From positions 1 to 64,000 of IMG/VR virus record IMGVR_UViG_3300009152_000030: a stretch of DNA of 64,000 nt. One strand, given 5' to 3'. Each line of letters opens with the position of its first letter. Within the stretch, counting starts at the first letter, position 1. Both the position numbers and the translations under genes were made by a program. The notes under the pieces are model-generated. The model saw only the letters and a program-made list of their open reading frames with translations, was not told the origin of the DNA and ran no database searches. Shown piece after piece: positions 1 through 64,000 of the stretch. This DNA comes from a virus.

Positions 1-204
1 GTCTAAAGATTTAAGAATTTTTGAATTAGATTCCTGAGACAATGTATTGATTAAAAGACATTCTTCCTCAGAGATTTCAGAAGGTACCTTCTCTTCCCCT
101 TGAGGAAAGGAATCTACTTTGTCTTGAAGTGTTTTAACTTTGTCACTTAAACGTTCTTCCAAATTATTAAGAAAATTAAGTAACAAGTTCTTAACTTTCC
201 CCAT
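1..204 (-). CDS. hypothetical protein, 3' end outside window
   Basis: The first 68 codons of a minus-strand gene run off the left edge. The ATG at 204 follows an AGGA box and overlaps the last 14 bases of thyX, the usual spacing here. The visible part (begins MGKVKNLLLNFL) is charged, Lys/Glu/Ser-rich and probably helical. No family is recognised. Confidence 0.6.
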   Translation of the reverse strand, partial: MGKVKNLLLNFLNNLEERLSDKVKTLQDKVDSFPQGEEKVPSEISEEECLLINTLSQESNSKILKSLD

Positions 205-1078
205 TGGCTATCCTATTAAACTTCTCTTGAAACTCTAACAATTCGCCTTTGCTTAGTTTTGTTCCTTGACTTGCAGCATTAAAACTCTCACTGCCAGTGA
301 AGGGAATAAGATAGCGTAGAATATCTATCTCTTCTTTACTGAAAGAAACTCCACCTTGCCAGTAGTCTTCGAATGCTTCCCAAGTCCAAGGACAATGTAG
401 CTTTACAAACTCTGCAATTGCCTCTGCAAATACGCGAATTTCATACTGAGCATGAGGATCCAGGCGCAGTCTAAGCATCTTAAGAAGATTAAGCAAGTCA
501 CACTTCCACACAACACGTGTATAGAGATTGACAGGAAGTACCATGCGGGCTTGTTCACGGCTAACACCAGCTTCAATCAACTGTTGATAAAGCTTATAAG
601 CTTCATCAGTCTGATGATTCATAACTGCTGTTGCTGTTTCTTTAGGACCAATGAAAGGATTGAAATCTCCTTCTGCGCTGCCTTGCTTGTTAGTAGTGCT
701 TTGAGCTCTGAGAGTATCAGGTTCATAGAATACATCTTCCATGACACTGTAACGTGCACTCTCCTCGTTAAGACTAGCAGTTCTATGACGAACTAGCTGG
801 CGCATAACAAAGATAGGCAAACGCATCTCAAACTTAAACTCTACCATCTCAAATGGACTAGTATGCCAATGACGCATAAGATAACGTAGCAATTGCTTAT
901 CTGACTGTTTACGAGTAGTACCTGACTGGTAACTAACTCTAGCAGCATCAATAATTGCATAGTCAGCAATGTTAGTATTAAATGAAAGATCCTCTGCATC
1001 AGCATGAGGCATAACATCAATTAGTTTAACATAACCATGATCAAGACATGGAATTAAATCATTAGTTCTTTCCAGCAT
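191..1078 (-). CDS. thyX: flavin-dependent thymidylate synthase ThyX
   Basis: Makes dTMP from dUMP using methylene-tetrahydrofolate and FAD/NADPH, in the cytoplasm. The family signature RHRxxSxNExSxRYS is intact (RHRTASLNEESARYS, about residue 100). Length is about 295 residues, usual for ThyX. An upstream in-frame ATG exists at 1105, but the ATG at 1078 has GGAG seven bases before it and is preferred. The 3' end overlaps the next gene and the 5' end overlaps the membrane-protein gene, so translation is probably coupled. It fits with the dCMP-deaminase-like gene at 12.7 kb, which would supply dUMP. Confidence 0.95.
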   Translation of the reverse strand: MLERTNDLIPCLDHGYVKLIDVMPHADAEDLSFNTNIADYAIIDAARVSYQSGTTRKQSDKQLLRYLMRHWHTSPFEMVEFKFEMRLPIFVMRQLVRHRTASLNEESARYSVMEDVFYEPDTLRAQSTTNKQGSAEGDFNPFIGPKETATAVMNHQTDEAYKLYQQLIEAGVSREQARMVLPVNLYTRVVWKCDLLNLLKMLRLRLDPHAQYEIRVFAEAIAEFVKLHCPWTWEAFEDYWQGGVSFSKEEIDILRYLIPFTGSESFNAASQGTKLSKGELLEFQEKFNRIANGES

Positions 1079-1793
1079 CCTTTTTCTCCGACAAATGGGT
1101 AACATCCATTACTGGGGTTTTATTTGATAAATCATTATAAGCTTGGCCAATATTAAAGATAGTAGTTAATTCGCTTATAAGCTCACCAGTTTCTTTTGTA
1201 CCAACCTTCTTATAGACCATATAGTGTGTTCTATAGGAAAGATTAGACTTGTTTTCAATTACTAGCTTAACAAAAGCAGAGTAATCACTGGCAGATGAAA
1301 TGCGGATTTCTTTATCTTCTTGTAAATCCCATAAAGTATATTTTGTATATATGTTATAGGTATCAAGGCCATTCATCACACTAGGAAAATCAAACTTCTT
1401 AGCAGTTTTAAAAAGCTCAAGTTCTTCTGGATCATCAATGTATTCTTCTTCTGCATTCTGCAATGCGCCGATTACATTTCTATAACCCAAGAAGATGTCA
1501 ACAATCCCTGCTAGCAAGCTTGCATAGGGAACATAAACAGTTTCATTTTCACTAGCTGCAAATTGAAACCTTTCATGTAGATCATCTACTTCAATATCTT
1601 TTGAAAGAGTATCGCTAGTCAATGCTTCGTTGGGAAATTGAATATAAATTTCCTTAGGATTAACATAATCAACAAAGATAATCTCTCGCTCCCAGTAATA
1701 GATCGTTTTAATTACCTTATTAAGAGTAGATAAAAGAGTGTATGTAACACCAGCAACACCTAGTAATGCAATTATTAGTGTTAGCAAAGCCAT
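1062..1793 (-). CDS. membrane-anchored hypothetical protein
   Basis: About 243 residues. The ATG at 1793 shares its A with the TAA of the upstream gene (TAATG), so this start is preferred over the in-frame ATG at 1841, which lies inside that gene. The N-terminus is a hydrophobic segment (MALLTLIIALLGVAG) followed by a long hydrophilic, mostly acidic domain, suggesting a single-pass anchor with a cytoplasmic or periplasmic domain. No family recognised. Confidence 0.7.
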   Translation of the reverse strand: MALLTLIIALLGVAGVTYTLLSTLNKVIKTIYYWEREIIFVDYVNPKEIYIQFPNEALTSDTLSKDIEVDDLHERFQFAASENETVYVPYASLLAGIVDIFLGYRNVIGALQNAEEEYIDDPEELELFKTAKKFDFPSVMNGLDTYNIYTKYTLWDLQEDKEIRISSASDYSAFVKLVIENKSNLSYRTHYMVYKKVGTKETGELISELTTIFNIGQAYNDLSNKTPVMDVTHLSEKKDAGKN

Positions 1794-2335
1794 TACTTCT
1801 TCACATGCTCGAAGTATCCTGACCCATTGCAGATGTAACAAAGAGTTGTCGACTCAGGAGTAACATTAGGATCAATTCCTTCTCCGTAACATGCATGACA
1901 AACGTTGTTATACTTACGATAAAGGAAAGCACACTCTGCAGCTGCAGGCGTCTTCTTTACTGCGTTGTATACGAACTGCCAAAGCTGAAGGCCCCACTCC
2001 CATGCATAGTAAGCGTATTCGGCTTCTGCATTGGTCTCATATGTTCCCTTCTCATATACAGAACTTGAGAAAGGAAGAGTAGCAACAACAACCCTATCAG
2101 GATCGTTAATGCTTGTAAGAGAAACCCGCATGGTAAAGTCAGGAAAAGACAAGAGTCTTCCTTCTTGCCATTCTGCTACTACTGCCATAGAACCAAGTGG
2201 TTCTTTCTCAGATGTAGTAATTGTTTCATTGTTATAATGCCAACGATTATCTTTCGTATCTACTAGGATGCTCTTTGGATCAAACTTAATTTCAAAATTC
2301 TCAAAAAGATTTGCAAAATCAATTCTTTTAGTCAT
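1793..2335 (-). CDS. hypothetical protein with DnaJ-type zinc motifs
   Basis: 180 residues. The C-terminus holds two CxxCxGxG-type motifs (CHACYGEG and CYICNGSG), the pattern of the DnaJ/Hsp40 zinc finger. Only two of DnaJ's usual four repeats are present, enough for one zinc ion. There is no J domain (no HPD motif). The N-terminal 140 residues are unrecognised. A small zinc-ribbon protein, possibly binding nucleic acid or unfolded protein, is an inference. Confidence 0.75.
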   Translation of the reverse strand: MTKRIDFANLFENFEIKFDPKSILVDTKDNRWHYNNETITTSEKEPLGSMAVVAEWQEGRLLSFPDFTMRVSLTSINDPDRVVVATLPFSSSVYEKGTYETNAEAEYAYYAWEWGLQLWQFVYNAVKKTPAAAECAFLYRKYNNVCHACYGEGIDPNVTPESTTLCYICNGSGYFEHVKK

Positions 2336-2353
2336 GTATTCACTATGTATTAG

Positions 2354-2378
2354 GTAAAAAATAAACCCTTTCGGGCTT
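2354..2378 (-). terminator. intrinsic terminator
   Basis: On the minus strand AAGCCC-GAAA-GGGTTT (GNRA tetraloop, one G-T pair) is followed by ATTTTTT. It lies 13 bases past the stop of the gene at 2391-4337. Confidence 0.8.
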
Positions 2379-2390
2379 AATATTAAGATA

Positions 2391-4337
2391 TCAAATTAAA
2401 CTTGACTGTGCAAGTTGCACAGCCTTAATGCTGGGACCAAAATTAGAAATATATCGAAAGACATCGCTTGGATTATCAAAAATATAATCAAACATTAATT
2501 CAATCTTTAAATAATTTCCAACCTTAATCTCAGTATCACTAGCAAGACCAGCCTCAAAAAGTTTCTTAGCTTCGGCTTTATTAGTAATTTCGGTTTTCTC
2601 TAAGTTATATACAAAAGAAATATTGCGCATGTTCGCAATTTCCAAAAGAATATGCTTGGGAATCTTATTATTCTGAATCTGATATTCAAGAAAGTTTTTG
2701 ATTCTAGCATACAGTGGTTTGATTGAAGGACTATTTTGCTGAGTAGCAATGATAGCCTTGCCATACAAATCAAGACAGTTACTCATCAAATTGATTTGAG
2801 TGCGAGTAAATGGAATCTCAGCAAGAAGCCAACCATATTCTCTTAGGGTCTTTGGCCGAATAACTTTAACCTTATGGCTTATGTTATAAAGACAAACCAT
2901 CTCTTGCAATGACTTTGTTGTGTATTTGGATTTGTCAGAGGTAAGGAATTTAGTTGCTGCAATCTTCCAGCGTCTATACTCTTCACTGTCGTATCCGTAT
3001 TGTGTAATAGTATCCTCAAGGGAGCCAAGCTTTATGCGCATCTTCTCAGGAAGCATAAAGTAAAGAAGATCTTCAGCACTTCCAGTTTTAAACATATCAG
3101 CTAAAGTCTTATCAGGGGTTACAGCTACAGTTGTATTGCGGCCCACGTTAAGAACATAGTATGGAGTTTGGATTCTAGTTTCAATCTCTGCTTGAATCTT
3201 AGGAAAGTCTTCTAAAATTTTAGACATGCCGTCTTTGCCAATCTGTCTAGGCGTAATCCCTGATAGATTAAGCTCGCGTGCTGTGTCTCTAATTCCAGAA
3301 TAAATTCTATCCTTGCGAAGCTTTTTATCTAAAGTTTCCCAAAAGATATCTTCTTCTAGCTTTCTAATATGACCAACAATGCTGCCAGTAATGAAATTAG
3401 CTTCATGAATTGCATTAGCAAGCAAGGAGTAATTCTCTTTGGCATACTTAAGGTTGTCTAAAGTAATATCAGGATACTGGATTCGCTCTAGTTCCATCTT
3501 ACTATTAAAGATAGGAGTAATTGAGGCAGAGTGTAAAAGCTTATACATCTCCTCAAGTCTAAACTCTTGAGCCTTTGGCTCCCAAGTATTCTTACCCCTG
3601 TAAAATTTAATAGAGTTAATTTTCCCGCCGTAAGGTCCATAAGTCTTCTTGCCATCTTTTAAGGCAAAAGTATAAAGCCTACCCTTCTCCTGAAATGAAA
3701 TAGTATATTCATGATGAATATCTCTCATTGTCTCAATAGTATTGCCATCCGCGTAAGGAGCAGAGGAAATAACTCTTGCAGCTTGAGAGCCTTTAGGCAG
3801 GAATTCTTCAATTAGCTTTGTATGCTCTTCATTGTATGAATGCTCTTGGGAGTAGATAATAGCATCCATTGCCCAAGAAGGCGCGTGAATAAAGCCTTCC
3901 TCTTCGACTTGTCGATTGTTGTAATCTCTTGCTTCAGCAAGAAACTCAGACAAATGATTGTATCGTTCCGAGCCAACTTCAGTCTTGTTCATCTCCAAGA
4001 TAACCCATTCAATACCAGAGTCCTTCTCAAGATAACTTTTTACAGGATTGCCTGTGTCAGTGTCAGCATCAGGATGCTCCCATGGATATTGAATAAAACT
4101 AAGAGCTCTGTTACCAGGGTAAAGAGCTTCAAGTGCTTCATCTCCGAAAGGTAGTCTTCGAGCTTCTCTCCAGTCAGGATCGCCTACATCTCCGATACTA
4201 AGATAGTTTGCAGTTGCATAGATTGTCTCATATGCGCCATACTGACCACCGTAATTAAGAGTTGGAGGTGTCCAATACTTTTCAATAACTTCATTTTCAC
4301 TAATATCAGAAAAGTCAATAGAGTTTGACTTTGACAT
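2391..4337 (-). CDS. hypothetical protein, 648 residues
   Basis: Large, hydrophilic, soluble-looking protein with no recognised domain, signal peptide or membrane segment. The chosen ATG (4337) follows AAAGGGG with a five-base spacer. Fourteen codons upstream and in the same frame is another ATG (4379) with no stop between, a small version of the leader arrangement seen at 45-55 kb. The gene stands between two terminators (2354-2378 and 4377-4397), so it is probably transcribed alone. Confidence 0.75.
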   Translation of the reverse strand: MSKSNSIDFSDISENEVIEKYWTPPTLNYGGQYGAYETIYATANYLSIGDVGDPDWREARRLPFGDEALEALYPGNRALSFIQYPWEHPDADTDTGNPVKSYLEKDSGIEWVILEMNKTEVGSERYNHLSEFLAEARDYNNRQVEEEGFIHAPSWAMDAIIYSQEHSYNEEHTKLIEEFLPKGSQAARVISSAPYADGNTIETMRDIHHEYTISFQEKGRLYTFALKDGKKTYGPYGGKINSIKFYRGKNTWEPKAQEFRLEEMYKLLHSASITPIFNSKMELERIQYPDITLDNLKYAKENYSLLANAIHEANFITGSIVGHIRKLEEDIFWETLDKKLRKDRIYSGIRDTARELNLSGITPRQIGKDGMSKILEDFPKIQAEIETRIQTPYYVLNVGRNTTVAVTPDKTLADMFKTGSAEDLLYFMLPEKMRIKLGSLEDTITQYGYDSEEYRRWKIAATKFLTSDKSKYTTKSLQEMVCLYNISHKVKVIRPKTLREYGWLLAEIPFTRTQINLMSNCLDLYGKAIIATQQNSPSIKPLYARIKNFLEYQIQNNKIPKHILLEIANMRNISFVYNLEKTEITNKAEAKKLFEAGLASDTEIKVGNYLKIELMFDYIFDNPSDVFRYISNFGPSIKAVQLAQSSLI

Positions 4338-4376
4338 TTGTACCCCTTTGGTGAGTAATTGGAAGAAAAATCCAAA

Positions 4377-4397
4377 CAAAAAATGCGCGTTAGCGCA
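4377..4397 (-). terminator. intrinsic terminator after the glycosylase gene
   Basis: Minus strand TGCGC-TAAC-GCGCA followed by TTTTTTG, just past the stop of the uracil-DNA glycosylase gene. The UAAC tetraloop recurs in two other hairpins of the window (39957-39991, 40481-40496). Confidence 0.85.
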
Positions 4398-4408
4398 CAG
4401 GATTATCT

Positions 4409-5071
4409 TTACATGTCATTGATTTCATTAATAAAATTATTAATATATTTAAACTTATGAGAGTAATTAAATTGAAAAAGTTCCCAATCTTGTTCTGTTA
4501 GAGCATTCTTCTGACGAAGATAGTAACTAGGATGGTAGATTGGAATAACAGGATAGTCTTGGCCATCCAGAGTAAAAGAAGATACAGCATCCGGCTTTTT
4601 CCAATCAACAGACTTTGGATCTTTAATTGTTCCGGTAATCTCTAAGCCAGCCATTGCACTTTTGCCAAGCGTAACAATTACCTTAGGCTTTAGATTAATA
4701 ATCTGCTTAGCAAGATATGGACTGCAATTAGAAAGCTCTTCAGGAGTAGGAGTTCGGTTCTTATGAGGTCGGCATTTAACAATGTTAGTTACATATGTTA
4801 AATCAATTAAATCATATTGCCTTAGATAGGTATCAAGAACTCTACCACTTACACCCATAAATGGAAGACCAACTTGATCTTCCGTCTCGCCAGGAGCTTC
4901 ACCGATTACTAGAATAGGTAAAGTCTTATGGTCCCATGGAGCTACTGTATTTTTGGTAAACTTATCAATTACGACACGGCTTCTTGAAGCACATAAATCC
5001 TTGCACTTAGTGCAGTCTTTAATTTCTTGCCTGCCAATAGCTGAATAAAAACTTTCTTTGTCAAAGATCAT
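4409..5071 (-). CDS. uracil-DNA glycosylase, family 4 (4Fe-4S)
   Basis: Removes uracil from DNA to start base-excision repair. Visible signatures: N-terminal cysteine pair CTKCKDLC, the water-activating loop GEAPGETEDQVGLPF, the CRPxxNRxPxxxE block with further cysteines, and the C-terminal HPSYYLR that inserts in the minor groove. These and the length of 220 residues match family 4/5 iron-sulfur UDGs rather than UNG. A dCMP-deaminase-like gene that would raise dUTP nearby gives a reason for the phage to carry it. Terminal gene of its operon. Confidence 0.92.
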   Translation of the reverse strand: MIFDKESFYSAIGRQEIKDCTKCKDLCASRSRVVIDKFTKNTVAPWDHKTLPILVIGEAPGETEDQVGLPFMGVSGRVLDTYLRQYDLIDLTYVTNIVKCRPHKNRTPTPEELSNCSPYLAKQIINLKPKVIVTLGKSAMAGLEITGTIKDPKSVDWKKPDAVSSFTLDGQDYPVIPIYHPSYYLRQKNALTEQDWELFQFNYSHKFKYINNFINEINDM

Positions 5072-5610
5072 AGATTCACATGAGGAATGATTAGTTCAAA
5101 ATCTTTAATAAATAATTTATCTATATCAGTTAGTTCTGACTTCGTAATCAAATCTGAATAATCAGATTTAATTTTGTCAAAAAGAACAGAAGTAACAATA
5201 GGATAAGCCTTTGGTTTTCTAAGTAAAAAAGAAAGCCAAACAAAATAGATATTACTATCTAGTGTAAAAATTAAGAATTTCTGACTAGGTTTCTGGTTGA
5301 GTTCATCCCGCCATACATAGTTATAATGACCAGGGAGTGTGCTTAGTGTAAATACACCTACAATTCCGAAGTCATCAAGAGCACTATATATTTGATCAGT
5401 CTTTAGAACCTTAGAAATATATATATCTAAATCTGAATTCTTATTAAGGATTTGATTTGCGCTATATTTGCTAAGCAAGAAATTAAAACAATCTACCCCA
5501 GTAAGACCTGGCTGTTTAGCCTTGCTTGAAGCTGAGATAGATGTTTTACTAATTGGTGTGCCAAACCTATCGGCAGGCTGGAATAGCTGCCAAAAATGTT
5601 TAGCAATCAC
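5068..5610 (-). CDS. hypothetical protein
   Basis: 180 residues, overlapping both neighbours by a few bases, so part of the same transcript as the glycosylase. Mixed alpha/beta-looking sequence with no motif I recognise and no membrane segment. Confidence 0.65.
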   Translation of the reverse strand: MIAKHFWQLFQPADRFGTPISKTSISASSKAKQPGLTGVDCFNFLLSKYSANQILNKNSDLDIYISKVLKTDQIYSALDDFGIVGVFTLSTLPGHYNYVWRDELNQKPSQKFLIFTLDSNIYFVWLSFLLRKPKAYPIVTSVLFDKIKSDYSDLITKSELTDIDKLFIKDFELIIPHVNL

Positions 5611-6062
5611 TATAGAATTCTATTGACTAGGCTTGAGTAGATCTTCCGATCATTTCTTTGAGTCGAGGTTCTAAGTGAGTCAAAGTCCATAACCTGGGTT
5701 TGACCAAAAGACCAGTCAGACAAATCGGCAATCTCTAGATAAAGATTAACTTTATTGCAATACTTCTTACCACTATCAGTATAGTAATCAAACCAGCTAC
5801 TAACGTAAGACAAAGTCTCTACATCTGAATTGCTTGTAGGATAAATGCTAATAGCTGCATCTCTAGTAATAGTATCCTCAGTAGGATGAACAGCTGCCAC
5901 AAGATCTAAAGTAGAATTGTGTAGCTCTTCGTGTTCATACTTACCAAAATCTTCTTCTTCATCACTGTCAATTTTAAGTTCATCAGGAATAAAGACTGTA
6001 AGCGTATCTAGATCTTCATCGGCGTGATCGTCAATAAAGGCATTAATGTCAAATTCTTCCAT
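5610..6062 (-). CDS. acidic hypothetical protein
   Basis: 150 residues, strongly acidic N-terminal half with runs of Asp/Glu, then an aromatic C-terminal half. Starts one base after the upstream gene region and overlaps the next gene. No family recognised; acidic phage proteins of this size are sometimes DNA mimics, but nothing here proves that. Confidence 0.65.
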   Translation of the reverse strand: MEEFDINAFIDDHADEDLDTLTVFIPDELKIDSDEEEDFGKYEHEELHNSTLDLVAAVHPTEDTITRDAAISIYPTSNSDVETLSYVSSWFDYYTDSGKKYCNKVNLYLEIADLSDWSFGQTQVMDFDSLRTSTQRNDRKIYSSLVNRIL

Positions 6063-6063
6063 T

Positions 6064-7137
6064 TTATCTCACTAGTGAAGTGTTATTTTCAACGGTAATA
6101 TTAGGAGAACAAATAAGCTTAGTACAGTTTTGAAGCTCAATAAGACTATGGCTATTAGTATAGCTCATAGCGCTACGAAGATTGCCTTCAATACCTTTAA
6201 GCATCTCTACAACAGATTCTGTCATAGGAATAAGCCCAGACTGGCCTTCAATGCTGCTCTTCTTATTATAGAAAGAGCTAGCAAGTCCTGCGTATTCCTT
6301 GTACCAGATACCAGTCTTTTCGTCTAGTACTGGGGCTGCGGCACTCTCAGATGTAGCAGTAAACATCTTTCCAAGCATTACAAGATCTGCCCCTGAAGCA
6401 AGAGCCTTGCAGATATCGCCATTATTCCGGATGCCACCGTCAGCCACAATATAAGCTGGAGCGGCGGCGTCCTTAGGATATGTATAGACTAGTCGCTTAC
6501 GCTCAGCATGACAACGTGCAAGTGCAGTAACATTACCAGCACCAACACCAGTATTAAGACGAGTAGTGCAAGCGCTACCCCCACCAATGCCTACACGAAT
6601 ATAATCGCAAAGACTAGCAATGCGACTATAAGCTAGCTCGTTGGTTACGTTTCCGGCCCAGATAAAGACACCTTCATCAAAGCGAAGGTTCTGTAGCTTT
6701 ACCAGATAGTCATACATACTATCTAGATTGCCATTAGCAATGTCAACTAGAACGTGAGCAATTTCATACTCGCTAACTTTATTAAGCAACTTGTCAATCG
6801 AATAATCAAGGCCAATGCTAATGCCACAGCCTCTCATATACATTTCGTCTAGCTCATGTTCCGGGCGAAACCTGTCAGCAAACACTGCAAAAGGCTTATA
6901 GCTGGAGTCAGTGATTGCGTCCATAAAATTATGGCCGGCAATGCCTGGCATAGGACTAGCAACAATTGGCAAAGCATCAAAAGGTTTCTGATAATACCCA
7001 TTTTCATTCCTGTGGTAAGGACTAATATTTGATCCATATCTACTATTGATATCAGACACTGGGGCCTGATTAAGCAAAACATCATCATAGGCAAGCTGAT
7101 AATTTGCAGCTACCGCATCCTCAAACTTAAAAAACAT
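6064..7137 (-). CDS. guaC: GMP reductase-like protein (IMPDH/GMPR family)
   Basis: Predicted to reduce GMP to IMP with NADPH. The active-site loop is GIGGGSACTTRLNTGVG with the catalytic Cys, followed by DGGIRNNGD and the phosphate-binding GADLVMLGKMF. There are no CBS domains and the length is 357 residues, near GMP reductases. The flap KEYAGLAS...SIEG...LRSAMSYT resembles the GuaC2 type of Gram-positive bacteria (KEYxGSAS...VEG...SISYAGG) more than IMP dehydrogenase. IMP dehydrogenase activity cannot be excluded. The product would feed PurA encoded at 14.2 kb. Confidence 0.8.
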   Translation of the reverse strand: MFFKFEDAVAANYQLAYDDVLLNQAPVSDINSRYGSNISPYHRNENGYYQKPFDALPIVASPMPGIAGHNFMDAITDSSYKPFAVFADRFRPEHELDEMYMRGCGISIGLDYSIDKLLNKVSEYEIAHVLVDIANGNLDSMYDYLVKLQNLRFDEGVFIWAGNVTNELAYSRIASLCDYIRVGIGGGSACTTRLNTGVGAGNVTALARCHAERKRLVYTYPKDAAAPAYIVADGGIRNNGDICKALASGADLVMLGKMFTATSESAAAPVLDEKTGIWYKEYAGLASSFYNKKSSIEGQSGLIPMTESVVEMLKGIEGNLRSAMSYTNSHSLIELQNCTKLICSPNITVENNTSLVR

Positions 7138-7139
7138 TT

Positions 7140-7655
7140 TTACTCCGCGAAACGAGATAGGTCCAAAGTTCTACGGACCATATGAACACTTTTCTCAATA
7201 TCTTTTGAACCAGGAAAGAACATCCTGTCAAATATTTCTTCAACAAGCTTTGCATCAAAATCTTTGCACGAATAAACATCAGCGGTTACAAATCCCTGTT
7301 CGGGAAATGTATGGAATGCAATATGTGATTCTGCAATCATTGCAATAGTGCTATAGCCATAAGTTTGCTCAGCGCGTTCCTTCAAAGCACCAGCAATAAA
7401 CTGGGCAGTAGTAGAATTAGCAAGCCCTTCAGCATTTAAGCGCTGAAGGACTCGCTCTAGTTCACACTTATTATGTGGGAATTCTATAGTAAGTGGAGGA
7501 ACAATTAATGTCATATCAATTGCATCTACAAGGGCTGATACAACTTTATGACCCATACTTGGATCATTAAGAGGATTTAATCTATCAGTTGAAGGCACTG
7601 ACTTAGCGCCAGCATCATAAATTAAATGTAAGCCATTATATTTGTAGTTAGACAT
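7140..7655 (-). CDS. speD: S-adenosylmethionine decarboxylase proenzyme
   Basis: Supplies decarboxylated SAM for spermidine synthesis. The self-cleavage site and surrounding motif are clear: AESHIAFHTFPE, where Glu-Ser is the bond cut to make the pyruvoyl group, then TADVYSC with the family's active-site Cys. 171 residues, slightly longer than bacterial class 1B SpeD, with an N-terminal extension. No spermidine synthase gene is in the window. Sits two bases after the Ntn-hydrolase gene and two before guaC, so one operon. Confidence 0.88.
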   Translation of the reverse strand: MSNYKYNGLHLIYDAGAKSVPSTDRLNPLNDPSMGHKVVSALVDAIDMTLIVPPLTIEFPHNKCELERVLQRLNAEGLANSTTAQFIAGALKERAEQTYGYSTIAMIAESHIAFHTFPEQGFVTADVYSCKDFDAKLVEEIFDRMFFPGSKDIEKSVHMVRRTLDLSRFAE

Positions 7656-7657
7656 AA

Positions 7658-8557
7658 TTAATCAGATCCTTTCTTTTTCTTATCGGTTGTAGAATTCTTT
7701 TTTGATTTACCCTTAGTCTTCTTATTTGAAGCTGCCTTTGGAGTTGACTTTGTTTTAGGAGTATGAGACTTGCCATACTGTACAAATTGGTCATCAGTAT
7801 CATAAATGATTGATAGCTTATGAGGAAAAGGCTTAGTGAAAATAGTATCTACTTCACTGTAAGTTTCCTTTACAACATAGATTGTTTCTTTGGTTTCAGT
7901 ATTATATACTTGTTCGACCATACAGAATGGACCAGCTACTCCCATATGGATATCACAAACTGAATCCATAACGGTATCTAGTAGTTGTTCGCCGTCAAAC
8001 ATGACATGCGTCTCATCGTCGTCAGCTGGGTCAAGAAGACCCAAGCGTCTAGCTAGAGAGTATGCGCCAAGAGCTGTAGGTTGCCCACTACCTGTGGCCT
8101 GAAATGGCTCAGCTAGAAGGGTCACGCAAAGGAACGCGTCTACGTGATAAAGATTGCCACGATAACCAACAAGCAAATTAAGATTACTAGCTGGTAGTGG
8201 ATCCATATCGTCCATGCCACGACCTTTAGTAACTATCTTACTCTGCATACTTGCAGGAATAATTTCGTTAAGGACGTTGTGAATATAAGCAATATCGCTT
8301 ACATCATCAGGGCGAATGAGCTCGTAGTAAGTATGCTGAAATAGCTGGGCATCCTTAAGAACACCAGCATAACCAAACATAATATCATCACGAATGAAGA
8401 TCTTAGGTTGCTTAAGCATAAAACCATAATCAGCATAGCTAACACGGCTATCGGCTTTCAGTAAAACAGATTTAAGCAATGGATCAAGATCCATATTGGT
8501 AGGCATTCCGGTAGTAGTGTCGACGCCTGTATTTGAATATCCTAGGATACAAGTCAT
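7658..8557 (-). CDS. proteasome/HslV-like Ntn hydrolase
   Basis: Predicted threonine peptidase. The start at 8557 (GAGGAG seven bases upstream) makes the product begin Met-Thr-Cys-Ile, so removal of Met exposes Thr1 as in HslV. An in-frame ATG further upstream would bury Thr1 and lies inside the next gene. Conserved features: ADSR with the catalytic Asp, QPKIF with the catalytic Lys, FGYAGVLKDAQ, and later ATGSGQPTALGA, all typical of proteasome beta/HslV subunits. 299 residues, with a C-terminal Lys/Ser/Thr-rich tail of about 40 residues not found in HslV. No HslU/ClpX-like unfoldase lies next to it. Confidence 0.85.
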   Translation of the reverse strand: MTCILGYSNTGVDTTTGMPTNMDLDPLLKSVLLKADSRVSYADYGFMLKQPKIFIRDDIMFGYAGVLKDAQLFQHTYYELIRPDDVSDIAYIHNVLNEIIPASMQSKIVTKGRGMDDMDPLPASNLNLLVGYRGNLYHVDAFLCVTLLAEPFQATGSGQPTALGAYSLARRLGLLDPADDDETHVMFDGEQLLDTVMDSVCDIHMGVAGPFCMVEQVYNTETKETIYVVKETYSEVDTIFTKPFPHKLSIIYDTDDQFVQYGKSHTPKTKSTPKAASNKKTKGKSKKNSTTDKKKKGSD

Positions 8558-8559
8558 TG

Positions 8560-8862
8560 TTATTTCTCCTCTATTTCTGCATTTGAGTAAGCACTCATAA
8601 GAATTCCATAACCTGCAATATCTTGCCATGGGCTTTCGCCAAAGGCATCTTTACTGTTAGCAATTCGGAATAACTTATCAAGAATTCGAACTGTAACTAA
8701 GATATCAAGGTACTTATCCGTGGAAACACCATTCGGATATAAAATTTTTAATACTTCACCAGCTTTTGAAAAAGCATCACCATAGGCAAGATTTTTCTCA
8801 GCAACAAGATCGCCAATAGCATCTGCAGTATTGGTAATTGAGTCTGAATTTATATTTCTCAT
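8560..8862 (-). CDS. Nmad1 (DUF1599)-like protein
   Basis: 100 residues. The run AYGDAFSKAGEVLKILYPNG, then a segment with KLFRIA and DAFGESPWQDIAGYG, is the pattern of the nucleotide-modification-associated domain 1 family (DUF1599), common in phages and thought to act on nucleotides. The precise reaction is unknown. It ends two bases before the Ntn-hydrolase start, and its last codons contain that gene's ribosome-binding site. Confidence 0.75.
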   Translation of the reverse strand: MRNINSDSITNTADAIGDLVAEKNLAYGDAFSKAGEVLKILYPNGVSTDKYLDILVTVRILDKLFRIANSKDAFGESPWQDIAGYGILMSAYSNAEIEEK

Positions 8863-9128
8863 TCTGTGTCCCTTACATAGCAGACAGCCATTTTATTTGT
8901 TTTCTTGTCATAAAAAAAGTAGGAGGTCCTATATCCTAGAACGTCTCCTACTTTAATAGTTATGTCAAAAATTTCTCGATTCCAGATTTGCCTTTGAAAA
9001 TAAAGAAATAGATAATCTTCAAAATCTTCAAAAGAATCTAAAATAGAAAATCCAGGAGCTATTTCAATACTTTGTAAGTATGAAATAAAATCAGCAACTT
9101 TCTTATTAGATTCTAAGATAGTCGCCAT
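8859..9128 (-). CDS. hypothetical protein
   Basis: 89 residues, overlapping the next gene by four bases (ATGA). Rich in aromatic residues (FYFYDKK, YLFLYFQRQ) but without a clear membrane helix. No family recognised. Confidence 0.6.
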   Translation of the reverse strand: MATILESNKKVADFISYLQSIEIAPGFSILDSFEDFEDYLFLYFQRQIWNREIFDITIKVGDVLGYRTSYFFYDKKTNKMAVCYVRDTE

Positions 9129-9139
9129 ATTTTACTCCT

Positions 9140-9349
9140 CTAGTCCGTAAGAGTTATAAAGCTCTCGCAGCTATAGCACTTAGAATTTCTAGCTAAATAA
9201 GTATAAGTTAAAAATCGCCTACATTTCGGACAAGATACTCCGTCCTCTTCTTCGGCAGGATTTGAATCCCTAGATTTGCGCTCATTCTTTTGAGCCTTAA
9301 AGCCTTTAATCTCATGATCTGAGAAATCTTCTCTATAATTCTTTGACAT
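9140..9349 (-). CDS. small zinc-ribbon protein
   Basis: 69 residues. The C-terminal half has CPKC and CYSC about 20 residues apart, a one-zinc ribbon; the N-terminal half is charged (Lys, Glu, Asp). Possibly a nucleic-acid-binding adaptor, by inference only. Confidence 0.65.
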   Translation of the reverse strand: MSKNYREDFSDHEIKGFKAQKNERKSRDSNPAEEEDGVSCPKCRRFLTYTYLARNSKCYSCESFITLTD

Positions 9350-9367
9350 AATTAATTTATTTATTTC

Positions 9368-9454
9368 CTAATGATAAGTAACTGTAAAGACACATTGATT
9401 ATCGGTTAGATAATTCTTCAATGCAAATGACAATTTCTTTTGATTAATATCCAT
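9368..9454 (-). CDS. very small hypothetical protein (28 residues)
   Basis: ATG at 9454 preceded by AAAGGA with a six-base spacer; reads MDINQKKLSFALKNYL and ends at TAG 9368. It fills the gap between two longer genes and is supported only by the ribosome-binding site and tiling. Confidence 0.4.
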   Translation of the reverse strand: MDINQKKLSFALKNYLTDNQCVFTVTYH

Positions 9455-9467
9455 TAATATCCTTTAT

Positions 9468-10097
9468 TTACTTCAATATAGTGCGATAGTCTGATAGATC
9501 GTATTTTGGATTTGCCTGTGAAACCTTATCAGAGATAAGCTTATAAGCAACTTTCGCAAGAGCTCTAAAGTCAGGTCTGTCTGGGGTACCAAATTGTAGA
9601 TCACAGGAATCTATAACCTCTTCATATATAGGATACTCCATTCTTGCCTGTGCAGTCAAAGGATGAATGCGAATTTTTGTTGTAGAATCAGTGACTGAAT
9701 AGTCAGCAATCCAAACAAACTTATCGGTATTTGGTCGACCAAGAAAAGCTCGCTTAAGCCTAGACAAAGCAACCTTTCTGCCCTCATGTTTATCATAAGG
9801 ATCTACAGGATTATGGACAGACAAAGCAAAAGCAAATTCAGAATCACCAAGACGAAAAGCCGCAGTAGTTACATACCTAACTGACAGGCCAGTCTCTATG
9901 CGATTCTTCTTTGAAAAAATTCCTCTATTCCGGTTATACAAAGTAGCAAGATAGCTTGCGTTGTCATACATATTAGAATTCTTTAGTTCTGAAATCTGAT
10001 AGACTTGACAAGAATGCTCACTGTAATCGTGCTTACGAACAAACAAAGCACTGGAAAAAGTAACCCTCTCATCTGACTTAAAAACATTAGTAGTCAT
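9468..10097 (-). CDS. hypothetical protein
   Basis: 209 residues, soluble, basic and acidic residues mixed, no recognised motif. Next to a two-helix membrane protein gene and a helix-turn-helix gene, all reading leftward. Confidence 0.65.
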   Translation of the reverse strand: MTTNVFKSDERVTFSSALFVRKHDYSEHSCQVYQISELKNSNMYDNASYLATLYNRNRGIFSKKNRIETGLSVRYVTTAAFRLGDSEFAFALSVHNPVDPYDKHEGRKVALSRLKRAFLGRPNTDKFVWIADYSVTDSTTKIRIHPLTAQARMEYPIYEEVIDSCDLQFGTPDRPDFRALAKVAYKLISDKVSQANPKYDLSDYRTILK

Positions 10098-10105
10098 AAT
10101 GCTCC

Positions 10106-10369
10106 TTATATAGTGTTATATAGTTGTTTCTTTCTTAAACTAAATAGGAATAAACAAGTAAATTCACTAATTACTCCTGCAGCTACTGCTGTAAATGACA
10201 TTGAAATGCCAGTTATAAACAATAGATTTGCAAATGTAACCGCAGCGTCAAATAGGAATTCATGTTTGAAGAAAAACAATTGAACTCTAATAGGTAATTT
10301 TGTAAATGTATGATAGGTTGAGTAACCTAGTAATATTCCAAAAAATACAGCGGCTAGTATAAGGCCCAT
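10106..10369 (-). CDS. small membrane protein, two to three helices
   Basis: 87 residues. Hydrophobic segments at about residues 1-20 and 40-75 (TFANLLFITGISMSFTAVAA), with a basic loop between and a basic C-terminus. Function unknown; a holin role is possible because a transglycosylase gene follows 1.7 kb away, but the gene is not adjacent. Confidence 0.6.
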   Translation of the reverse strand: MGLILAAVFFGILLGYSTYHTFTKLPIRVQLFFFKHEFLFDAAVTFANLLFITGISMSFTAVAAGVISEFTCLFLFSLRKKQLYNTI

Positions 10370-10382
10370 AGCTTAAATCCTA

Positions 10383-10898
10383 CTACTTAGAGATATCTCT
10401 GGTATTGAAAGTATTTGGATTAATACTAGAAAGGTCAGTGAGAAAGGACTCGGCGTAACGGCGAGAGATCTCCTTACGCTCATGCTGAGTCCAGACACTA
10501 GCAGTGCTAGGTGAGATGCCACCTAGAGCAGCAGCCACACGAGTTGAATACTTGGTGGATACAGCATGGACTAGTGAGCGATGCATAGGATGCACCTTAC
10601 CAGTACGAGTACGGTACTCACGGGCCCGCACAAGCGTCGTAATGACGTTGTCAAACTTACCATCAGTCTTGTTACGATTACGAACAAGATTAGTAAGAGC
10701 AGTCGTCGTAATCTTAAGATCACGGCTCACTTGAGCAGTGGAAATCCCACATGAATGGCCAATATCACGTGCACGAACAGCAAAGATATCATTGCCAGTC
10801 GTGGTGTAAGTGTCAATGTTGCGCCAGTAAGCAGTAACATTGTACTCAGATGTAGAACGGATATTAGCTGAGGGATTTGAATTAGTTGTGTCTGACAT
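10383..10898 (-). CDS. helix-turn-helix DNA-binding-like protein
   Basis: 171 residues, basic. Two segments look like helix-turn-helix units: GISTAQVSRDLKITTTALTN near residue 50 and VAAALGGISPSTASVWTQ near residue 130. Thr, Ser and Arg are abundant, and the gene is visibly richer in G+C than its neighbours, so it may be a recent acquisition. Possible transcription regulator; target unknown. Confidence 0.6.
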   Translation of the reverse strand: MSDTTNSNPSANIRSTSEYNVTAYWRNIDTYTTTGNDIFAVRARDIGHSCGISTAQVSRDLKITTTALTNLVRNRNKTDGKFDNVITTLVRAREYRTRTGKVHPMHRSLVHAVSTKYSTRVAAALGGISPSTASVWTQHERKEISRRYAESFLTDLSSINPNTFNTRDISK

Positions 10899-10912
10899 TC
10901 TGTATCCTTTGA

Positions 10913-11548
10913 TTAGTTTTGATTAGAGTTAATATTAGACAATATAGTCATAAGCGAAAAAATATCTTTTATGTTTTCAGCACTAACAACCTTGGGCAAA
11001 TTAAACAAAAGGTCTTCAACATTGTCTCCTGAGTAAATTCCTTTAGTCCTACGAGAATACATATACGGAATAAGACACGATCTTTCACTTAGAAAAAACG
11101 TATAGTCATGTATATGGTCTAGTAGGTAATGAGATAGGTCTACAAATCTTCCATCGAAATAGAAAATATCAGAATACGGGCTATCTACAACCTTAAGTTT
11201 ATTAGCTTTAATTGCTTGTACACACATTAAATAGGCATATATATCACAATCAATAATTTGATAATTATATTGAATTGCGTATCTCTCATCTCCAAGAGGA
11301 GCAAAATTACTGGGATATGCTATAAGACAAAAATCACCAGGAATAGATTTCCTTATAAGTTTTGTAGTCTTATCAACACTTGCTTTAATATCAAGATCTT
11401 CAAGCGTCCCAGTTTCTTTAAAGTCAATATCATCTGGTCGGTTTTTAAGACCAAAAATTCCAATGTAATTACCAACAAGTCTAGTTCCATACAAAAGACT
11501 AGACAAATTTTCTTGTCTAATCCTTGCAATCAACTTTTCTATATCCAT
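10913..11548 (-). CDS. hypothetical protein, possible nucleotidyltransferase fold
   Basis: 211 residues. LLYGTRLVGN followed by RPDDIDF recalls the GSxxxG...DxD core of minimal nucleotidyltransferases, and a later IIDCDIYAY could hold another acidic residue. The match is weak and unsupported by length or context. Confidence 0.5.
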   Translation of the reverse strand: MDIEKLIARIRQENLSSLLYGTRLVGNYIGIFGLKNRPDDIDFKETGTLEDLDIKASVDKTTKLIRKSIPGDFCLIAYPSNFAPLGDERYAIQYNYQIIDCDIYAYLMCVQAIKANKLKVVDSPYSDIFYFDGRFVDLSHYLLDHIHDYTFFLSERSCLIPYMYSRRTKGIYSGDNVEDLLFNLPKVVSAENIKDIFSLMTILSNINSNQN

Positions 11549-11549
11549 T

Positions 11550-12134
11550 CTACTCCTCTAGATGTCTTGTTTTGTCATTCAAATCAGACAAACAAGAAAA
11601 ATCAAAAACAAAATGTTTAAACATTTTAGTCTTCTTAAAGTTTTTGTCTAAAGTTAATATTTTGTAGTGACATATTTTATGTTTTTTACTAAGATCAAGA
11701 ACAATATTCCTTATAGAATCATAGGTTGCATCGTCTCCATTTTTAATATAGTAGACAGTGTTTTCCTCCTCTATAAGGAATACGTTCTTTTTCCTAAAAC
11801 TTTCACTTGGATAAAAAACTATGTTATGACCTAACTTCATATGTAAATAAAAGAATATAGCTAACGTGAGTACAAAGAACGCTCTAGAGTCGGGATGTTG
11901 TTCACATTTTTTTGTATAGTCTTTTATAGCTGCATAAGTTTTTAAATCATAATAGTATTTATCTAAGTCTAAAGTATTTAGAGTTTCTGGAAAGGTAATA
12001 TCTTTCATGTCAACTAAAAGTGTATCACTGAAGTAATCAGTAATATTTAATACTTTAGTATAGAACCATATTACTATCTGCCAGATAACCTGATCATTAG
12101 TTAAGTTTAGCGTATCTATCTTGTTGACGCTCAA
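11550..12134 (-). CDS. hypothetical protein
   Basis: 194 residues, Lys/Asp/Tyr-rich, with one hydrophobic stretch (VLTLAIFFYLHM) in the middle. It overlaps the 3' end of the transglycosylase gene by 38 bases. No family recognised. Confidence 0.6.
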   Translation of the reverse strand: MSVNKIDTLNLTNDQVIWQIVIWFYTKVLNITDYFSDTLLVDMKDITFPETLNTLDLDKYYYDLKTYAAIKDYTKKCEQHPDSRAFFVLTLAIFFYLHMKLGHNIVFYPSESFRKKNVFLIEEENTVYYIKNGDDATYDSIRNIVLDLSKKHKICHYKILTLDKNFKKTKMFKHFVFDFSCLSDLNDKTRHLEE

Positions 12135-12642
12135 ACTGTCTCCTAAGTCGATAATGATTTTTTAGATAGGCATAGCCTCTAGCTCCGCATACAATACCTT
12201 GATTATAATGGCAAGGCCAATCTTCTTTGTAGCGTGTCTCAAGGTGCCTATAAGTATTTATGAACTCTTTAGTTCCACTATATGGATTCTTAAGAAGATC
12301 ACAAGCATCATTGTATTTCATTTTACGCAATTTTTTATTAGGTAGCCATTTAGGTATCTGTTGATACAGGCCGCATTCACCAGAAGAGCCAATTGCCTCT
12401 TTAGTAAATCTGCTTTCTTGGAATGCGACGGCCAGAACAATTGCTTTTTCTTGCTTGGATAACTTTTTGTCAATTGAAGTTTTTTCAATTGCATCCGAGA
12501 TTAAGTATTTATCTGAATCAGAGATGTATTCATATTTATCCAAGATCCGATATGTGTCTGTTGCCTTAATCGCATCGTACTCAATGAGATTTCTCATTGG
12601 CACAATCCAGAATGACAGCAACATTAGTATTTTCGTAAGCAT
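12097..12642 (-). CDS. lytic transglycosylase-like (SLT fold) protein
   Basis: Predicted to cleave peptidoglycan. The SLT/lysozyme-like core is visible: AVAFQESRFTKEAIGSSGE with the catalytic Glu in QES, then CGLYQQIP, and later YNQG. A hydrophobic N-terminus (ILMLLSFWIVP) suggests a signal peptide or anchor. 181 residues, so only the catalytic domain. Either an endolysin or a virion-associated muralytic enzyme; no holin is clearly adjacent. Confidence 0.8.
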   Translation of the reverse strand: MLTKILMLLSFWIVPMRNLIEYDAIKATDTYRILDKYEYISDSDKYLISDAIEKTSIDKKLSKQEKAIVLAVAFQESRFTKEAIGSSGECGLYQQIPKWLPNKKLRKMKYNDACDLLKNPYSGTKEFINTYRHLETRYKEDWPCHYNQGIVCGARGYAYLKNHYRLRRQFERQQDRYAKLN

Positions 12643-12654
12643 TTTCTCCTTGTA

Positions 12655-13050
12655 TTACAATGCGCTAAACAACCCTCCTCCATTAGAATAGATTACCTTT
12701 TTCAAAGGATACCAGCTAATGAGCTCTTCGCAGAGCGCACAAGGCTTACTATTCTTAAGCTCAAGAGTGTTAGGTTGAACCCTAACTACATACAAGCTAG
12801 CACCACTAAGGTCGCTAGTAGGGAATCCATGTAGACATGTCATCTCAGCGTGCATCGTATCTCTCAAGCTATTCGGGAAGTTATGCTTTAGGAATGGGGA
12901 ACCTTTGACCGTGTTAAAACCGGTACTAATGATTGTACCACCCTTAATGAGGACTGCGCCATGGCAGAACCTCTCATAACTGGATCGTCTAGCTTGTTTA
13001 ATAGCAACTCGAATATATCCTAGTTCTTTCTTACTGAGGTTATACTCCAT
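12655..13050 (-). CDS. cytidine/deoxycytidylate deaminase-like protein
   Basis: 131 residues. Zinc deaminase motifs are complete: HAEMTC (His and the proton-shuttling Glu) and PCALC (two zinc Cys). Predicted to deaminate dCMP or cytidine to the uracil form, supplying dUMP to ThyX. The short length, with an N-terminal RSSYERFCHGAVLIKGG, is like dCMP/cytidine deaminase-family phage proteins; substrate is not decided by sequence. Confidence 0.82.
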   Translation of the reverse strand: MEYNLSKKELGYIRVAIKQARRSSYERFCHGAVLIKGGTIISTGFNTVKGSPFLKHNFPNSLRDTMHAEMTCLHGFPTSDLSGASLYVVRVQPNTLELKNSKPCALCEELISWYPLKKVIYSNGGGLFSAL

Positions 13051-13062
13051 AAATTATTTCCT

Positions 13063-14211
13063 TTATTCGTAGTCTCTTAATGCTTTTGCATATGGAAACC
13101 TAGGTACCCCATCAGGGGTAAGATTGAAATATTGAATAGTTACCTGCTTACCTATAAGTGAATCTTTGTTCTCCCATAGTCTCACAAGATAATCATGAGG
13201 GCCCATAATATTACTATTAAAGTGGCGACCGTCTGACATGACCAGAGTAAATGCCCCAGCCATGCCAGACTTGTTCCCCTCGCCCTCAACAACACTAACA
13301 ATCTCATACTCGCTATCGATAAACTTCTTAAGCTTTAGAAGATTCTTACTTCGCTTATTTTCATAAGCAGTATTTCTTCTAAGCATAAGACCTTCATATC
13401 CTTCCTTAAGATATGCACTAAGCTTAGCCTGGACTTCTTCCTGGCTGTTTACAGTGTGTGTTTCAACTGTTGTGACATATTTCATGTCGATCAGTTTCAT
13501 ACCAAACGTATTGTATTGCTTAAAGAACTTAAGACGGTCAATGAAGTTACCACTTACCATATTGTCGTAGCACCAAAATTGAATATACTTCTTGCTTTCA
13601 GCAAGCTGAGCATCGTCAATCTTCTGTCGTTTAACAAGCTCTACAATCCTATTAAAGTTATCCTTAAATTCATGATTGTAAAGCTCGCCATCTAGTTGTA
13701 CATCTGGGCATTTCTCAAAGAATGGCTCAAGAGCTGAGTTGATATGAGGGCATGAAACAATCTTTTCATTGTTTCTAGTCCACATACCATCCTTATTGAT
13801 CCGGCACCGAATGCCATCTAGCTTAGGCTGAGTATAAGCAGGCCAAGTAATGTCATCTGCGTAGTCATCGTAGTTCTTAGCGAGCATTACCTGGTAAGGT
13901 AGAGCCTCATCTACGTTTTCGACAGTCTCAGTATAACCTTTCTTGATCTGTTTATCCCATTTAGCCTTTGCTTCCTTAGCTGCCTGGTCAGCAGCAGTAG
14001 TCGCATTTTTCTTGCCAACATTCATTGGCCCACAAACAGTAGGCTTACTGGTAGTTTTAACACCATCAATATGCCCACTTGTTGTGTAAAATGAACCATT
14101 ACCTAAAACGGCAATAGTCCATTCCTCAATTTTATTGCCATTTACCTTCCTATAAAGGGTAGGCAAAAAGTAATTAGTTACACTATCATCAGTAGTTTCT
14201 ACTTGTTCCAT
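13063..14211 (-). CDS. ATP-dependent DNA ligase
   Basis: Seals nicks in DNA. Motif I is KLDGIRCR (AMP-accepting Lys in KxDG), followed by a motif III region with DGELY, a motif IV EGLMLRR and motif V LLKLKKF, then an OB-fold C-terminus. 382 residues, close to T7-type ligases, with an N-terminal WGR-like segment (about residues 20-80: a TTSGHIDG...K pattern) before the catalytic domain. The start at 14211 follows GGGAGG; the ATG six codons earlier has no box. Confidence 0.88.
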   Translation of the reverse strand: MEQVETTDDSVTNYFLPTLYRKVNGNKIEEWTIAVLGNGSFYTTSGHIDGVKTTSKPTVCGPMNVGKKNATTAADQAAKEAKAKWDKQIKKGYTETVENVDEALPYQVMLAKNYDDYADDITWPAYTQPKLDGIRCRINKDGMWTRNNEKIVSCPHINSALEPFFEKCPDVQLDGELYNHEFKDNFNRIVELVKRQKIDDAQLAESKKYIQFWCYDNMVSGNFIDRLKFFKQYNTFGMKLIDMKYVTTVETHTVNSQEEVQAKLSAYLKEGYEGLMLRRNTAYENKRSKNLLKLKKFIDSEYEIVSVVEGEGNKSGMAGAFTLVMSDGRHFNSNIMGPHDYLVRLWENKDSLIGKQVTIQYFNLTPDGVPRFPYAKALRDYE

Positions 14212-15269
14212 GGAAAATATTCCTCCCAATTAACAATTTCTGGATGATCAGAGAAAATCACCTCTTCCTGTAGAAGATTAGGACATTCTCTTTCAATAAT
14301 TCCTGCAATAGTATCCTGCATTTGCTTAAGCGCTTGGCAAACAACAAGCTCATTCTGATAATAAAATTTAAATGGATTACCATCCTGAATCCTATTAAGA
14401 ATATCGCCTTTGTTAATGACAACATTAGTTACACCAGACAGACGAATCGCAGAAATCATCTTATCAAGATTAAGATAATTAACAATTCTTTGACGTCCAG
14501 TAGTTGTACCCTGTTCCTTTCCAAGCCTGCCAATCTCAGCAAGAACTGGATCCGTCATAAGACTAACAGGAAACATAGGATCAGCACCACTCTTTGTATC
14601 GTACATCTTACCAACGCCAATAATACGATAAATATCTCTAGGAGAAAACCCAAGAGAACAAGCATTATATGGCAAGGTAGAACTACTAGTAACATATGGG
14701 TATGATCCATGATCAATATCCAACCAAACGCTCTGTGCACCTTCTGCAAGAATGCAACCAAAAAGTTTCTCATCCCAGATCCACTTAGGATCAAGTAGTT
14801 CAACTGCCCGAATTCCTTTACGTAACATCTTATCTGAGTAACACGGAGCAATACCTTGTCCTGTAGTACCAAGATGCGAAAGATAATTAGTGTCATAGCT
14901 AATGTGATCTTGAGTAATTACATGAGCCTTAGGCGAAACTTTAACAAGGCTTGTATCAAATCCATTAGCTTCAAGATAGGCAATCTCTGCCATAAACTTG
15001 CTAACGTTAATTACGCAAGCAGGGCCAATAATACTGGGAACGCCGTGGAATACACCACTAGGGATAAGGTGAGTCTTGTACTGCTTACCATCAAGGTAGA
15101 CAGTATGACCTGCATTAGGGCCACCATTAAAGCGACAAACAAAGTCATATTGTTGGTAGTCAACAAGTGAGCTAACAATCTTGCCTTTGCCTTCGTCTCC
15201 CCAGGCAAGTCCAACAACAATATCAACAAATTCTACTTCTCGAGAAGCAGAGTAATTATTAGATTCCAT
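14199..15269 (-). CDS. purA: adenylosuccinate synthetase
   Basis: Joins IMP and aspartate using GTP to make adenylosuccinate, the step toward AMP. Signature motifs: LAWGDEGKGK (GTP loop with the catalytic Asp), GGPNAGHTV, GTTGQGIAP, WLDIDHGSYPYVTSSST and GTTTGRQR (Asp-binding loop). 356 residues, shorter than the usual 430 of bacterial PurA. The Asp of GDEGKGK is kept; PurZ enzymes, which make 2-aminoadenine in Z-DNA phages, replace it, so this is most likely PurA. Start chosen at 15269 (AAGGAG box). Confidence 0.9.
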   Translation of the reverse strand: MESNNYSASREVEFVDIVVGLAWGDEGKGKIVSSLVDYQQYDFVCRFNGGPNAGHTVYLDGKQYKTHLIPSGVFHGVPSIIGPACVINVSKFMAEIAYLEANGFDTSLVKVSPKAHVITQDHISYDTNYLSHLGTTGQGIAPCYSDKMLRKGIRAVELLDPKWIWDEKLFGCILAEGAQSVWLDIDHGSYPYVTSSSTLPYNACSLGFSPRDIYRIIGVGKMYDTKSGADPMFPVSLMTDPVLAEIGRLGKEQGTTTGRQRIVNYLNLDKMISAIRLSGVTNVVINKGDILNRIQDGNPFKFYYQNELVVCQALKQMQDTIAGIIERECPNLLQEEVIFSDHPEIVNWEEYFPWNK

Positions 15270-15277
15270 GAATCTCC

Positions 15278-16336
15278 TTAAAAGGCATAACGAACTTGGC
15301 ACCAAGGAATAAATTTCTTAATGCCAGAACAAAAAGCTTTGACATTCTCACCTTTAAGTCCGTACTTATAGCAAAGCACATCGGCTTTATTAGCTTTGAT
15401 TTGCTGATTCTCAGGAGTCCAGAGAAATTCTTCACCCTTGGGATTCCATTGCATGTTAATATCATGCAAGTCAGAGCTATGAGTTAGGAAAATAACCTCA
15501 GATTTCATCTGAAGCTTAGCTTTATCTGTTAGCTTGGAGTCCATAAGTTTCCAAAGCTCAACCCAATCTTTTTTCCACTGCTTATCTCCGTACATAATTA
15601 CAGGAGAAAAGTTAGCATGAACTTCATAGCCAGCCTCAACAAGTACATTCATTGCATCAATGCGATCTTCAATAGGTGAAGTCCTAATATCAACATACTT
15701 AGATACTGTTTGTGGCATTAGGCTATAACGAATTCTTGTACGATCTCTAGGATCAAACTTTAAGAATGGATCAATATTAACAGTTTTAGTTGCAAAAGTC
15801 AACTTACCATGCTTGGTGCTCTTAATAGCTTCCATTAGTACAAATGGATTATCGCTAATCATTGCGTCAATGCTAACATCATTATTATTACCAATGTCAT
15901 AAATCCAGTATTCCGGATCACATTGATTAGGTTCGTTCTTAGGGCCAAGGGCATTGCAATGATCTACAATGCTTTGTGCAACCTTTTCACTATTAAGAAA
16001 TACTGTCAAAGGATTACTGCCACCCTTGCGCCTAGCAACATAGCAATACTGACATGCACTTAAGCAGCCATTACTATGTGATGGAGCAATAAAGTCTGAA
16101 CTTCTACCGTTAACTGTGCTTTCTAGAATCTTAAGCTTACCAAGGACCAAGATGTGCTTCTTGGCCTTAATCCAATCAATAGGATCCATATCTACTAGAT
16201 CTGGAATCTTCCAGTGACTAGCAACTTTTTTAACCTGCGCATCAGGAAATCTATTTAGAATAGAATCAAGTCTGTTTTGCTCAGGCTGTGAATAGTTATT
16301 ATTCTCTACATAGATAGTCTTAAAGTCTAGTTTCAA
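15278..16336 (-). CDS. splB: spore photoproduct lyase-like radical SAM protein
   Basis: Predicted to reverse UV-made thymine dimers (spore photoproduct) by radical chemistry. The cluster motif is CLSACQYCYV (CxxxCxxC) near residue 90, preceded by PSHSNG, as in SplB, and the rest follows that family's layout (SLMPQTV, ANFSPVI, SEVIFLTHS). 352 residues. Substrate in a vegetative phage could be another thymine lesion. Lies between purA and a hypothetical gene; two other UV/uracil repair genes are in the window. Confidence 0.85.
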   Translation of the reverse strand: MKLDFKTIYVENNNYSQPEQNRLDSILNRFPDAQVKKVASHWKIPDLVDMDPIDWIKAKKHILVLGKLKILESTVNGRSSDFIAPSHSNGCLSACQYCYVARRKGGSNPLTVFLNSEKVAQSIVDHCNALGPKNEPNQCDPEYWIYDIGNNNDVSIDAMISDNPFVLMEAIKSTKHGKLTFATKTVNIDPFLKFDPRDRTRIRYSLMPQTVSKYVDIRTSPIEDRIDAMNVLVEAGYEVHANFSPVIMYGDKQWKKDWVELWKLMDSKLTDKAKLQMKSEVIFLTHSSDLHDINMQWNPKGEEFLWTPENQQIKANKADVLCYKYGLKGENVKAFCSGIKKFIPWCQVRYAF

Positions 16337-16339
16337 GCT

Positions 16340-16972
16340 TTACTCCACGGTTGTGAATTCTGTCATATAATGGTCGCTTGTCTGCATAGCACGCAGATCT
16401 TCGACGGAATAAATATTCATGTCAATGAAGTAGCCAGGATTATTACGAATTCGATTACTAACCCAAGCAGAATCAATCCAAATGCAGCGATTGTTCGGAT
16501 AGGCAAAATAGTTGCCATCCATACCTGCAAAGAAGTGAGCACACTTGTGCTCTGGAGTTTCTGAGAAGTTGACGTCTAGCGCGCCCGCCTTGTTCTCCCA
16601 AGACCAGTCTAAAGTAAATAGATACTTACCTGTACGTCTTGTACCAGTAGGGCCAATAAGCTCTGCTGAGAGTCCTGCTAGCCGCGCTCTAACCTGTACA
16701 TCAATGTATGGCGAGAAACAATCCCAGTAAACGTGCTCTGTCAAAGGCAAGATTGGCGCATCCTTCTTCCAACAAAAAGCTGTAATAGGACGACGAGTCC
16801 AATTTACTCCATTGTCAAGAAAAGCCTCAAACAATGGAACCCGTTTCTCAATAGAAGCTACTGAGTGTACGTCACAGGGAGTAAACTCCCCATGACCACT
16901 AGTATGATTGAACAAGTACTCGTTTCGAATCAGACAAGTAACTGTAGGGATATTATGGTTTAGATAAGACAT
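16340..16972 (-). CDS. hypothetical protein
   Basis: 210 residues rich in Trp, His and Cys (for example WTRRPITAFCWKK, DWSWENK, HKCAHFFAGMDG). No family recognised. Starts eight bases after the next upstream gene. Confidence 0.65.
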   Translation of the reverse strand: MSYLNHNIPTVTCLIRNEYLFNHTSGHGEFTPCDVHSVASIEKRVPLFEAFLDNGVNWTRRPITAFCWKKDAPILPLTEHVYWDCFSPYIDVQVRARLAGLSAELIGPTGTRRTGKYLFTLDWSWENKAGALDVNFSETPEHKCAHFFAGMDGNYFAYPNNRCIWIDSAWVSNRIRNNPGYFIDMNIYSVEDLRAMQTSDHYMTEFTTVE

Positions 16973-16980
16973 TTTATACC

Positions 16981-17346
16981 TTAAGGAGCGCCATCCAATG
17001 CATCAATAAGAGCCAATCCTTCAAGAGGATAGCCCCAAGCATTACAAGCTCTGCCCTTAACTTCCCATCTGGGGATAGCATAGAGATCATCCATTGCTTT
17101 GCCTTCACCCATTCGTACATAAATACTATTGTCCTTGTAAGCTAAGCGGACAAGACTAAGTAGACATCCCACTGTTGCAGGGTCGCTAACATCTGGAAGT
17201 CCACCAGGAAGATCTTCGTATTCACCGTCAGGAATACGAATATAAGATTTAGTCTCAGGAAAATAGACGCGCATACCTCCAATCCATTTCCAATGCTTAG
17301 ACTTCATAGCCCTCTCAAGAGGCTCTCTAACTATAATTAGATCCAT
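16981..17346 (-). CDS. hypothetical phage protein, paralogue of 17517-17912
   Basis: 121 residues. Shares KHWKW.GGM, SDPATVGCLLSLVR and a final ALDGAP with the gene 170 bases upstream (KHWQWKIGM, SDPATLGCLLAVVR, ALEAAP). Proteins with the PATLGCLL motif are frequent in phages; their function is unknown. The pair is a local duplication. Confidence 0.7.
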   Translation of the reverse strand: MDLIIVREPLERAMKSKHWKWIGGMRVYFPETKSYIRIPDGEYEDLPGGLPDVSDPATVGCLLSLVRLAYKDNSIYVRMGEGKAMDDLYAIPRWEVKGRACNAWGYPLEGLALIDALDGAP

Positions 17347-17468
17347 TAGTATTCCTCTCTATCGCCAGAAGGCGGCTCAAGATCATAACAATCATTAACA
17401 CCAGCAATACCATGAAGCATTGCTGTTTCCCAATAAGTTTCACTCTCTTCTAGATTCAAATCTTCCAT
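17346..17468 (-). CDS. small acidic protein (40 residues)
   Basis: ATG at 17468 with a GGAG box; reads MEDLNLEESETYWETAMLHG and ends in TAATG overlapping the next gene. Very acidic; no family. Confidence 0.5.
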   Translation of the reverse strand: MEDLNLEESETYWETAMLHGIAGVNDCYDLEPPSGDREEY

Positions 17469-17516
17469 AAAAGTCTCCAGTTATTATTTAGATCTTCAAT
17501 AGGGAGTAATAGATAT

Positions 17517-17912
17517 TTATGGCGCGGCTTCCAAGGCAACAATAAGAGCTTCTGCTTCGGTCGGGCCAACCCATTCACTAGAAAATGAAACGCCCATGCA
17601 ACGCCATTTGTCCCTAAGAAATGAGTATGCCTCAACGAACATTCGGGGGTCACGATGCGCATCTCGCACAACAGCCAGTAAGCAACCAAGCGTAGCAGGA
17701 TCTGAAAGATCTGGAATTGTATCTTGAGTTACCTGTGTTAGATAATTAATGTAGCTTTGATAGCCTAGAACATATCCATCAGAATCAATGCGAATAACAC
17801 GTTGATTACTACTAGTGGACATGCCAATTTTCCATTGCCAATGTTTGCAAGCAATAGCCCGCTGGCCTAACTTGTCAAAATAATCTAAAAGTTCATTTAG
17901 TTCATCTTTCAT
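17517..17912 (-). CDS. hypothetical phage protein, paralogue of 16981-17346
   Basis: 131 residues with the KHWQW, SDPATLGCLL and ALEAAP blocks found in its downstream neighbour. Sits directly after the tRNA-Tyr gene in the direction of transcription. Confidence 0.7.
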   Translation of the reverse strand: MKDELNELLDYFDKLGQRAIACKHWQWKIGMSTSSNQRVIRIDSDGYVLGYQSYINYLTQVTQDTIPDLSDPATLGCLLAVVRDAHRDPRMFVEAYSFLRDKWRCMGVSFSSEWVGPTEAEALIVALEAAP

Positions 17913-17949
17913 TCTAGTAGAATCTCCAGTGATAAAGTAAATAAATAAG

Positions 17950-18031
17950 TGGGAGTAGATGGACTCGAACCAACGTAGACCGAAGTCGGGGGATTTACAG
18001 TCCCCTGCAATTGCCGCTATGCGATACTCCC
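17950..18031 (-). tRNA. tRNA-Tyr (GTA)
   Basis: Acceptor GGGAGTA/TACTCCC, anticodon loop CTGTAAA in a GGGGA/TCCCC stem, long variable arm (GACTTCGGTC) as expected for Tyr, T loop TTCGAGT, discriminator A. The T stem has one mismatch. CCA is not encoded. Confidence 0.9.
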
Positions 18032-18086
18032 AATATAAGTGCTCAGGACGGGACTTGAACCCGTAATTCCAAGGAAGGCAGATTTT

Positions 18087-18774
18087 CTTACCACTATAGT
18101 TTTCACTACCAGCATATGCCGTTTGTGGTCTGGACTATACCTTTACCATAGTATTTCTACATTAGGTAACAACCGTCTAGTCTCTACACTTTCCTTAAAT
18201 GGTTTGCTTTTCTCCAAGAGTCTGTCATAGAATGGCAGTTTGGACAAAGCAACTGCAAGTTTTCTTCTACATTATTTGTCCTGTCTCCATCAATGTGATG
18301 TATTTCCAATTTTATCTGCTCAGAAAGCCATTCTGAAAGATTACATTGTTCGCATTGATGAGTACGCTTTTTTATTAAATGAGGTTTTAGATTAGCAGCT
18401 TTAGAATAAGAACTCCAGTCTTTCAACTGTTGATCTTTATTCCAACCTTTGCCAGTAAAGTGAGAGGTGTCACACAATAGTCTTTGGATGTTCCGTTGGA
18501 CATTTGCGTAATTACCTCCAGCTTGCTTTAGCCCAAGAACTTTAAGTACTTGAGAAATGCTTTTACTAGCCTTAACAGCATCTATTATTTGCTGATCTGT
18601 ATAATCTTTATATTTTCTCATATCAATATTATAGCATAGGTAATGGAGAATAAACTGTGCGTTTGCCATTTAAGGCTTAGCTCGGTATTAGCATGCTAGT
18701 AAACTAGTTTAGCCTTCACCGAATTTGATTGTCTTCACCTATAAGGTTTCCCCTATAGGGCTCAAATTTTCTAT
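18087..18774 (-). other. group I intron in tRNA-Leu (688 bases)
   Basis: The intron starts after U34 and ends with G (GTGGTAAG). Core sequences typical of group I are visible on the minus strand: ACCGAGCTAAGCC in the 5' part and GGTATAGTCCAGACCACAAA in the 3' part (P7/P3 region). The HNH gene is inserted between these core halves, so splicing ability would depend on the peripheral loop that holds it. The subgroup cannot be set by eye. Confidence 0.88.
18184..18621 (-). CDS. HNH homing endonuclease (intron-encoded)
   Basis: 145 residues. Starts MRKYKDYTDQQIIDAV, contains DTSHFTGKGWNK, a CEQC zinc pair, the HNH core LEIHHIDGDRTNNVEENLQL and LCPNCHS. This is the usual architecture of phage HNH intron endonucleases. 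An ATG 48 bases upstream in frame (18669) has no better ribosome-binding site, and family members start at MRKYKDYTD. It would cut intronless tRNA-Leu genes and spread the intron. Confidence 0.88.
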   Translation of the reverse strand: MRKYKDYTDQQIIDAVKASKSISQVLKVLGLKQAGGNYANVQRNIQRLLCDTSHFTGKGWNKDQQLKDWSSYSKAANLKPHLIKKRTHQCEQCNLSEWLSEQIKLEIHHIDGDRTNNVEENLQLLCPNCHSMTDSWRKANHLRKV

Positions 18775-18816
18775 AAGTCTGCTGCGTATGCCGATTTCGC
18801 CACCTGAGCAAAGGCA

Positions 18817-19956
18817 TTACGCCACAAGTTCTTTATACTTGTCACGCAATGCAAAATAAGCTAAGTCTTTAGCCTTAGCTTCAACTTCAAGACTAATATC
18901 AAAAGGTGCGTAAAGTAATAGCTCAGGAATCTCATTTACATAATCATGATGAGATCTATCGTATTCTTTATCTCTACCTTCTGAAATATGCATTAAAGGA
19001 CTATATGCTTTAGAACGCCAATAGTAGAAGTCTGTATATCGTCTAATATCCAGCTGAGAATAAGTATTGTTAATCTCAGAAGGATGATCTATTACAAACT
19101 GAATATTCTTAACATAAGGAGTACGTGTTTTCCACGTAGCAGCAGATGCTTCAAGAGCTTCAGTAAGCGATTCTCCTTCATTGTTAATCTTCCAGTGATG
19201 AACATCTAATGTAATAGGCATGCCAGGAAAATGTTTAATAAGTTTTTGCCATGTCCAGCAACCTTTATCCTCTGTTTCAAGAACAATTCGCTTAAAAGCA
19301 CTAGGAAAAATCTTAAGGAGATGTAGTAATCCAACATTAACATTATTTCCAGTAATAGCTGGGTCTTGAGCGCCTCTGCTAACATGAATATTCAAAGGGC
19401 AAGAGTAGTCTTCAGGAGCGCCAATCCAGTCAAGAAACATAGCATGAGCAATGAGCTCTGACTGAGATGCTAACTGAACAACAGGTGAAGCACCAAGACT
19501 AACAAACTCTGGAGGATGCATGCTTAATCGCCCGCCTCCTTCTAGATATTTTTGAACAGTCTTCTTCAGCTTAAGCTCAAGGCCATTAAAGGCACCGTCA
19601 AACCTACCTTTGATCATAGAGATAAAGACTTTAGATGGTTTAAAGTCGTGTATGCTAACGTTATAACTCCATAACGGGAAAAGGCTACTGCTAATTCTAT
19701 ACAACTTAATATTGTTAGCAATGTTGTAATCTAGAACAGCAATTAGCTCTTTAATATTATGAACATAGATATTGAAAAGAACTTTAGCGCCGCTTTCCAT
19801 ATGATCATAGTGCGCATACCAGTCATCAAGATGACGCCAACTGCCATCAAACGGAACTGGCCAAAAGTCAAGAGTCTTAATTTTCTTAAGAGTAATAGTC
19901 TTAAAGTTAGTTTTATGCGTCCCTATGCTATTACAACAATAGCCAAGTGTGATCAT
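18817..19956 (-). CDS. uvsE: UV damage endonuclease (UvdE/UvsE type)
   Basis: Nicks DNA 5' of UV lesions, starting alternative excision repair. TIM-barrel family marks: LGYCCNSIGT at the N-terminus, LYRISSSLFP, RLSMHPPEF, LNIHVSRG, VLETEDKG, ITLDVHHW, HISEG and a final DISLEVEAKAKDLA. These carry the His/Glu/Asp metal ligands. 379 residues, somewhat longer than bacterial UvsE. Lies just upstream of the intron-split tRNA-Leu. Confidence 0.88.
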   Translation of the reverse strand: MITLGYCCNSIGTHKTNFKTITLKKIKTLDFWPVPFDGSWRHLDDWYAHYDHMESGAKVLFNIYVHNIKELIAVLDYNIANNIKLYRISSSLFPLWSYNVSIHDFKPSKVFISMIKGRFDGAFNGLELKLKKTVQKYLEGGGRLSMHPPEFVSLGASPVVQLASQSELIAHAMFLDWIGAPEDYSCPLNIHVSRGAQDPAITGNNVNVGLLHLLKIFPSAFKRIVLETEDKGCWTWQKLIKHFPGMPITLDVHHWKINNEGESLTEALEASAATWKTRTPYVKNIQFVIDHPSEINNTYSQLDIRRYTDFYYWRSKAYSPLMHISEGRDKEYDRSHHDYVNEIPELLLYAPFDISLEVEAKAKDLAYFALRDKYKELVA

Positions 19957-20267
19957 AGTTCCTTAACAGGCCAGCTGTCTACCATGCCAGTAAGAAGGAA
20001 CTCACGCTCCTCTGATCTAAGCATAGGGAATGCGTCTTGTACCATCTTGCCCCCATTCCATTCTGCAACAGACATCATGAATGTGCTACTAGACATCTGA
20101 GGGTCAAGAACATAATACACTCGGCTAAACGGATCGCGCCGAATAAGTCTAATCTCATCAGTCTGCTCTACAATATAAGCCGTAAGCGGCCCTCTTGGAG
20201 TCTGAACTGTATGATAATCACCAGCAAGACTAGGAATCCAAAAAGTATCAGTGTGAGGATACAACAT
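19953..20267 (-). CDS. hypothetical protein
   Basis: 104 residues, overlapping the UV endonuclease start by four bases (ATGA). Reads MLYPHTDTFWIPSLAGDYHT; no family recognised. Confidence 0.65.
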   Translation of the reverse strand: MLYPHTDTFWIPSLAGDYHTVQTPRGPLTAYIVEQTDEIRLIRRDPFSRVYYVLDPQMSSSTFMMSVAEWNGGKMVQDAFPMLRSEEREFLLTGMVDSWPVKEL

Positions 20268-20315
20268 AATATATCTCCTTTGTTACAGATTAATTTTCAA
20301 ATAACTAATTATAAG

Positions 20316-20388
20316 TGCTTCAAGTAGGACTCGAACCTACGACCACTGGTTTACAAAACCAGGGCTCTACCAACTGAGCTATTGAAGC
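20316..20388 (-). tRNA. tRNA-Thr (TGT)
   Basis: Acceptor GCTTCAA/TTGAAGC, D arm AGCTCAGTTGGTAGAGC, anticodon arm CTGGT-TTTGTAA-ACCAG, T loop TTCGAGT, discriminator A. Confidence 0.95.
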
Positions 20389-20392
20389 ATGG

Positions 20393-20464
20393 TCGGGATG
20401 ACAGGGATCGAACCTGCGACATCTTGCTCCCAAAGCAAGCGCGCTACCACTGCGCTACATCCCG
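20393..20464 (-). tRNA. tRNA-Pro (TGG)
   Basis: Acceptor CGGGATG/CATCCCG, anticodon arm CTTGC-TTTGGGA-GCAAG, T loop TTCGATC, discriminator A followed by CC in the genome. Four bases from tRNA-Thr. Confidence 0.95.
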
Positions 20465-20483
20465 ATTAACAATAAGATATCAG

Positions 20484-20556
20484 TACGACGGGAGGGGCTC
20501 GAACCCTCGACTGACGGATTAAAAGTCCGCTACTCTACCAACTGAGTTACCGTCGC
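20484..20556 (-). tRNA. tRNA-Lys (TTT)
   Basis: Acceptor GCGACGG/CCGTCGT, anticodon arm GCGGA-CTTTTAA-TCCGT, T loop TTCGAGC, discriminator A. Confidence 0.95.
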
Positions 20557-20577
20557 AAAATAGCAGACAAAATAAAG

Positions 20578-20651
20578 TGGACCCACTAGGACTTGAACCT
20601 AGAACCAAACGGTTATGAGCCGTCTTCTCTGACCAATTGAGATATGAGTCC
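20578..20651 (-). tRNA. tRNA with anticodon CAT, probably Ile2
   Basis: Acceptor GGACTCA/TGGGTCC, anticodon arm GACGG-CTCATAA-CCGTT, variable TGGTT, T loop TTCAAGT, discriminator A. The TTTGGTT segment after the anticodon stem resembles phage tRNA-Ile2, and a TilS gene starts its 3' end 60 bases upstream. With lysidine at C34 it would read AUA. Elongator tRNA-Met remains possible. Confidence 0.8.
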
Positions 20652-20654
20652 AAA

Positions 20655-20677
20655 AGAGGGGATATCCCATCCCCAAG
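20655..20677 (-). terminator. hairpin between tilS and the tRNA cluster
   Basis: Minus strand GGGGAT-GGGAT-ATCCCC followed by CTCTTTTGG. The tract is a weak U-run, so this may be a partial terminator or a processing site for the tRNA transcript. Confidence 0.45.
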
Positions 20678-20710
20678 AAAAGCAAATTGCACCATAGTAC
20701 AATTACTTTT

Positions 20711-21385
20711 CTAAATGTATTCAAATAGTACTTTATTATTTGGTGGATAAAGAATCTTTTCCACTACAGTATATAGACCAGCATTTACGAATAGTGCGTG
20801 AGGCACAATGTTCTTCCTAATGTAAGATCTCATGTTTGAGCCATCAAAATTAGTTGGATCAACATAATAGCAAAGATTATTTTCTTTGCAATACATTAGT
20901 AAAGATTCTTTTTTGTTTCTAATGAAAGGTCTAACTACAAAGACATTTGAATCTTCTTTTAAACGACGACTGAATGGCATAGTATAAGCTTTGCCATTCA
21001 ATGTATTAAAAAGGTATGTTTCGACAGCATCATCTAAGTGATGAGCTGTAATAATTTTACAAGCGCTAAAACTCGCTGCTACTTGACCAAAAAGTCTGTA
21101 TCTCTCGTCGCGCCAGTACTCTTCTCGACTAGAAGCCATTGGTCTATCTGGATTGATAGCCAAGGACTTAAACTGCCAAGAATGAGCCTTACAATAATCT
21201 CTAACAATCTTTTCAGAAAGATCAGAGGTTACTGTGCCATGATGGATAAATACCACCATGCCATGCTGACTATGCTTACCCTTTGTTAAGAAGTGCAAGC
21301 AAGCCATACTATCTGGCCCACCTGAGCAGGCAAAAATAAATGGTTTGTCTTTTGAGAGTAATCTTTTGTCGTACTTAAGATACAT
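20711..21385 (-). CDS. tilS: tRNA(Ile)-lysidine synthase (TilS), short form
   Basis: Attaches lysine to C34 of tRNA-Ile2(CAU) so that it reads AUA. The PP-loop ATPase motif is SGGPDS, followed by ASSREEYWRDERYRLF, TAHHLDDAVETYLFN and VRPF...LLMYCKENN...DPTN, then R-S-Y-I-R. 224 residues: only the catalytic N-terminal domain, lacking the C-terminal domains of the E. coli enzyme. The gene ends 60 bases before a tRNA with anticodon CAU, the expected substrate. Confidence 0.9.
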   Translation of the reverse strand: MYLKYDKRLLSKDKPFIFACSGGPDSMACLHFLTKGKHSQHGMVVFIHHGTVTSDLSEKIVRDYCKAHSWQFKSLAINPDRPMASSREEYWRDERYRLFGQVAASFSACKIITAHHLDDAVETYLFNTLNGKAYTMPFSRRLKEDSNVFVVRPFIRNKKESLLMYCKENNLCYYVDPTNFDGSNMRSYIRKNIVPHALFVNAGLYTVVEKILYPPNNKVLFEYI

Positions 21386-21393
21386 ACTTTCCT

Positions 21394-23673
21394 TTAAAGA
21401 TTAGCGATATAGTAGTCAAATACGTCTAGAATTTCAGTACACTGTACTGTAATATCAGGACGACCTTGAGTAATGATATTCTTAGGAAATCCTAGAAGGA
21501 ATGACTGATTAGCATAATCAGCAATTAACTCAGATCTATATCCAGAAAGACTATGAATATACTTTACTCGATAATCCGTCTCGTTCTTGATTAGAATTTC
21601 CATGTACTTGACAGGATTGGCAAGAGCCTTAGCCTTAGCTTGAATAAACTTCTTCTTATACTCACCGAAAATTGAGTTCATAAGCTTAGCATCGGCAGCA
21701 GCTGGGATATCGGCCCCACATTTGACATTTAAATCATAGCCAATATTATTGCTCTGACCAAGGTAGTATCTTGTAAATGTATACTCGACGTAATGTCTCA
21801 TAAACAATTGAAGATATCCAAGATTAATCTTTTCCTCTTGGGTAAGACTGTCTTCCCTGCTAGTAAGATCCACATACATTGCAGTGTATGCTTCAAAGGT
21901 CTTATTCTTTACAATAGAAATTGTAAAAGTATTAAAGTACTTAGGCATATGCTTTGTCTGCTCGTCAAAGTAAGCAGGAACAAGTTCATTAATAGCATTT
22001 ACGATCTCGTGCCACTTAGCCCTATCATCATAGGGCATTGCTGGATGAGCATCTTTCTCATTGAATCCACAGAATGAACGTCTATAGTTATTTACACCAT
22101 ACTGATAAGGAGTCGATGCATATCCATTTCTGGTTCTGCTACGACTATTAACCAGACTAGTAAGAGTCTCGCCAACCTTCTTTTGAACCCACTTGTTGAG
22201 ACTTGCGCCTGTAACATTAGAGTTAGCCACAAGATCCATAGCCATATGAAGAGCATAAGACTTAGGCTCTTCGGAATTTTGCCAAATAGATCCATTATAG
22301 TTTTGATCTGGAGCAAGTTCAGGTAAGTCAAAAGACTGAAGCATTTTACTTGCAGTCTTTCTAGTGTTTTGATCTTCGCTTCGGAGCATACCATACAAAG
22401 AATCATATGTTGTAAGATTCAAAGTAGGATTACTTTGCTTTAGCTGAGAGACAAACGTACTTTCACTTACAACCGTAATGTCAGGGTTCTCAGAAAGAAA
22501 TCCAAACAAACGGTCTAGTGAATCAAAATGAGTTTCCAGTGCAATGTATCTATCAGTATTTATAACTTCATAGTGATCAGTATCTAGAAGATCAATCTCT
22601 AGTTTTGCAGGAGTAACCTCAGAAGAAAATGATCCGCTGTTAAGACCATAGCTATTGCCATAGTATTGTCCAGCACTTTTTCTTTCCCACCTGGCCCCCC
22701 ACTCATTCCATTGAGCCAAAGGCATTTCAAGCTTAGGGCCATTCTTAAGATCTAGGATGTCTGCATCAGACATAAAAGACATATAAAGCATGGGAACATT
22801 ATATAGAACATTATATGCATATCCAGTTGGGTTATTAGATTTTGGAACATCTAGTCCTCTAAGGATGCGATTTTGCCATCCCCAGTCAAAAGCGAAATGA
22901 GGAGAAGTCAGTACGCGACCTCTACCTGTAATTTCCTCTATCTTCAAATCAGAATAAGGACTGCTATAAACAGGGCCAAGATAGCCATACTTAATAGTTT
23001 CAAGTATTGCTTCGTAAGGACTATGTTGATAATTGCCGCGGCTAGTAGCACCGCTAGAATCCATTGAACGAGTACCAACAAGTAGCTTAACAATGTTATC
23101 CTTGATTGCTGATTGATTGTCTAGAAAATGCCGCTCAAGAGCATTCTTAATAGCATGTGGTGTTGCAATAACTGCCTTAATAGGAGCAGCCTTCATCATA
23201 CCCTGAGGGTACTTTACAATATGATTAAGAGAACGCTCTTCATCGTTAGACAAAACATAATACTGTGTCTTGCTAGGGGCCTTTGCAACGCTACAATCAT
23301 ACTTTAAGGCAAAAGCCTTTTGCTCGTCATTGGAGTAATAGCCAGAGCCAAAAGCAATTGTAGAGTCATTAGGAATTGGCTTGGTTGAGATATCAACATA
23401 CTGCATTCCAAGACGACGCACTGCTTCTTCCTGAGTAACAACAAGATCACAAGATGAGCCTTCGTTGTAAAAAGGAATAGGCAATCTGGTACGACCACTA
23501 TAATGATGCCGGGTGCCCTGGTTGGGAATACAACAAGCTGTATCCCACTCGGACACCAAAATGTTATCTAGATTATACTTAATATTATTAAGAAAATAAG
23601 TACTAGAATCATTTGGTTTAGTTGCAACAATATCGAGAACAATAGACTTTAAATTAGACTTTCTCCCAATCAT
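21394..23673 (-). CDS. large hypothetical protein beside MoxR ATPase
   Basis: 759 residues, soluble, Asn/Ser/Tyr-rich, no recognised domain or membrane helix. It starts 14 bases after the stop of the MoxR gene, so it is probably the third partner of the MoxR/VWA set or its target. No known MoxR-associated family is evident. Confidence 0.75.
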   Translation of the reverse strand: MIGRKSNLKSIVLDIVATKPNDSSTYFLNNIKYNLDNILVSEWDTACCIPNQGTRHHYSGRTRLPIPFYNEGSSCDLVVTQEEAVRRLGMQYVDISTKPIPNDSTIAFGSGYYSNDEQKAFALKYDCSVAKAPSKTQYYVLSNDEERSLNHIVKYPQGMMKAAPIKAVIATPHAIKNALERHFLDNQSAIKDNIVKLLVGTRSMDSSGATSRGNYQHSPYEAILETIKYGYLGPVYSSPYSDLKIEEITGRGRVLTSPHFAFDWGWQNRILRGLDVPKSNNPTGYAYNVLYNVPMLYMSFMSDADILDLKNGPKLEMPLAQWNEWGARWERKSAGQYYGNSYGLNSGSFSSEVTPAKLEIDLLDTDHYEVINTDRYIALETHFDSLDRLFGFLSENPDITVVSESTFVSQLKQSNPTLNLTTYDSLYGMLRSEDQNTRKTASKMLQSFDLPELAPDQNYNGSIWQNSEEPKSYALHMAMDLVANSNVTGASLNKWVQKKVGETLTSLVNSRSRTRNGYASTPYQYGVNNYRRSFCGFNEKDAHPAMPYDDRAKWHEIVNAINELVPAYFDEQTKHMPKYFNTFTISIVKNKTFEAYTAMYVDLTSREDSLTQEEKINLGYLQLFMRHYVEYTFTRYYLGQSNNIGYDLNVKCGADIPAAADAKLMNSIFGEYKKKFIQAKAKALANPVKYMEILIKNETDYRVKYIHSLSGYRSELIADYANQSFLLGFPKNIITQGRPDITVQCTEILDVFDYYIANL

Positions 23674-23687
23674 TGTTATCCTTACCC

Positions 23688-24881
23688 TTACGCCCCAAGG
23701 ACGTAGCTAGAAAACTCTTGCTGCATTGCAAGACTTGCGAACTTATCATTATTCGCAATAAGAGACTGACAAATATGACGGGTCAGATCTTCCATAAAGA
23801 TCTTCTCCTTCACAATATGCGTAAGTCGATCCTTGGTTCCCTTATCAACAGGCTTCTTAGAGTGAAGCTGATTAAGGAAAATTACAAGACGAGTTGCAAG
23901 AATGCTTGCGATAGCGGCCTTATAGGTACCGTCAGTATTCGTAGCGCTGCGGATCTGATTGCCAAGGAAATCAACGTCCTTGTGATCATAGGCTGCACGA
24001 ATATCAGGAAGCTTATCTAGCTCATCGTTAATGAAGTTGATAAAGAGGCTGGTAGTCTCAGGACCACAGCTGGCATCACCGACAAGTCGAATGAACTTAA
24101 GCTGCTTCTTGAAGTCCTTGAAGTCGCTAATCTGATTAAAGAAATGCACGATTGAACGCGGATTAATCTTCTCAGGAGACATAATCTCAGGATGCTTAAG
24201 AACAAAGTTGATACAACGCTGATCTAGCGCATTCTGCTCTGCCCAGGTAGCCCAAGTCTCTGCATCAAAGCCATACTGAATCGTAATAAAACGAGTCTTC
24301 ATGGCATTGTCAATCTCCTGAACCATGTAATTATCATTAGCAGGATTGCTAGTTAGGATAATCGTCCAGCCCTTGGGAAGCTTGAAGCTAATGTATTCCT
24401 GACGGTCAATCAGCTCCATAACAGCCTGCATGTAACGGGGGTCTGCGCGAGTGTAGTCATCCAAGAGAAGGATGCCGCCCTTGTCAGTACGACCCTGAAT
24501 CCAAGCAGGAACGGCATAGCCCATGCGGACTTCACCAGTCAAGTTATTGGCGTCAAGACGGTCAGTGCTAACGACATTTAGATGATCACTAGTAATCCAA
24601 GTGCCATCTTCAAGCTTATATTCCTTCACAGGAAAGCCTACGATATCGCCAAGCTCCTCGCACTGCGCAAGATTGATCTTGACCATGTGAAGATCATTGC
24701 GCTGAGCAACCTGAAGAACAGTAGAAGTCTTACCGAGACCAGCGTGGCCCTCGATGTTAACAGCCGTAGGCATCATGCCACGGTCCTGAAGACCCCTATT
24801 GGTGCGAATTACGTGCTCGAGAAACGTAACAATTTCACGAGAGTTGAGAATGAGACTATCATCGATCTTAATTTGAGACAT
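23688..24881 (-). CDS. MoxR-type AAA+ ATPase
   Basis: 397 residues. Walker A GHAGLGKTS, Walker B GILLLDDYTRAD, sensor 1 ILTSNPAND and the downstream helical lid are those of MoxR ATPases, which work as chaperones with VWA-domain partners. The gene follows the VWA gene by about 85 bases in the same direction, the standard pairing. Target unknown. Confidence 0.88.
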   Translation of the reverse strand: MSQIKIDDSLILNSREIVTFLEHVIRTNRGLQDRGMMPTAVNIEGHAGLGKTSTVLQVAQRNDLHMVKINLAQCEELGDIVGFPVKEYKLEDGTWITSDHLNVVSTDRLDANNLTGEVRMGYAVPAWIQGRTDKGGILLLDDYTRADPRYMQAVMELIDRQEYISFKLPKGWTIILTSNPANDNYMVQEIDNAMKTRFITIQYGFDAETWATWAEQNALDQRCINFVLKHPEIMSPEKINPRSIVHFFNQISDFKDFKKQLKFIRLVGDASCGPETTSLFINFINDELDKLPDIRAAYDHKDVDFLGNQIRSATNTDGTYKAAIASILATRLVIFLNQLHSKKPVDKGTKDRLTHIVKEKIFMEDLTRHICQSLIANNDKFASLAMQQEFSSYVLGA

Positions 24882-24965
24882 TTATTTATCCTTGGTTATA
24901 AGGTATTAGGATAAATAGTAAAGAATACTTTAATCTGTTTTACTTTAATTAATAATCAAAAAGTT

Positions 24966-26345
24966 CTAAAGAACTTCCTTCATAATAACAACATCGCCAG
25001 GAAATTTTTGTTCTTTGTATTGCTCACGTTCACCGCGAGTCATAACCCAAAGAATGGGCTTAGTTGTCTTAATAGACGGAGGAGTACATGCTCCATCACT
25101 AAAATAAACAAGACAAGTATACTTGCTCTTATTCTTATTCATATACTCAACAGGAGGATCAAAGTCAGTGCCACCACGGCCATAAACCGTAACAGTGTTC
25201 TTCTTAGAGTATTCTTCAACCTTTGCAATTGCAGCATCGCAATGAAGAAGAGTCATCTTTGCGCCACTCTTAGAGATAAACTCTAGCTCTGCCATAAAGT
25301 TTGCCAACTCCTGATCGCTAACGCTACCGCTAGTGTCAATCGCAATAAGCAACTTATGCTTAGGATTGAACTTTAGACCAGGCTGACCGACAAAGCGAAT
25401 CGATTCCTTACGCTTAGTCTTCTTTACAATTACACTAGTACTCGCAGCAATGAATCTTCTGAAGTAAGCTTTCCAGTTAGTAACTGGATCCTTCTTTTCA
25501 AGAAGACGATCAATCTCTGAAAGTAGATTACCAGGGATATAGCCGCGAGCAGTAGATCCAGACTGACGAATAGTCTCATGGTAAGCTCTACGAACCTGCT
25601 GACGACGGATCTCATCAACCGCTTCCCAGTAGCCCGTAGAATCTTCACCAGGCTCAAGGTCTGGCTTGTCCCACTGACTATGACTAGGATCGCCCTGGCC
25701 ATACATATCCATTAGATTCTGATCTGCCTTTGAAGGACCTTTCCCAGGCTGACTTTCGGAGTCACTATCTTTATCTCCTGATGGAGCAGGAGAAGATCCT
25801 TCTTGCTCATCCTGACCGCCATCAGGACTATCACCAGGATTCTTAGGCCCTTGGTCTGGCCCATTACCAGGACAAGGATCGCCGTAGAACTCATCAGGAT
25901 ACTCTCCCTTTAGATCTTCAATCTTCTGCTTTAGAAAATCATAGTAGAAGACAGTACCCGCCTTTTCAGGCAAGTCGTAATCTGGGAAGGTATCCATCTG
26001 GATACAGCCTTCTGGGAGTTCTGATCTTTCAATGTACTGATTGATCTCAAGATCAGCAGCAATATTAAAGATCTTATGATCTGGACAACGGTTACGATAG
26101 TAAGGACTCAAGTGGCCAAGCGAGATATGAAGAATCTCATGCTTTAGTACGCCAACCTGATGCTCAGGGGGCATATCAAGATATCTCCCCTTTCTAAGCA
26201 ACAACTTAAAGTTGTATCCCTCCATCGCAACTGCCGCGATAGGAATCGAATGATCGACCTCATACTTATTGACACCCAATAAATACAATCCAAAGAAAGG
26301 ATTGTCGTTCATCAATAGCCGAAACGGCTTAGTATATTGCTGCAT
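24966..26345 (-). CDS. VWA domain protein with metallopeptidase-like N-terminus (DUF2201-like)
   Basis: 459 residues. N-terminal segment LKHEILHISLGHL has the HExxH pattern of the VWA-associated metallopeptidase-like domain. A central Gly/Pro/Ser/Asp-rich linker (about residues 150-235) leads to a C-terminal VWA domain with the MIDAS motif DTSGSVS and GGTDFDPP. This is the classic MoxR partner; HExxH suggests a metal site, with proteolysis unproven. Confidence 0.88.
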   Translation of the reverse strand: MQQYTKPFRLLMNDNPFFGLYLLGVNKYEVDHSIPIAAVAMEGYNFKLLLRKGRYLDMPPEHQVGVLKHEILHISLGHLSPYYRNRCPDHKIFNIAADLEINQYIERSELPEGCIQMDTFPDYDLPEKAGTVFYYDFLKQKIEDLKGEYPDEFYGDPCPGNGPDQGPKNPGDSPDGGQDEQEGSSPAPSGDKDSDSESQPGKGPSKADQNLMDMYGQGDPSHSQWDKPDLEPGEDSTGYWEAVDEIRRQQVRRAYHETIRQSGSTARGYIPGNLLSEIDRLLEKKDPVTNWKAYFRRFIAASTSVIVKKTKRKESIRFVGQPGLKFNPKHKLLIAIDTSGSVSDQELANFMAELEFISKSGAKMTLLHCDAAIAKVEEYSKKNTVTVYGRGGTDFDPPVEYMNKNKSKYTCLVYFSDGACTPPSIKTTKPILWVMTRGEREQYKEQKFPGDVVIMKEVL

Positions 26346-26368
26346 TTTTACCTTATTTTATATTTAAC

Positions 26369-27058
26369 TTATCGGCGAAATCCCTTAAAGATTGCCTCAA
26401 GTTCCTTAGTCAACTTTTCAATATCATTAATATCGCCATCAAACCCATAACCTACACCAAAAGGTAGGTTAGTTTTTACCCAACCCTTAGGTTTTCCCTT
26501 GCAACATGGATCCTGCTGCTTACAACAGACATCCTTATTGCGCATTTCATTGGTATTATCACCGTCATAATCTGAAGATTGCTTAGTCCACACAGGCGGA
26601 CGCACAGCAGGCTTATTAAGATCAATCTTAGGCTTATCTCGACGAACTCCTTCAAGGGTCCAAAAATACTTGTCAGCTGTCATAAACGCAGAAATAATCT
26701 TTCCTGTAAGCTCAGTGTACTGAGGTGTACGCTTCTCATCTTCAGCCAAGGTAAGCTCTCTACGGGCTTCGTAGCAAGCAGCCTCTAGCAATGCAATACC
26801 ATTGCTAATCAACGCATGTTTACTAGCATCACGAAAGTCAAGAAGACGATCAGCCTTTGCGTCATAGATCAAAGACGGATCTTTCTCATAAACAAAGTGA
26901 TATTCTGGGAATAGCGAACAAAGCTCTCTGAGAACAATAGCAAAATGCTTACCACTGACTGTCATGGAACGATCAGTATTGGGCAGATGCACAGTGTAGC
27001 AGCCCACAGTGGGCGCATCATAAATGATAATCTGGGGACGGCGAGTATTTACTTCCAT
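26369..27058 (-). CDS. hypothetical protein with Cys cluster
   Basis: 229 residues. Near residue 180 it has CCKQQDPCCKG, a tight group of four Cys in two pairs, likely to bind metal. The rest is unrecognised. First gene upstream of the VWA/MoxR pair (23 bases), so a possible member of that operon. Confidence 0.7.
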   Translation of the reverse strand: MEVNTRRPQIIIYDAPTVGCYTVHLPNTDRSMTVSGKHFAIVLRELCSLFPEYHFVYEKDPSLIYDAKADRLLDFRDASKHALISNGIALLEAACYEARRELTLAEDEKRTPQYTELTGKIISAFMTADKYFWTLEGVRRDKPKIDLNKPAVRPPVWTKQSSDYDGDNTNEMRNKDVCCKQQDPCCKGKPKGWVKTNLPFGVGYGFDGDINDIEKLTKELEAIFKGFRR

Positions 27059-27115
27059 TTTATTCTCCTTGTTTAAAAACCAATTATAAAATACAAATTA
27101 AAAAAATCAAAAAGT

Positions 27116-27496
27116 CTATCCTAGAGAGTCAACAAGGTCATCCATTTGTTGACTGGTAAAAGACTGCTGTTTGGTAGTCTTTCCCTGCATATTCGGACAA
27201 ATAATGTCTTCTACATGCACAATATGATTGTATGTAACTCGAATTGCCTCTGTTTGTCCCTTTGGAACAAAGGGCTTAGTTACATATGGTTCCCCAAGCC
27301 TGCAATTGTGAAGACCAATAACGCTTCCAGCAGGAACACCCTTAAGTTTGTCACTAAGGGAACCCTTTTGAATTCGAACCATAAACGTTGTAAAACTTTT
27401 ATTTGGCTCAGAACTTACAATCTTAATATACATATAATCTGGATTCTCAACATTATAAGTGCCAAGCACTCCTGAGAGATACATCGAATGTGCCAT
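27116..27496 (-). CDS. hypothetical protein, possible OB-fold
   Basis: 126 residues. The alternation in YLSGVLGTY, YMYIKIVSSE, TFMVRI and SVIGLHNCRLG could form an OB-like barrel, with an acidic tail (MDDLVDSLG), but this is a visual impression only. Overlaps the upstream gene by one base. Confidence 0.6.
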   Translation of the reverse strand: MAHSMYLSGVLGTYNVENPDYMYIKIVSSEPNKSFTTFMVRIQKGSLSDKLKGVPAGSVIGLHNCRLGEPYVTKPFVPKGQTEAIRVTYNHIVHVEDIICPNMQGKTTKQQSFTSQQMDDLVDSLG

Positions 27497-27711
27497 TATT
27501 CCTCTATTAGTTCAACGTAAATTAAAACTGCAGTCATCCGATTAATTAGATATACTGCATTATCAATACGAATTCGAATACCAAGACTATTATTAGCTAT
27601 TACATACAATTTTCTATCTACTATAAACCCCATCTCAGACAAACGTCTAGACCAAGGTTTTGTAGATTTAATTGTGTATTTGCCTGGAGCACAAAATATT
27701 AAACATTTCAT
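27496..27711 (-). CDS. small basic hypothetical protein
   Basis: 71 residues; begins MKCLIFCAPGKYTIKSTKPW. No family. Follows its upstream neighbour by five bases. Confidence 0.6.
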   Translation of the reverse strand: MKCLIFCAPGKYTIKSTKPWSRRLSEMGFIVDRKLYVIANNSLGIRIRIDNAVYLINRMTAVLIYVELIEE

Positions 27712-27716
27712 TAATC

Positions 27717-27995
27717 TTAATTTTCTGTTCCATCAATAGCATACTCAACTTTAAACTGATGAATAGCTTTAAGTAGCGAGACAAACGCATTTAGAATGCA
27801 AAGACAAGAAGTATCATTGACTGCTTCTGCCATTTGATTAGACAAATACCACATTGTTGACAATAGATGCCCAGGAAGCTGGCCATTCAAGTCATGAAGA
27901 ATCATGTCATACAATTCGCTCTTGCTAATCTGATCAATTTGTTGAAGTCTGTAGACTTGAAAAATAAGATCTGAATTAATCGAAGGACCAGTCAT
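27717..27995 (-). CDS. hypothetical protein
   Basis: 92 residues, mostly helical (DLIFQVYRLQQIDQI). No family recognised. Confidence 0.6.
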   Translation of the reverse strand: MTGPSINSDLIFQVYRLQQIDQISKSELYDMILHDLNGQLPGHLLSTMWYLSNQMAEAVNDTSCLCILNAFVSLLKAIHQFKVEYAIDGTEN

Positions 27996-28005
27996 TATTA
28001 ACTCC

Positions 28006-28710
28006 TTAAGCTAAAGCTTTTTCCATTTGATTACCATGTGCAATAAATGCAATAATAGGTGCAGCTTTCTTGCTACCATTACAAAGCCTACACTGATTAC
28101 AAGTAATACTGCTTTTGGTTTGCGCTGGACAGACAACTACTTTATTACCAGCTGGACTAGTAAATGCATGAGGACTATCTTCACCTACAATCGTTGTAGC
28201 TCTCCATCCCTGGGCAACAGCAAGATCTGCGTCATTAATCTTTTCGCAACTTGCCATAAGAGAACCGCGCCAATTCTTAGCTACTTTTTCTTCTCTCCAG
28301 TGATGGGTATACCCTACTAGTTCAAGCTTTGTTTTGCCAATAGTTTCTTTGATCTCAGATGCTTGCGTTGCTGAGCATCTTCCAATGTCTCCAATGGCGG
28401 ATACACGAACCATTCTAGCGGTCTTGTGTCTATTCTGCAAAGCGTAAGATAAGGTCTTATCAGCGCCTCTTGCATAGGCACGCCTAGTTGAACTAGATCC
28501 AATATTGACGCTACCACTCCACGCATAACAGCCGTTACCTCTGAGCTTACATCCATTGCAACTCTCCCATGCTTCTTGCTTAGTATAGCCAATATATAGA
28601 GTAGGAACATTGCCAGTCTTTACATTAACAGCCTGAGCATTCCAAATAAGGTTGAAGTCTGCTTCTTGTGAAGATGACTCTAGTGATTCTAAAATATTAT
28701 CGTAATTCAT
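28006..28710 (-). CDS. GP88-like Cys-rich phage protein
   Basis: 234 residues. The N-terminus reads NVKTGNVPTLYIG followed by SCNGCKLRGNGCYAW, and a second cluster is CNQCRLC near residue 210. The NxKTG..P and CYA pattern resembles the phage gene-88-like family, whose role is not known. Six or more Cys suggest a metal or iron-sulfur site. Confidence 0.65.
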   Translation of the reverse strand: MNYDNILESLESSSQEADFNLIWNAQAVNVKTGNVPTLYIGYTKQEAWESCNGCKLRGNGCYAWSGSVNIGSSSTRRAYARGADKTLSYALQNRHKTARMVRVSAIGDIGRCSATQASEIKETIGKTKLELVGYTHHWREEKVAKNWRGSLMASCEKINDADLAVAQGWRATTIVGEDSPHAFTSPAGNKVVVCPAQTKSSITCNQCRLCNGSKKAAPIIAFIAHGNQMEKALA

Positions 28711-28780
28711 ATAAATATCCTAATATGAATAATTAAAAATCAAATATCAAAGAATACATTGTAAACAAATACAGATAAAC

Positions 28781-28811
28781 AAAAAGTCCCAAGCATTTCT
28801 ACTTGGAACTT
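28781..28811 (-). terminator. intrinsic terminator
   Basis: Minus strand AAGTTCCAAG-TAGAAATG-CTTGGGACTT followed by TTTGTTT. One mismatch in a ten-base stem. Ends the operon whose last gene stops at 28837. Confidence 0.8.
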
Positions 28812-28836
28812 CTTTATTACTTATATTTGAATATTG

Positions 28837-29280
28837 CTATTCTAAAGTTTTCTTAGCTATTTTCTTTGGTGCATAACTAACTTTATGTTTGCCATGTTTA
28901 ATCCCAGCTTCTTCTCCCCAATTAGAAACACCTTGATAAACATACCAAGCTCTAATTGCCCACATACCATCTTCTTTGCACATTTCTTGAAGAAGACGGT
29001 CTGCTTTCTCTCTGTAAGAAAGGGGAAGGTGCTTTTCTCTGATAAGCTGATAGAGAACATCATGAACTAAAGATCCACGCATAAAATTCTTAGTATCAAT
29101 AGTTGGACCTGAAGGTCCATCCCATGCATAGCCATGACGAATCGTCAATGTGCCATCACCAAGAAGTTCTATATATTCGGTCTTGACATTCAAAGGAGGA
29201 ATTACATTTATTTTACAAGTGTAATCCTCTGCCAGTTGATATTTCCAACCATCTGTATATGTAATGTAACCTTCAGTCAT
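28837..29280 (-). CDS. DUF1353 family protein
   Basis: 147 residues. HGYAWDGPSGPTIDTKNFMR followed by GSLVHDVLYQLIR is the hallmark of DUF1353, found in many phages and prophages near structural or lysis genes. Biochemical role unknown. Terminal gene, followed by a terminator. Confidence 0.8.
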   Translation of the reverse strand: MTEGYITYTDGWKYQLAEDYTCKINVIPPLNVKTEYIELLGDGTLTIRHGYAWDGPSGPTIDTKNFMRGSLVHDVLYQLIREKHLPLSYREKADRLLQEMCKEDGMWAIRAWYVYQGVSNWGEEAGIKHGKHKVSYAPKKIAKKTLE

Positions 29281-29331
29281 GATGCTTCCTTAGTAATAAT
29301 TCCTACTTAGACACAGGAATCATACCAAGTT

Positions 29332-29730
29332 CTACTTAGCGTCAGCCTCAGCAGCAGTAGCTGCATCAGCAGGATGAGCAGGATGAGAAACCTCACCGGT
29401 ACCACTAAGAGGACCAACAACAGCCTCTGCGGCCACACTCTTAGCATCGTAAGGAACAGTCCGAACCTCAGGGGTAGCTGCACTGCCCGATCCAGAGCCA
29501 ACACCTGAACCAGCTGGAGCCTCAACGGCAGCAGGAGCAGTAGTAGCACGGCCAGTCATAAAACCGACAACGCCACCCAGAAGGGGAAGGACCAATGCAA
29601 GAACTGCAGCAGCTACACGAGACAGGAACCAGCCAGCTCTAGGAGCAGCGGCAGCAATCGCAGCCTCGGCGATAACCTTCATACTATCACTAGAAATCTT
29701 TGAAAGATCAGTACCATCAACATCACTCAT
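29332..29730 (-). CDS. Ala/Gly-rich membrane protein
   Basis: 132 residues with one strongly hydrophobic helix (VAAAVLALVLPLLGGVVGFM, about residues 39-58) and an Ala/Gly/Pro/Thr-rich C-terminal half. Starts MSDVDGTDLSK. Higher GC than its neighbours. A spanin, holin or anchor role cannot be decided. Confidence 0.65.
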   Translation of the reverse strand: MSDVDGTDLSKISSDSMKVIAEAAIAAAAPRAGWFLSRVAAAVLALVLPLLGGVVGFMTGRATTAPAAVEAPAGSGVGSGSGSAATPEVRTVPYDAKSVAAEAVVGPLSGTGEVSHPAHPADAATAAEADAK

Positions 29731-29732
29731 AA

Positions 29733-29978
29733 TTATTCTCCTTTGTCAAAATTTGAGGCCTGAGCTGCCTCGTTTAGAATTGTTATAATCTCAGCGTAAA
29801 CAGTGTAAACATCGCAATCATCTAGATTGTAGCCCTTAGCTAAAAATCTAGAATCTAGCATTTTTGCAATAGACCAACCAGTTTCAATATCAGGATAGAA
29901 ACCAGCACCCCTGCTCATAAGCAAGGAAAATTGACCCATTGTAGAACCAATATCAATGTCTGTATAAAAACTATCCAT
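29733..29978 (-). CDS. hypothetical protein
   Basis: 81 residues, acidic, no motif. Start codon overlaps the TAA of the upstream 43-residue gene (TAATG). Confidence 0.6.
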   Translation of the reverse strand: MDSFYTDIDIGSTMGQFSLLMSRGAGFYPDIETGWSIAKMLDSRFLAKGYNLDDCDVYTVYAEIITILNEAAQASNFDKGE

Positions 29979-30109
29979 TAGTTATCCTCTCTTTGCATAC
30001 TCAATAGATGTTGAATATCTTCACGGATGTCTTCAACCTTTGTAATAAGATCTTCAACTTGTCTTTCAAGCTGAGTAATCTTAAATTCTAGATCATATTC
30101 ATCAGGCAT
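29978..30109 (-). CDS. small coiled-coil protein (43 residues)
   Basis: Reads MPDEYDLEFKITQLERQVED; heptad-like Leu/Ile spacing suggests a coiled coil. Its start overlaps the end of the upstream gene and its TAA overlaps the next ATG, so the tiling supports it. Confidence 0.55.
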   Translation of the reverse strand: MPDEYDLEFKITQLERQVEDLITKVEDIREDIQHLLSMQREDN

Positions 30110-30392
30110 TGTCATCTTCCTCTTCTGCATCTAGATCTAGATCGGCAAAATCTTCTAGAACAAGAATAGGCTTGCTAAGAGCATCTCTCATTTGATTAAG
30201 TACTTTTTCAAGTTCATCAAGAGATTCAGCGCTTGTAAAAGGCTCACAGTAAGTAGAAACTAATCTATTTCTATATTGGACTTCTACGATGCGAAAGTCC
30301 TCATAAACAGACCCTTCGATCTCACTGGTAGTCTTCAAAACTCTATGGTTCCAAGTAAAGCTGTAATCCACATCATCTTCATAATCAGTCAT
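30102..30392 (-). CDS. acidic hypothetical protein
   Basis: 96 residues ending in a run of acidic residues (DLDLDAEEEDD). No family recognised. Confidence 0.6.
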   Translation of the reverse strand: MTDYEDDVDYSFTWNHRVLKTTSEIEGSVYEDFRIVEVQYRNRLVSTYCEPFTSAESLDELEKVLNQMRDALSKPILVLEDFADLDLDAEEEDDNA

Positions 30393-30460
30393 CTAAATTC
30401 CTATAAAGTAGTATTGCTGTGTACGTAAATAATCCAATCATAAATAAACAGAGTAAAACA

Positions 30461-30931
30461 TTACTCAACATCTGGCTCGTCTTGCTCTTCATCTTCCTCA
30501 TAGTCAAGCTCTACAAGCTTATTCCCAGTACGTGCAATATGCTCATCACTGTGAGTCTTGCACATGGTCATCCACCATCCTTTGTAGGAACCGCAGTGTC
30601 CAGGCTCACCACAGACGTCACAAGTCTTAGCGCTAAGAGCTCTTGCTTCTGAGATAAACTTATCAACAGTAGGTTGACTATAGTCTAGATAAAAGCACAA
30701 ACTTCCAAACTTTTCTTTAACCTGAACAGCCTCAATAGTGTACTTAGGATACGTAAGCTTAGTCTCATCAACATGAGCCTTAATCTTTGCACAAAGATCA
30801 TCAATCAACTGATACCAACCATCACCAGTATCAATGCCCCAGCACATACATGTCTGGCTCATTGGAAGATGCCGCTGGCAAAAGATATCAGGATATTTCT
30901 TATAAAGTTCGTCTTGTAGTTCTTGTTTCAT
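30461..30931 (-). CDS. conserved phage protein with zinc-binding C-terminus
   Basis: 156 residues. MCWGIDTGDGWYQLIDDLC, VKEKFGSLCFYL and TCDVCGEPG follow the pattern of a widespread but uncharacterised phage family. The CDVC pair with later Cys/His (CKTHSDEH) would bind zinc. Confidence 0.75.
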   Translation of the reverse strand: MKQELQDELYKKYPDIFCQRHLPMSQTCMCWGIDTGDGWYQLIDDLCAKIKAHVDETKLTYPKYTIEAVQVKEKFGSLCFYLDYSQPTVDKFISEARALSAKTCDVCGEPGHCGSYKGWWMTMCKTHSDEHIARTGNKLVELDYEEDEEQDEPDVE

Positions 30932-31071
30932 TAGTCATCCTGTTCTGTAAAAAGATAATCGTCTTCAACATACCAAGACTCTTCATCTTCCAAGTATTCA
31001 GCAGAAGACTGAGATGACTCGTCAGCCAGTCTATTAAGCTCATCAATAGCAAGGTCTTTCATTCTTCCCAT
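30931..31071 (-). CDS. small acidic protein (46 residues)
   Basis: Starts MGRMKDLAIDELNRL just past the stop of the upstream gene and ends in TAATG with the next. Highly acidic C-terminal half. Confidence 0.5.
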   Translation of the reverse strand: MGRMKDLAIDELNRLADESSQSSAEYLEDEESWYVEDDYLFTEQDD

Positions 31072-31072
31072 G

Positions 31073-31471
31073 TTACCACCAACAGATATAGTAAACTTTC
31101 TTTCCAAGAATAACTTCTACACAAGCCTTAGAAACGGCTTCAAGATCATATGCAAGTCTATCTAGATTAGATGCATTAGCAGTATGAAAAGGCCCAGTAG
31201 CAACTGGTAAACTTTGGGCAATCAAATCATCAAAAAGTTCTTGCAGATCCTCTAGATCTAAATAAACTTTTTCAACATTAAATGCACTAATGTCAAAATA
31301 GTCGTCGCCAAACTTAATTGTACGAGTAGTTTCTTCTGGCATATACTTAGTAAGCCATAGCCTTTCGAACCAAGCATTAAGATCGCCATGTTTGCGCCAA
31401 GTTGCAATCTCATCATCGTTTGCTTCAGGATTGTCAAGATTTTCAATCCTAAGATACATATCAAGTCCCAT
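31073..31471 (-). CDS. conserved phage protein (GLDMYL family)
   Basis: 132 residues beginning MGLDMYLRIENL with ATWRKHGDLNAWFERLW. This GLDMYL...WRKxxxxxxWF pattern is common in phage genomes; function unknown. Confidence 0.7.
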   Translation of the reverse strand: MGLDMYLRIENLDNPEANDDEIATWRKHGDLNAWFERLWLTKYMPEETTRTIKFGDDYFDISAFNVEKVYLDLEDLQELFDDLIAQSLPVATGPFHTANASNLDRLAYDLEAVSKACVEVILGKKVYYICWW

Positions 31472-31512
31472 ATTGTCACCTCTTATTAAGTGTTACTTAA
31501 TAGGTAAAAATA

Positions 31513-31692
31513 TTATTTAAACTGCAAAATTAGATTATGAGTTGTTGCGTAATCAGCAAGTTCTTGACCATCATTAAACTGTTTAAACTTAGATAAATCG
31601 GGACCAAAAAGTATATACTGTTTAATCCCATCTTTCATAAAAGTATAGACAACACAATGATTCATCTCTGTTACGTTATGCCATTGAGACAT
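31513..31692 (-). CDS. small hypothetical protein (59 residues)
   Basis: Reads MSQWHNVTEMNHCVVYTF; ATG overlaps the TAA of the upstream gene (TAATG). Looks like a folded beta/alpha mini-protein, no family. Confidence 0.55.
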   Translation of the reverse strand: MSQWHNVTEMNHCVVYTFMKDGIKQYILFGPDLSKFKQFNDGQELADYATTHNLILQFK

Positions 31693-31811
31693 TACTTCTC
31701 AGGTTCTTGAGGCTTTACCTCTTTAAACTTATCAAGAGAATTCGTTGAATTCATCTTAGAAATAAGAATAATCTCTTGAATCTTTTGTTTAACTCTATCA
31801 AGACCAGTCAT
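31692..31811 (-). CDS. small hypothetical protein (39 residues)
   Basis: ATG at 31811 with an AAGGA box; reads MTGLDRVKQKIQEIILISKM and ends TAATG at the next gene. Amphipathic helix likely. Confidence 0.5.
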   Translation of the reverse strand: MTGLDRVKQKIQEIILISKMNSTNSLDKFKEVKPQEPEK

Positions 31812-31819
31812 AGTTTTCC

Positions 31820-32080
31820 TTAATCAATATAATTTCTAAAATTAGAATCAATAATTAATGTTTTCCCAAGCTTAGTAAGAACTCCATCTTTCCAAGCAAT
31901 TAAATTATCCATACGTTCTCTAACTTCTTGTTCTGAAAGATCAGAAGTATCTTCACCTTCTTCACTGTCATCAGTTAGATAGATAATTCCATTGCCTTTT
32001 GAAATTGCAATAGCATCAAGAATATCGCTAGACTCAACAACCTCACAGGTCTTGTTCCTAGTGTTAGCATACACGTACAT
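31820..32080 (-). CDS. hypothetical protein
   Basis: 86 residues, acidic, with no motif. Preceded by an AAGGAG-like box. Confidence 0.6.
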   Translation of the reverse strand: MYVYANTRNKTCEVVESSDILDAIAISKGNGIIYLTDDSEEGEDTSDLSEQEVRERMDNLIAWKDGVLTKLGKTLIIDSNFRNYID

Positions 32081-32143
32081 ATATTATCTCCTTATTATTA
32101 ATTACAAATAATAACTAATAATAAGAAATAATCAAAAAGTACC

Positions 32144-32719
32144 TTAAATTAATAAAAAGATCTTCTTATAAATTCGAGAGTCTTCTATGTACTCTTGATC
32201 TTTATAATAGGATCCTGTGTCTCTATCTTGTATTTGTTGTTGAACAGCTTTTGCTACTTCATTTTTAAATAAACTTGCAAAACCAAGAATCAATCCACCA
32301 AAAAGTAAACCAATTATTGTTCTAACTATAGTTCTATTTAGCCATTCGCGATTTTCTGAGTCTTTTTTCTCTTTCTCTGTGCGAATATCCGCTTTTACTC
32401 GTTCGATCTCTTTAGCTATACGGTCATTCTGATCAATAGTAAATCGAGTAAGTAATTTCTCATTTTCAGTTCTGTTTAGCTCTATAGTCTTATTAATTGC
32501 TTCTATTTGCTGGCGCTGAAGCTCAGCAAGCGAATCTAAGTCTTTTTCTACGTCCCTGAGACGCATATTTATTCCAGGATTTCCGTCATAAGATCCAAGG
32601 ACTATTGTCTTTAGATCATCGATTGCTTTATCATGTTTCTCATGACTTTTCTTTAAATCATCAAGCTTAGTGTTGATGGAGTCAAGTAAAGAATTAGGGC
32701 AATCGGTTGAGTTTGACAT
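32144..32719 (-). CDS. coiled-coil protein with a C-terminal membrane helix
   Basis: 191 residues. Residues 10-120 are heptad-rich and charged (coiled coil), then one membrane helix (TIIGLLFGGLILGFASLF, about 135-152) and a short tail. Such tail-anchored coiled coils occur among phage lysis or inner-membrane proteins. Starts after AGAGGA. Confidence 0.7.
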   Translation of the reverse strand: MSNSTDCPNSLLDSINTKLDDLKKSHEKHDKAIDDLKTIVLGSYDGNPGINMRLRDVEKDLDSLAELQRQQIEAINKTIELNRTENEKLLTRFTIDQNDRIAKEIERVKADIRTEKEKKDSENREWLNRTIVRTIIGLLFGGLILGFASLFKNEVAKAVQQQIQDRDTGSYYKDQEYIEDSRIYKKIFLLI

Positions 32720-32976
32720 CGGAGAATCCTCTATAAATAAATAGTATTGTTAGAACATTTTCACCACCTGTATAGAGGGAACTAGATAGTTATGTCTACC
32801 CCTAAATCATAGTGTAATTATACTAGACTTTACAGTATCTTATACTTTTGATGTATTTTTCAGAATTAAAAAACCCTAGGTTCTACGCGGTATTTTAAGA
32901 TCTCTATTTCACCACTTAAGGGCAAAATAAAAATACTTAAAATTAGCATAAAACCTAAGGTTTTCTTTCTTTTAGC
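32720..32976. promoter_or_regulatory. AT-rich intergenic region with possible promoter
   Basis: On the minus strand a TATAAT (32817-32822) with a preceding TAG lies about 100 bases before the coiled-coil gene; no good -35 box is seen. A palindrome AACCTAGGGTT followed by TTTTTT lies near 32870 and may end transcription from the right. A 27-codon open frame here is too weak to call. Confidence 0.35.
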
Positions 32977-33045
32977 CTAAATTGGCAAACAAATTAAAAT
33001 AAAAGCAACGATTATAAAGAAGATGAAAGGTGCTTCAATTTCCAT
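32977..33045 (-). CDS. 22-residue single-helix membrane peptide
   Basis: ATG directly after the TAA of the upstream gene; reads MEIEAPFIFFIIVAFILICL. Almost entirely a membrane helix. Supported by coupling and composition only. Confidence 0.4.
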   Translation of the reverse strand: MEIEAPFIFFIIVAFILICLPI

Positions 33046-33267
33046 TTAGTATCCAGCACGAGTTACGCTTGCAATTTCGTAATGATCTTTATCATAAAGA
33101 CGCCAAGCGCTCCAATCATCTCCAGGATCACTAAAAGAACTATGAACTAGATGAAATGTTTCAGCTTTCTGAAGTGCAATTTCATCAAAGTTCAATTCGG
33201 CGCGTTCACTCTTAAGATACTCACGAATATTCTTATTACCAGTAACAGTAGCTCCAATGTAGGACAT
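33046..33267 (-). CDS. hypothetical protein
   Basis: 73 residues with ALQKAETFHL and DDWSAWRLYDKD; no family. AGGAG box before the start. Confidence 0.6.
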   Translation of the reverse strand: MSYIGATVTGNKNIREYLKSERAELNFDEIALQKAETFHLVHSSFSDPGDDWSAWRLYDKDHYEIASVTRAGY

Positions 33268-33280
33268 TTAGTTCTCCTAT

Positions 33281-34681
33281 TTAGTAGGGTGCATCAATCA
33301 TTTCGTAACCATATGCAGGAATAGCAAATTTAACTTTCTTTGGGGCAGGAGCAGGATATTCCAACTTAGCCTTCTTAATCTCAGCGTTGAGATAAGAAAA
33401 GAAGCTCTTACTAGCTGGAGTTTTCTTATTGTTCCGGTCAAAGCACTGAACAATTTGACCATTAGTCATGCTGACCATAGCACAGAGATTTCCCTTACGG
33501 AAAAACATATGGCTTCTATCATCATAGTAGCTACCAATACAGTGTGCACATTCTTGGCCCGCAATTCTCATCTCATTAGAGGTCTTGATCCGGATCGTCT
33601 CAAGATGTTCCGGCAAAGTAAGAGTAGGCATATCACGGTCAGGAACATTAACATCATACTTAAGCAGTGCAAGACGATTCTGTTCCGCCGCAATTCTATG
33701 ATTATTAACACTTGCATTGATCATTTCAAGAATACTCATATTCTCGTAATCAATAGCACTAAGACGCTCATCTCTAGCTCGAAGACCAGGAAGGCCCATA
33801 CGATAACCATCCTTGATAAACTTGTCTACAGCCTCTGGGAGACCAGTACCAACATTAACAGGATGAAGATCCTTCATAGCCTTTACCCAGCCATCAAGAA
33901 TCTTAACATCGTTAACTTTGCTCATCTTTGTATAAAGAGTAGCTTGATTCTTATCAATATCAGCAATCAACTTAGGAATAGTATCGCCACTCATACTCTC
34001 AGTCCGATTAATAGGAATCAACTGGATATACTCTGCAGCAAGACCAGAATGGAACCAACTAAGCCGCCGATTACTAAAGGTACGGTACTTGTAAGCTTGA
34101 ACAAATTCTGCATTAATAGGATGGTTCTGAATCAAGGACAAAATATCCTTAGAATTATCAGACCCAACAGGCCAGACTTTAAGAGAATGCCAAGCCTTCA
34201 AAGTTCTAATAGACTGAGGAATCTTATTAAGAACCGCCCGCCTATCAGTATACTTCAAAGACGAGTATCCAACATTAAAAGCCTGCTTTACAGTAAACTT
34301 TTCCCAAGGGGTACGGGCATTATAAAGATCCTTAAGAGCCCAAGTAAGATCAACAAGATCATTAGACTGGCCAGACCATGTTCTGTTACCATCAATCATC
34401 TCAGTAGTCTGATGACAAGCAGAGATAGTACTGATAGCAGCATCAAGCTTATCTTGCATATCCTTATGCCAGTAAGCAAGGCCGGCAACCAAGTTAATAA
34501 TAGTCTTGTGCCGAGACATCATAGGCTTAATATAGTGCCACTTACTACTTGTCTTAAAAGCCCCACTCTTACTTTTTCTACTGTAGTGCCGCGGCATATT
34601 CCTTATCTTGATATCAAGACGCTCAATCATATTAGTCCACAAGTAGTGCTTATCCTCAACAAACGCATTAAAGTCATACAT
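33281..34681 (-). CDS. PcfJ-like domain protein
   Basis: 466 residues, basic N-terminal half. Near residue 385 the block AGQECAHCIGSYYDDRSHMF followed by CAMVSM resembles the PcfJ-like domain (EGxxLxHCVGSY), known from conjugative plasmids and phages; function is not established. A long open frame on the opposite strand is a shadow of this gene. Confidence 0.65.
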   Translation of the reverse strand: MYDFNAFVEDKHYLWTNMIERLDIKIRNMPRHYSRKSKSGAFKTSSKWHYIKPMMSRHKTIINLVAGLAYWHKDMQDKLDAAISTISACHQTTEMIDGNRTWSGQSNDLVDLTWALKDLYNARTPWEKFTVKQAFNVGYSSLKYTDRRAVLNKIPQSIRTLKAWHSLKVWPVGSDNSKDILSLIQNHPINAEFVQAYKYRTFSNRRLSWFHSGLAAEYIQLIPINRTESMSGDTIPKLIADIDKNQATLYTKMSKVNDVKILDGWVKAMKDLHPVNVGTGLPEAVDKFIKDGYRMGLPGLRARDERLSAIDYENMSILEMINASVNNHRIAAEQNRLALLKYDVNVPDRDMPTLTLPEHLETIRIKTSNEMRIAGQECAHCIGSYYDDRSHMFFRKGNLCAMVSMTNGQIVQCFDRNNKKTPASKSFFSYLNAEIKKAKLEYPAPAPKKVKFAIPAYGYEMIDAPY

Positions 34682-34759
34682 CTAGTAAACCTCTACATGA
34701 TTAAAGAGAAGATCTTAATAGGAGAGAGAAGACTTAAAAAAATCAAAAGGCATGTCATA

Positions 34760-34805
34760 CTCTGCATCGTACCTGCATGATACCCTGCAAACACTGCATA
34801 ATACC
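34760..34805. repeat. tandem CTGCAT repeats, period about 11
   Basis: Plus strand reads CTGCATCGTAC, CTGCATGATAC, CCTGCAAAC, ACTGCATAATAC in series. Spacing near one helical turn suggests binding of an oligomeric protein. Confidence 0.6.
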
Positions 34806-34998
34806 TACCCCGCTTCTCCAATAAGTATATATCTTTTATATATCCCTATATAGGCTCGCGGGTAACTCCGGCCTCTTTTGACCCTTTTAAGTTTAAACTC
34901 TTTTTACTCGTTATATACCCCTATAGGGCAAAACCTGCCAAAGTAATCTCCGGCCTCTTTTTTGTCAGTATCCGTGTTGCAGGAATCCCGCAGGAGCT

Positions 34999-35034
34999 CA
35001 ACACCCTTGAGACCCTAAAGTCTCTCAGGTGTTG
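34999..35034 (-). terminator. long hairpin after the 121-residue gene
   Basis: CAACACC...TTGAGAC-loop-GTCTCTCAGGTGTTG, about 13 pairs with one bulge. It lies 14 bases past a stop but has no U-run, so it may be a Rho-type or processing hairpin. Confidence 0.4.
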
Positions 35035-35047
35035 GCCCCCACGAAGA

Positions 35048-35413
35048 TTAGACGGTAGCGCTGGTCCTGGAGCTATTGCCCTTTGCCTTGCGCTTCTTCT
35101 GGCTAAGTGCCTCTAGCCTTGCCTGAAGCTCCATCTCTTCTCGTTCTGCATTGATAGCATCCAACTTGCGCTGGTACTCTCGCTGAGACTTAGACATCTT
35201 GTTTGGCTCTTGCTTTGCTTTTGAGTTGACCTGATCAACCTTATTGTTCAGCGAAGCCTGTGCCTTCTTTGCGAAGGGGAACAGGATGCCGCCGATAAGG
35301 GCAGGAATCAAAAGGAATGCAGTAGCGAAGAGACCCCAGAGGGCTCCAGCCATACCTGCACTTGCAGCCTTAGCACCAAGTGTTACTGCTTGTTCTCCAC
35401 CAAGATCAGCCAT
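35048..35413 (-). CDS. membrane protein with charged C-terminal helix
   Basis: 121 residues. One or two hydrophobic helices at residues 17-48 (MAGALWGLFATAFLLIPALI), then a long Lys/Glu/Gln-rich helical tail with Arg/Ser end. GGAGG box before the start. No family. Confidence 0.65.
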   Translation of the reverse strand: MADLGGEQAVTLGAKAASAGMAGALWGLFATAFLLIPALIGGILFPFAKKAQASLNNKVDQVNSKAKQEPNKMSKSQREYQRKLDAINAEREEMELQARLEALSQKKRKAKGNSSRTSATV

Positions 35414-35415
35414 GA

Positions 35416-35736
35416 TTAACCCTCCACACGACGAAAGGCACCCGCATTGGGCGCGTGAATCTGAATTGAGCGGTAACCAGGATGAATTGGCTTGCCGTCA
35501 GCACCCTTGTTGTGGCGCTTGAGAAATACAGGAAGATTCTGGAAGCTCAGGCTAAAGCCATCGGCACCAATCTCTCCTGGGGCCCAGACCTCTGCGTCTG
35601 CACCTGCTTCGGATCCATTCATGATCTTGCATCGGGTAACCACAAAACTTCCACGCTCAGTAGTAACTCGAGCCGTGACAGGTCCAGCGGTGTTGCCGAT
35701 CTTGATTGTCCCACTACACGTAAACGGAATCTTCAT
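35416..35736 (-). CDS. hypothetical protein
   Basis: 106 residues, beta-rich appearance (TCSGTIKIGN, ARVTTERGSFVVTRC). The ATG at 35736 has AGAGG upstream and is preferred to the GTG two codons before. Ends two bases before the next gene. Confidence 0.65.
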   Translation of the reverse strand: MKIPFTCSGTIKIGNTAGPVTARVTTERGSFVVTRCKIMNGSEAGADAEVWAPGEIGADGFSLSFQNLPVFLKRHNKGADGKPIHPGYRSIQIHAPNAGAFRRVEG

Positions 35737-35788
35737 TCTCACACCTCTTTTTGTTGGCTCTGAAATAGAGCGTTAATGTTTTTAACAG

Positions 35789-35863
35789 TGTGCCCGACTG
35801 GACTTGAACCAGTGACCTACGGCTTAGAAGGCCGTTGCAACTATCCAACTGTGCTACGGGCAC
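35789..35863 (-). tRNA. tRNA-Arg (TCT)
   Basis: Acceptor GTGCCCG/CGGGCAC, anticodon arm ACGGC-CTTCTAA-GCCGT, T loop TTCAAGT, discriminator A. One mismatch in the D stem. Reads AGA. Confidence 0.93.
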
Positions 35864-35891
35864 GCAGCCTAGGTTTTACCCTAGTAGTTGG

Positions 35892-36281
35892 TTAGAACGG
35901 ATCAATGTCCGTTACAGTTTCGATGACAGGCTCTGACGACTCTGCCTTCTTAGGGGCCTCACCGTACCGAACTACATCAGCGATGATCTCCGTGATCCAC
36001 CGACGCTCACCTGCTTCGGTCTTGTACTCACGAGTTTCACTGCGACCATCGATTTCTACCTGATGACCTTTACCGAGATACTTTGCAGCATTCTCGGCAT
36101 TGGTGCCAAAGACAACGACGCGATGGTATGAAGGCTTGGAGACCTTCTCACCCTTGGCATTTGTGTACCGATAGTTGGTACAGACGTTGAGAACCGCGCG
36201 CGACTGCGACGATTCGGAGCTCGTAAGCTCGGGATTCTTGGTAAGACGACCACGGACTCTAGACTCATTAAGATCTTGCAT
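35892..36281 (-). CDS. ssb: single-stranded DNA-binding protein, copy 1
   Basis: 129 residues. OB-fold SSB features: VRGRLTKNPEL, RAVLNVCTNYRY, SYHRVVVFGTNAENAAKYLG, GHQVEIDGRSETREY, and an acidic tip ending DIDPF like the DDDIPF tail that recruits partner proteins. Binds single-stranded DNA during replication. AAAGGAG box six bases before ATG. A second, different SSB is encoded at 40.0-40.4 kb. Confidence 0.9.
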   Translation of the reverse strand: MQDLNESRVRGRLTKNPELTSSESSQSRAVLNVCTNYRYTNAKGEKVSKPSYHRVVVFGTNAENAAKYLGKGHQVEIDGRSETREYKTEAGERRWITEIIADVVRYGEAPKKAESSEPVIETVTDIDPF

Positions 36282-36347
36282 ATCTATCTCCTTTCCGTTT
36301 TTCTACGGACAATTGGTTACTAATATTAGTAAATTTCACACAAGAAA

Positions 36348-36361
36348 GGGGCGATAGCCCC
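36348..36361 (-). terminator. repeated hairpin, copy 1
   Basis: Minus strand GGGGC-TATC-GCCCC followed by TTTCTTG, two bases after the TAG of the small gene at 36363. One of four identical hairpins in the window. Confidence 0.6.
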
Positions 36362-36362
36362 T

Positions 36363-36515
36363 CTAGCGGCTACACAGGGCCCATGCTGCAACTACTGGCC
36401 AAAACATGCTGGCACAGAAATACAGGATTGTATACCAGACAGGAACTACAATGCTTGCAGTTCCATTGGCATGGCTCATACTAAAAGACGCACTGCTCAT
36501 CAGAATGTTTCGCAT
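36363..36515 (-). CDS. small membrane protein (50 residues)
   Basis: ATG at 36515 with an AAGGAG box; begins MRNILMSSASFSMSH and has a hydrophobic segment (IVVPVWYTILYFCASMFW). Its start overlaps the 3' end of the gene upstream. Confidence 0.6.
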   Translation of the reverse strand: MRNILMSSASFSMSHANGTASIVVPVWYTILYFCASMFWPVVAAWALCSR

Positions 36516-36676
36516 TGGTTCTCCTTCTCTTGGTTATCCAGAATAGTTCTGGCTGCTTTCATAAGTGTATTGATACGCTCAGAACCCCATGTCAGTTCAA
36601 GTCTTGCAACTAGATAACTGATGTTGTCTGCGTCTCTATAGTCAACATTGAACAGATTCGGGTCAGGGTTATACAC
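36500..36676 (-). CDS. small hypothetical protein (58 residues), GTG start
   Basis: GTG at 36676 after AGGAG with a five-base spacer; reads MYNPDPNLFNVDYRDADNIS. The codons for EKEN near the end contain the ribosome-binding site of the next gene. Tiling and the box support it. Confidence 0.55.
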   Translation of the reverse strand: MYNPDPNLFNVDYRDADNISYLVARLELTWGSERINTLMKAARTILDNQEKENQCETF

Positions 36677-36684
36677 AGGATCTC

Positions 36685-36762
36685 CTAATTGAGGAATTTG
36701 ATCAACCAGACTAACTTAAACATCAAACCTAATAGGAACAATAGGAATCGTACTTCTACCAC
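36685..36762 (-). CDS. possible 25-residue membrane peptide, GTG start
   Basis: GTGGTAG overlap: GTG at 36762 shares bases with the stop of the preceding gene. Product is almost wholly hydrophobic (FLLFLLGLMFKLVWLI). No ribosome-binding site, so tentative. Confidence 0.3.
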   Translation of the reverse strand: MVEVRFLLFLLGLMFKLVWLIKFLN

Positions 36763-36866
36763 AGAAACATATCTAATACTGTTAGCATCTTGCTAAAGTC
36801 AAGCATTAGAAGTTTTGTTGTAAGTAGAAGCAGCATCACAAAGATAAACGTATTTTTGTCGGCCAC
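36756..36866 (-). CDS. small membrane protein (36 residues), GTG start
   Basis: GTG at 36866 follows AAGGAGG by four bases; hydrophobic core TFIFVMLLLLTTKLLML. First of the four small genes that share this stretch. Confidence 0.5.
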   Translation of the reverse strand: MADKNTFIFVMLLLLTTKLLMLDFSKMLTVLDMFLW

Positions 36867-36899
36867 TTTTCCTCCTTGGAATTGGTTCCAAACAAAGAA

Positions 36900-36913
36900 G
36901 GGGCGATAGCCCC
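36900..36913 (-). terminator. repeated hairpin, copy 2
   Basis: GGGGC-TATC-GCCCC then TTCTTTG on the minus strand, 20 bases before the ribosome-binding site of the small gene at 36866. There is little room for a promoter between them. Confidence 0.55.
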
Positions 36914-36934
36914 CTCTGGTTTTATAAAGGTTGG

Positions 36935-36969
36935 GGCCCCTCCCGTTCTATCTCTAGAGGAGAGGGGCC
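36935..36969. terminator. strong GC hairpin
   Basis: GGCCCCTC...GAGGGGCC, eight perfect pairs, loop about 19 bases. It is followed by TTTG on the plus strand and CCAACCTTTATAAAA on the minus. Between here and 37106 no gene is seen. Confidence 0.45.
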
Positions 36970-37106
36970 TTTGCGTTCCAGGTTAACCTAGACGTACCAC
37001 CTAGTTATTTTTTGAACTAGGACAGTTGCCCATGATCCAGTGAACCAGATCTGGCAGGACTGTTATGGGAGCCCACCCCCAGCCTATTTGAAGAGTGGCT
37101 GGTCTC

Positions 37107-37271
37107 TTATTGGGGGTCTAACGCGTTTTTCCCAATTTCTTCTCTCCAGTCGAACTTCCGAGTTTCCTCGATCTCGTTCTGCTTACGCTTATCGCCATGG
37201 TTGGCGTTATGCATATTCTGGAGCTGATAACTCTTGACTTCTTTCTTGTCGAATCTGAAGCTCTTGCTCAT
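37107..37271 (-). CDS. small charged protein (54 residues)
   Basis: ATG at 37271 with AGGA box; reads MSKSFRFDKKEVKSYQLQNM and is rich in Lys, Glu and Asn. Ends at TAA 37107. It explains a 150-base stretch with strong codon texture. Confidence 0.6.
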   Translation of the reverse strand: MSKSFRFDKKEVKSYQLQNMHNANHGDKRKQNEIEETRKFDWREEIGKNALDPQ

Positions 37272-37277
37272 TATATC

Positions 37278-37424
37278 CTACTTACCGATACTGATGGTCC
37301 AACGACCACCAAGGTTGTTTGCGAGAACTACTCCACGGTCCATTGCCGTATCAATATTGTTATACTTCTCATTGATAACAATACCCTTGTTTACGACAAA
37401 CACTCTAAGATTGATATGCTTCAT
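37278..37424 (-). CDS. small hypothetical protein (48 residues)
   Basis: ATG at 37424; reads MKHINLRVFVVNKGIVINEK and ends six bases before the next gene. Beta-rich, no family. Confidence 0.6.
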   Translation of the reverse strand: MKHINLRVFVVNKGIVINEKYNNIDTAMDRGVVLANNLGGRWTISIGK

Positions 37425-37435
37425 TAGTTTTCTCG

Positions 37436-37891
37436 TTACAGTTTGTGGAGGTAAGTCTCATACTGTTGATTGATGTACCACTCAAAGTTGCGGTCATCAT
37501 CGCCGAGTCCTTGGCGGGAACTTTCGAATTCTCCCATAAGGCGATCCTCATTGGCATCCCACCAGGTTTCCTCAACTACTTTGTTGAGGTATCTGTTCAG
37601 GATCTCTTTGCCGACCTTTGACAGGTCCCTAGAGGTCCATTCACCAAGACCTGTTTCCAGGAATCTACGGTGACCTGTGGCCCACTCCCACATCTGCATG
37701 CAGTTGAAGTAGTTGTCCACGACCACTTTGTAGACTCTCCAATACTCCTGTTGGTCTTTGTAATGCCATCCAGCCGTATCTTTCTCTTCTCGCAAGTCGT
37801 AGTTGACCTTGTTCTCCTCAAGTTTGGGATTGAGGATAGCAAGCACCTTATCCATGTCCTGAACCGTTTCCATTGCAAACTGCTTTTCCAT
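37436..37891 (-). CDS. hypothetical protein
   Basis: 151 residues, Trp- and acid-rich (WRVYKVVVDNYFNCMQMWEW). AGAGG box before the ATG. No family recognised. Confidence 0.65.
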   Translation of the reverse strand: MEKQFAMETVQDMDKVLAILNPKLEENKVNYDLREEKDTAGWHYKDQQEYWRVYKVVVDNYFNCMQMWEWATGHRRFLETGLGEWTSRDLSKVGKEILNRYLNKVVEETWWDANEDRLMGEFESSRQGLGDDDRNFEWYINQQYETYLHKL

Positions 37892-38048
37892 GACAAACCT
37901 CTATATAAGGGGGTAAAAGTCTTCCTGACAGGATTCGAACCCATCTATTACCATAAGGAAGTGATGCAGCCTTTGTGGCTACCAGACATGACATCTGATA
38001 GGTTAGCCTACCGACAGGCAGGTTGCAGACTGTTGACCTATTGGACTA
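37892..38048 (-). other. intergenic stretch with tRNA-like T arm
   Basis: No called gene in 157 bases. On the minus strand ATGGG-TTCGAAT-CCTGT forms a T-arm-like hairpin, flanked by CTTCCT...AGGAAG, and other small hairpins lie upstream (GTAGCC/GGCTGC, TCAGA/TCTGG). A normal cloverleaf cannot be drawn. Either a decayed tRNA or an unusual structured RNA. Confidence 0.3.
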
Positions 38049-38630
38049 CTAGGACGAGACAGAGTTGCCCAGTTCCACCAGGAGATTGTTGAACTCCTCG
38101 ATGGGGCAGTCGGCGTCCTCAATCTTTGTCAGGAGGCTCTTGTGTCCCCAGAAAAGATTGATGAGGCCGTCCATGTCAGCCTTGACGTTCTTGACCGTGA
38201 AGTCAAAGTGCTTCGTCAAGGTGGGGATTGCGGCGTAGAAAGCATACGTCCCTCCAAACCGCTCCGAGTACACTTCCATTGTCGGGATGTGGTACAGGGT
38301 CTCGTTGATCTCCAGAGAGTCACGGAGGCGGATCCTATTGATCTTCGCGCTGACCCACTCCGAGACATATCCGTTTTCGGGATTGGGGAGGCCAATCGTG
38401 AAATTGACCTCGAACCCCTTGTGCGCATCATGGAACATCCCGTGCTCCACAATGTAGTACCCTTCCCCCTCAGCATTGTTGCCCCTGACGGCAGCGCTGA
38501 TCGTGGGGCCGCTGAACTCCGTGAGAGACACAGAGTAGGTGGTGTCGTACCCGAGATGGTTCATCCTCTTGGCGACCTCGGTCGCGAAAAGGATAACGGC
38601 TTCAAAGTCAAAGATCATCTGTTTTTTCAT
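38049..38630 (-). CDS. hypothetical protein
   Basis: 193 residues. The ATG at 38630 overlaps the stop of the upstream gene (ATGA) and has AGGTG before it, so it is preferred to the in-frame ATG at 38702. Mixed alpha/beta; no motif. Clearly higher GC than the genes left of 35 kb. Confidence 0.65.
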   Translation of the reverse strand: MKKQMIFDFEAVILFATEVAKRMNHLGYDTTYSVSLTEFSGPTISAAVRGNNAEGEGYYIVEHGMFHDAHKGFEVNFTIGLPNPENGYVSEWVSAKINRIRLRDSLEINETLYHIPTMEVYSERFGGTYAFYAAIPTLTKHFDFTVKNVKADMDGLINLFWGHKSLLTKIEDADCPIEEFNNLLVELGNSVSS

Positions 38631-38788
38631 CTTGTCACCTGTTGGTGGGTGTGGGTAGTGCCTCTGTGCTTGATTGCACAGTCTTTGTGTTGAACTCTCC
38701 AAGTTCCGATGTGACGCTCAAAGTGTCCTTCTTTAGCAGGAACGGTTTTGCCACACCGATAGCAGGTTCCGGGATACTGGTTCCTCAT
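38627..38788 (-). CDS. small zinc-ribbon protein (53 residues)
   Basis: ATG at 38788 after GGAG. Begins MRNQYPGTCYRCGKTVPAKE; CYRC with a later HKDC pair is a one-zinc ribbon of a type common in phages. Overlaps both neighbours by four bases. Confidence 0.65.
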   Translation of the reverse strand: MRNQYPGTCYRCGKTVPAKEGHFERHIGTWRVQHKDCAIKHRGTTHTHQQVTR

Positions 38789-39000
38789 GAGTTCTCCGAA
38801 TTTTGGATGATAATGTCCTCTTGGAAGAACTCGGCAAAGTGTCTTGCTCCGTGGAACTTCTTGTAGGAGCACACCATGTAACCTGGCTCTTTTCTGAACC
38901 AGAACCCGCACTTCCGAATGCGCTTTTGGATCCGACGCGCTGCAGCTAAGTTAGGGGTTGTATGAAGATAGACGTGAAAGTCAAGGCTTACATGATACAT
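38785..39000 (-). CDS. hypothetical protein
   Basis: 71 residues starting MYHVSLDFHVYLHT after a strong AAGGAGG box. Basic; no family. Confidence 0.65.
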   Translation of the reverse strand: MYHVSLDFHVYLHTTPNLAAARRIQKRIRKCGFWFRKEPGYMVCSYKKFHGARHFAEFFQEDIIIQNSENS

Positions 39001-39011
39001 CTTGTCCTCCT

Positions 39012-39131
39012 TTAGGACGGTGGTAATTCAATCATATGGGAATCGAACCTATAACTATGTACTAGAACCGCAACTGCGGCATACATAGCGTCACCAGACT
39101 GATCAAAGGCCCGCTGCAGCAGACCACCCAT
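39012..39131 (-). CDS. possible 39-residue protein (or tRNA-like element)
   Basis: ATG at 39131 preceded by GAGG; reads MGGLLQRAFDQSGDAMYAAV and ends at a TAA that abuts the next gene's AAGGAGG. The same bases include TATAGG-TTCGATT-CCCATA and possible acceptor strands TTGATCA/TGATTGA, so a degenerate tRNA is an alternative reading. Confidence 0.4.
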   Translation of the reverse strand: MGGLLQRAFDQSGDAMYAAVAVLVHSYRFDSHMIELPPS

Positions 39132-39135
39132 GTCT

Positions 39136-39486
39136 TTACCTCGGCACTAGTGGCAGGGCTCCACTAGCGACAAAGCCCATGTCTATCTCGTCACTAGTAG
39201 CAGGGCTCTACTAGTAACCACCTCATGTTCATCTTCTCCATTAGTGGCAGGGGTCCACTAACAGCCAGCCCATCGCTATAACCAGGTTTGCAACCCTGAC
39301 TACCTCTAGGTTCCCAATAAGTGGCAGGCTCACCTATGGTTTTTCTAGAGGATTTGAAGCCCATGTTTATCTCGTTACTAGCGGCAGGGCTCCAACTAGT
39401 AACCAGCCTTTTTATATAGCCAGGGTTACAACCCTAACTCTCACTAGGTTCCCATAAGCGGCAGGCGCACTTATGATTGTACTAGT
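39136..39486 (-). repeat. six covarying hairpin repeats with CAGGGCT loops
   Basis: Plus-strand hairpins at 39147-39167, 39193-39215, 39241-39261, 39317-39337, 39375-39402 and 39453-39475 have different stem sequences but remain paired (CTAGTGG/CCACTAG, CTAGTAG/CTACTAG, TTAGTGG/CCACTAA and so on) around a shared CAGGG(C)T loop. Copies 4 and 6 lie inside a second stem (CCTCTAG/CTAGAGG; ACTAG/CTAGT) and are preceded by CCAGG/CCCTG hairpins. On the minus strand most units are followed by GAG(A/G)TA...ACATGGG, which could start micro-ORFs of 10-14 codons. Confidence 0.75.
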
Positions 39487-39501
39487 AAACTCTCAAAGGA
39501 T

Positions 39502-39568
39502 GACGTCTTGCAGTACGAACAATAGGGTTTACATCCCCTATTATTCGCAATGTAACCTGCGTGACGCC
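39502..39568. other. long stem-loop
   Basis: CGAACAATAGGG/CCCTATTATTCG (12 pairs including one G-T, read on the RNA of the minus strand) with an 8-base loop, extended by GACGTC.TGCAG/CTGCG.GACGCC. No U-run. It borders the hairpin repeats and is probably part of the same structured RNA. Confidence 0.6.
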
Positions 39569-39610
39569 GTAAACTTGTGAGCATTTTAGAGACCTACTCA
39601 GGTCTGAGGA

Positions 39611-39820
39611 TTATACGAAGAAGCGACGGGCCGTATGCACTGCCTCGATAAGAGAATCAGAGCCAGTGTTGGCGTCGCTCTCGTACTTCTTCTCATCGAG
39701 ACGCTCATTGATGGCATCCCACGGGTCATAAGACTCATGGTTCACGTCATCCAGGCTCAGAGTCTCCTTCTGAACCTCTTCGAAACTATCAGTCAAGATC
39801 GTAGCAGCACTAAACAACAT
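39611..39820 (-). CDS. hypothetical acidic protein
   Basis: 69 residues from the ATG at 39820, which has AGAGG with a six-base spacer. Nine codons upstream and in frame is another ATG (39847), the leader arrangement seen again at 45-55 kb. Asp/Glu-rich; no family. Confidence 0.6.
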   Translation of the reverse strand: MLFSAATILTDSFEEVQKETLSLDDVNHESYDPWDAINERLDEKKYESDANTGSDSLIEAVHTARRFFV

Positions 39821-39868
39821 GATATACCTCTTTGCATTGGTAGACATTACCAATTCTCACCGAAAGAA

Positions 39869-39882
39869 GGGGCGATAGCCCC
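39869..39882 (-). terminator. repeated hairpin, copy 3
   Basis: GGGGC-TATC-GCCCC then TTCTTTCGG on the minus strand, about 20 bases before the in-frame leader ATG of the next gene. Confidence 0.55.
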
Positions 39883-39956
39883 TCAGGATTTGTACTGTAG
39901 CGGAGTGGGACCCATAATTATTTGGGCCTATTTTCACTCAGCTGGCCCAGGAGCCG

Positions 39957-39991
39957 AAACCCCCCGACGCCCGTTAGGGCGAAGGGGGGTT
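39957..39991 (-). terminator. terminator after ssb copy 2
   Basis: Minus strand AACCCCCC...GCCC-TAAC-GGGC...GGGGGGTTT: two stacked stems with a UAAC loop, 17 bases after the stop at 40008. Confidence 0.75.
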
Positions 39992-40007
39992 GAGCTGGAC
40001 CTGCGAC

Positions 40008-40430
40008 CTAGAAGGTGCCGTCGTCCGCAGTGGCCGTCTCGCGAAGCGCCGCAAGGGCCTCCGCAGCGGCATCTGCACCAGCGGATGAGGCCGCGGGAGC
40101 CGAAGCGCCAGCGGGGGAGCCAGTCTTGACGACGACGTTGGCGAGGATCTTGACGGCGAAGCCCTTGGAGCCATCCTTGCGGAGGAACTCTTCGTCTTCG
40201 GGGGTTCCGTCCACGAACACGGTGTCGCCCTTCTTGAGGATCTTCGCCATGTTCTCCGCGAGTGCGCCGAAGCACACGACGTCCCGCCACTTCACGACAG
40301 CGACGCCCTTGACCTTGCGGTTGACAGCGACGCGCATGGCGCAGATGGAAGTTCCCGACTGGCCCGTCAGGAGAATAGGGTCGGCTCCAAGGTTGCCGAC
40401 GACCTGAGTACGCTCAAAGCCCATGCTCAT
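40008..40430 (-). CDS. ssb: single-stranded DNA-binding protein, copy 2
   Basis: 140 residues. Clear SSB OB-fold: TQVVGNLGADPIL, AMRVAVNRK, VVKWRDVVCFGALAENMAKI, GDTVFVDGTPEDEEF, then an Ala/Gly/Pro-rich linker ending DDGTF. Start at 40430 has GGAG seven bases upstream; an in-frame ATG at 40481 lies inside a hairpin and lacks a box. High GC, unlike copy 1, so the two copies have different histories. Confidence 0.88.
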   Translation of the reverse strand: MSMGFERTQVVGNLGADPILLTGQSGTSICAMRVAVNRKVKGVAVVKWRDVVCFGALAENMAKILKKGDTVFVDGTPEDEEFLRKDGSKGFAVKILANVVVKTGSPAGASAPAASSAGADAAAEALAALRETATADDGTF

Positions 40431-40480
40431 GGGTGCGCTCCAGTGTGGAGAGAAGGACCATCCCTCTCTCCGCACAAACA

Positions 40481-40496
40481 AGGGCCGTTAGGCCCT
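40481..40496 (-). terminator. hairpin with UAAC loop
   Basis: Minus strand AGGGCC-TAAC-GGCCCT followed by TGTTTG, 50 bases before the start of ssb copy 2, so it may act as an attenuator in the leader. Confidence 0.5.
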
Positions 40497-40555
40497 CTGG
40501 CGATCCATCTCGTTGGATCAACGGGAGCCAGGACATCTGGACTCCGCAGAAAGAA

Positions 40556-40569
40556 GGGGCGATAGCCCC
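40556..40569 (-). terminator. repeated hairpin, copy 4
   Basis: GGGGC-TATC-GCCCC then TTCTTTCTG on the minus strand. Flanked on the right by two copies of GAGCGAAGCGAGC (40571-40583, 40621-40633). Confidence 0.55.
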
Positions 40570-40663
40570 CGAGCGAAGCGAGCTCTACAAGCGAAGAACT
40601 AAGGAACAAACGGACGGCGCGAGCGAAGCGAGCGGCAGCGGAGTAATTGGACCTTTTTTGGAT

Positions 40664-40702
40664 GAAAGAAAAAAATAGCCCACCCATGATGGGCAGGCTA
40701 TT
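40664..40702 (-). terminator. strong intrinsic terminator
   Basis: Minus strand AATAGCC..CCCAT-C-ATGGG..GGCTATT followed by TTTTT, directly after the stop of the gene at 40705. Bulged but long and with a clear U-run. Confidence 0.85.
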
Positions 40703-40704
40703 CT

Positions 40705-40998
40705 CTAGTTATTGCCGTTCTTCTTTCTGTTTGCTTCTAGCATTTCCAGAAGACCGCGAGCCATCTTTGCATTGTGCTCATTCTCCTTTTGGGTAACCCA
40801 TTTTGGAGGAGGATCTTTGATGTCAAAGAAGATTTGAATTTCATGGCGAAGTACATAGTAACCTTTGTTGATACGTAAATCAACACAGATCACAACTTCT
40901 CCTGCTCCAACCAACGTCCCGTCCCATGCCCTAATAGTGCCGGTTGGCTTTGGTTTGCGGTTTGTTTCAATGATGTGGCCATTAAATGACTTTTTCAT
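40705..40998 (-). CDS. hypothetical protein
   Basis: 97 residues, beta-rich centre (GTIRAWDGTLVGAGEVVICV) and a charged helical C-terminus. Last gene of the large right-hand operon before a strong terminator. No family. Confidence 0.65.
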   Translation of the reverse strand: MKKSFNGHIIETNRKPKPTGTIRAWDGTLVGAGEVVICVDLRINKGYYVLRHEIQIFFDIKDPPPKWVTQKENEHNAKMARGLLEMLEANRKKNGNN

Positions 40999-41033
40999 TG
41001 TTGCCTATTCCTTACGTGCAGTGTTATGTTCTG

Positions 41034-44000
41034 CTACTTCTTTGCAAGGTCGTTCGGGTTGATGATAATCATCGGACGATTGACCTTCTTGGCGTAGTTG
41101 ACACAGTTGGATGTGCCACTCGGAGAACCATCCCAGATTGCGACAACCGCCTCGCAGTTATCAACCATCCAGTAGTTCCGTGCGTGGAGACACTTCTCTT
41201 TGCCTGCAAGGTCGTAGCCTTTCTTATTGACAAGCACAACTTGATGAGCAAGAGCAAGCATCTTCTTGTAACGCATCTTAGCTTCGTCACCCTTGAAGTA
41301 ATCACCATGGTCGCTGCAAGGACGAGCCACGATGAACTTGAGGCCAAGCTTGTGAGCCTCACGTGCGGCATCAGTGTCAACGCCAAGAGCACCACCAGTA
41401 ACGACGATGATCTCACGAGTTGCACTGTACTTGGCAATGGCACGCTTTAATGCATCTGCGATTGCATTCTTTACAGCAACACGCAGAGGATGATTCTCGT
41501 CATAGCCGCCAATCTTTTCGGGGCGATGACCAGTGAATGCAATCCTGTAGGGCTTTGCTTCCACGGCAACAACAGGCACAGCAGGAGCAGGCTTGGCTTC
41601 AACAGCAGGAGCGTCAACCGGGACCCAATTGACATCTGCCATGTTCTTAGGCTGCCACTTGCCGTTGACCATTACAAGTTGTACAGGCTGTGCCGCAGTG
41701 TACGTGCCTTCAAGTACTTCACTGAAGATTTGAGTCTCAGACTCTTCCTCGTCACTGTCGTACTCGCTAGCATACTGCTCCAGCTCTTCAGCGCTGACTG
41801 GATTCTCAGAACCAAAGGCATCTTCAAAGTTGAAGTCTGCCATGCCTGCGCTCTCCAGCATCTTGTCGTAGTCGATATTCTCAGAGACAGAGATATCGAA
41901 GAACTCCTTCTCGGGAGGAGGCTCGGGCTTGACCGGCTCTTGACCCTTGAAGGTCAGCCAGACGAAGTTACGAGTGTAGGTCTTGCCGTTGGCACCATGA
42001 CCGTCACGCTTCTCCACTTCGCTTGCCTCAACGGTAGCACCGCTGAAGAAGTTGTTGAGAGTACCGTGGTAGCCCATCATGCCGGCAATCTGCCACTGAG
42101 TCTTGCCCTTGAAGGCACCGTTGTTCTCGAATGCCTTGCGCGTCTCGCTGGTCTTGCGGAAGACCAAGTAAGCAACTGCGGCGGCGCGATGGTCCTGGTC
42201 AGGGTTACCGCGCTGTCCACCGTATGCAAGCTGAATGCGGTTGTCGCTGAGGAGCTGCTGGATGTTGAGGCCAACAAGCGACTGAGGATCAACAGTCTTG
42301 CCATCCTTGCTCTCACGAATGAGGAAGGCGGCGCGAACGTCGGCAGCAAGAAGCTTATCCTGAGTCTTCTTCACGGCAGCATCCTCAAGGAACTTGCAGA
42401 GAACTTCTGCGTAGCCCTTGTAGTTACCGGTCGAGGCAAAGTACATCTTGCGGCTGTAACCACCGCTGGAGGTAAGCTCACCCTGCGCGTCGATGGCGTC
42501 AGAGTCGATGATCTTTGTCTTGTTGCCTTCTTCGTCATCAAGGAACTCGACCTTACCCTTGCCCATGGACAGAGTAATAGGCTTTTCCGCAGACGTACCG
42601 AGAGCGGACATCAGCTCAGAAAGCACGAACATTTCGTACTTGTACTCAGCCTTATCCTCGTAGACCTCTTCGAAGAGAGGCCAGAGATCCTCGTGACGTG
42701 CTGCGAAGGCTGCATGGATGGGCTTCTGAGCGTAAACCCGACGAAGGGTCTTGAGCTCTTCAGCGTTCATCATGTAGCGAACCTTGTCGATTTCCTCGTA
42801 ACGATGCTTCATTGCCTCAGGCACAGTCATCATGTGACCATTGTCCTGGCTGTAGCGATTGACCGCATGATACTTACGGAACATGAAGGAGCCGAAGGTC
42901 GTGAGATTGAACTCACCCTCGTATTGCTCCTGCTCATCCCGGTAGTGCTTGCTGATCAGCTCATCAAGCTCATGCGAGTGCTCTTCAAGGAACGCCTGAA
43001 GATTGGAGGTCAGGAGAGTAGCAGTCTGAGTGCTGTGACCCTCATCGATGAACGACTTGAGGTTCGAGGTCATCGTCTTCCAGTAGCGTGTGAAGCTGCG
43101 GATGATGGGATGCTCAACCTTGACAGACCGACCATCTGCCGTGACAACCGTCTGACGAAGGCTCTGGCAGATCTTAGCGGTCATCGGGATCTTGCCCTCT
43201 TCGTCCTTGAACAAGGCAGGAGCAATGATGTTCTCGCCCGTGATCTCGGAGATTTCTCCCGTGTAACGCACAGCAACAGGTGCAGTTACAAGCGAAAGAA
43301 GGCTGACACCAAGCCGCTTGCGCACAGGCTTAAGGGCCGTCATCTTGCTAGGCTTAGCATCGGGATTCTCACGCATCGCATTGCGGTCGTTGAGTACCCA
43401 GCTGACAGCAATCATCGTCATGATAGCGTCGATGTTGTGCCATGCACGCCAAGCGCCGGGGAAGTCAGTGCCGCTCTGAGCAGCATCGACCACCAGCGAG
43501 ATCTCACCTTCCATCATGCAAGCTGCAAGAAGGGCGGATGGAGTCTTGACTACCGACGGCAGAATGATCAGGTCAGCAAGCAGATAGCTGCCGAACATCT
43601 GAGCATTTGCCATTGCGCCAACGATGGGCATGAACTCGTTATCACCAGGAAGGTGAATCATGTCCCACTTCTCTTCAGCAGTCTTGTCGGCAACCGAAGG
43701 ATCTGCAGGCTGAGCCTTCTCAGCAAGGGCCGTAATGTTGTACTTGATCAAGCCAGAAGGCGAGACAGTCTCGACCGTCTTGACATCAAAGTACGACGAC
43801 AGCAGCTTGTGACCATTCGGAATGGTGTTCACAAGATCAAGCTTTTCAGGAAGCTTAGCAAGGAAGGTGTGTGCCTTCTCGTAAGTATCCTGGACCTGCT
43901 GAACGGTGAACTGGCTCAGCTTGTAGTTACGCAGGTTCATAGAACGCAGCGCAAGCAAGCCAAGCTTACCGCACAGGAAGAACGCCTTGTCGTCAGCGTC

Positions 44001-45392
44001 ACCGCCGTCCATGCTAACAAGGACAGCCTTCTGCATGATCTCCGTGCTGCCGAAGTATGCAGTAGCGTGCAGGAACATGTCGTCCTTAAGGACAACATAG
44101 ATAACCCGCACATCGACCTTAGCCGAAGTAGGCCAACGAGCCGCAGCGCCAAGGCTATCCCGATGGTTGACGGCAAGCTCCTTCTCGTTCTCACCCTTCA
44201 CATCATGGATGTTAAGAGCAGGAACGTTGAGGTTCTTCGCAGCTTCTGCCGTGATAGCAATTGCCGCAAATCCCGTCTTGGCAAGGATCTGTTCCGACTT
44301 GGCGTTGAACGCTTCCTCGATCTTTGCCTTGCGGTCAAGCTCAGCCATGATGAGAAGACGACGCTTCTTCAGGCCAGCGGTTTCGTTTGCAAAGGCACCC
44401 TGCTTCTCCTCATGGAGCCACAGGTCACGGAACATACGCCAGACAAGAGCGCGGGGATACGAGGTAAAGCCACAAGGGCCGTCCTTTGTAACCGCGTTGA
44501 TGCGAAGCTTGCTCTGCGTAACGTCTTCGCTGACACTGTTGACTAGAGTAGTCACAGTAGCAGGAATTGCGCCAGGGTGAACACCAAGGCTAAGAAGCAT
44601 CTTGGTGATCTTTGCCTTGAATGTTGAGGACGTTTCCGTTGCCTCAAGGACGTCGCCATCGAGACCCTTAAGGGCATTCTTGACGTAGTCATCCCAGTGC
44701 GAGATGTTCCAGTCAATCATCTCGTTGAGGATCGCATGGAACTTCGGGTCGTTGAGCACCTGACCAAACAGGGCGCTCAAGTTCTGGACGCCGAGAAGGA
44801 CACCAGGCTCAGACTTCATCTCACCAACGGTCGGCTGCACCATAAGCGCAACATCGGGAGAGAGATCAGGCTTGAGATCCTGCTTGCCTTCGGAGCTCAG
44901 CAGGAAGACATGGGGCGGAAGCCAAAGCTTGACCGCACCCATTGCGCCCTTATAGTACGCTTCGAGCTTAACCACACGGCGAACCTGCATGCCCTGCGTC
45001 ATGGGGCCAGGGGTGAGCTCTGCAGTGCCCATGTAGTGGACACCGTCCTGGATTGCCTTGTAGGCAGGATCCAAGTCAGCCATGTCTACAACCTTGCCAG
45101 TTGCAGATACGATGGCGCTGTAGGTGGCCGTCATCATGGAACGCGCATACTTGCGGCCCTTCTGAGCGGTCTTGCTGGTATACCCAACAGAACCCACAAG
45201 CTTTGCCTTCAGCGCCTTAGGCACCATCAGCGTCTCCATGCTGCTAACAGCAAAGAGGGCAACGTGACCGTCCGGGCATTTCTGCCCTTTCTCAACCACA
45301 GGGTGGTCGAGGAGGCTTTCAAAGCCCGGAAGATCGGAATAGGGGCTCTTAACCCCGGAATACTCGAGATGCTCTCGATAGCTACGGTACAT
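41034..45392 (-). CDS. 1,452-residue protein: RNA-polymerase-like motifs and C-terminal SLOG domain
   Basis: The start at 45392 has AAGGAGG five bases upstream; 15 codons before it an in-frame ATG (45437) opens a leader with no stop. Around residues 425-475 RWP..VDVRVIYVV and, about 30 residues later, SMDGGDADDKAFFL resemble the RNP...DVRV and SGGDLDGDxYFV blocks of two-barrel RNA polymerases (RDR/QDE-1, YonO). The third Asp of DxDGD is displaced, so activity is uncertain. The last 170 residues (FTGHRPEKIGGY, GGALGVDTDAAREAHKLG, IWDGSPSGT) are a SLOG-type nucleotide-binding domain. No close family is recognised for the rest. Confidence 0.7.
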   Translation of the reverse strand: MYRSYREHLEYSGVKSPYSDLPGFESLLDHPVVEKGQKCPDGHVALFAVSSMETLMVPKALKAKLVGSVGYTSKTAQKGRKYARSMMTATYSAIVSATGKVVDMADLDPAYKAIQDGVHYMGTAELTPGPMTQGMQVRRVVKLEAYYKGAMGAVKLWLPPHVFLLSSEGKQDLKPDLSPDVALMVQPTVGEMKSEPGVLLGVQNLSALFGQVLNDPKFHAILNEMIDWNISHWDDYVKNALKGLDGDVLEATETSSTFKAKITKMLLSLGVHPGAIPATVTTLVNSVSEDVTQSKLRINAVTKDGPCGFTSYPRALVWRMFRDLWLHEEKQGAFANETAGLKKRRLLIMAELDRKAKIEEAFNAKSEQILAKTGFAAIAITAEAAKNLNVPALNIHDVKGENEKELAVNHRDSLGAAARWPTSAKVDVRVIYVVLKDDMFLHATAYFGSTEIMQKAVLVSMDGGDADDKAFFLCGKLGLLALRSMNLRNYKLSQFTVQQVQDTYEKAHTFLAKLPEKLDLVNTIPNGHKLLSSYFDVKTVETVSPSGLIKYNITALAEKAQPADPSVADKTAEEKWDMIHLPGDNEFMPIVGAMANAQMFGSYLLADLIILPSVVKTPSALLAACMMEGEISLVVDAAQSGTDFPGAWRAWHNIDAIMTMIAVSWVLNDRNAMRENPDAKPSKMTALKPVRKRLGVSLLSLVTAPVAVRYTGEISEITGENIIAPALFKDEEGKIPMTAKICQSLRQTVVTADGRSVKVEHPIIRSFTRYWKTMTSNLKSFIDEGHSTQTATLLTSNLQAFLEEHSHELDELISKHYRDEQEQYEGEFNLTTFGSFMFRKYHAVNRYSQDNGHMMTVPEAMKHRYEEIDKVRYMMNAEELKTLRRVYAQKPIHAAFAARHEDLWPLFEEVYEDKAEYKYEMFVLSELMSALGTSAEKPITLSMGKGKVEFLDDEEGNKTKIIDSDAIDAQGELTSSGGYSRKMYFASTGNYKGYAEVLCKFLEDAAVKKTQDKLLAADVRAAFLIRESKDGKTVDPQSLVGLNIQQLLSDNRIQLAYGGQRGNPDQDHRAAAVAYLVFRKTSETRKAFENNGAFKGKTQWQIAGMMGYHGTLNNFFSGATVEASEVEKRDGHGANGKTYTRNFVWLTFKGQEPVKPEPPPEKEFFDISVSENIDYDKMLESAGMADFNFEDAFGSENPVSAEELEQYASEYDSDEEESETQIFSEVLEGTYTAAQPVQLVMVNGKWQPKNMADVNWVPVDAPAVEAKPAPAVPVVAVEAKPYRIAFTGHRPEKIGGYDENHPLRVAVKNAIADALKRAIAKYSATREIIVVTGGALGVDTDAAREAHKLGLKFIVARPCSDHGDYFKGDEAKMRYKKMLALAHQVVLVNKKGYDLAGKEKCLHARNYWMVDNCEAVVAIWDGSPSGTSNCVNYAKKVNRPMIIINPNDLAKK

Positions 45393-45442
45393 AGTACCCT
45401 CCTTGTCAGTAACCAAAATGGTTACGTTCTGTTTCATGTTTT

Positions 45443-47419
45443 CTACCATTCGCCCATATCCATTGTAACAACAGGAAGAGTCGGAGCAACTACTGATACT
45501 GTCTCCATCTTGAAGCCAGAGTCCCAACCCTCACGAGTTGATGTATGCTTTGAGTTGCAGTCTGTGTAGTTAAGCATTGCACGTTCTTCGGCAGTCATCA
45601 TCCGATGAGGATTAGCTTTTGCAATCTCAGGATGAACCAACATAAAGCCGCACTTGGTCTTCATCCAGTCGTAACCGAAGTCGAAAAAGAGCTTTATCGC
45701 CAGATCTAGTCCGGCTAATTGCTTCCTAGACGAACCCTTCTTGTTGTCCGATACATCCGTCTGCACCATGGACAAACGAAGATTCATGTCGATTTTATCG
45801 AACATGTGAACCTGAGCTCGCAACTCAGAGTTTGCCATTGGTAGTTTTGTCTTCAGCGAGTAGACAGCACGCGAGGCTTTGCTTTCTTGAAGCTCTGCAT
45901 GGTACCGAGCCTTGAATTCCGGGAAAGACAGACCAGCAAGGTGCGGAAGCATCCCATATTCTGTTGTTTCCCACTTTTGACGATACTCGTCTTCGAAGTA
46001 CCCCCAATCCAAGTCCGGACGGTTGCAGTCAGTCCAAAGGGTACCACTCTGCTCATTCGCAAGATTATGCAAGTCATAAGCATACATACCATTACATTCA
46101 CTAGCTTTGAAAAGCTGCAGATACCGTAGCATATGATAATATGCTTGGCTCGTGCTGTCCACATTGGTCAGATAGAACCTTTGGTACCTTTTGTTCTGAG
46201 GTACAGCCTGTTCTACAAAGCCAGTTGCGGTTACCACAACACGATTAACGAGTTCGACTCTAAATACACCCTTGTCGCACAGGTATGTATTCCGAACTGC
46301 TCTTCCACAGGCAAGGTTTTGAATGCAAGTCTTACCAGTTTTTGACCAAGTAAGAACTTCCTCTCTTTTGCCAAAGTGAGCAATCTCGCCACTTTCGTAC
46401 ACGTCAGTGGTTTTTGCAAACTCTGTAATGCGTTCGATTTCCGATACCCATTCGTTATAGGTCATCTTCCGCATCTTGTACCAGGACGTAAGGATCATTC
46501 TGATCCACTTCTCTTCAGGGCCATTGGGGTTGAGTTTGGCCTCTCCAAACACCTGCTTGGCAAGTTGCTCTTCTTGGCCATCCCAGCGGTTTTCATTGCC
46601 AAAGCCCCAGTCAGAGACACCACCGCCAGCAGTCAGGACAAAGCCAAACGAGAACTTATTCCCGTTGCCATCGGTGCCCGTCTTGGCATCTACTGTTTTA
46701 TCAACAATATAGCCGTGGTATTGTCCAGACTTCATCTGCTGTTGATAGGTGCCACCACCAACGCAGAAGTGCCCCTTGTAGCGTGAATTGATGCTCTTGC
46801 ATTCATCCCACGCCTGCTGGGGATCAACCCAGCGGAAGTAATACGTCTCCTTGTTGAAGAGAGCCGTTACTTCACAGGTCTTGAGGGATGCCTCGCCGAT
46901 GACCGCGCCCAGGAACTTGACAGACAAGCTATTCACAAGCTCAACTGTGCTAGTGTACCGATTGCGAACAACGTGCCATTCGGCAGCTGACCATGTTTCA
47001 ATACAATTCTTCTTCTTGGCCAGCTTGGCAATGTCCTGGAAGAAGGTCTCCCAGGTAGGCTCATGAGTAACCTCCTTGAACCAGGCCATCATTTCCTTAT
47101 TGGCAAGGAGGATACTGGCAAACTTGTTGAATGCCGCAACATTCATGACCTTTACCTTGATCACCTTGGTCCGGCCCGTCGGCGGCGACCACTTAACCTG
47201 ACGCTCAGAGCCAAAGCACCGAATGCGGTACATGTCAACTCCCTGCTCCTTTAGAGCAATGATGCGCTTACGCACACTCATCAGGTTTGACAGCGAGAAC
47301 CCAGGCATTTCAGGCTGGATCTCATTGGCAATATATTGCCGCTGTTCGAGACGCATTTGCTTGGCCTTCATAAGGGCCTCCTTCTGTTCGGTGGTCATGT
47401 TTTTGGTCATCTTACTCAT
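45443..47419 (-). CDS. 658-residue protein with novel INSRY-FCVGGGT domain
   Basis: The ATG at 47419 overlaps the upstream stop (ATGA) and follows AAGGGGG. A second in-frame ATG at 47371 has its own AAGGAGG. Around residue 210 a block WDECKSINSRYKGHFCVGG then GTYQQ, and later GFGNENR, recur in the protein at 53285-55444. The HCVG-like Cys-Val-Gly loop faintly recalls PcfJ-like domains. The remainder is unrecognised, without membrane segments. Confidence 0.7.
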   Translation of the reverse strand: MSKMTKNMTTEQKEALMKAKQMRLEQRQYIANEIQPEMPGFSLSNLMSVRKRIIALKEQGVDMYRIRCFGSERQVKWSPPTGRTKVIKVKVMNVAAFNKFASILLANKEMMAWFKEVTHEPTWETFFQDIAKLAKKKNCIETWSAAEWHVVRNRYTSTVELVNSLSVKFLGAVIGEASLKTCEVTALFNKETYYFRWVDPQQAWDECKSINSRYKGHFCVGGGTYQQQMKSGQYHGYIVDKTVDAKTGTDGNGNKFSFGFVLTAGGGVSDWGFGNENRWDGQEEQLAKQVFGEAKLNPNGPEEKWIRMILTSWYKMRKMTYNEWVSEIERITEFAKTTDVYESGEIAHFGKREEVLTWSKTGKTCIQNLACGRAVRNTYLCDKGVFRVELVNRVVVTATGFVEQAVPQNKRYQRFYLTNVDSTSQAYYHMLRYLQLFKASECNGMYAYDLHNLANEQSGTLWTDCNRPDLDWGYFEDEYRQKWETTEYGMLPHLAGLSFPEFKARYHAELQESKASRAVYSLKTKLPMANSELRAQVHMFDKIDMNLRLSMVQTDVSDNKKGSSRKQLAGLDLAIKLFFDFGYDWMKTKCGFMLVHPEIAKANPHRMMTAEERAMLNYTDCNSKHTSTREGWDSGFKMETVSVVAPTLPVVTMDMGEW

Positions 47420-49854
47420 TGATTTACCCCCTTTGCCACTTTGGCACAGTTAACAATTCCATGATTAATCTTCCGGCTAACTTGGATGTCATTGCGCAGT
47501 TCGGTCTTCTTACCGATCACTACGTCAATGAACAAGTCAGCAGCCTGTTCAATCGTGAGCGCTGTAGGCGCAGGATTGACCGCAGGAAGCAACTCGAACA
47601 GTCGCAGAAGCAAGGAAGGACGCGGCTCTGCGTCGGCCATAGGCACAGTTGCAACCACAGGCTTGCGGAACTTGGCCACAGCCTTGAGGTCAGACATGGT
47701 CACCTGGGCATGCTCACGTGCAGGCGCAGCAGGTCGACCGAACTTCACCACAGCGATCTCCTTCCGGAGGTTGTGAGGAAGCGAGACGAACGAACAGCCG
47801 GTGCCCAGACGGGGCTTGGCGGGTGCGTTGGCGGGTGCGTTGACGGCAGGCTTGACCTCAGCCTTGGGAGCGGCCTCAGGCTTGGTCATGACGACCATAA
47901 CCTTGGCAGCAGCAGGCTTAGCAGTCGGCGCAACCGTGGTGACCGTCGTGATGCCAGCCTTGGCCTTGATCACGGCCTTGACCTTTGCCTTTGCCTTCGC
48001 AGCCTTGGCCTTGCGAGTTGCCGCCTTGGCGCTCTTGGCAGCGCGAGCCTCCGAGAGCTCCTGTGCCTTGCGTGCAGCGATTGCAGCGCGGATTGCCGTG
48101 ACCTTGGCCTTGACGGCCTTCTTCTCGGCGTCCACCTTGGCGAGGACTGCAGCCTGTGCAGCCTTTACCTCGGCTTCGACAGCAAGACGCGCAGCCTTGG
48201 CAGTGGCACTCTGGTTGGCGATCTGGGCAGGGTTCTGATCAGCCCAGCGCACCCCGACCTCATTGACGTTCCAAAAACGGCAGAAGGAGCTGAGCCGTGC
48301 GGCAGCAGCACGACGAGCGGTGCGAACGGTCTTGTCGAGGGTCTTGACCCCCGTGTTCGCCGAACGAGGCCCGAATGCTGCCTTGACGAGGCGGGTGGCA
48401 TCCAAGTAGTCGTTGTTACGGACGACCTTGACCTTTGCGGCGCTCTTGACCACAGGCTTTGCCACGAACGGCTTGGCCTGTGCACGAAGGATGGGAAGCT
48501 CGTTGCGCTTGGCCTTAGCCTTGCGCTGAGCAACCTCGATCTTCACCGCAGTCTCGGGGCGAGTGTAGCGGTTGGCGCGGTTTGCCTTCTTGGCGAGCAG
48601 CTTCCGAAGGGCAGTGCCAGGTCGATTGTTCGCCGGCCCCGTTGCTTTCTCTTTCTGGCGCTGACCAATGAGGCCAATCGACCAGCCGCCGACGTGACCG
48701 CTCTTGCGGCCACCCCCAACCTTGTAGCTCTCGGTGTAGATGTATTGGACCTCGGGGCGGGGGACCGACACGCCGTGGAAGCGGATGCCGGCACGCTTGC
48801 GCCAGAGGTGAAGGAGGCGACGGCGAGACCGGCGGGACATACGAGACTGACGCATGACGAGATCCTTTGGAGGACGGGGGGATTTGGACTTGTTACGCAT
48901 GACGATATCCTTGGGTGGACGGGACTTCTTGTTCTTCATGGGGCGCTCCGTGTAGTGCGGGTTTCCGGTGTCGCTGATGCCACACATTGCGGCAATCTTG
49001 ACATCGTGGGTAAGCATGCGGATGAGTGCGTCGAGCGCGATCTTCATTGCCATTGTAGTCTCCAGTGGCGGTGGGGGTGTTGGTTCAGGTTGGTTCACAA
49101 TCTCACTCATCTTGTCCTCCTCTAGCACATAGACACAACCAGGACCACCTTTTTTGGCATCCCAGTCAATAAGGCGCACATGATCCCAAGAGCATTGCCC
49201 CTGAGGAATCTTTGAACGACGAGTATGACCAACAATAGCAAGCCCGTGCTTACCCTTGTAATCTTTGGCCCAGAAGTTATCAGGGTCAGTGTTATCAACA
49301 AGCTCGATCTGGGCTGCAGTCGGCTTACCTTTGACAAACCTAGGAGGCAATTTACCAGCTGGAAGTTTGGCATGGACAGCCGTCCAGGTTGTGTCCTTGA
49401 CCCATAGAGGCCGAGAGCGCAACCAGACCATATCGTCCTCCGTAAGTAGAGCACGAAGCTTGCACCACTCATTCCAGATGCGTACATAGTCTTCGTCTGC
49501 CAGGTTATAGTGCAGGCTCCAAGCCTTTGTCAATTCTTCCTGGCTATTGCCAAAGAAGAGAGGATACAGCTCATGGTTGCCCAAGATGAGCTCCGAGCCA
49601 GAGGCACGAATGATGTCAAGGCAATCCTTGGCACCCTGTGCGCCACCTTCCCCATCGAAGATATCTCCGAGGAAGATAATGTCTCTGCCGTTTGCCATCT
49701 CAATGGCAGAAGTGACGAGAGAGGGACGTGCGTGAATATCGCCAACGAAAACCTTTTCCATTTTAATCTCCTTGGTAGGCCTATCAATCTTCATATCATT
49801 CATTGGAACAACCTTTGTAATAGTACAAATAGATACATTCATTTGCTTATCCAT
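47416..49854 (-). CDS. metallophosphatase fused to histone H1-like basic tail
   Basis: From the ATG at 49761 (AAGGAG box) the first 200 residues are a calcineurin-like phosphatase: FVGDIHARP (GDxH), FLGDIFD (GDxxD), LGNHE (GNHE), VHAKLP, VGHTRRS. The remaining 550 residues are basic: Arg-rich, then a long Lys/Ala tract (AKAATRKAKAAKAKAKVKAV) like bacterial histone H1 homologues. Upstream in-frame ATGs at 49854 and 49818 and internal ones (for example after GAGGAGGACAAG) have their own ribosome-binding sites. Possibly two proteins made from one frame. DNA or RNA binding is inferred. Confidence 0.75.
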   Translation of the reverse strand: MDKQMNVSICTITKVVPMNDMKIDRPTKEIKMEKVFVGDIHARPSLVTSAIEMANGRDIIFLGDIFDGEGGAQGAKDCLDIIRASGSELILGNHELYPLFFGNSQEELTKAWSLHYNLADEDYVRIWNEWCKLRALLTEDDMVWLRSRPLWVKDTTWTAVHAKLPAGKLPPRFVKGKPTAAQIELVDNTDPDNFWAKDYKGKHGLAIVGHTRRSKIPQGQCSWDHVRLIDWDAKKGGPGCVYVLEEDKMSEIVNQPEPTPPPPLETTMAMKIALDALIRMLTHDVKIAAMCGISDTGNPHYTERPMKNKKSRPPKDIVMRNKSKSPRPPKDLVMRQSRMSRRSRRRLLHLWRKRAGIRFHGVSVPRPEVQYIYTESYKVGGGRKSGHVGGWSIGLIGQRQKEKATGPANNRPGTALRKLLAKKANRANRYTRPETAVKIEVAQRKAKAKRNELPILRAQAKPFVAKPVVKSAAKVKVVRNNDYLDATRLVKAAFGPRSANTGVKTLDKTVRTARRAAAARLSSFCRFWNVNEVGVRWADQNPAQIANQSATAKAARLAVEAEVKAAQAAVLAKVDAEKKAVKAKVTAIRAAIAARKAQELSEARAAKSAKAATRKAKAAKAKAKVKAVIKAKAGITTVTTVAPTAKPAAAKVMVVMTKPEAAPKAEVKPAVNAPANAPAKPRLGTGCSFVSLPHNLRKEIAVVKFGRPAAPAREHAQVTMSDLKAVAKFRKPVVATVPMADAEPRPSLLLRLFELLPAVNPAPTALTIEQAADLFIDVVIGKKTELRNDIQVSRKINHGIVNCAKVAKGVNQ

Positions 49855-49871
49855 GACGTTCTCCCTAGGCA

Positions 49872-50042
49872 CTAGTGGATACGCCGGCCAATGCGGCCGA
49901 TGCGGGAGTGACGGAAACGGCGAGCCACTGCCTTCTTGACAGCAGCCTTTTCAATAGCCTTGGCCTCAGCGTTAGCTGCAACCTTGGCGGTCATCTCCCC
50001 CTTAATAAGGAGGAAAATTAGGACAAACAGGACGACAATCAT
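49872..50042 (-). CDS. 56-residue membrane peptide with basic tail
   Basis: ATG at 50042, one base after the upstream stop, with GGGAGAAG before it. Reads MIVVLFVLIFLLIKGEMTAK, a membrane helix, then an Ala/Lys/Arg-rich tail ending RRIH. A second in-frame ATG (codon 17) has AAGGGGGAG directly before it. Its TAG overlaps the region of the next start. Confidence 0.6.
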   Translation of the reverse strand: MIVVLFVLIFLLIKGEMTAKVAANAEAKAIEKAAVKKAVARRFRHSRIGRIGRRIH

Positions 50043-50043
50043 G

Positions 50044-51195
50044 TTACTTCTCCCAGTTGCTGATAGTCTCCTGCCCGTATTTAAGCAGGAACTGTTGATA
50101 AAGGTCCTTGTACCATTCCATGTTTTCCTTGGCGTAAGCCAGGTTTACCGTATCCTTGCTGCGGTCCAAGCTACCCCAGCAGTCAGTTTGGCCAATGTAC
50201 AAGGCATCATTGTACTTGACTTGAAAGTCTTCAGCATCACCTGTGCCAAGGGCTTGGCGCTGAGGGCTTTCCGCATAAGATACGAAGCCAATCACTTCAT
50301 CGCCGGCCATCAAAGGCCCACCAGAGTCACCATGGTCAGGAGAAACTTCAAGGCTGAGGCTGGCAGCACAGATAAAGCGTTGGTTGCTAGCGCCTGCAAT
50401 GTACCTCTTGTAGGTATCAACAAGATTCTTGAAGATAACCTCGGGGCTTTTCAGACTTACATCCTCAAGTGCTTTTCTGGCATCAATGAATGCCCATCTC
50501 ATGTCATTCTGCTCTTTCATGCTAGGCGTACCCTTCTTCATGTGGTCAAAGACCTGCTCAAAAGGCACATAACCCCACATGTCTGTGGTCTTACCCCACC
50601 AACGGAAGTCAGTGCTGCACTCAAGACCAATCTCATAGAGATCTTCCTTGATTTCGTTAGGATAATGGTCAGCCGGCACAACGATATCGCCAGCGTTTTC
50701 ACGGTAACCGTTACGTGTGCAGTGCTCTGCCGTGTAGATCTTACCTTTCCACTTCCATGCAGTGCAGTTCCCGCTCTCATCAAGGGGGCCTTCATTTTCC
50801 CTGGTGTTGACAGGACCAATTCCAGGGTGGATGTTGTTCTCTGCCCGGTACTTCTCTTCCAGGAATTCTTCCACTTCCTGAACAACCTCGTAATAGTCGC
50901 TGTTAGCAACCCACTCTGCCTGACGGATTTCCTCCTTCCGTGCCGCAGCAGCTTCTTCCTGGCGAAGGCGGGTGTTATTACCCGTCATGGTCACAAAGAT
51001 ACCAGCAAAGGCTGCAAAGATTGCAACCATTGCCAGCACAAAGAGGATGTTCTCGCGGCGGTCTGCCTTCTTCATCTTGTCCTCCCTCTCACGGTACGCC
51101 TTAAGCTCGGCCTGTTGCATTTCTTCCCAGTTGTCCATGACCTTCTCCTTGTTTGTTGAGTTAGCAGCAATGTCTAGAACAGTAACGTTATTCAT
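50044..51195 (-). CDS. membrane-anchored trypsin-like serine protease
   Basis: 383 residues from 51195 (364 from the ATG at 51138, which has AAGGAG). A membrane helix at residues 50-70 follows a charged N-terminus, suggesting an exported catalytic domain. S1-family marks: CTAWKWKGKIYTAEHC (His about 158, with the flanking disulfide Cys), STDFRWWG (candidate Asp about 196), FICAAS, and HGDSGGPLM (Ser about 291). Paralogue of the next gene. Overlaps it by eight bases, so co-translated. Trypsin-like proteases are rare in phages. Confidence 0.85.
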   Translation of the reverse strand: MNNVTVLDIAANSTNKEKVMDNWEEMQQAELKAYREREDKMKKADRRENILFVLAMVAIFAAFAGIFVTMTGNNTRLRQEEAAAARKEEIRQAEWVANSDYYEVVQEVEEFLEEKYRAENNIHPGIGPVNTRENEGPLDESGNCTAWKWKGKIYTAEHCTRNGYRENAGDIVVPADHYPNEIKEDLYEIGLECSTDFRWWGKTTDMWGYVPFEQVFDHMKKGTPSMKEQNDMRWAFIDARKALEDVSLKSPEVIFKNLVDTYKRYIAGASNQRFICAASLSLEVSPDHGDSGGPLMAGDEVIGFVSYAESPQRQALGTGDAEDFQVKYNDALYIGQTDCWGSLDRSKDTVNLAYAKENMEWYKDLYQQFLLKYGQETISNWEK

Positions 51196-52531
51196 GAGTC
51201 CACCCCAGCATTTCAATGATGTCAAAGACATTCGTGTAATCGCTAAAGATATCCGAGTAGCTTGACGCCATTTCATCAATGAACGGCGATGCAACCGGCT
51301 TATTGTCAACCATAGCAAAGCAAGAGACCTGATAGTTGCTATGAGCTTCCGGATAGAAGTCATCAAACATCTGGTTGTCGGTCCGAACGAAAAACGAGAC
51401 ACTACCAATGACTTCGTCACCAAGCATGATGGGGCCACCAGAGTCACCCTTCTTGATGCTATCTTCCGCCACAGAAGAAGCACAGAGATACTCTTGGCTT
51501 GTGTAGTGCTCTTTGATGTACTTCAACTGGTTGTAGAATTTGTTGAACGCTGCATGTGCTTTTTCTTTTGCTTTCTTCGTATTATCGCTATTAGTCTTCA
51601 TGCTGTTCTCTTCGATTGTGTACTTGTAATCGTTAAGAGCGGCAATAGCCTTATACTTAGAGTCAATAAGCTCTTGTTGCATTTCGTAAGGAGCACCAAG
51701 ATAGTTTCTTGTCTTCTTGAAGATCTGCTCCATAGGAATAGTTACCCACTTATTGGTGGTTGTGCCCCACCAGCGGATATCAGGGCTGCACTCTGTACCT
51801 TCCTTGTAGAAGTCACCAGAGATAGTGTTATCGGCTGTTGACTGCTGGACGCGGTCTGTGTTGCCGTGCTTTTCCAGGTAGTCATTGCAGTGCTGGATGG
51901 TGTAGGTCTTACCGTTCCATTTCCATGCGCTGCAGGTGCCGTACAGAACTTCACCGTCCTTGTATACAGGAGACTCAATTTTGCCATAGGCCTTAGCAGT
52001 ATTATCAACCTGCTCATAATTAGTAACAGCATTAGCGGTCGACTGCGCATTTTCAATCTCAGGCTTAGCATCGGTACCGCAAGCCGTAGTGATTACGAGG
52101 AGAAGGAAGGTTGCAATCTTTGCCATCATTTCCGCATAGTTAGCTTTCACAAGAGCCTCGTTAACCTTCAGATTATGGAAGGCGTTGGTTGCAAGTGCAA
52201 TGCTGCGCACATCGTCATGGTACTCAACGTGGATGAGGATATCAATGGCAGTAAATGCCAAGGGGGCAAGTGCGAGAGTGCACACGACCATATCCTGGAA
52301 CGTAGCCACAAGGGCGTAGGGAATGAAGAGAGCTGCAGTGCAGACAATGCTGAACGCAAGCCCAATGGACCTCTTGCTAACGACAAGCATGACGGACTCC
52401 TTGTTGGCAACAAACTTGTTCATGACAGACCCCTTCCAGACAGCGGTGATGATAGCCAGGATGGCAAAAATGACGAATGCAATTGACATAGCAGACTCCT
52501 TGTTGACGACAGAATTGTCGATGGTGTTCAT
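51188..52531 (-). CDS. trypsin-like serine protease, lipoprotein-like, with multiple in-frame starts
   Basis: 447 residues from 52531. Catalytic marks: CSAWKWNGKTYTIQHC (His about 214), CSPDIRWWG (Asp about 251), YLCASS and KKGDSGGPIM (Ser about 364). In-frame ATGs at 52489, 52423 and 52390 each have a strong ribosome-binding site six bases upstream; the parts between encode a 22-residue membrane helix, an 11-residue leader and then two or three helices. At residue 136 MAKIATFLLLVITTACGTDA looks like a complete lipoprotein signal (lipobox TTAC). The frame may therefore be a nested set of products or a polyprotein. Confidence 0.85.
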   Translation of the reverse strand: MNTIDNSVVNKESAMSIAFVIFAILAIITAVWKGSVMNKFVANKESVMLVVSKRSIGLAFSIVCTAALFIPYALVATFQDMVVCTLALAPLAFTAIDILIHVEYHDDVRSIALATNAFHNLKVNEALVKANYAEMMAKIATFLLLVITTACGTDAKPEIENAQSTANAVTNYEQVDNTAKAYGKIESPVYKDGEVLYGTCSAWKWNGKTYTIQHCNDYLEKHGNTDRVQQSTADNTISGDFYKEGTECSPDIRWWGTTTNKWVTIPMEQIFKKTRNYLGAPYEMQQELIDSKYKAIAALNDYKYTIEENSMKTNSDNTKKAKEKAHAAFNKFYNQLKYIKEHYTSQEYLCASSVAEDSIKKGDSGGPIMLGDEVIGSVSFFVRTDNQMFDDFYPEAHSNYQVSCFAMVDNKPVASPFIDEMASSYSDIFSDYTNVFDIIEMLGWTHE

Positions 52532-53280
52532 TAGTACACCTTTACGATTTCGCAGGCGAAAAGGTCGATAAAGTCAAAGTTGTCATCCTTTGTGCCAATG
52601 GAACGGTTGCGAGCGAGGCTATAGTCGTCGCAAAGACCAAAGCGCTGAGCGTACCCTTCGAACAGGTAGTCACCGACGCGAGAACAAGCAGGACAACCGC
52701 CTTCCCAGTCAAGTCCAGTCGGCTTCCAGTCGCGAAAAGGAGGAGACTTTCTGATTTCTCGTGCAAGCATAATTTCAGGCTTGTAGATTTCAACTGCATA
52801 GTTGACCTCAACAATCCACTCATGCTTGATACCTTCAGAGCAGATCAGGCCGTTGTCGTTGTCCATCATAAGCTCAGCAAGCTCACGAAAGATAACAGGG
52901 TCATTGCAACGATCAAGATTGAACTTAATCGGGAATCCTTCCTTCATGACTTTGATAGTGGAGATCGGAACGTCCGCGATTACCTGTACAGCACTCGAAG
53001 AGTGCTTCTTGGTAATGTATGCAGCCCAGAAAGCATCCAGATTGGCATTTGCCGGAACAGCCCAAGTGCCCATCACTTTCTTTCCTTCCGGGTGAAGGTG
53101 ATTGGTGACTTCCATTGCGGGAACGCCATCCTTAGCAATGATGTCGCCAAAGTTAGGCGCAGTCCAGTGAATAACACGCATAGTCTTCATGGTTTCCTCC
53201 ATCTTAGCCGAAACGGCGATTTCTTCAGTAATCTTATTCATGACGTTCACCTTGTTGGTGTTGAGGGTGTTGATTTTCAT
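52531..53280 (-). CDS. hypothetical protein with leader
   Basis: 249 residues from 53280; in-frame ATGs at 53241 (AAGGTG box) and 53190 (GGAGG box) may be the main starts. Core begins MKTMRVIHWTAPNFGD. A CPAC pair (EGGCPACSRVGDY) near the C-terminus. No family. Its TAA overlaps the protease start (TAATG), with an AAAGGTG box inside the last codons. Confidence 0.65.
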   Translation of the reverse strand: MKINTLNTNKVNVMNKITEEIAVSAKMEETMKTMRVIHWTAPNFGDIIAKDGVPAMEVTNHLHPEGKKVMGTWAVPANANLDAFWAAYITKKHSSSAVQVIADVPISTIKVMKEGFPIKFNLDRCNDPVIFRELAELMMDNDNGLICSEGIKHEWIVEVNYAVEIYKPEIMLAREIRKSPPFRDWKPTGLDWEGGCPACSRVGDYLFEGYAQRFGLCDDYSLARNRSIGTKDDNFDFIDLFACEIVKVY

Positions 53281-53284
53281 TGTA

Positions 53285-55444
53285 TTACCAGACATCGTTG
53301 TAGCTATCGGCAGCAAGCTTAGCCTTGATCTGCGCCACAACATGGTTGATATTGAATTCACGCTGGATAAACCAGGTGTTAGAGATTTTCATGGCCTCAA
53401 TCTGACCCGGGGTCTTCTTGGTCTCCGAGCTTTCGCCGTCACCAAACATACCAATCAGAATAGGACGGTGCTTGCTACTGCGGTTGTTATCGCCCATACC
53501 GAAGTCAACAACACCAGCACTGTTCGTAAGGATAACGCCAAAGTTATCCCATTCGCCGTTGATCTGGATGTCTGCAATCCAGGGGATATTCGTACCATTG
53601 AGGAACTTCTCCTGGTAGTAACCATGGCTCTGCTGAGTGCCATGACCGGTGCAGAACTTACCCGTGTACTTGCTGTTGATCTGCTGAGACTCATTCCACA
53701 TACCAGCGGCATCCGTACGACGAATACGAAGAACCTGATCGTAGCCAGCAGCAAGAATCTTCTCAACCTGCTCAGTGTCAGCTACGTCACAGCTCTTGAA
53801 TTCTTTGCTACCAAACTTGAAGCCAACAACAACGTCAGTCGTAAGCTTGCAGATTGCAACTTCCTCAAGAGCAAAGATAGGCATCAAGTCTTCCTTGAGC
53901 TGCTTGACCTTGTTATAGCGCTGAGCATAAGTCTTCCACTGATTAGCCTTCCAGAGGTTTTTCTCAGCATTCATTTCTTTGCTGCACCAGAAGTTTTCCT
54001 CAGTCTTCATTGCATGCATTTCGTCAGCAAAAGCAGCGTCTTTGCTCATAGCAACGAGCAAACCACCTGTTGCCGCGTCATTAAGCGGCAAGCACCAGCG
54101 GCTAAAGAATTGAATGGTCTTCTTCTCAATGAGCAACTTTGCCGCTTGCCACTCAGCCTTCGTGAGAATACGATAGGCCTGCCAGTTGTAACCATGCTGC
54201 CAATTTGTTTGGCAGATAAAGTGGTAGTATTCATTTTCGCTATTTCTCATGGCTTTTTCGAGAGCGCGAGCAAATTCTGAGAACTTGATGGCCAAATTGT
54301 TATAGGCCGCAGCATTACGATTGCTTTCGTCAACGTTAGCCAGCATTAGCCAGTACGAACGGATGCCTTGAATACTAGCATTCTTGTAGAAGAAACTGTA
54401 GTCCGCAGACTCTTGAAGATTCTTTTCAGCCTTGATAAAGGACTCAAAAGTAATCTCTTCCTTGAGTTGCGTATCAAACATAGTCCAGAGGGCATTAATA
54501 TCGGTAGCGTTTTCGATCGATTTGATAAAGTCCTGGTACTTCATCGTCTCTGCGCTCTGCTTACAGCCAAGTTCTGCTTGCATCTCAAGATTTTTGCGCT
54601 GTCTTTCTGCGATTTCAAGGGAAAGCCGGGCATTGCGTGCAATTCGCTGAGCTTCGCGCTCTTCCTCCTGGCGGCACCACGCCTCATGCTCAGCAGCTTC
54701 ACGCTCAAGACGAGCAATGCGCTCTGCCTGATCCAACGCCTGCTGACGCGCATATGCAATGTTACGCTCACGACGCTCCATCATGTAGAAGGCGTCATGC
54801 ATGCGCTGCTGCTCACTCTCAGCAGCCATCTTGCGCACTTGCTTAGCAAGCTTATCAGTCTTCTGCTTGTTCTCATACCAGAACATAGCAACAACTGCAG
54901 CAATCATTGCGACAACCATGGCAATCAACGCGATAACAATCATGATCCTATCCTGAGTCATGTTTGCACTAGCAATGGCCAACACAGGTACAATACTAAA
55001 CATCTTATTCTCCTCGTTCTTCATGACATCCTCTTCATTAACGTCGGAATTGACGTTGTTATTGACATCCTTCTTAACCCAAGCCTGCTGTGCAGCAAAG
55101 GCCATGATAGCCTCCATGCTAGCAGTGCTCATCACAGGCATCTCGCTGTCATCCTCGTACAGGGCCTCAATCTCAGCCTCAAACTGCGCATCTTCGGTAA
55201 CATCACTGTACACCGGGTGATTATTATTGAGGTCAACCTCATACTCATTCGTATACTGAATCTTATTCGACATGGCGTCCACCTCGTTATCAGCCTGGTA
55301 GCTGGGGTTATTGCTATTGAAAAGAACGTTGATCAGGCTAGTCATGACAGTCACCTTGTTGTTGCTATGAGTGTTATTATTCATAGTCTTGTTATTGATG
55401 ATGGTGTTGGTGATGGTGGTAGGGGTTTGTGCGAGCGTGCACAT
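53285..55444 (-). CDS. membrane coiled-coil protein with shared C-terminal domain
   Basis: 719 residues from 55444 (TAAGGA box). Further in-frame ATGs at 55345 (AAGGTG), 55273 (GAGGTG), 55024 (AGAGGA) and 55003 (GAGGAG) follow. After the last comes a membrane helix (IVIALIAMVVAMIAAVVAMF), then a long Ala/Glu/Arg/Gln coiled coil and a C-terminal domain with INSKYTGKFCTGHGT and GMGDNNR, matching the protein at 45443. First gene of the leftward high-GC operon beside the divergent promoter region. Confidence 0.7.
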   Translation of the reverse strand: MCTLAQTPTTITNTIINNKTMNNNTHSNNKVTVMTSLINVLFNSNNPSYQADNEVDAMSNKIQYTNEYEVDLNNNHPVYSDVTEDAQFEAEIEALYEDDSEMPVMSTASMEAIMAFAAQQAWVKKDVNNNVNSDVNEEDVMKNEENKMFSIVPVLAIASANMTQDRIMIVIALIAMVVAMIAAVVAMFWYENKQKTDKLAKQVRKMAAESEQQRMHDAFYMMERRERNIAYARQQALDQAERIARLEREAAEHEAWCRQEEEREAQRIARNARLSLEIAERQRKNLEMQAELGCKQSAETMKYQDFIKSIENATDINALWTMFDTQLKEEITFESFIKAEKNLQESADYSFFYKNASIQGIRSYWLMLANVDESNRNAAAYNNLAIKFSEFARALEKAMRNSENEYYHFICQTNWQHGYNWQAYRILTKAEWQAAKLLIEKKTIQFFSRWCLPLNDAATGGLLVAMSKDAAFADEMHAMKTEENFWCSKEMNAEKNLWKANQWKTYAQRYNKVKQLKEDLMPIFALEEVAICKLTTDVVVGFKFGSKEFKSCDVADTEQVEKILAAGYDQVLRIRRTDAAGMWNESQQINSKYTGKFCTGHGTQQSHGYYQEKFLNGTNIPWIADIQINGEWDNFGVILTNSAGVVDFGMGDNNRSSKHRPILIGMFGDGESSETKKTPGQIEAMKISNTWFIQREFNINHVVAQIKAKLAADSYNDVW

Positions 55445-55637
55445 GGCGTTCCTTACTGCCCTTGTGGGGGCGATGTCCAAAGCTAGCGGAATCGCTAGCA
55501 GTTGGTGAGAGTTGGAAAGACCCTCATCCCTTAGTACATAGTCTTAAAAGGGGGTGGGCTAAAAACGAATAGGGTATGGGTAAGTATAGGGGCCCAGGAG
55601 TATAAGTACCCGCTCTTTTCCGAAAAAAAAATATATA

Positions 55638-55645
55638 TATAAATA
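55638..55645 (+). promoter_or_regulatory. T4-type late promoter motif TATAAATA
   Basis: Exact TATAAATA within an AT-rich tract, about 195 bases before the first rightward gene. Also compatible with a -10 element. Confidence 0.45.
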
Positions 55646-55701
55646 GAGGCTGTACCTATACCTTAATACTTGGCCTTTCACTCTTTTCTATAAAAAATAT
55701 A

Positions 55702-55709
55702 TATAAATA
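55702..55709 (+). promoter_or_regulatory. second TATAAATA motif
   Basis: Exact TATAAATA, 130 bases before the first rightward start, in a tract of repeated TATATAAA. Confidence 0.45.
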
Positions 55710-55839
55710 TATAAAAATATATATAAAGGCCTTTTGCCCTAAGCCTATGACCCTTTCCCCCTCACGTAGTTCTTTTTCCCATGTATAGCGTTTCTTATGG
55801 TTTCTTATGGTATCAAGTTAGTAAAGTTTAAACTTTAGT

Positions 55840-57165
55840 TTGATTACTAGTAAGAAGAATTCTGTTTTGGCTCATTACAATGATATAAACAAGGCTAATA
55901 GGAATAAACCTAGATCCTCACACGACAACAGTGCAGGGCGTGGAGCCGATAATCCCTATAAGAATGCACCGCGTTTAGAGAACCCTACTTATACTGGTAC
56001 TATGACTGGACAAGTTATAGATCCTTATACATTGTCTAGTAAGCTATCTAATAGATTGGAGTTCTCCTCAAAGGAGGAAGGGATGCCTTTTGATTTAAAT
56101 GCATTAGAGGAAAATGTAGACATTAGTTCTAGTGCTAAGGGACTACCTACTAGGCAAATGGAAATATCTGAGGATAAAGCCTTTGATAAGACCTCACCCC
56201 TCCTGAAAGACTCTAGTATGATTTCAGGTAATAGAAATGCTAATGGTCTCGGCGGCGTGGAGGCTAATACCCAAGTTCTACTTGACAGAGTAGGTGAGCT
56301 TTTAGATAACGATGAAACACTATTGGAAAGAGTTGAGCCCCTTGATAATACTTCTTCTACTAGTATTAGCTTACGTGATGCTTTTCAAAGTGCCTTAGAT
56401 AGTAGTGATCTTGGCACTGTAGATGCTGCTAACTTTTTTTCTAATAGTAGTTTAGGGGCGTTTCTTGGTAGTGACCCTGATTTATATAGAGACTTACATA
56501 TAACACCTCAGAGTGCTGCTAGAATGAGGTCGCATCTTGCCGCTGTTAAGCATGGAACTTATGCTAGTGTACCCTTAATCTGTAAAGGCTATGAGAGTTG
56601 TCCAATCCGTAGTTCTTGTTGGTTTGCTGTTAAGAGAGATAACGGTAGTGTTGATCTTGCTGCTAGTAAATTCCCCTTGCTTCAACCTTGCCCCGTAGAA
56701 GCAAGTATTCTTCAGGTTAAGGTTAAGCAATACTGTAGTGAAAACTTTCATAATTTAAATTACATTACTCCTACTATTGTTAGCTTAGCTACTAAGTTGG
56801 CTGAGTTAGATATCTATGAGATTCGAGTTAATATGCTATTAAGTCAAGGTGATAGCCTTGGTGAAGGTCGAGACCTAATGCAGGAAGCCGTACTAAGCAA
56901 TGATATGCATGGTAATCCTGTTAAGACTGCGATGAAGGAACATCCTGCCTTTGCATTGAAAGAGCGTTTTCAGAAAATGCGTAGTCAACTAATGAAGGAG
57001 CTATTAAGTACCCCAGAAGCCAAGCTAAATGCCAGAGCAAAGATAGAAGCTACTAAGGCTGAGAGCGTTAGTTCAACTATGACAAAAATGTCTGCTGCAT
57101 TAAGCAAGATTAATAGTTTAATAAGGGATAATACTGTAGATCCAATGGACTTTGACGATGACTAA
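55840..57165 (+). CDS. 4-Cys phage protein, first rightward gene
   Basis: 441 residues. The first codon is TTG (55840); no ATG or clear ribosome-binding site is found before residue 52, so the start is uncertain. The N-terminal half is low-complexity Ser/Asn/Asp. The C-terminal half has ICKGYESCPIRSSCW and PCPVEA, a CxxxxxCPxxxxC...CP pattern seen in phage proteins near packaging genes, then helices. Terminase small subunit-like or adaptor is a guess. Ten bases before the next gene. Confidence 0.65.
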   Translation: MITSKKNSVLAHYNDINKANRNKPRSSHDNSAGRGADNPYKNAPRLENPTYTGTMTGQVIDPYTLSSKLSNRLEFSSKEEGMPFDLNALEENVDISSSAKGLPTRQMEISEDKAFDKTSPLLKDSSMISGNRNANGLGGVEANTQVLLDRVGELLDNDETLLERVEPLDNTSSTSISLRDAFQSALDSSDLGTVDAANFFSNSSLGAFLGSDPDLYRDLHITPQSAARMRSHLAAVKHGTYASVPLICKGYESCPIRSSCWFAVKRDNGSVDLAASKFPLLQPCPVEASILQVKVKQYCSENFHNLNYITPTIVSLATKLAELDIYEIRVNMLLSQGDSLGEGRDLMQEAVLSNDMHGNPVKTAMKEHPAFALKERFQKMRSQLMKELLSTPEAKLNARAKIEATKAESVSSTMTKMSAALSKINSLIRDNTVDPMDFDDD

Positions 57166-57174
57166 GGTTAAGTT

Positions 57175-60100
57175 ATGGCAGATGGGAAAGGAGATAAGGT
57201 ATATACCTTAAAGGATTACTTTGTTAATCCTGATGCTGATCCTATTAAAGCTATCACTGCGCTTAAAGGCAAGTACGACCATACTAACTTTATATCTGGT
57301 GTAGATGCTGCGGTTCGTGGAACTTTTACTCTTTCTACGTCAATACTTAAGGGTACCTATAAGGCAACTCTTGGTGCTACAAAGTTTATCAATGACATAA
57401 GTGGTGCCAATAAAAAGATTGTCACAACTATGGAAACCTTGATAGGAACAGAGAATACTGATAATTTCTTTTCTTACACAGATGAGGTAAAGAAAGATGC
57501 AGTAAGAATGTACAGAGAAGTTGGCAAGCAAATGGCTAATTTCTCCGTTGGCAAAGATAAGGCAAGGCCTTCTGAGATGATTGGTGGACTAACAAGCACA
57601 GCTATTAAGCAATTAAAACTTGAAGCTATGGCAATGGCAGGATTTAATTTTAAGTTAGATGATATTGTCAAGAATGCTTTAATTATTGACATTGAAACTG
57701 GTGGTCTTTTTAAGGATGCTCCAATTCTTCAGATAGCTATGGGTGACATGGCTAGACTTGACGAGTTAAAGAAAACAGTTGGTGCAAGTGATCATACTGC
57801 TACACTTGGCGCAACAGACGCCATTGAGAGAATGTCTCCTAAAGAGCAAATGGCACAAGGTTTTCTTTCAATGAATCTTGTACCTGAGGCAATTATTAGA
57901 GATGTAGAAGATGCCCCAGACGGAAGTAGAAAAGCTACGTTTAGAAGCTTTAGTTATATTCCAAGAAGCGAGGCTGAGTTTAAGCAAAGATTTGGTACCT
58001 GGGCTAGTGGCAAGTTTCCTTGGCTTAGTGAATTTTATGAAGAATACGGAGAAGGTCCCACAGGGGACAAGATTATAAGCGAAGCTAGAATTCAAGAACT
58101 ACAAAAGCAACTCCAAGATAAGGGTTATGTAGAGTTAAAGTCTGGACAAAGAGTTTACAGCCAGAAAGAAGGCGCAAAGTATTCTATGCTATTTGCGAAG
58201 GAAGGAAGTAAGCAAGGCAGAACCCTTATGGCTGCTAATTTGCCGTATGAATCTTTTCGAGTAGGCAAGTTATGGGAGCATTTCTTAACACAGAAAGGTA
58301 GTGGTGTTCAGGACGCGTTTGAGCCTTCACTAGAAAATCATGGCAACTATTTAAACAAAGATAAAGACGTTGTAAAAGCCTTTGGTGGAAAAATTACTAG
58401 CCTTAGAGATATGAGAAGTATGCTTTCCGCAACTTGGCGCAGTGAGAGAAAAAGAAATATTCTTGATGCTAATAATTTCTTCTTTACAGAACAGGCTAGA
58501 GTCTTAAAAGAACAGGGCAAGAATGAAGATTTAATTTCTCTATTACCTGCTTATGTGAAGAATGTGTCAGCTGGATTGAATACAAGAGACCAGCTTGATT
58601 TAACAAAGATGGCTTTTTCCGGACTAATGCAGACTGGATTAATTGAGACAAGTGGCGACGTTGCCTCTGGAACTAACATTAACTTAGCTTCGCAGATAAT
58701 ACTTGGGTTTGATGAAGCTCACAAAGCTTTGTCTGACGTTATGGTCCAGGGTCGGCTATTACAGGAAGGAAAGCTAGGAGAAGTTGTTAGCGATATTTCT
58801 AATATATATAGAGGAAAAGAGTCTGGGTCGGCACTTGATCAGGTCAGATCTGTTATCTCTTCGCTGTCAATACTAGGTGATTCTAAGAAATTAGGATGGT
58901 TAGAACTTGCTAAGGTTAAGGATACAAATTTAGAGATTGATAGTTCTTGGCTAGGAGATGACCCTTTGGGTAGTCGGCAAGGAAGCGTTAAAACTAGTCA
59001 ATTACGTGGAGTCACCAGAGGTACACACTCGGAGCTAACAAGATCTTACAATCTTGATAAAGAGCTTTTACGACTAAGTGAGACGGTTGATAGTTATACT
59101 GGGGTAAGTGGAGGATTATACGCACCTAATCCTGCTAAGATGATTACGCATACATACACCGATGAAGCAGGTGCCTTGCAAACTATCAATGTAAACCCAG
59201 CAATGCATGAAGCATTTTCTATGCCAATGGCCGTTGGGAAAGTAAAACACACAATGTTAACTGGATCTGGTACAGAAGTCAGTGTTTTAAAAACTCAGTC
59301 AGATTGGAATATTCAGAACTTTATAAGAGACGAATACCAAAGAGAACTTTCTAGTGCTACTAGTAGTGAAGTTGACTTAAGGTTTGGGCCAGGAACTTTT
59401 GAGAATCTCCAAGGACTAGGCCACTCAACCGAAGACATTATTAGTAACTACTTGAATACGCCTGGTCCATCGAGTCCAGTTTTAACTCTTGAAGAAATGC
59501 AAACTTCAGCTAGGTCCAAAGTAAAAAAGACTTTAATTAAAAGATATGCAGAAGGAGATAATCTCAAAGCAAAAGGAATAAATGCTGAAGATCTTGAGAC
59601 CCGGCTTGGTACTTTAAAAAGTGGTCTTAGCTCAAGACATGCTGCCGGGACTTTATTTTCACAAGAGCAAATTAAAACCCTAGGTGAACAAGGTATATCT
59701 GTTACTCCTAATATGTCAGAAGATGAAGTTTCTAGAGCCTCCCTAGCATTAAGGATGTCTGGCGCTGATGGTTTTAAAAAGGATATGGATAGCGCTTTAA
59801 TGCCTGTTTTGCAAGGTATCAAGGACAGGCTTGGACCTACTTCAGTTGCACAGAGAGCTAGTTCTGCAGCTGATTTTCTGTATGAAGCTATCTCAGAAAG
59901 AAAAAAAGAACTTGTAGCCACAGGAGAGTATTCAACTCCTAAAGTCCAAACGCCAAACTATGAAACAGTTGGAAAAGTTTACAATTTTGCTACTTCCGCA
60001 AAAGATAAATTAAAACTTGGAATTGATACGCTAGGGTCAGTTCTTTTCAGCCCTAGAGGATTAGAAAGTGGACTGTTAAGCAAGATGTCAGGGGCAAGTC

Positions 60101-61131
60101 CTGAGATATCTGAATATATAATGAAGAATGCCGGTAGAGGAATTCGTATGATGGGAGGTGCTGGCATTATAGCGGCTGGGGTTTCAGGTAATTATATGCT
60201 TGATATGCCTAGCTACAAGCCAACGACAAAAGATATATTAAAAATGTCTGGTGATGAAAGAAAAATTTATAACCCTGAAGATGTAAGAGGTAGCCAAAGC
60301 GGAGGAATGAAGAACGTGATGGTAGCTACCAACACAAATATAGATAAAATGAATCCTGCAGGATTTGCTGTTTCTGCTATTGATTCCAGTAAAGTTGACT
60401 ATGCAGTTGGTGACGCAGATACTGTTGAAATTATTAGCAAAGGTTTTATGGGTATAGGCCAACGTAAACTTGGAAGTGTGCGTCTTTCTGGCATAGATGC
60501 GCCTGAAACTGCACATGAAGGCTTTGGTGGCCCAGGAGAAATGCCGTTCTCTCAACCTGGCAAACAATACTTGTCTAACGTTCTTTCAGCAAGAAGTGGA
60601 GCTACTGTTGCCGTAGGTCAAGGTAGTACTTTTGGTCGTTCAGTTGGTATCGTCACAGACGATTCTGGGATTAACTACTCTTATGAAATGGTAAACCAAG
60701 GCTTAGCAACTATACTATATAGAAATAGTGCACAAGAAGATCTTGTAAGTCAGAAGCAATTTAATGCAGCTGAAAGAGTTGCCAGAGCGTCTAATAAGGG
60801 ATTATTTGCCGATCCATTCTACGCGGGCGTACACGTGGGCGTAGGAGGAAAAGAACGAAAAGGTTACAACGTTTTAAGTCCGTCAAACGCTTATAAATTC
60901 AAATTTGATAGAAGTCCTGGTACGTCAAAACAACAGGCAATAGAGGCTTCACAGGCAAGAAATGAAGAAATGAGCTATGCAATGGATATGTCTTATAATG
61001 ATTACAATGAAATATTCCATTCTGTAAATGCACTTTCTAGTAATAGAAAAAATGTTATGGCTGATATGCAAACTGTAGCAATGGCTGGAGGCTTAGAGCG
61101 AAACAGAGGTAGACGCAAGGAGCGGAGATAA
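57175..61131 (+). CDS. 1,318-residue protein with DnaQ-like and SNase-like domains
   Basis: Starts MADGKGDKVY after AAGGTT. Near residue 170 LIIDIETGGLFKDAPILQIA matches the ExoI motif of DEDD exonucleases; a weaker ExoII (AANLPYESFRVGKL, Glu in place of Asp) follows, and ExoIII is not obvious, so this domain may be inactive. Residues about 1080-1220 are a staphylococcal nuclease fold: GDADTVEI, VRLSGIDAPET, FGRSVGIV, MVNQGLATILY, keeping the catalytic Arg, Asp and Glu. In between are a Gly-rich helix and long unrecognised parts. Gene order suggests a virion or ejected protein. Confidence 0.8.
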   Translation: MADGKGDKVYTLKDYFVNPDADPIKAITALKGKYDHTNFISGVDAAVRGTFTLSTSILKGTYKATLGATKFINDISGANKKIVTTMETLIGTENTDNFFSYTDEVKKDAVRMYREVGKQMANFSVGKDKARPSEMIGGLTSTAIKQLKLEAMAMAGFNFKLDDIVKNALIIDIETGGLFKDAPILQIAMGDMARLDELKKTVGASDHTATLGATDAIERMSPKEQMAQGFLSMNLVPEAIIRDVEDAPDGSRKATFRSFSYIPRSEAEFKQRFGTWASGKFPWLSEFYEEYGEGPTGDKIISEARIQELQKQLQDKGYVELKSGQRVYSQKEGAKYSMLFAKEGSKQGRTLMAANLPYESFRVGKLWEHFLTQKGSGVQDAFEPSLENHGNYLNKDKDVVKAFGGKITSLRDMRSMLSATWRSERKRNILDANNFFFTEQARVLKEQGKNEDLISLLPAYVKNVSAGLNTRDQLDLTKMAFSGLMQTGLIETSGDVASGTNINLASQIILGFDEAHKALSDVMVQGRLLQEGKLGEVVSDISNIYRGKESGSALDQVRSVISSLSILGDSKKLGWLELAKVKDTNLEIDSSWLGDDPLGSRQGSVKTSQLRGVTRGTHSELTRSYNLDKELLRLSETVDSYTGVSGGLYAPNPAKMITHTYTDEAGALQTINVNPAMHEAFSMPMAVGKVKHTMLTGSGTEVSVLKTQSDWNIQNFIRDEYQRELSSATSSEVDLRFGPGTFENLQGLGHSTEDIISNYLNTPGPSSPVLTLEEMQTSARSKVKKTLIKRYAEGDNLKAKGINAEDLETRLGTLKSGLSSRHAAGTLFSQEQIKTLGEQGISVTPNMSEDEVSRASLALRMSGADGFKKDMDSALMPVLQGIKDRLGPTSVAQRASSAADFLYEAISERKKELVATGEYSTPKVQTPNYETVGKVYNFATSAKDKLKLGIDTLGSVLFSPRGLESGLLSKMSGASPEISEYIMKNAGRGIRMMGGAGIIAAGVSGNYMLDMPSYKPTTKDILKMSGDERKIYNPEDVRGSQSGGMKNVMVATNTNIDKMNPAGFAVSAIDSSKVDYAVGDADTVEIISKGFMGIGQRKLGSVRLSGIDAPETAHEGFGGPGEMPFSQPGKQYLSNVLSARSGATVAVGQGSTFGRSVGIVTDDSGINYSYEMVNQGLATILYRNSAQEDLVSQKQFNAAERVARASNKGLFADPFYAGVHVGVGGKERKGYNVLSPSNAYKFKFDRSPGTSKQQAIEASQARNEEMSYAMDMSYNDYNEIFHSVNALSSNRKNVMADMQTVAMAGGLERNRGRRKERR

Positions 61132-63608
61132 TGGCAAATGCAATTGTTAATTTTTTCAAGCACGCAGGTGGAACCTTAGGTTTAGCTGGAGTTGGCGCTG
61201 TTGCTAATGCTGCTAGATCTGCCTATAACTATAACCCAGAAGAGGATGAAGTTTTAGGAGCAACTCCTGTTGCCGGAAGATTAGGAGCAGCAGTTTCTGG
61301 TGCTGCAGTTGGTGCAGCGGCCGGTGTAGTGTTACAAGGTGGAGACTATGCATTAAGAGGCATAGGTAGATCAATGATGAGCTCTGAAGGATTAAAGGCT
61401 TACGATGCTGTTAATCCTAATAGACCAAAGACTTTATTTGGAGCACTTAGACAAGGATTTCAAAGAGTAGCTGGTGGAGATGTTACAGACTTTGAAGGAT
61501 ACACTGACTCCGTAATGGAAGCTGTTGGAAGTACTCCAACTATGGCAGTACAGAGACAGAAGCAAGCAGCAGCCGCTGTCGAGAAAGTTAAAGGTAAATT
61601 GCCAGGAGTTGATAGAGATATCCACGCTGCTAGTCAAGCGGCACAAGCAGCAAAAGCCAAACAAGAAGAAGTAGTAAAGAAATGGCAACCAAGACCTGCT
61701 ACTCCGGCTACTGCGCCTACTGTTATAAGTCGACCAACGGATCAGATTGATCGTGAATTAAATCAAGTTAATCGTGAAATAGGTGGAATTAATAAGCATC
61801 TTGGAAGTGCACCTAAACTTACGCCAGAAGAAATGGAAAAACAAGCGATTGAAGCTCGCAACCTAATGAGGAGAAGAGCTCGATTGGCAAAAAGTGTAGG
61901 GTTAGATAATAATGCACATGATGCCGATATTCAAAAACTTTTAACTGATCCAAATCAAAAAGCCGAGATTGGAACAATTACCTCATCATTGAATAATAAC
62001 CAAGCTCATTTAAATGAAAGACTTGAAGGATTAAATTCAAGGCAAGCAAAGCTTACAGAGGAATTAGAGGGCAATAGAGCTGCAGCTAAGAATGGGGTAA
62101 AAGTAGCAACTCCAGAAGAGTTAGAGGCTCGGAAAGAGAGAATGGCAAATTTAGAATCTAGGATTGATCCCACAAATCCAGAAAATTTTGAAGGGGCTGA
62201 CAGTGCTAACCCTTTTAAAGGTGAGAGTCAGGATTGGGCAAGGCAACAACTAGACGAAATGAATCGACAAGTAAAGGGTACACCAGCTAGTCCTGCATAT
62301 ACTCCTCCTGAAATTAAGTATGAAGCTCCAAAGCGAGGAAGATCTGCAAAGGCTCCGACACCTGCTTCAGCGCCGACCTCCCCACCGTTGCCTATGTCAA
62401 ACACACCTGTGGGTCCATCTTCTGCGTACCCATCTCCAATGACAGATGCACAGAGGCAAGCAGAGACAGCCCGACTGGATAAACTTGGACCTGCTTTTGG
62501 TGGTGGGTTTCCTTCAAAGCCACCTAAACCTCCTGCGCCACCGCCGCCTCCTCCTCCAGCGCCTCCTACTCATACTCTTCCTGGTCACAGAAGGCCGAGA
62601 CCTGCAGGCAAAGGTGCAGAAGAATTTAGCCAAGATTATGAGGAACATGCTGTTGCGGCTAGCGAAGAAACAGCAGCCAGAGAACAATTAAAGGCAGCAC
62701 AGAACTCGAAGAAAGAAATGTTGGCCCAACAAAAAAAGAATACACCTATTGCTGAGAATGCAGAAACTAGTAAATTAGCAAAAATATTTGAAAAGACTGA
62801 TAAGAATGCAATTGTTGATCCTGGATCAGTAGACCTAGGAGGTGCGGCATTGCAAGATATTGGAAGAATTGGTGCAGGTGCAGCTGGTATGGCGGCTGGT
62901 GCTCCTATTTATCTTGGTAGATATGCTGCCCATACTTATGAAAATGATGTTCTTAAACCTTATCGTGAAAGGGATGTACAGAGTCCTACTGTTGCACAAA
63001 GACAATTGCAACTAGACGATATAGGCAAAAATAGTCGTAAACTTACTGCAGTTGAGAAAAATGAATTAAATGTTTTACAGCAATACAGAGATGGAAGTAA
63101 ACTTCCTGGTAGAGCTTTTGATCGAGTAAATAGATCATACGAATTTGATCCTGCGAAACCTGGCATTCATACTGTTACTCCTGCTGCTAAAGCTGCAAAG
63201 CCTGGACAACCTGCGAAGGCACCGGCAGCGCCTGCTGGGGTGCCTATTCAACCTGCAATGGGAAAAGATATAACTAATGGTCTATTGTTTGGATTAGGAG
63301 GCGCAGGGGCCGCAGCTGGATTTGTAGGTGCAGCAACAAAAGCTTCTGCCTATGGTGCACCTGCGGATCATCCTATTAATGCATTAGGAGGCATGACCAA
63401 ACAAAATATTAGCGCAGAAGCTCAAATGCAAGCAGATAACTCTAATAGAGTTAGGATGACAAACCCATCAATGATCGGACTTAATGATGCGGATGAGTTG
63501 TATTTCCAAAATCCAAGCCTTAAACCTACTAGAAGTAGATCTAGACCGGGCCAGTATCATGATGATGGTAATCTAACCCTTGCCTTGAGTGCACTAAGAA
63601 GAGGATAA
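61131..63608 (+). CDS. Ala/Gly/Pro-rich probable virion protein
   Basis: 825 residues; ATG overlaps the upstream stop (TAATG). Three Gly/Ala-rich hydrophobic helices (LGAAVSGAAVGAAAGVVL near 60, GAGAAGMAAGAP near 585, LFGLGGAGAAAGFVGAA near 720), long charged coiled coils, and a Pro-rich stretch (PPAPPPPPPPAPP near 465). This resembles internal or ejected virion proteins, but no family is recognised. Confidence 0.7.
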   Translation: MANAIVNFFKHAGGTLGLAGVGAVANAARSAYNYNPEEDEVLGATPVAGRLGAAVSGAAVGAAAGVVLQGGDYALRGIGRSMMSSEGLKAYDAVNPNRPKTLFGALRQGFQRVAGGDVTDFEGYTDSVMEAVGSTPTMAVQRQKQAAAAVEKVKGKLPGVDRDIHAASQAAQAAKAKQEEVVKKWQPRPATPATAPTVISRPTDQIDRELNQVNREIGGINKHLGSAPKLTPEEMEKQAIEARNLMRRRARLAKSVGLDNNAHDADIQKLLTDPNQKAEIGTITSSLNNNQAHLNERLEGLNSRQAKLTEELEGNRAAAKNGVKVATPEELEARKERMANLESRIDPTNPENFEGADSANPFKGESQDWARQQLDEMNRQVKGTPASPAYTPPEIKYEAPKRGRSAKAPTPASAPTSPPLPMSNTPVGPSSAYPSPMTDAQRQAETARLDKLGPAFGGGFPSKPPKPPAPPPPPPPAPPTHTLPGHRRPRPAGKGAEEFSQDYEEHAVAASEETAAREQLKAAQNSKKEMLAQQKKNTPIAENAETSKLAKIFEKTDKNAIVDPGSVDLGGAALQDIGRIGAGAAGMAAGAPIYLGRYAAHTYENDVLKPYRERDVQSPTVAQRQLQLDDIGKNSRKLTAVEKNELNVLQQYRDGSKLPGRAFDRVNRSYEFDPAKPGIHTVTPAAKAAKPGQPAKAPAAPAGVPIQPAMGKDITNGLLFGLGGAGAAAGFVGAATKASAYGAPADHPINALGGMTKQNISAEAQMQADNSNRVRMTNPSMIGLNDADELYFQNPSLKPTRSRSRPGQYHDDGNLTLALSALRRG

Positions 63609-63613
63609 AAAGT

Positions 63614-64000
63614 ATGAATAAGCTTTTAAATTTTCTTCGTAACAATATTAGCACAAAGATTACCAATAAGGTAAAAGATTTTTTTGGGCCCGATAAGATA
63701 TCAGAACTCCACCCTCCACAAATGACAGACAGGAATGAAAGTTCCTTAATACGACAGAATGGTAGTGTGTCGCTTAATCCAAAAAGTCTATCACCAAAAG
63801 TTGACTATAGAGCTAATAGAAAGTTTTATGCAGACATAGCAGAGATGCATCAGCAAGCAAGGCGTTTTCCTTATATGATGACTAGTGTATTAGGAAGTCT
63901 AAATCCTGATACACGTAGGTCTGGTAAAGCATTTACGAATAAGCTTATGGCATTTAAGCCTCTTGATGGAAGTTCGGCAAGAGATCTGGCTAATGATTTC
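63614..64000 (+). CDS. hypothetical protein, 3' end outside window
   Basis: ATG five bases past the upstream stop; the first 129 codons are open to the window edge. Begins MNKLLNFLRNNISTKITNKV, basic at first and then mixed. Part of the same late operon. Confidence 0.65.
   Translation, partial: MNKLLNFLRNNISTKITNKVKDFFGPDKISELHPPQMTDRNESSLIRQNGSVSLNPKSLSPKVDYRANRKFYADIAEMHQQARRFPYMMTSVLGSLNPDTRRSGKAFTNKLMAFKPLDGSSARDLANDF

Follow-up and report, generated by a model that had tools for sequence, protein, structure and literature searches.

Nearly every long gene in one block of the uncultured bacterial virus W (IMGVR_UViG_3300009152_000030, genome 174 kb) carries a chain of in-frame start codons with no stop between them, which raises the question of whether such a gene is read from one start or from several. 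The window, meaning the whole stretch of DNA analysed, comprises positions 1 to 64,000 of this record (64,000 nucleotides), and the block consists of seven long genes on its minus strand, between 41 and 55.5 kb. The virus is a tailed DNA phage encoding terminase, portal and sheath proteins. An AT-rich divergent intergenic region (55481..55839) has the minus-strand block on its left and a plus-strand block on its right. The locus is presumably early. The GC content at third codon positions is 0.54-0.63 in the block, vs mostly 0.21-0.5 left of 35 kb.

Terminase scans supplied the informative lineages. The relatives compared are two close ones, L3 and L4, and the more distant G002/G003, G004/G005 and G007, whose terminases are 82-91% identical to that of W and whose versions of the locus are 20-50% identical. 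Since W, L3 and L4 are closely related, only about four independent lineages are compared. The W terminase matches four phage records at only 27-31%; no isolate relatives of the region were detected by DNA or protein, no prophage relatives were found in bacterial genomes, and scans with the profiles A1, A2 and A5 added no further lineages.

The chained in-frame starts of the block are real. All 14 start codons listed in the preliminary description are minus-strand ATGs lying in frame, with no stop after the upstream start. The strong Shine-Dalgarno (SD) sequences that it assigned to them are present at most sites, with 6-7 nt at 55345, 55273, 53241, 52489, 52390, 51138, 49761, 47371 and 45392 and 5 nt at 55003 and 53190, but not at 49854, 52423 and 55024 (4 nt only). 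Its list lacked the sites 49110 (AGGAGG), 51075 and 55105 (both GGAGG), as well as the weaker 49053, 48900 and 48855. The chains reach up to four in-frame starts per gene, and the Lys-Glu or Lys-Val peptide motif of the leaders is mainly a side effect of an SD placed six bases before the ATG.

From right to left, all on the minus strand, the block begins with g731 (53285..55444; 719 aa from the leader ATG), which encodes a transmembrane (TM) segment, a coiled part and a C-terminal domain paralogous to g658. Its starts lie at 55444 (TAAGGA), 55345 (AAGGTGA), 55273 and 55003, and its leader (MCTLAQ...NNKVTVM) recurs with the same MCTLAQ beginning in L3, L4 and G007. The SD-ATG ending in 55343..55345 (AAGGTGACTGTCATG) follows a 33-codon open leader and keeps AAGGTGA in L3 and L4; the one at 55271..55273 reads GAGGTGGACGCCATG in W and GCGGAGGATGCCATG in relatives. 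The gene g276 (52531..53280) has its leader ATG at 53280 and SD-ATGs at 53241 (AAGGTGA) and 53190 (GGAGG). It is followed by g447 (51188..52531), encoding TM segments and a trypsin-like protease with its triad residues present, where the leader ATG 52531 precedes SD-ATGs at 52489 (NKESAM) and 52390 (NKESVM) and a weak site at 52423; the SD-ATG at 52388..52390 (AAGGAGTCCGTCATG) is kept deep within a 3767-codon frame of G005. A TM segment and a second trypsin-like protease are encoded by g479 (50044..51195), with leader ATG 51195, SD-ATG 51138 and an additional GGAGG-ATG at 51075. In g818 (47416..49854), the start 49854 (GGGAG) and a 31-codon leader lead to SD-ATG 49761, and a calcineurin-like phosphoesterase is followed by SD-ATG 49110 (AGGAGG) and a basic region. 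The block ends with g658 (45443..47419; ATG 47419, SD-ATG 47371) and g1497 (41034..45449; leader ATG 45449, SD-ATG 45392 with AAGGAGG), the latter combining a large module with a C-terminal YpsA-type SLOG domain. A reading of the g1497 module as a two-barrel RNA polymerase, proposed from motifs, was unconfirmed, its AlphaFold model (pLDDT 35) being useless and a PDB sequence match lacking; the model of g658 (pLDDT 46) is confident near the N-terminus only.

In five of the six non-first genes the leader ATG lies next to the stop of the gene before it or overlaps that stop, in W, L3 and L4 and also in G007, and several of these ATGs have an SD of their own. The leader ATG of g276 lies 7 nt downstream of the first base of the g731 stop codon, while direct overlaps join g447 to g276 (TAATG), g479 to g447 (ATGAATAA), g658 to g818 (ATGA) and g1497 to g658 (ATGGTAG). 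The upstream ATG therefore looks like a coupled start that is followed by a second, independent one, and the start-to-start coupling suggested earlier thus gains direct comparative support.

Distant relatives carry the same genes fused, with open frames that reach 3767 codons (G005/G004), 2190 (G007) and 2267 (G003/G002), and AAGGAG-6-nt-ATG signals stand at the joints of these frames, where W begins separate genes; this supports the suggestion of fused small genes. In G005, SD-ATG codons 491, 1496 and 2278 match the starts of the g447 protease module, g658 and g1497, and codon 404 in G007 and codon 500 in G003 likewise match gene starts of W. The signal before the g1497 module (45390..45392 in W) is found as AAGGAG-6 nt-ATG in four divergent lineages, three times within fused frames; AAG GAG is equally spaced from the ATG in W, G005, G007 and G003, and the neighbouring residues differ. 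ATGs with an SD of at least 6 nt exceed codon shuffles in the fused frames of G005 (6 vs 1.4) and G007 (5 vs 1.4), and also synonymous shuffles (P 0.010 and 0.025); the excess in the G003 frame is not significant (3 vs 0.9, P 0.075). Assembly error is unlikely to lie behind the fusions, because G004/G005 and G002/G003 are identical here in contigs from different samples, and recoded stop codons need not be invoked, since no stop of the standard code interrupts the frames. Unrelated domains share a frame in these relatives (trypsin-like and HIRAN in G005, SLOG and HIRAN in G007, DUF4326 and SLOG in G003). The His, Asp and Ser motifs could be aligned in five trypsin-like domains, two of them inside the 3767-codon frame.

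These observations suggest a single message translated from several internal starts. On balance we consider it probable that the locus is a mosaic of fused or coupled modules, each with its own start, that yields nested products. Its modules would be membrane segments, trypsin-like proteases, a phosphoesterase, basic regions and the large g1497 module with SLOG, each retaining its own ribosome-binding site and ATG, in a frame that lacks the stops normally expected to end the stretch before it. In W, a ribosome ending one gene would restart at the stop-overlapping ATG and read a 13-31-codon open leader into the body; another would load at the inner SD-ATG and make the same body with a different N-terminus. 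In the fused relatives, internal loading at the joint SD-ATGs would give products sharing one C-terminus, either left as such or processed by the embedded proteases, which presumably act on products of the locus. Both starts of a gene are presumably active in vivo; if so, the nested N-terminal isoforms envisaged earlier follow. A bolder version, possible but doubtful, is that such a tailed DNA phage expresses part of its genome as giant polyproteins of many domains, trypsin-like proteases among them, and sets the dose of each module through ribosome-binding sites at the joints, the products forming a nested series that shares its C-terminus; W would then show the split form, its frame being served by coupled as well as independent starts.

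Could the chains arise by coincidence, from K/E-rich coding in GC-rich genes? The high third-position GC of the block would favour AAG and GAG codons and accounts for site 47371, and coincidence may hold for single sites. As a general explanation it is refuted, and we give it hardly any credence: counting ATGs with an SD of at least 6 nt within the first 60 codons, the seven block genes have 9, vs 0.2 expected from composition-preserving codon shuffles and 3.8 from synonymous ones, a number that none of the 300 shuffles of each kind reached, while the 121 other long genes of W have 1 (1.7 by codon shuffle). Shuffled-codon controls, named beforehand as a possible refutation, thus do not reproduce the excess, which is absent past codon 180 of the block genes. 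The synonymous shuffles, which preserve the protein, also weigh against the very improbable reading that K-[EV]-x-x-M is a protein feature, such as a cleavage site for the trypsin-like proteases, with the SD match incidental. It is true that the motif recurs at joints and that two such proteases with intact triads are encoded in the block, as are two in the fused G005 frame; however, protein-preserving shuffles give far fewer SDs, both the K-E and K-V versions are SD-like (AAGGAG, AAGGTGA), and at 55273 the residues changed between relatives (EVDA to AEDA) and the SD stayed.

A single start per gene, at the SD-ATG, is unlikely but would make the leader an untranslated, unstructured, A/C-rich ribosome-landing stretch that is open by chance. 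Most leaders are indeed A-rich, and those of g731 and g479 vary much at amino-acid positions. In G005, an in-frame TAG directly precedes the SD-ATG matching 52489, which must there be the true start, alone, so that the leader is not universal; a stop between leader and start in related phages, held beforehand to count against the chains, occurs at this one site. Yet leader openness is specific to the gene's own frame: the 564 leader codons of four genomes contain no stop in frame 0, which is by definition open, and the two remaining frames have 57 and 45. An open in-frame ATG upstream of a strong-SD start was seen in 6/7 block genes, the seventh such start (52531) being itself the upstream leader start, vs 4/51 elsewhere (Fisher P 3e-5). 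Insertions and deletions in the leaders, as seen between W and L3/L4, come in multiples of three, the stop-overlapping leader ATGs with their SDs also speak against a single start, and the SD-ATGs inside fused frames would be left unexplained. Less probable still, the inner SD-ATGs might be relics that persist without function after genes or modules were fused by stop-codon loss. A direct route to a chain is visible at g818, where L3 has, between the ENVM start and g818, a gene that W and L4 lack, its SD-ATG being left in frame upstream of the next gene, and a retained but unused start would look much alike over short times. Joint SDs nevertheless persist, above synonymous shuffling, across lineages only 20-50% identical in protein.

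The predicted start sites are conserved among relatives, except 47371; at 55273, 51138 and 49761 codons differ and SD-likeness is retained. Leader pN/pS is 0.32-0.55 vs 0.35-0.38 in gene bodies, with few sites and no clear difference. The earlier proposal of 47371 as an extra start probably does not stand, its leader evolving as coding sequence: nearly all changes in that leader are silent (6 synonymous vs 1 non-synonymous) and both close relatives have a weakened SD, so that translation there probably begins at the upstream ATG.

In T7 gene 4A/4B and lambda S107/S105, N-terminal isoforms arise from a pair of in-frame starts with separate SDs. The block resembles these cases in its second in-frame SD-ATG at correct spacing, beyond chance, but they are single genes, whereas here starts predicted from sequence occur in nearly every gene, as many as four to a chain, and recur within the giant fused frames of relatives. 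In translational coupling a start codon overlaps the upstream stop, as between consecutive genes of W (TAATG, ATGA, ATGAATAA); what sets W apart is another SD-ATG in that frame, 13-19 codons downstream. In RNA-virus replicase polyproteins one long frame encodes both membrane segments and chymotrypsin-fold proteases, as it does in the fused relatives, where processing is only putative; unlike those polyproteins, the present locus belongs to a DNA tailed phage and has several internal bacterial ribosome-binding sites. A NADAR domain also occurs in RNA-virus replicase polyproteins (PMC9503650). Polyvalent proteins of phages and conjugative elements unite disparate domains, including embedded peptidases, in one long chain and have been likened by their describers to viral polyproteins (PMC5512222). 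Several unrelated domains in one polypeptide are shared with them by the fused relatives only; the part of PMC5512222 covered here mentions neither trypsin-like peptidases, present in our locus, nor internal starts at module joints, and no Pfam match to the hallmark domains of polyvalent proteins, such as ArdC-N or the metallopeptidases listed for them, appeared in the W block or the relatives' fused frames.

Gene finders choose one start per frame, and such a block would therefore be annotated as a few long proteins, with any internal products missed. Should the embedded proteases also cut the products, the locus would parallel, in a DNA phage, the polyproteins of RNA viruses. The series from G003, with small separate genes beside its fused frame (no Rfam match in that small-gene stretch), through W, with coupled genes and open leaders, to the 3767-codon frame of G005 is a natural experiment on gene fusion that keeps start signals. 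We also would like to point out a small gene of 56 aa between g479 and g818 (49872..50042, minus strand), with one TM-like segment and a basic tail, which was absent from the preliminary description.

The source record, IMGVR_UViG_3300009152_000030, comprises 174,117 bases, of which the window is the first 64 kb, and beyond the block discussed here it encodes a tailed-phage set (terminase, portal, major head protein, tail sheath). The block is read from the minus strand; bounded on the right by a divergent, AT-rich gap at 55.5 kb, it reaches down to about 41 kb and carries seven long genes (g731, g276, g447, g479, g818, g658 and g1497); its G+C content is 45–57%, compared with 34–44% in the left part up to 34 kb. 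No isolate relative of the 41–55.5 kb region was found. The relatives used were two close ones, L3 (IMGVR_UViG_3300042868_005761) and L4 (3300024346_000106), with 79–96% DNA identity to the window where alignable, and distant ones reached via terminase scans (G005/G004, G007, G003/G002), so that about four independent lineages were sampled. Terminases of the distant contig group are 82–91% identical to that of the window; the g1497 module is only about 20–24% identical in the distant relatives, where the locus is organised differently. When 41034–55480 is set against L009:5107–7245, the virus-group terminase is 82–96% identical, whereas the block is 20–50% identical or rearranged in distant members; the block 41034–55480 is very fast evolving within the virus group.

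The preliminary description reported chained in-frame starts at 14 sites, each with a strong Shine-Dalgarno (SD) sequence. Every one of these is indeed an in-frame ATG preceded by an SD-like stretch, but strength varies: nine match at 6–7 bases, two at five, and 49854, 52423 and 55024 at only four. In the shuffled-codon control that it had proposed, and presuming a standard anti-SD in the host, the first 60 codons of the seven genes contain 9 ATGs with at least 6 matching SD bases (SD≥6), compared with 0.2 expected. A synonymous-only shuffle of the same codons raises the expectation to 3.8, and 9 was reached by none of 300 trials with either shuffle. The 121 long genes in the rest of the virus have 1 such ATG versus 1.7 expected, and beyond codon 180 of the seven genes no SD≥6 excess was found. 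A fairer null is the frequency of an open in-frame ATG upstream of a genuine strong-SD start: this occurs in 6 of 7 block genes versus 4 of 51 elsewhere (3 of 51 when the upstream ATG is restricted to 35 codons), and the strong-SD start of the seventh block gene, 52531, is itself an upstream start. Upstream of these starts the other two frames mostly meet a stop inside about ten codons. Across the leaders (the open in-frame stretches from upstream ATG to SD-ATG) of the window, L3, L4 and G007, 564 codons in all, these frames hold 57 and 45 stops; the count of zero in frame 0 follows in part from the way leaders were delimited, namely by openness.

In the window the leader ATG overlaps or adjoins the prior stop in five of the six genes having a gene before them, all on the minus strand: TAATG for g447 (52531), ATGAATAA for g479 (51195), ATGA for g658 (47419), ATGGTAG for g1497 (45449) and TAATACAATG for g276 (53280). 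This holds for the same five genes of L3 and L4, and TAATG is found in G007. The exception, g818, lies 18 bases after a 56-aa gene (49872–50042) and has its own GGGAG. The usual layout is therefore a coupled start with an independent SD start 13–19 codons further on in that frame.

In G005 and G004 a single open frame runs for 3767 codons; it combines two trypsin-like proteases with membrane segments, basic regions, and g658-like and g1497-like parts, and it ends in HIRAN. In G007 the protease gene is separate, and SLOG and HIRAN are found in a frame of 2190 codons; in G003 and G002 about eleven small, separately terminated ORFs with strong SDs precede a 2267-codon frame (DUF4326 and SLOG). 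These small ORFs (L066:2500–7200; G003:25.5–30.2 kb) encode 59–120 aa, several of membrane type, with spacings mostly of 100–200 bases, and an Rfam search of the G003 stretch gave no match. SD≥6 ATGs number 6 in the G005 frame and 5 in that of G007, each versus 1.4 after codon shuffling; the 3 versus 0.9 in G003 is not significant. The G005 sites at codons 491, 1496 and 2278 coincide with the window starts of the g447 protease module, g658 and g1497, and at 491 and 1496 extrapolated pairwise alignments place the two Met residues in one column. At the g1497 joint, where the window begins a separate gene, the window reads AAG GAG GGT ACT ATG, G005 AAG GAG AAG CCC ATG, G007 AAG GAG GTC AAG ATG and G003 AAG GAG AAC AAG ATG. 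Homology reaches upstream of this joint in G005 and G007, so that in both the joint is internal to a single uninterrupted coding region. A membrane-like segment follows 8 of 25 SD≥6 ATGs, compared with 39 of 392 other Mets. The preliminary description had the leaders running without a stop into the main start, and among the relatives one site departs from this: G005 has an in-frame TAG directly before the SD-ATG matching 52489, which is thus a start on its own.

L3 has an additional 184-aa gene, from the ENVM start to just before g818; it is missing from the window and L4, in which its start signal now precedes that of g818 in the same frame. A chain would arise directly whenever a module between two start signals is lost or gained. 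On the reading with the best support, the locus is a mosaic whose modules are coupled or fused and would each keep a working start. We infer that both starts may be used, that the products would be nested and that trypsin-like proteases may act on them; triad motifs are intact in five trypsin-like domains. At individual sites it is possible that each gene has a single start, its leader being open yet untranslated, or that the signals are evolutionary relics. pN/pS is 0.32–0.55 for all leaders versus 0.35–0.38 for the bodies, the remainder of the genes. The g658 leader alone (6 silent changes, 1 replacement) is clearly coding, and both close relatives have a weaker SD at 47371 (AAAGAGG, AAGGAAG); 47371, listed as a second start, is therefore dropped within the group of the window, L3 and L4. 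Leaders of g731 and g479 vary freely with the frame preserved, the g479 leader differing by 6 bases. Each of the two mechanisms, in-frame internal initiation and stop-start coupling, is already known; a literature search of open-licence full texts found no description of a block-wide combination of the two that continues, with start sites at the joints, into giant fused frames.

The g1497 module (41034–45392, minus strand; L062:10101–14558, L064:5845–11163, L066:10729–16026) has invariant R-x-P-T and (D/E)G-x-D-x-D-D-like motifs across lineages, which, as a motif lead only, may recall two-barrel RNA polymerases; predicted structure models, including that of this module, were too poor in quality for use. 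Two trypsin-like serine proteases are encoded side by side at 50044–52489 (minus); they have membrane segments at the N-terminus, triad motifs that are intact and a common ECSxDxRWWG signature. Such a pair is unusual phage cargo, and its G005 homologues are fused. The C-terminal part of g731 (53285–54187, minus) is paralogous to part of g658 (45443–47371, minus), with about 26% identity (E 3e-14). The first plus-strand gene, 55840–57165, probably has a TTG start; its N-terminal peptide, LAHYNDINKAN..., is conserved among relatives and no in-frame ATG precedes it. Very long antisense ORFs on the plus strand, 41490–44546 (1018 aa, opposite g1497) and 47419–49125 (568 aa, opposite g818), are probably an outcome of codon bias and not genes. 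Finally, g818 contains in-frame PRPPKD(I/L)VM repeats (48830–48945, minus), each with a terminal start-like AAGGAT-NNCGTC-ATG, and the repeat unit varies among relatives.
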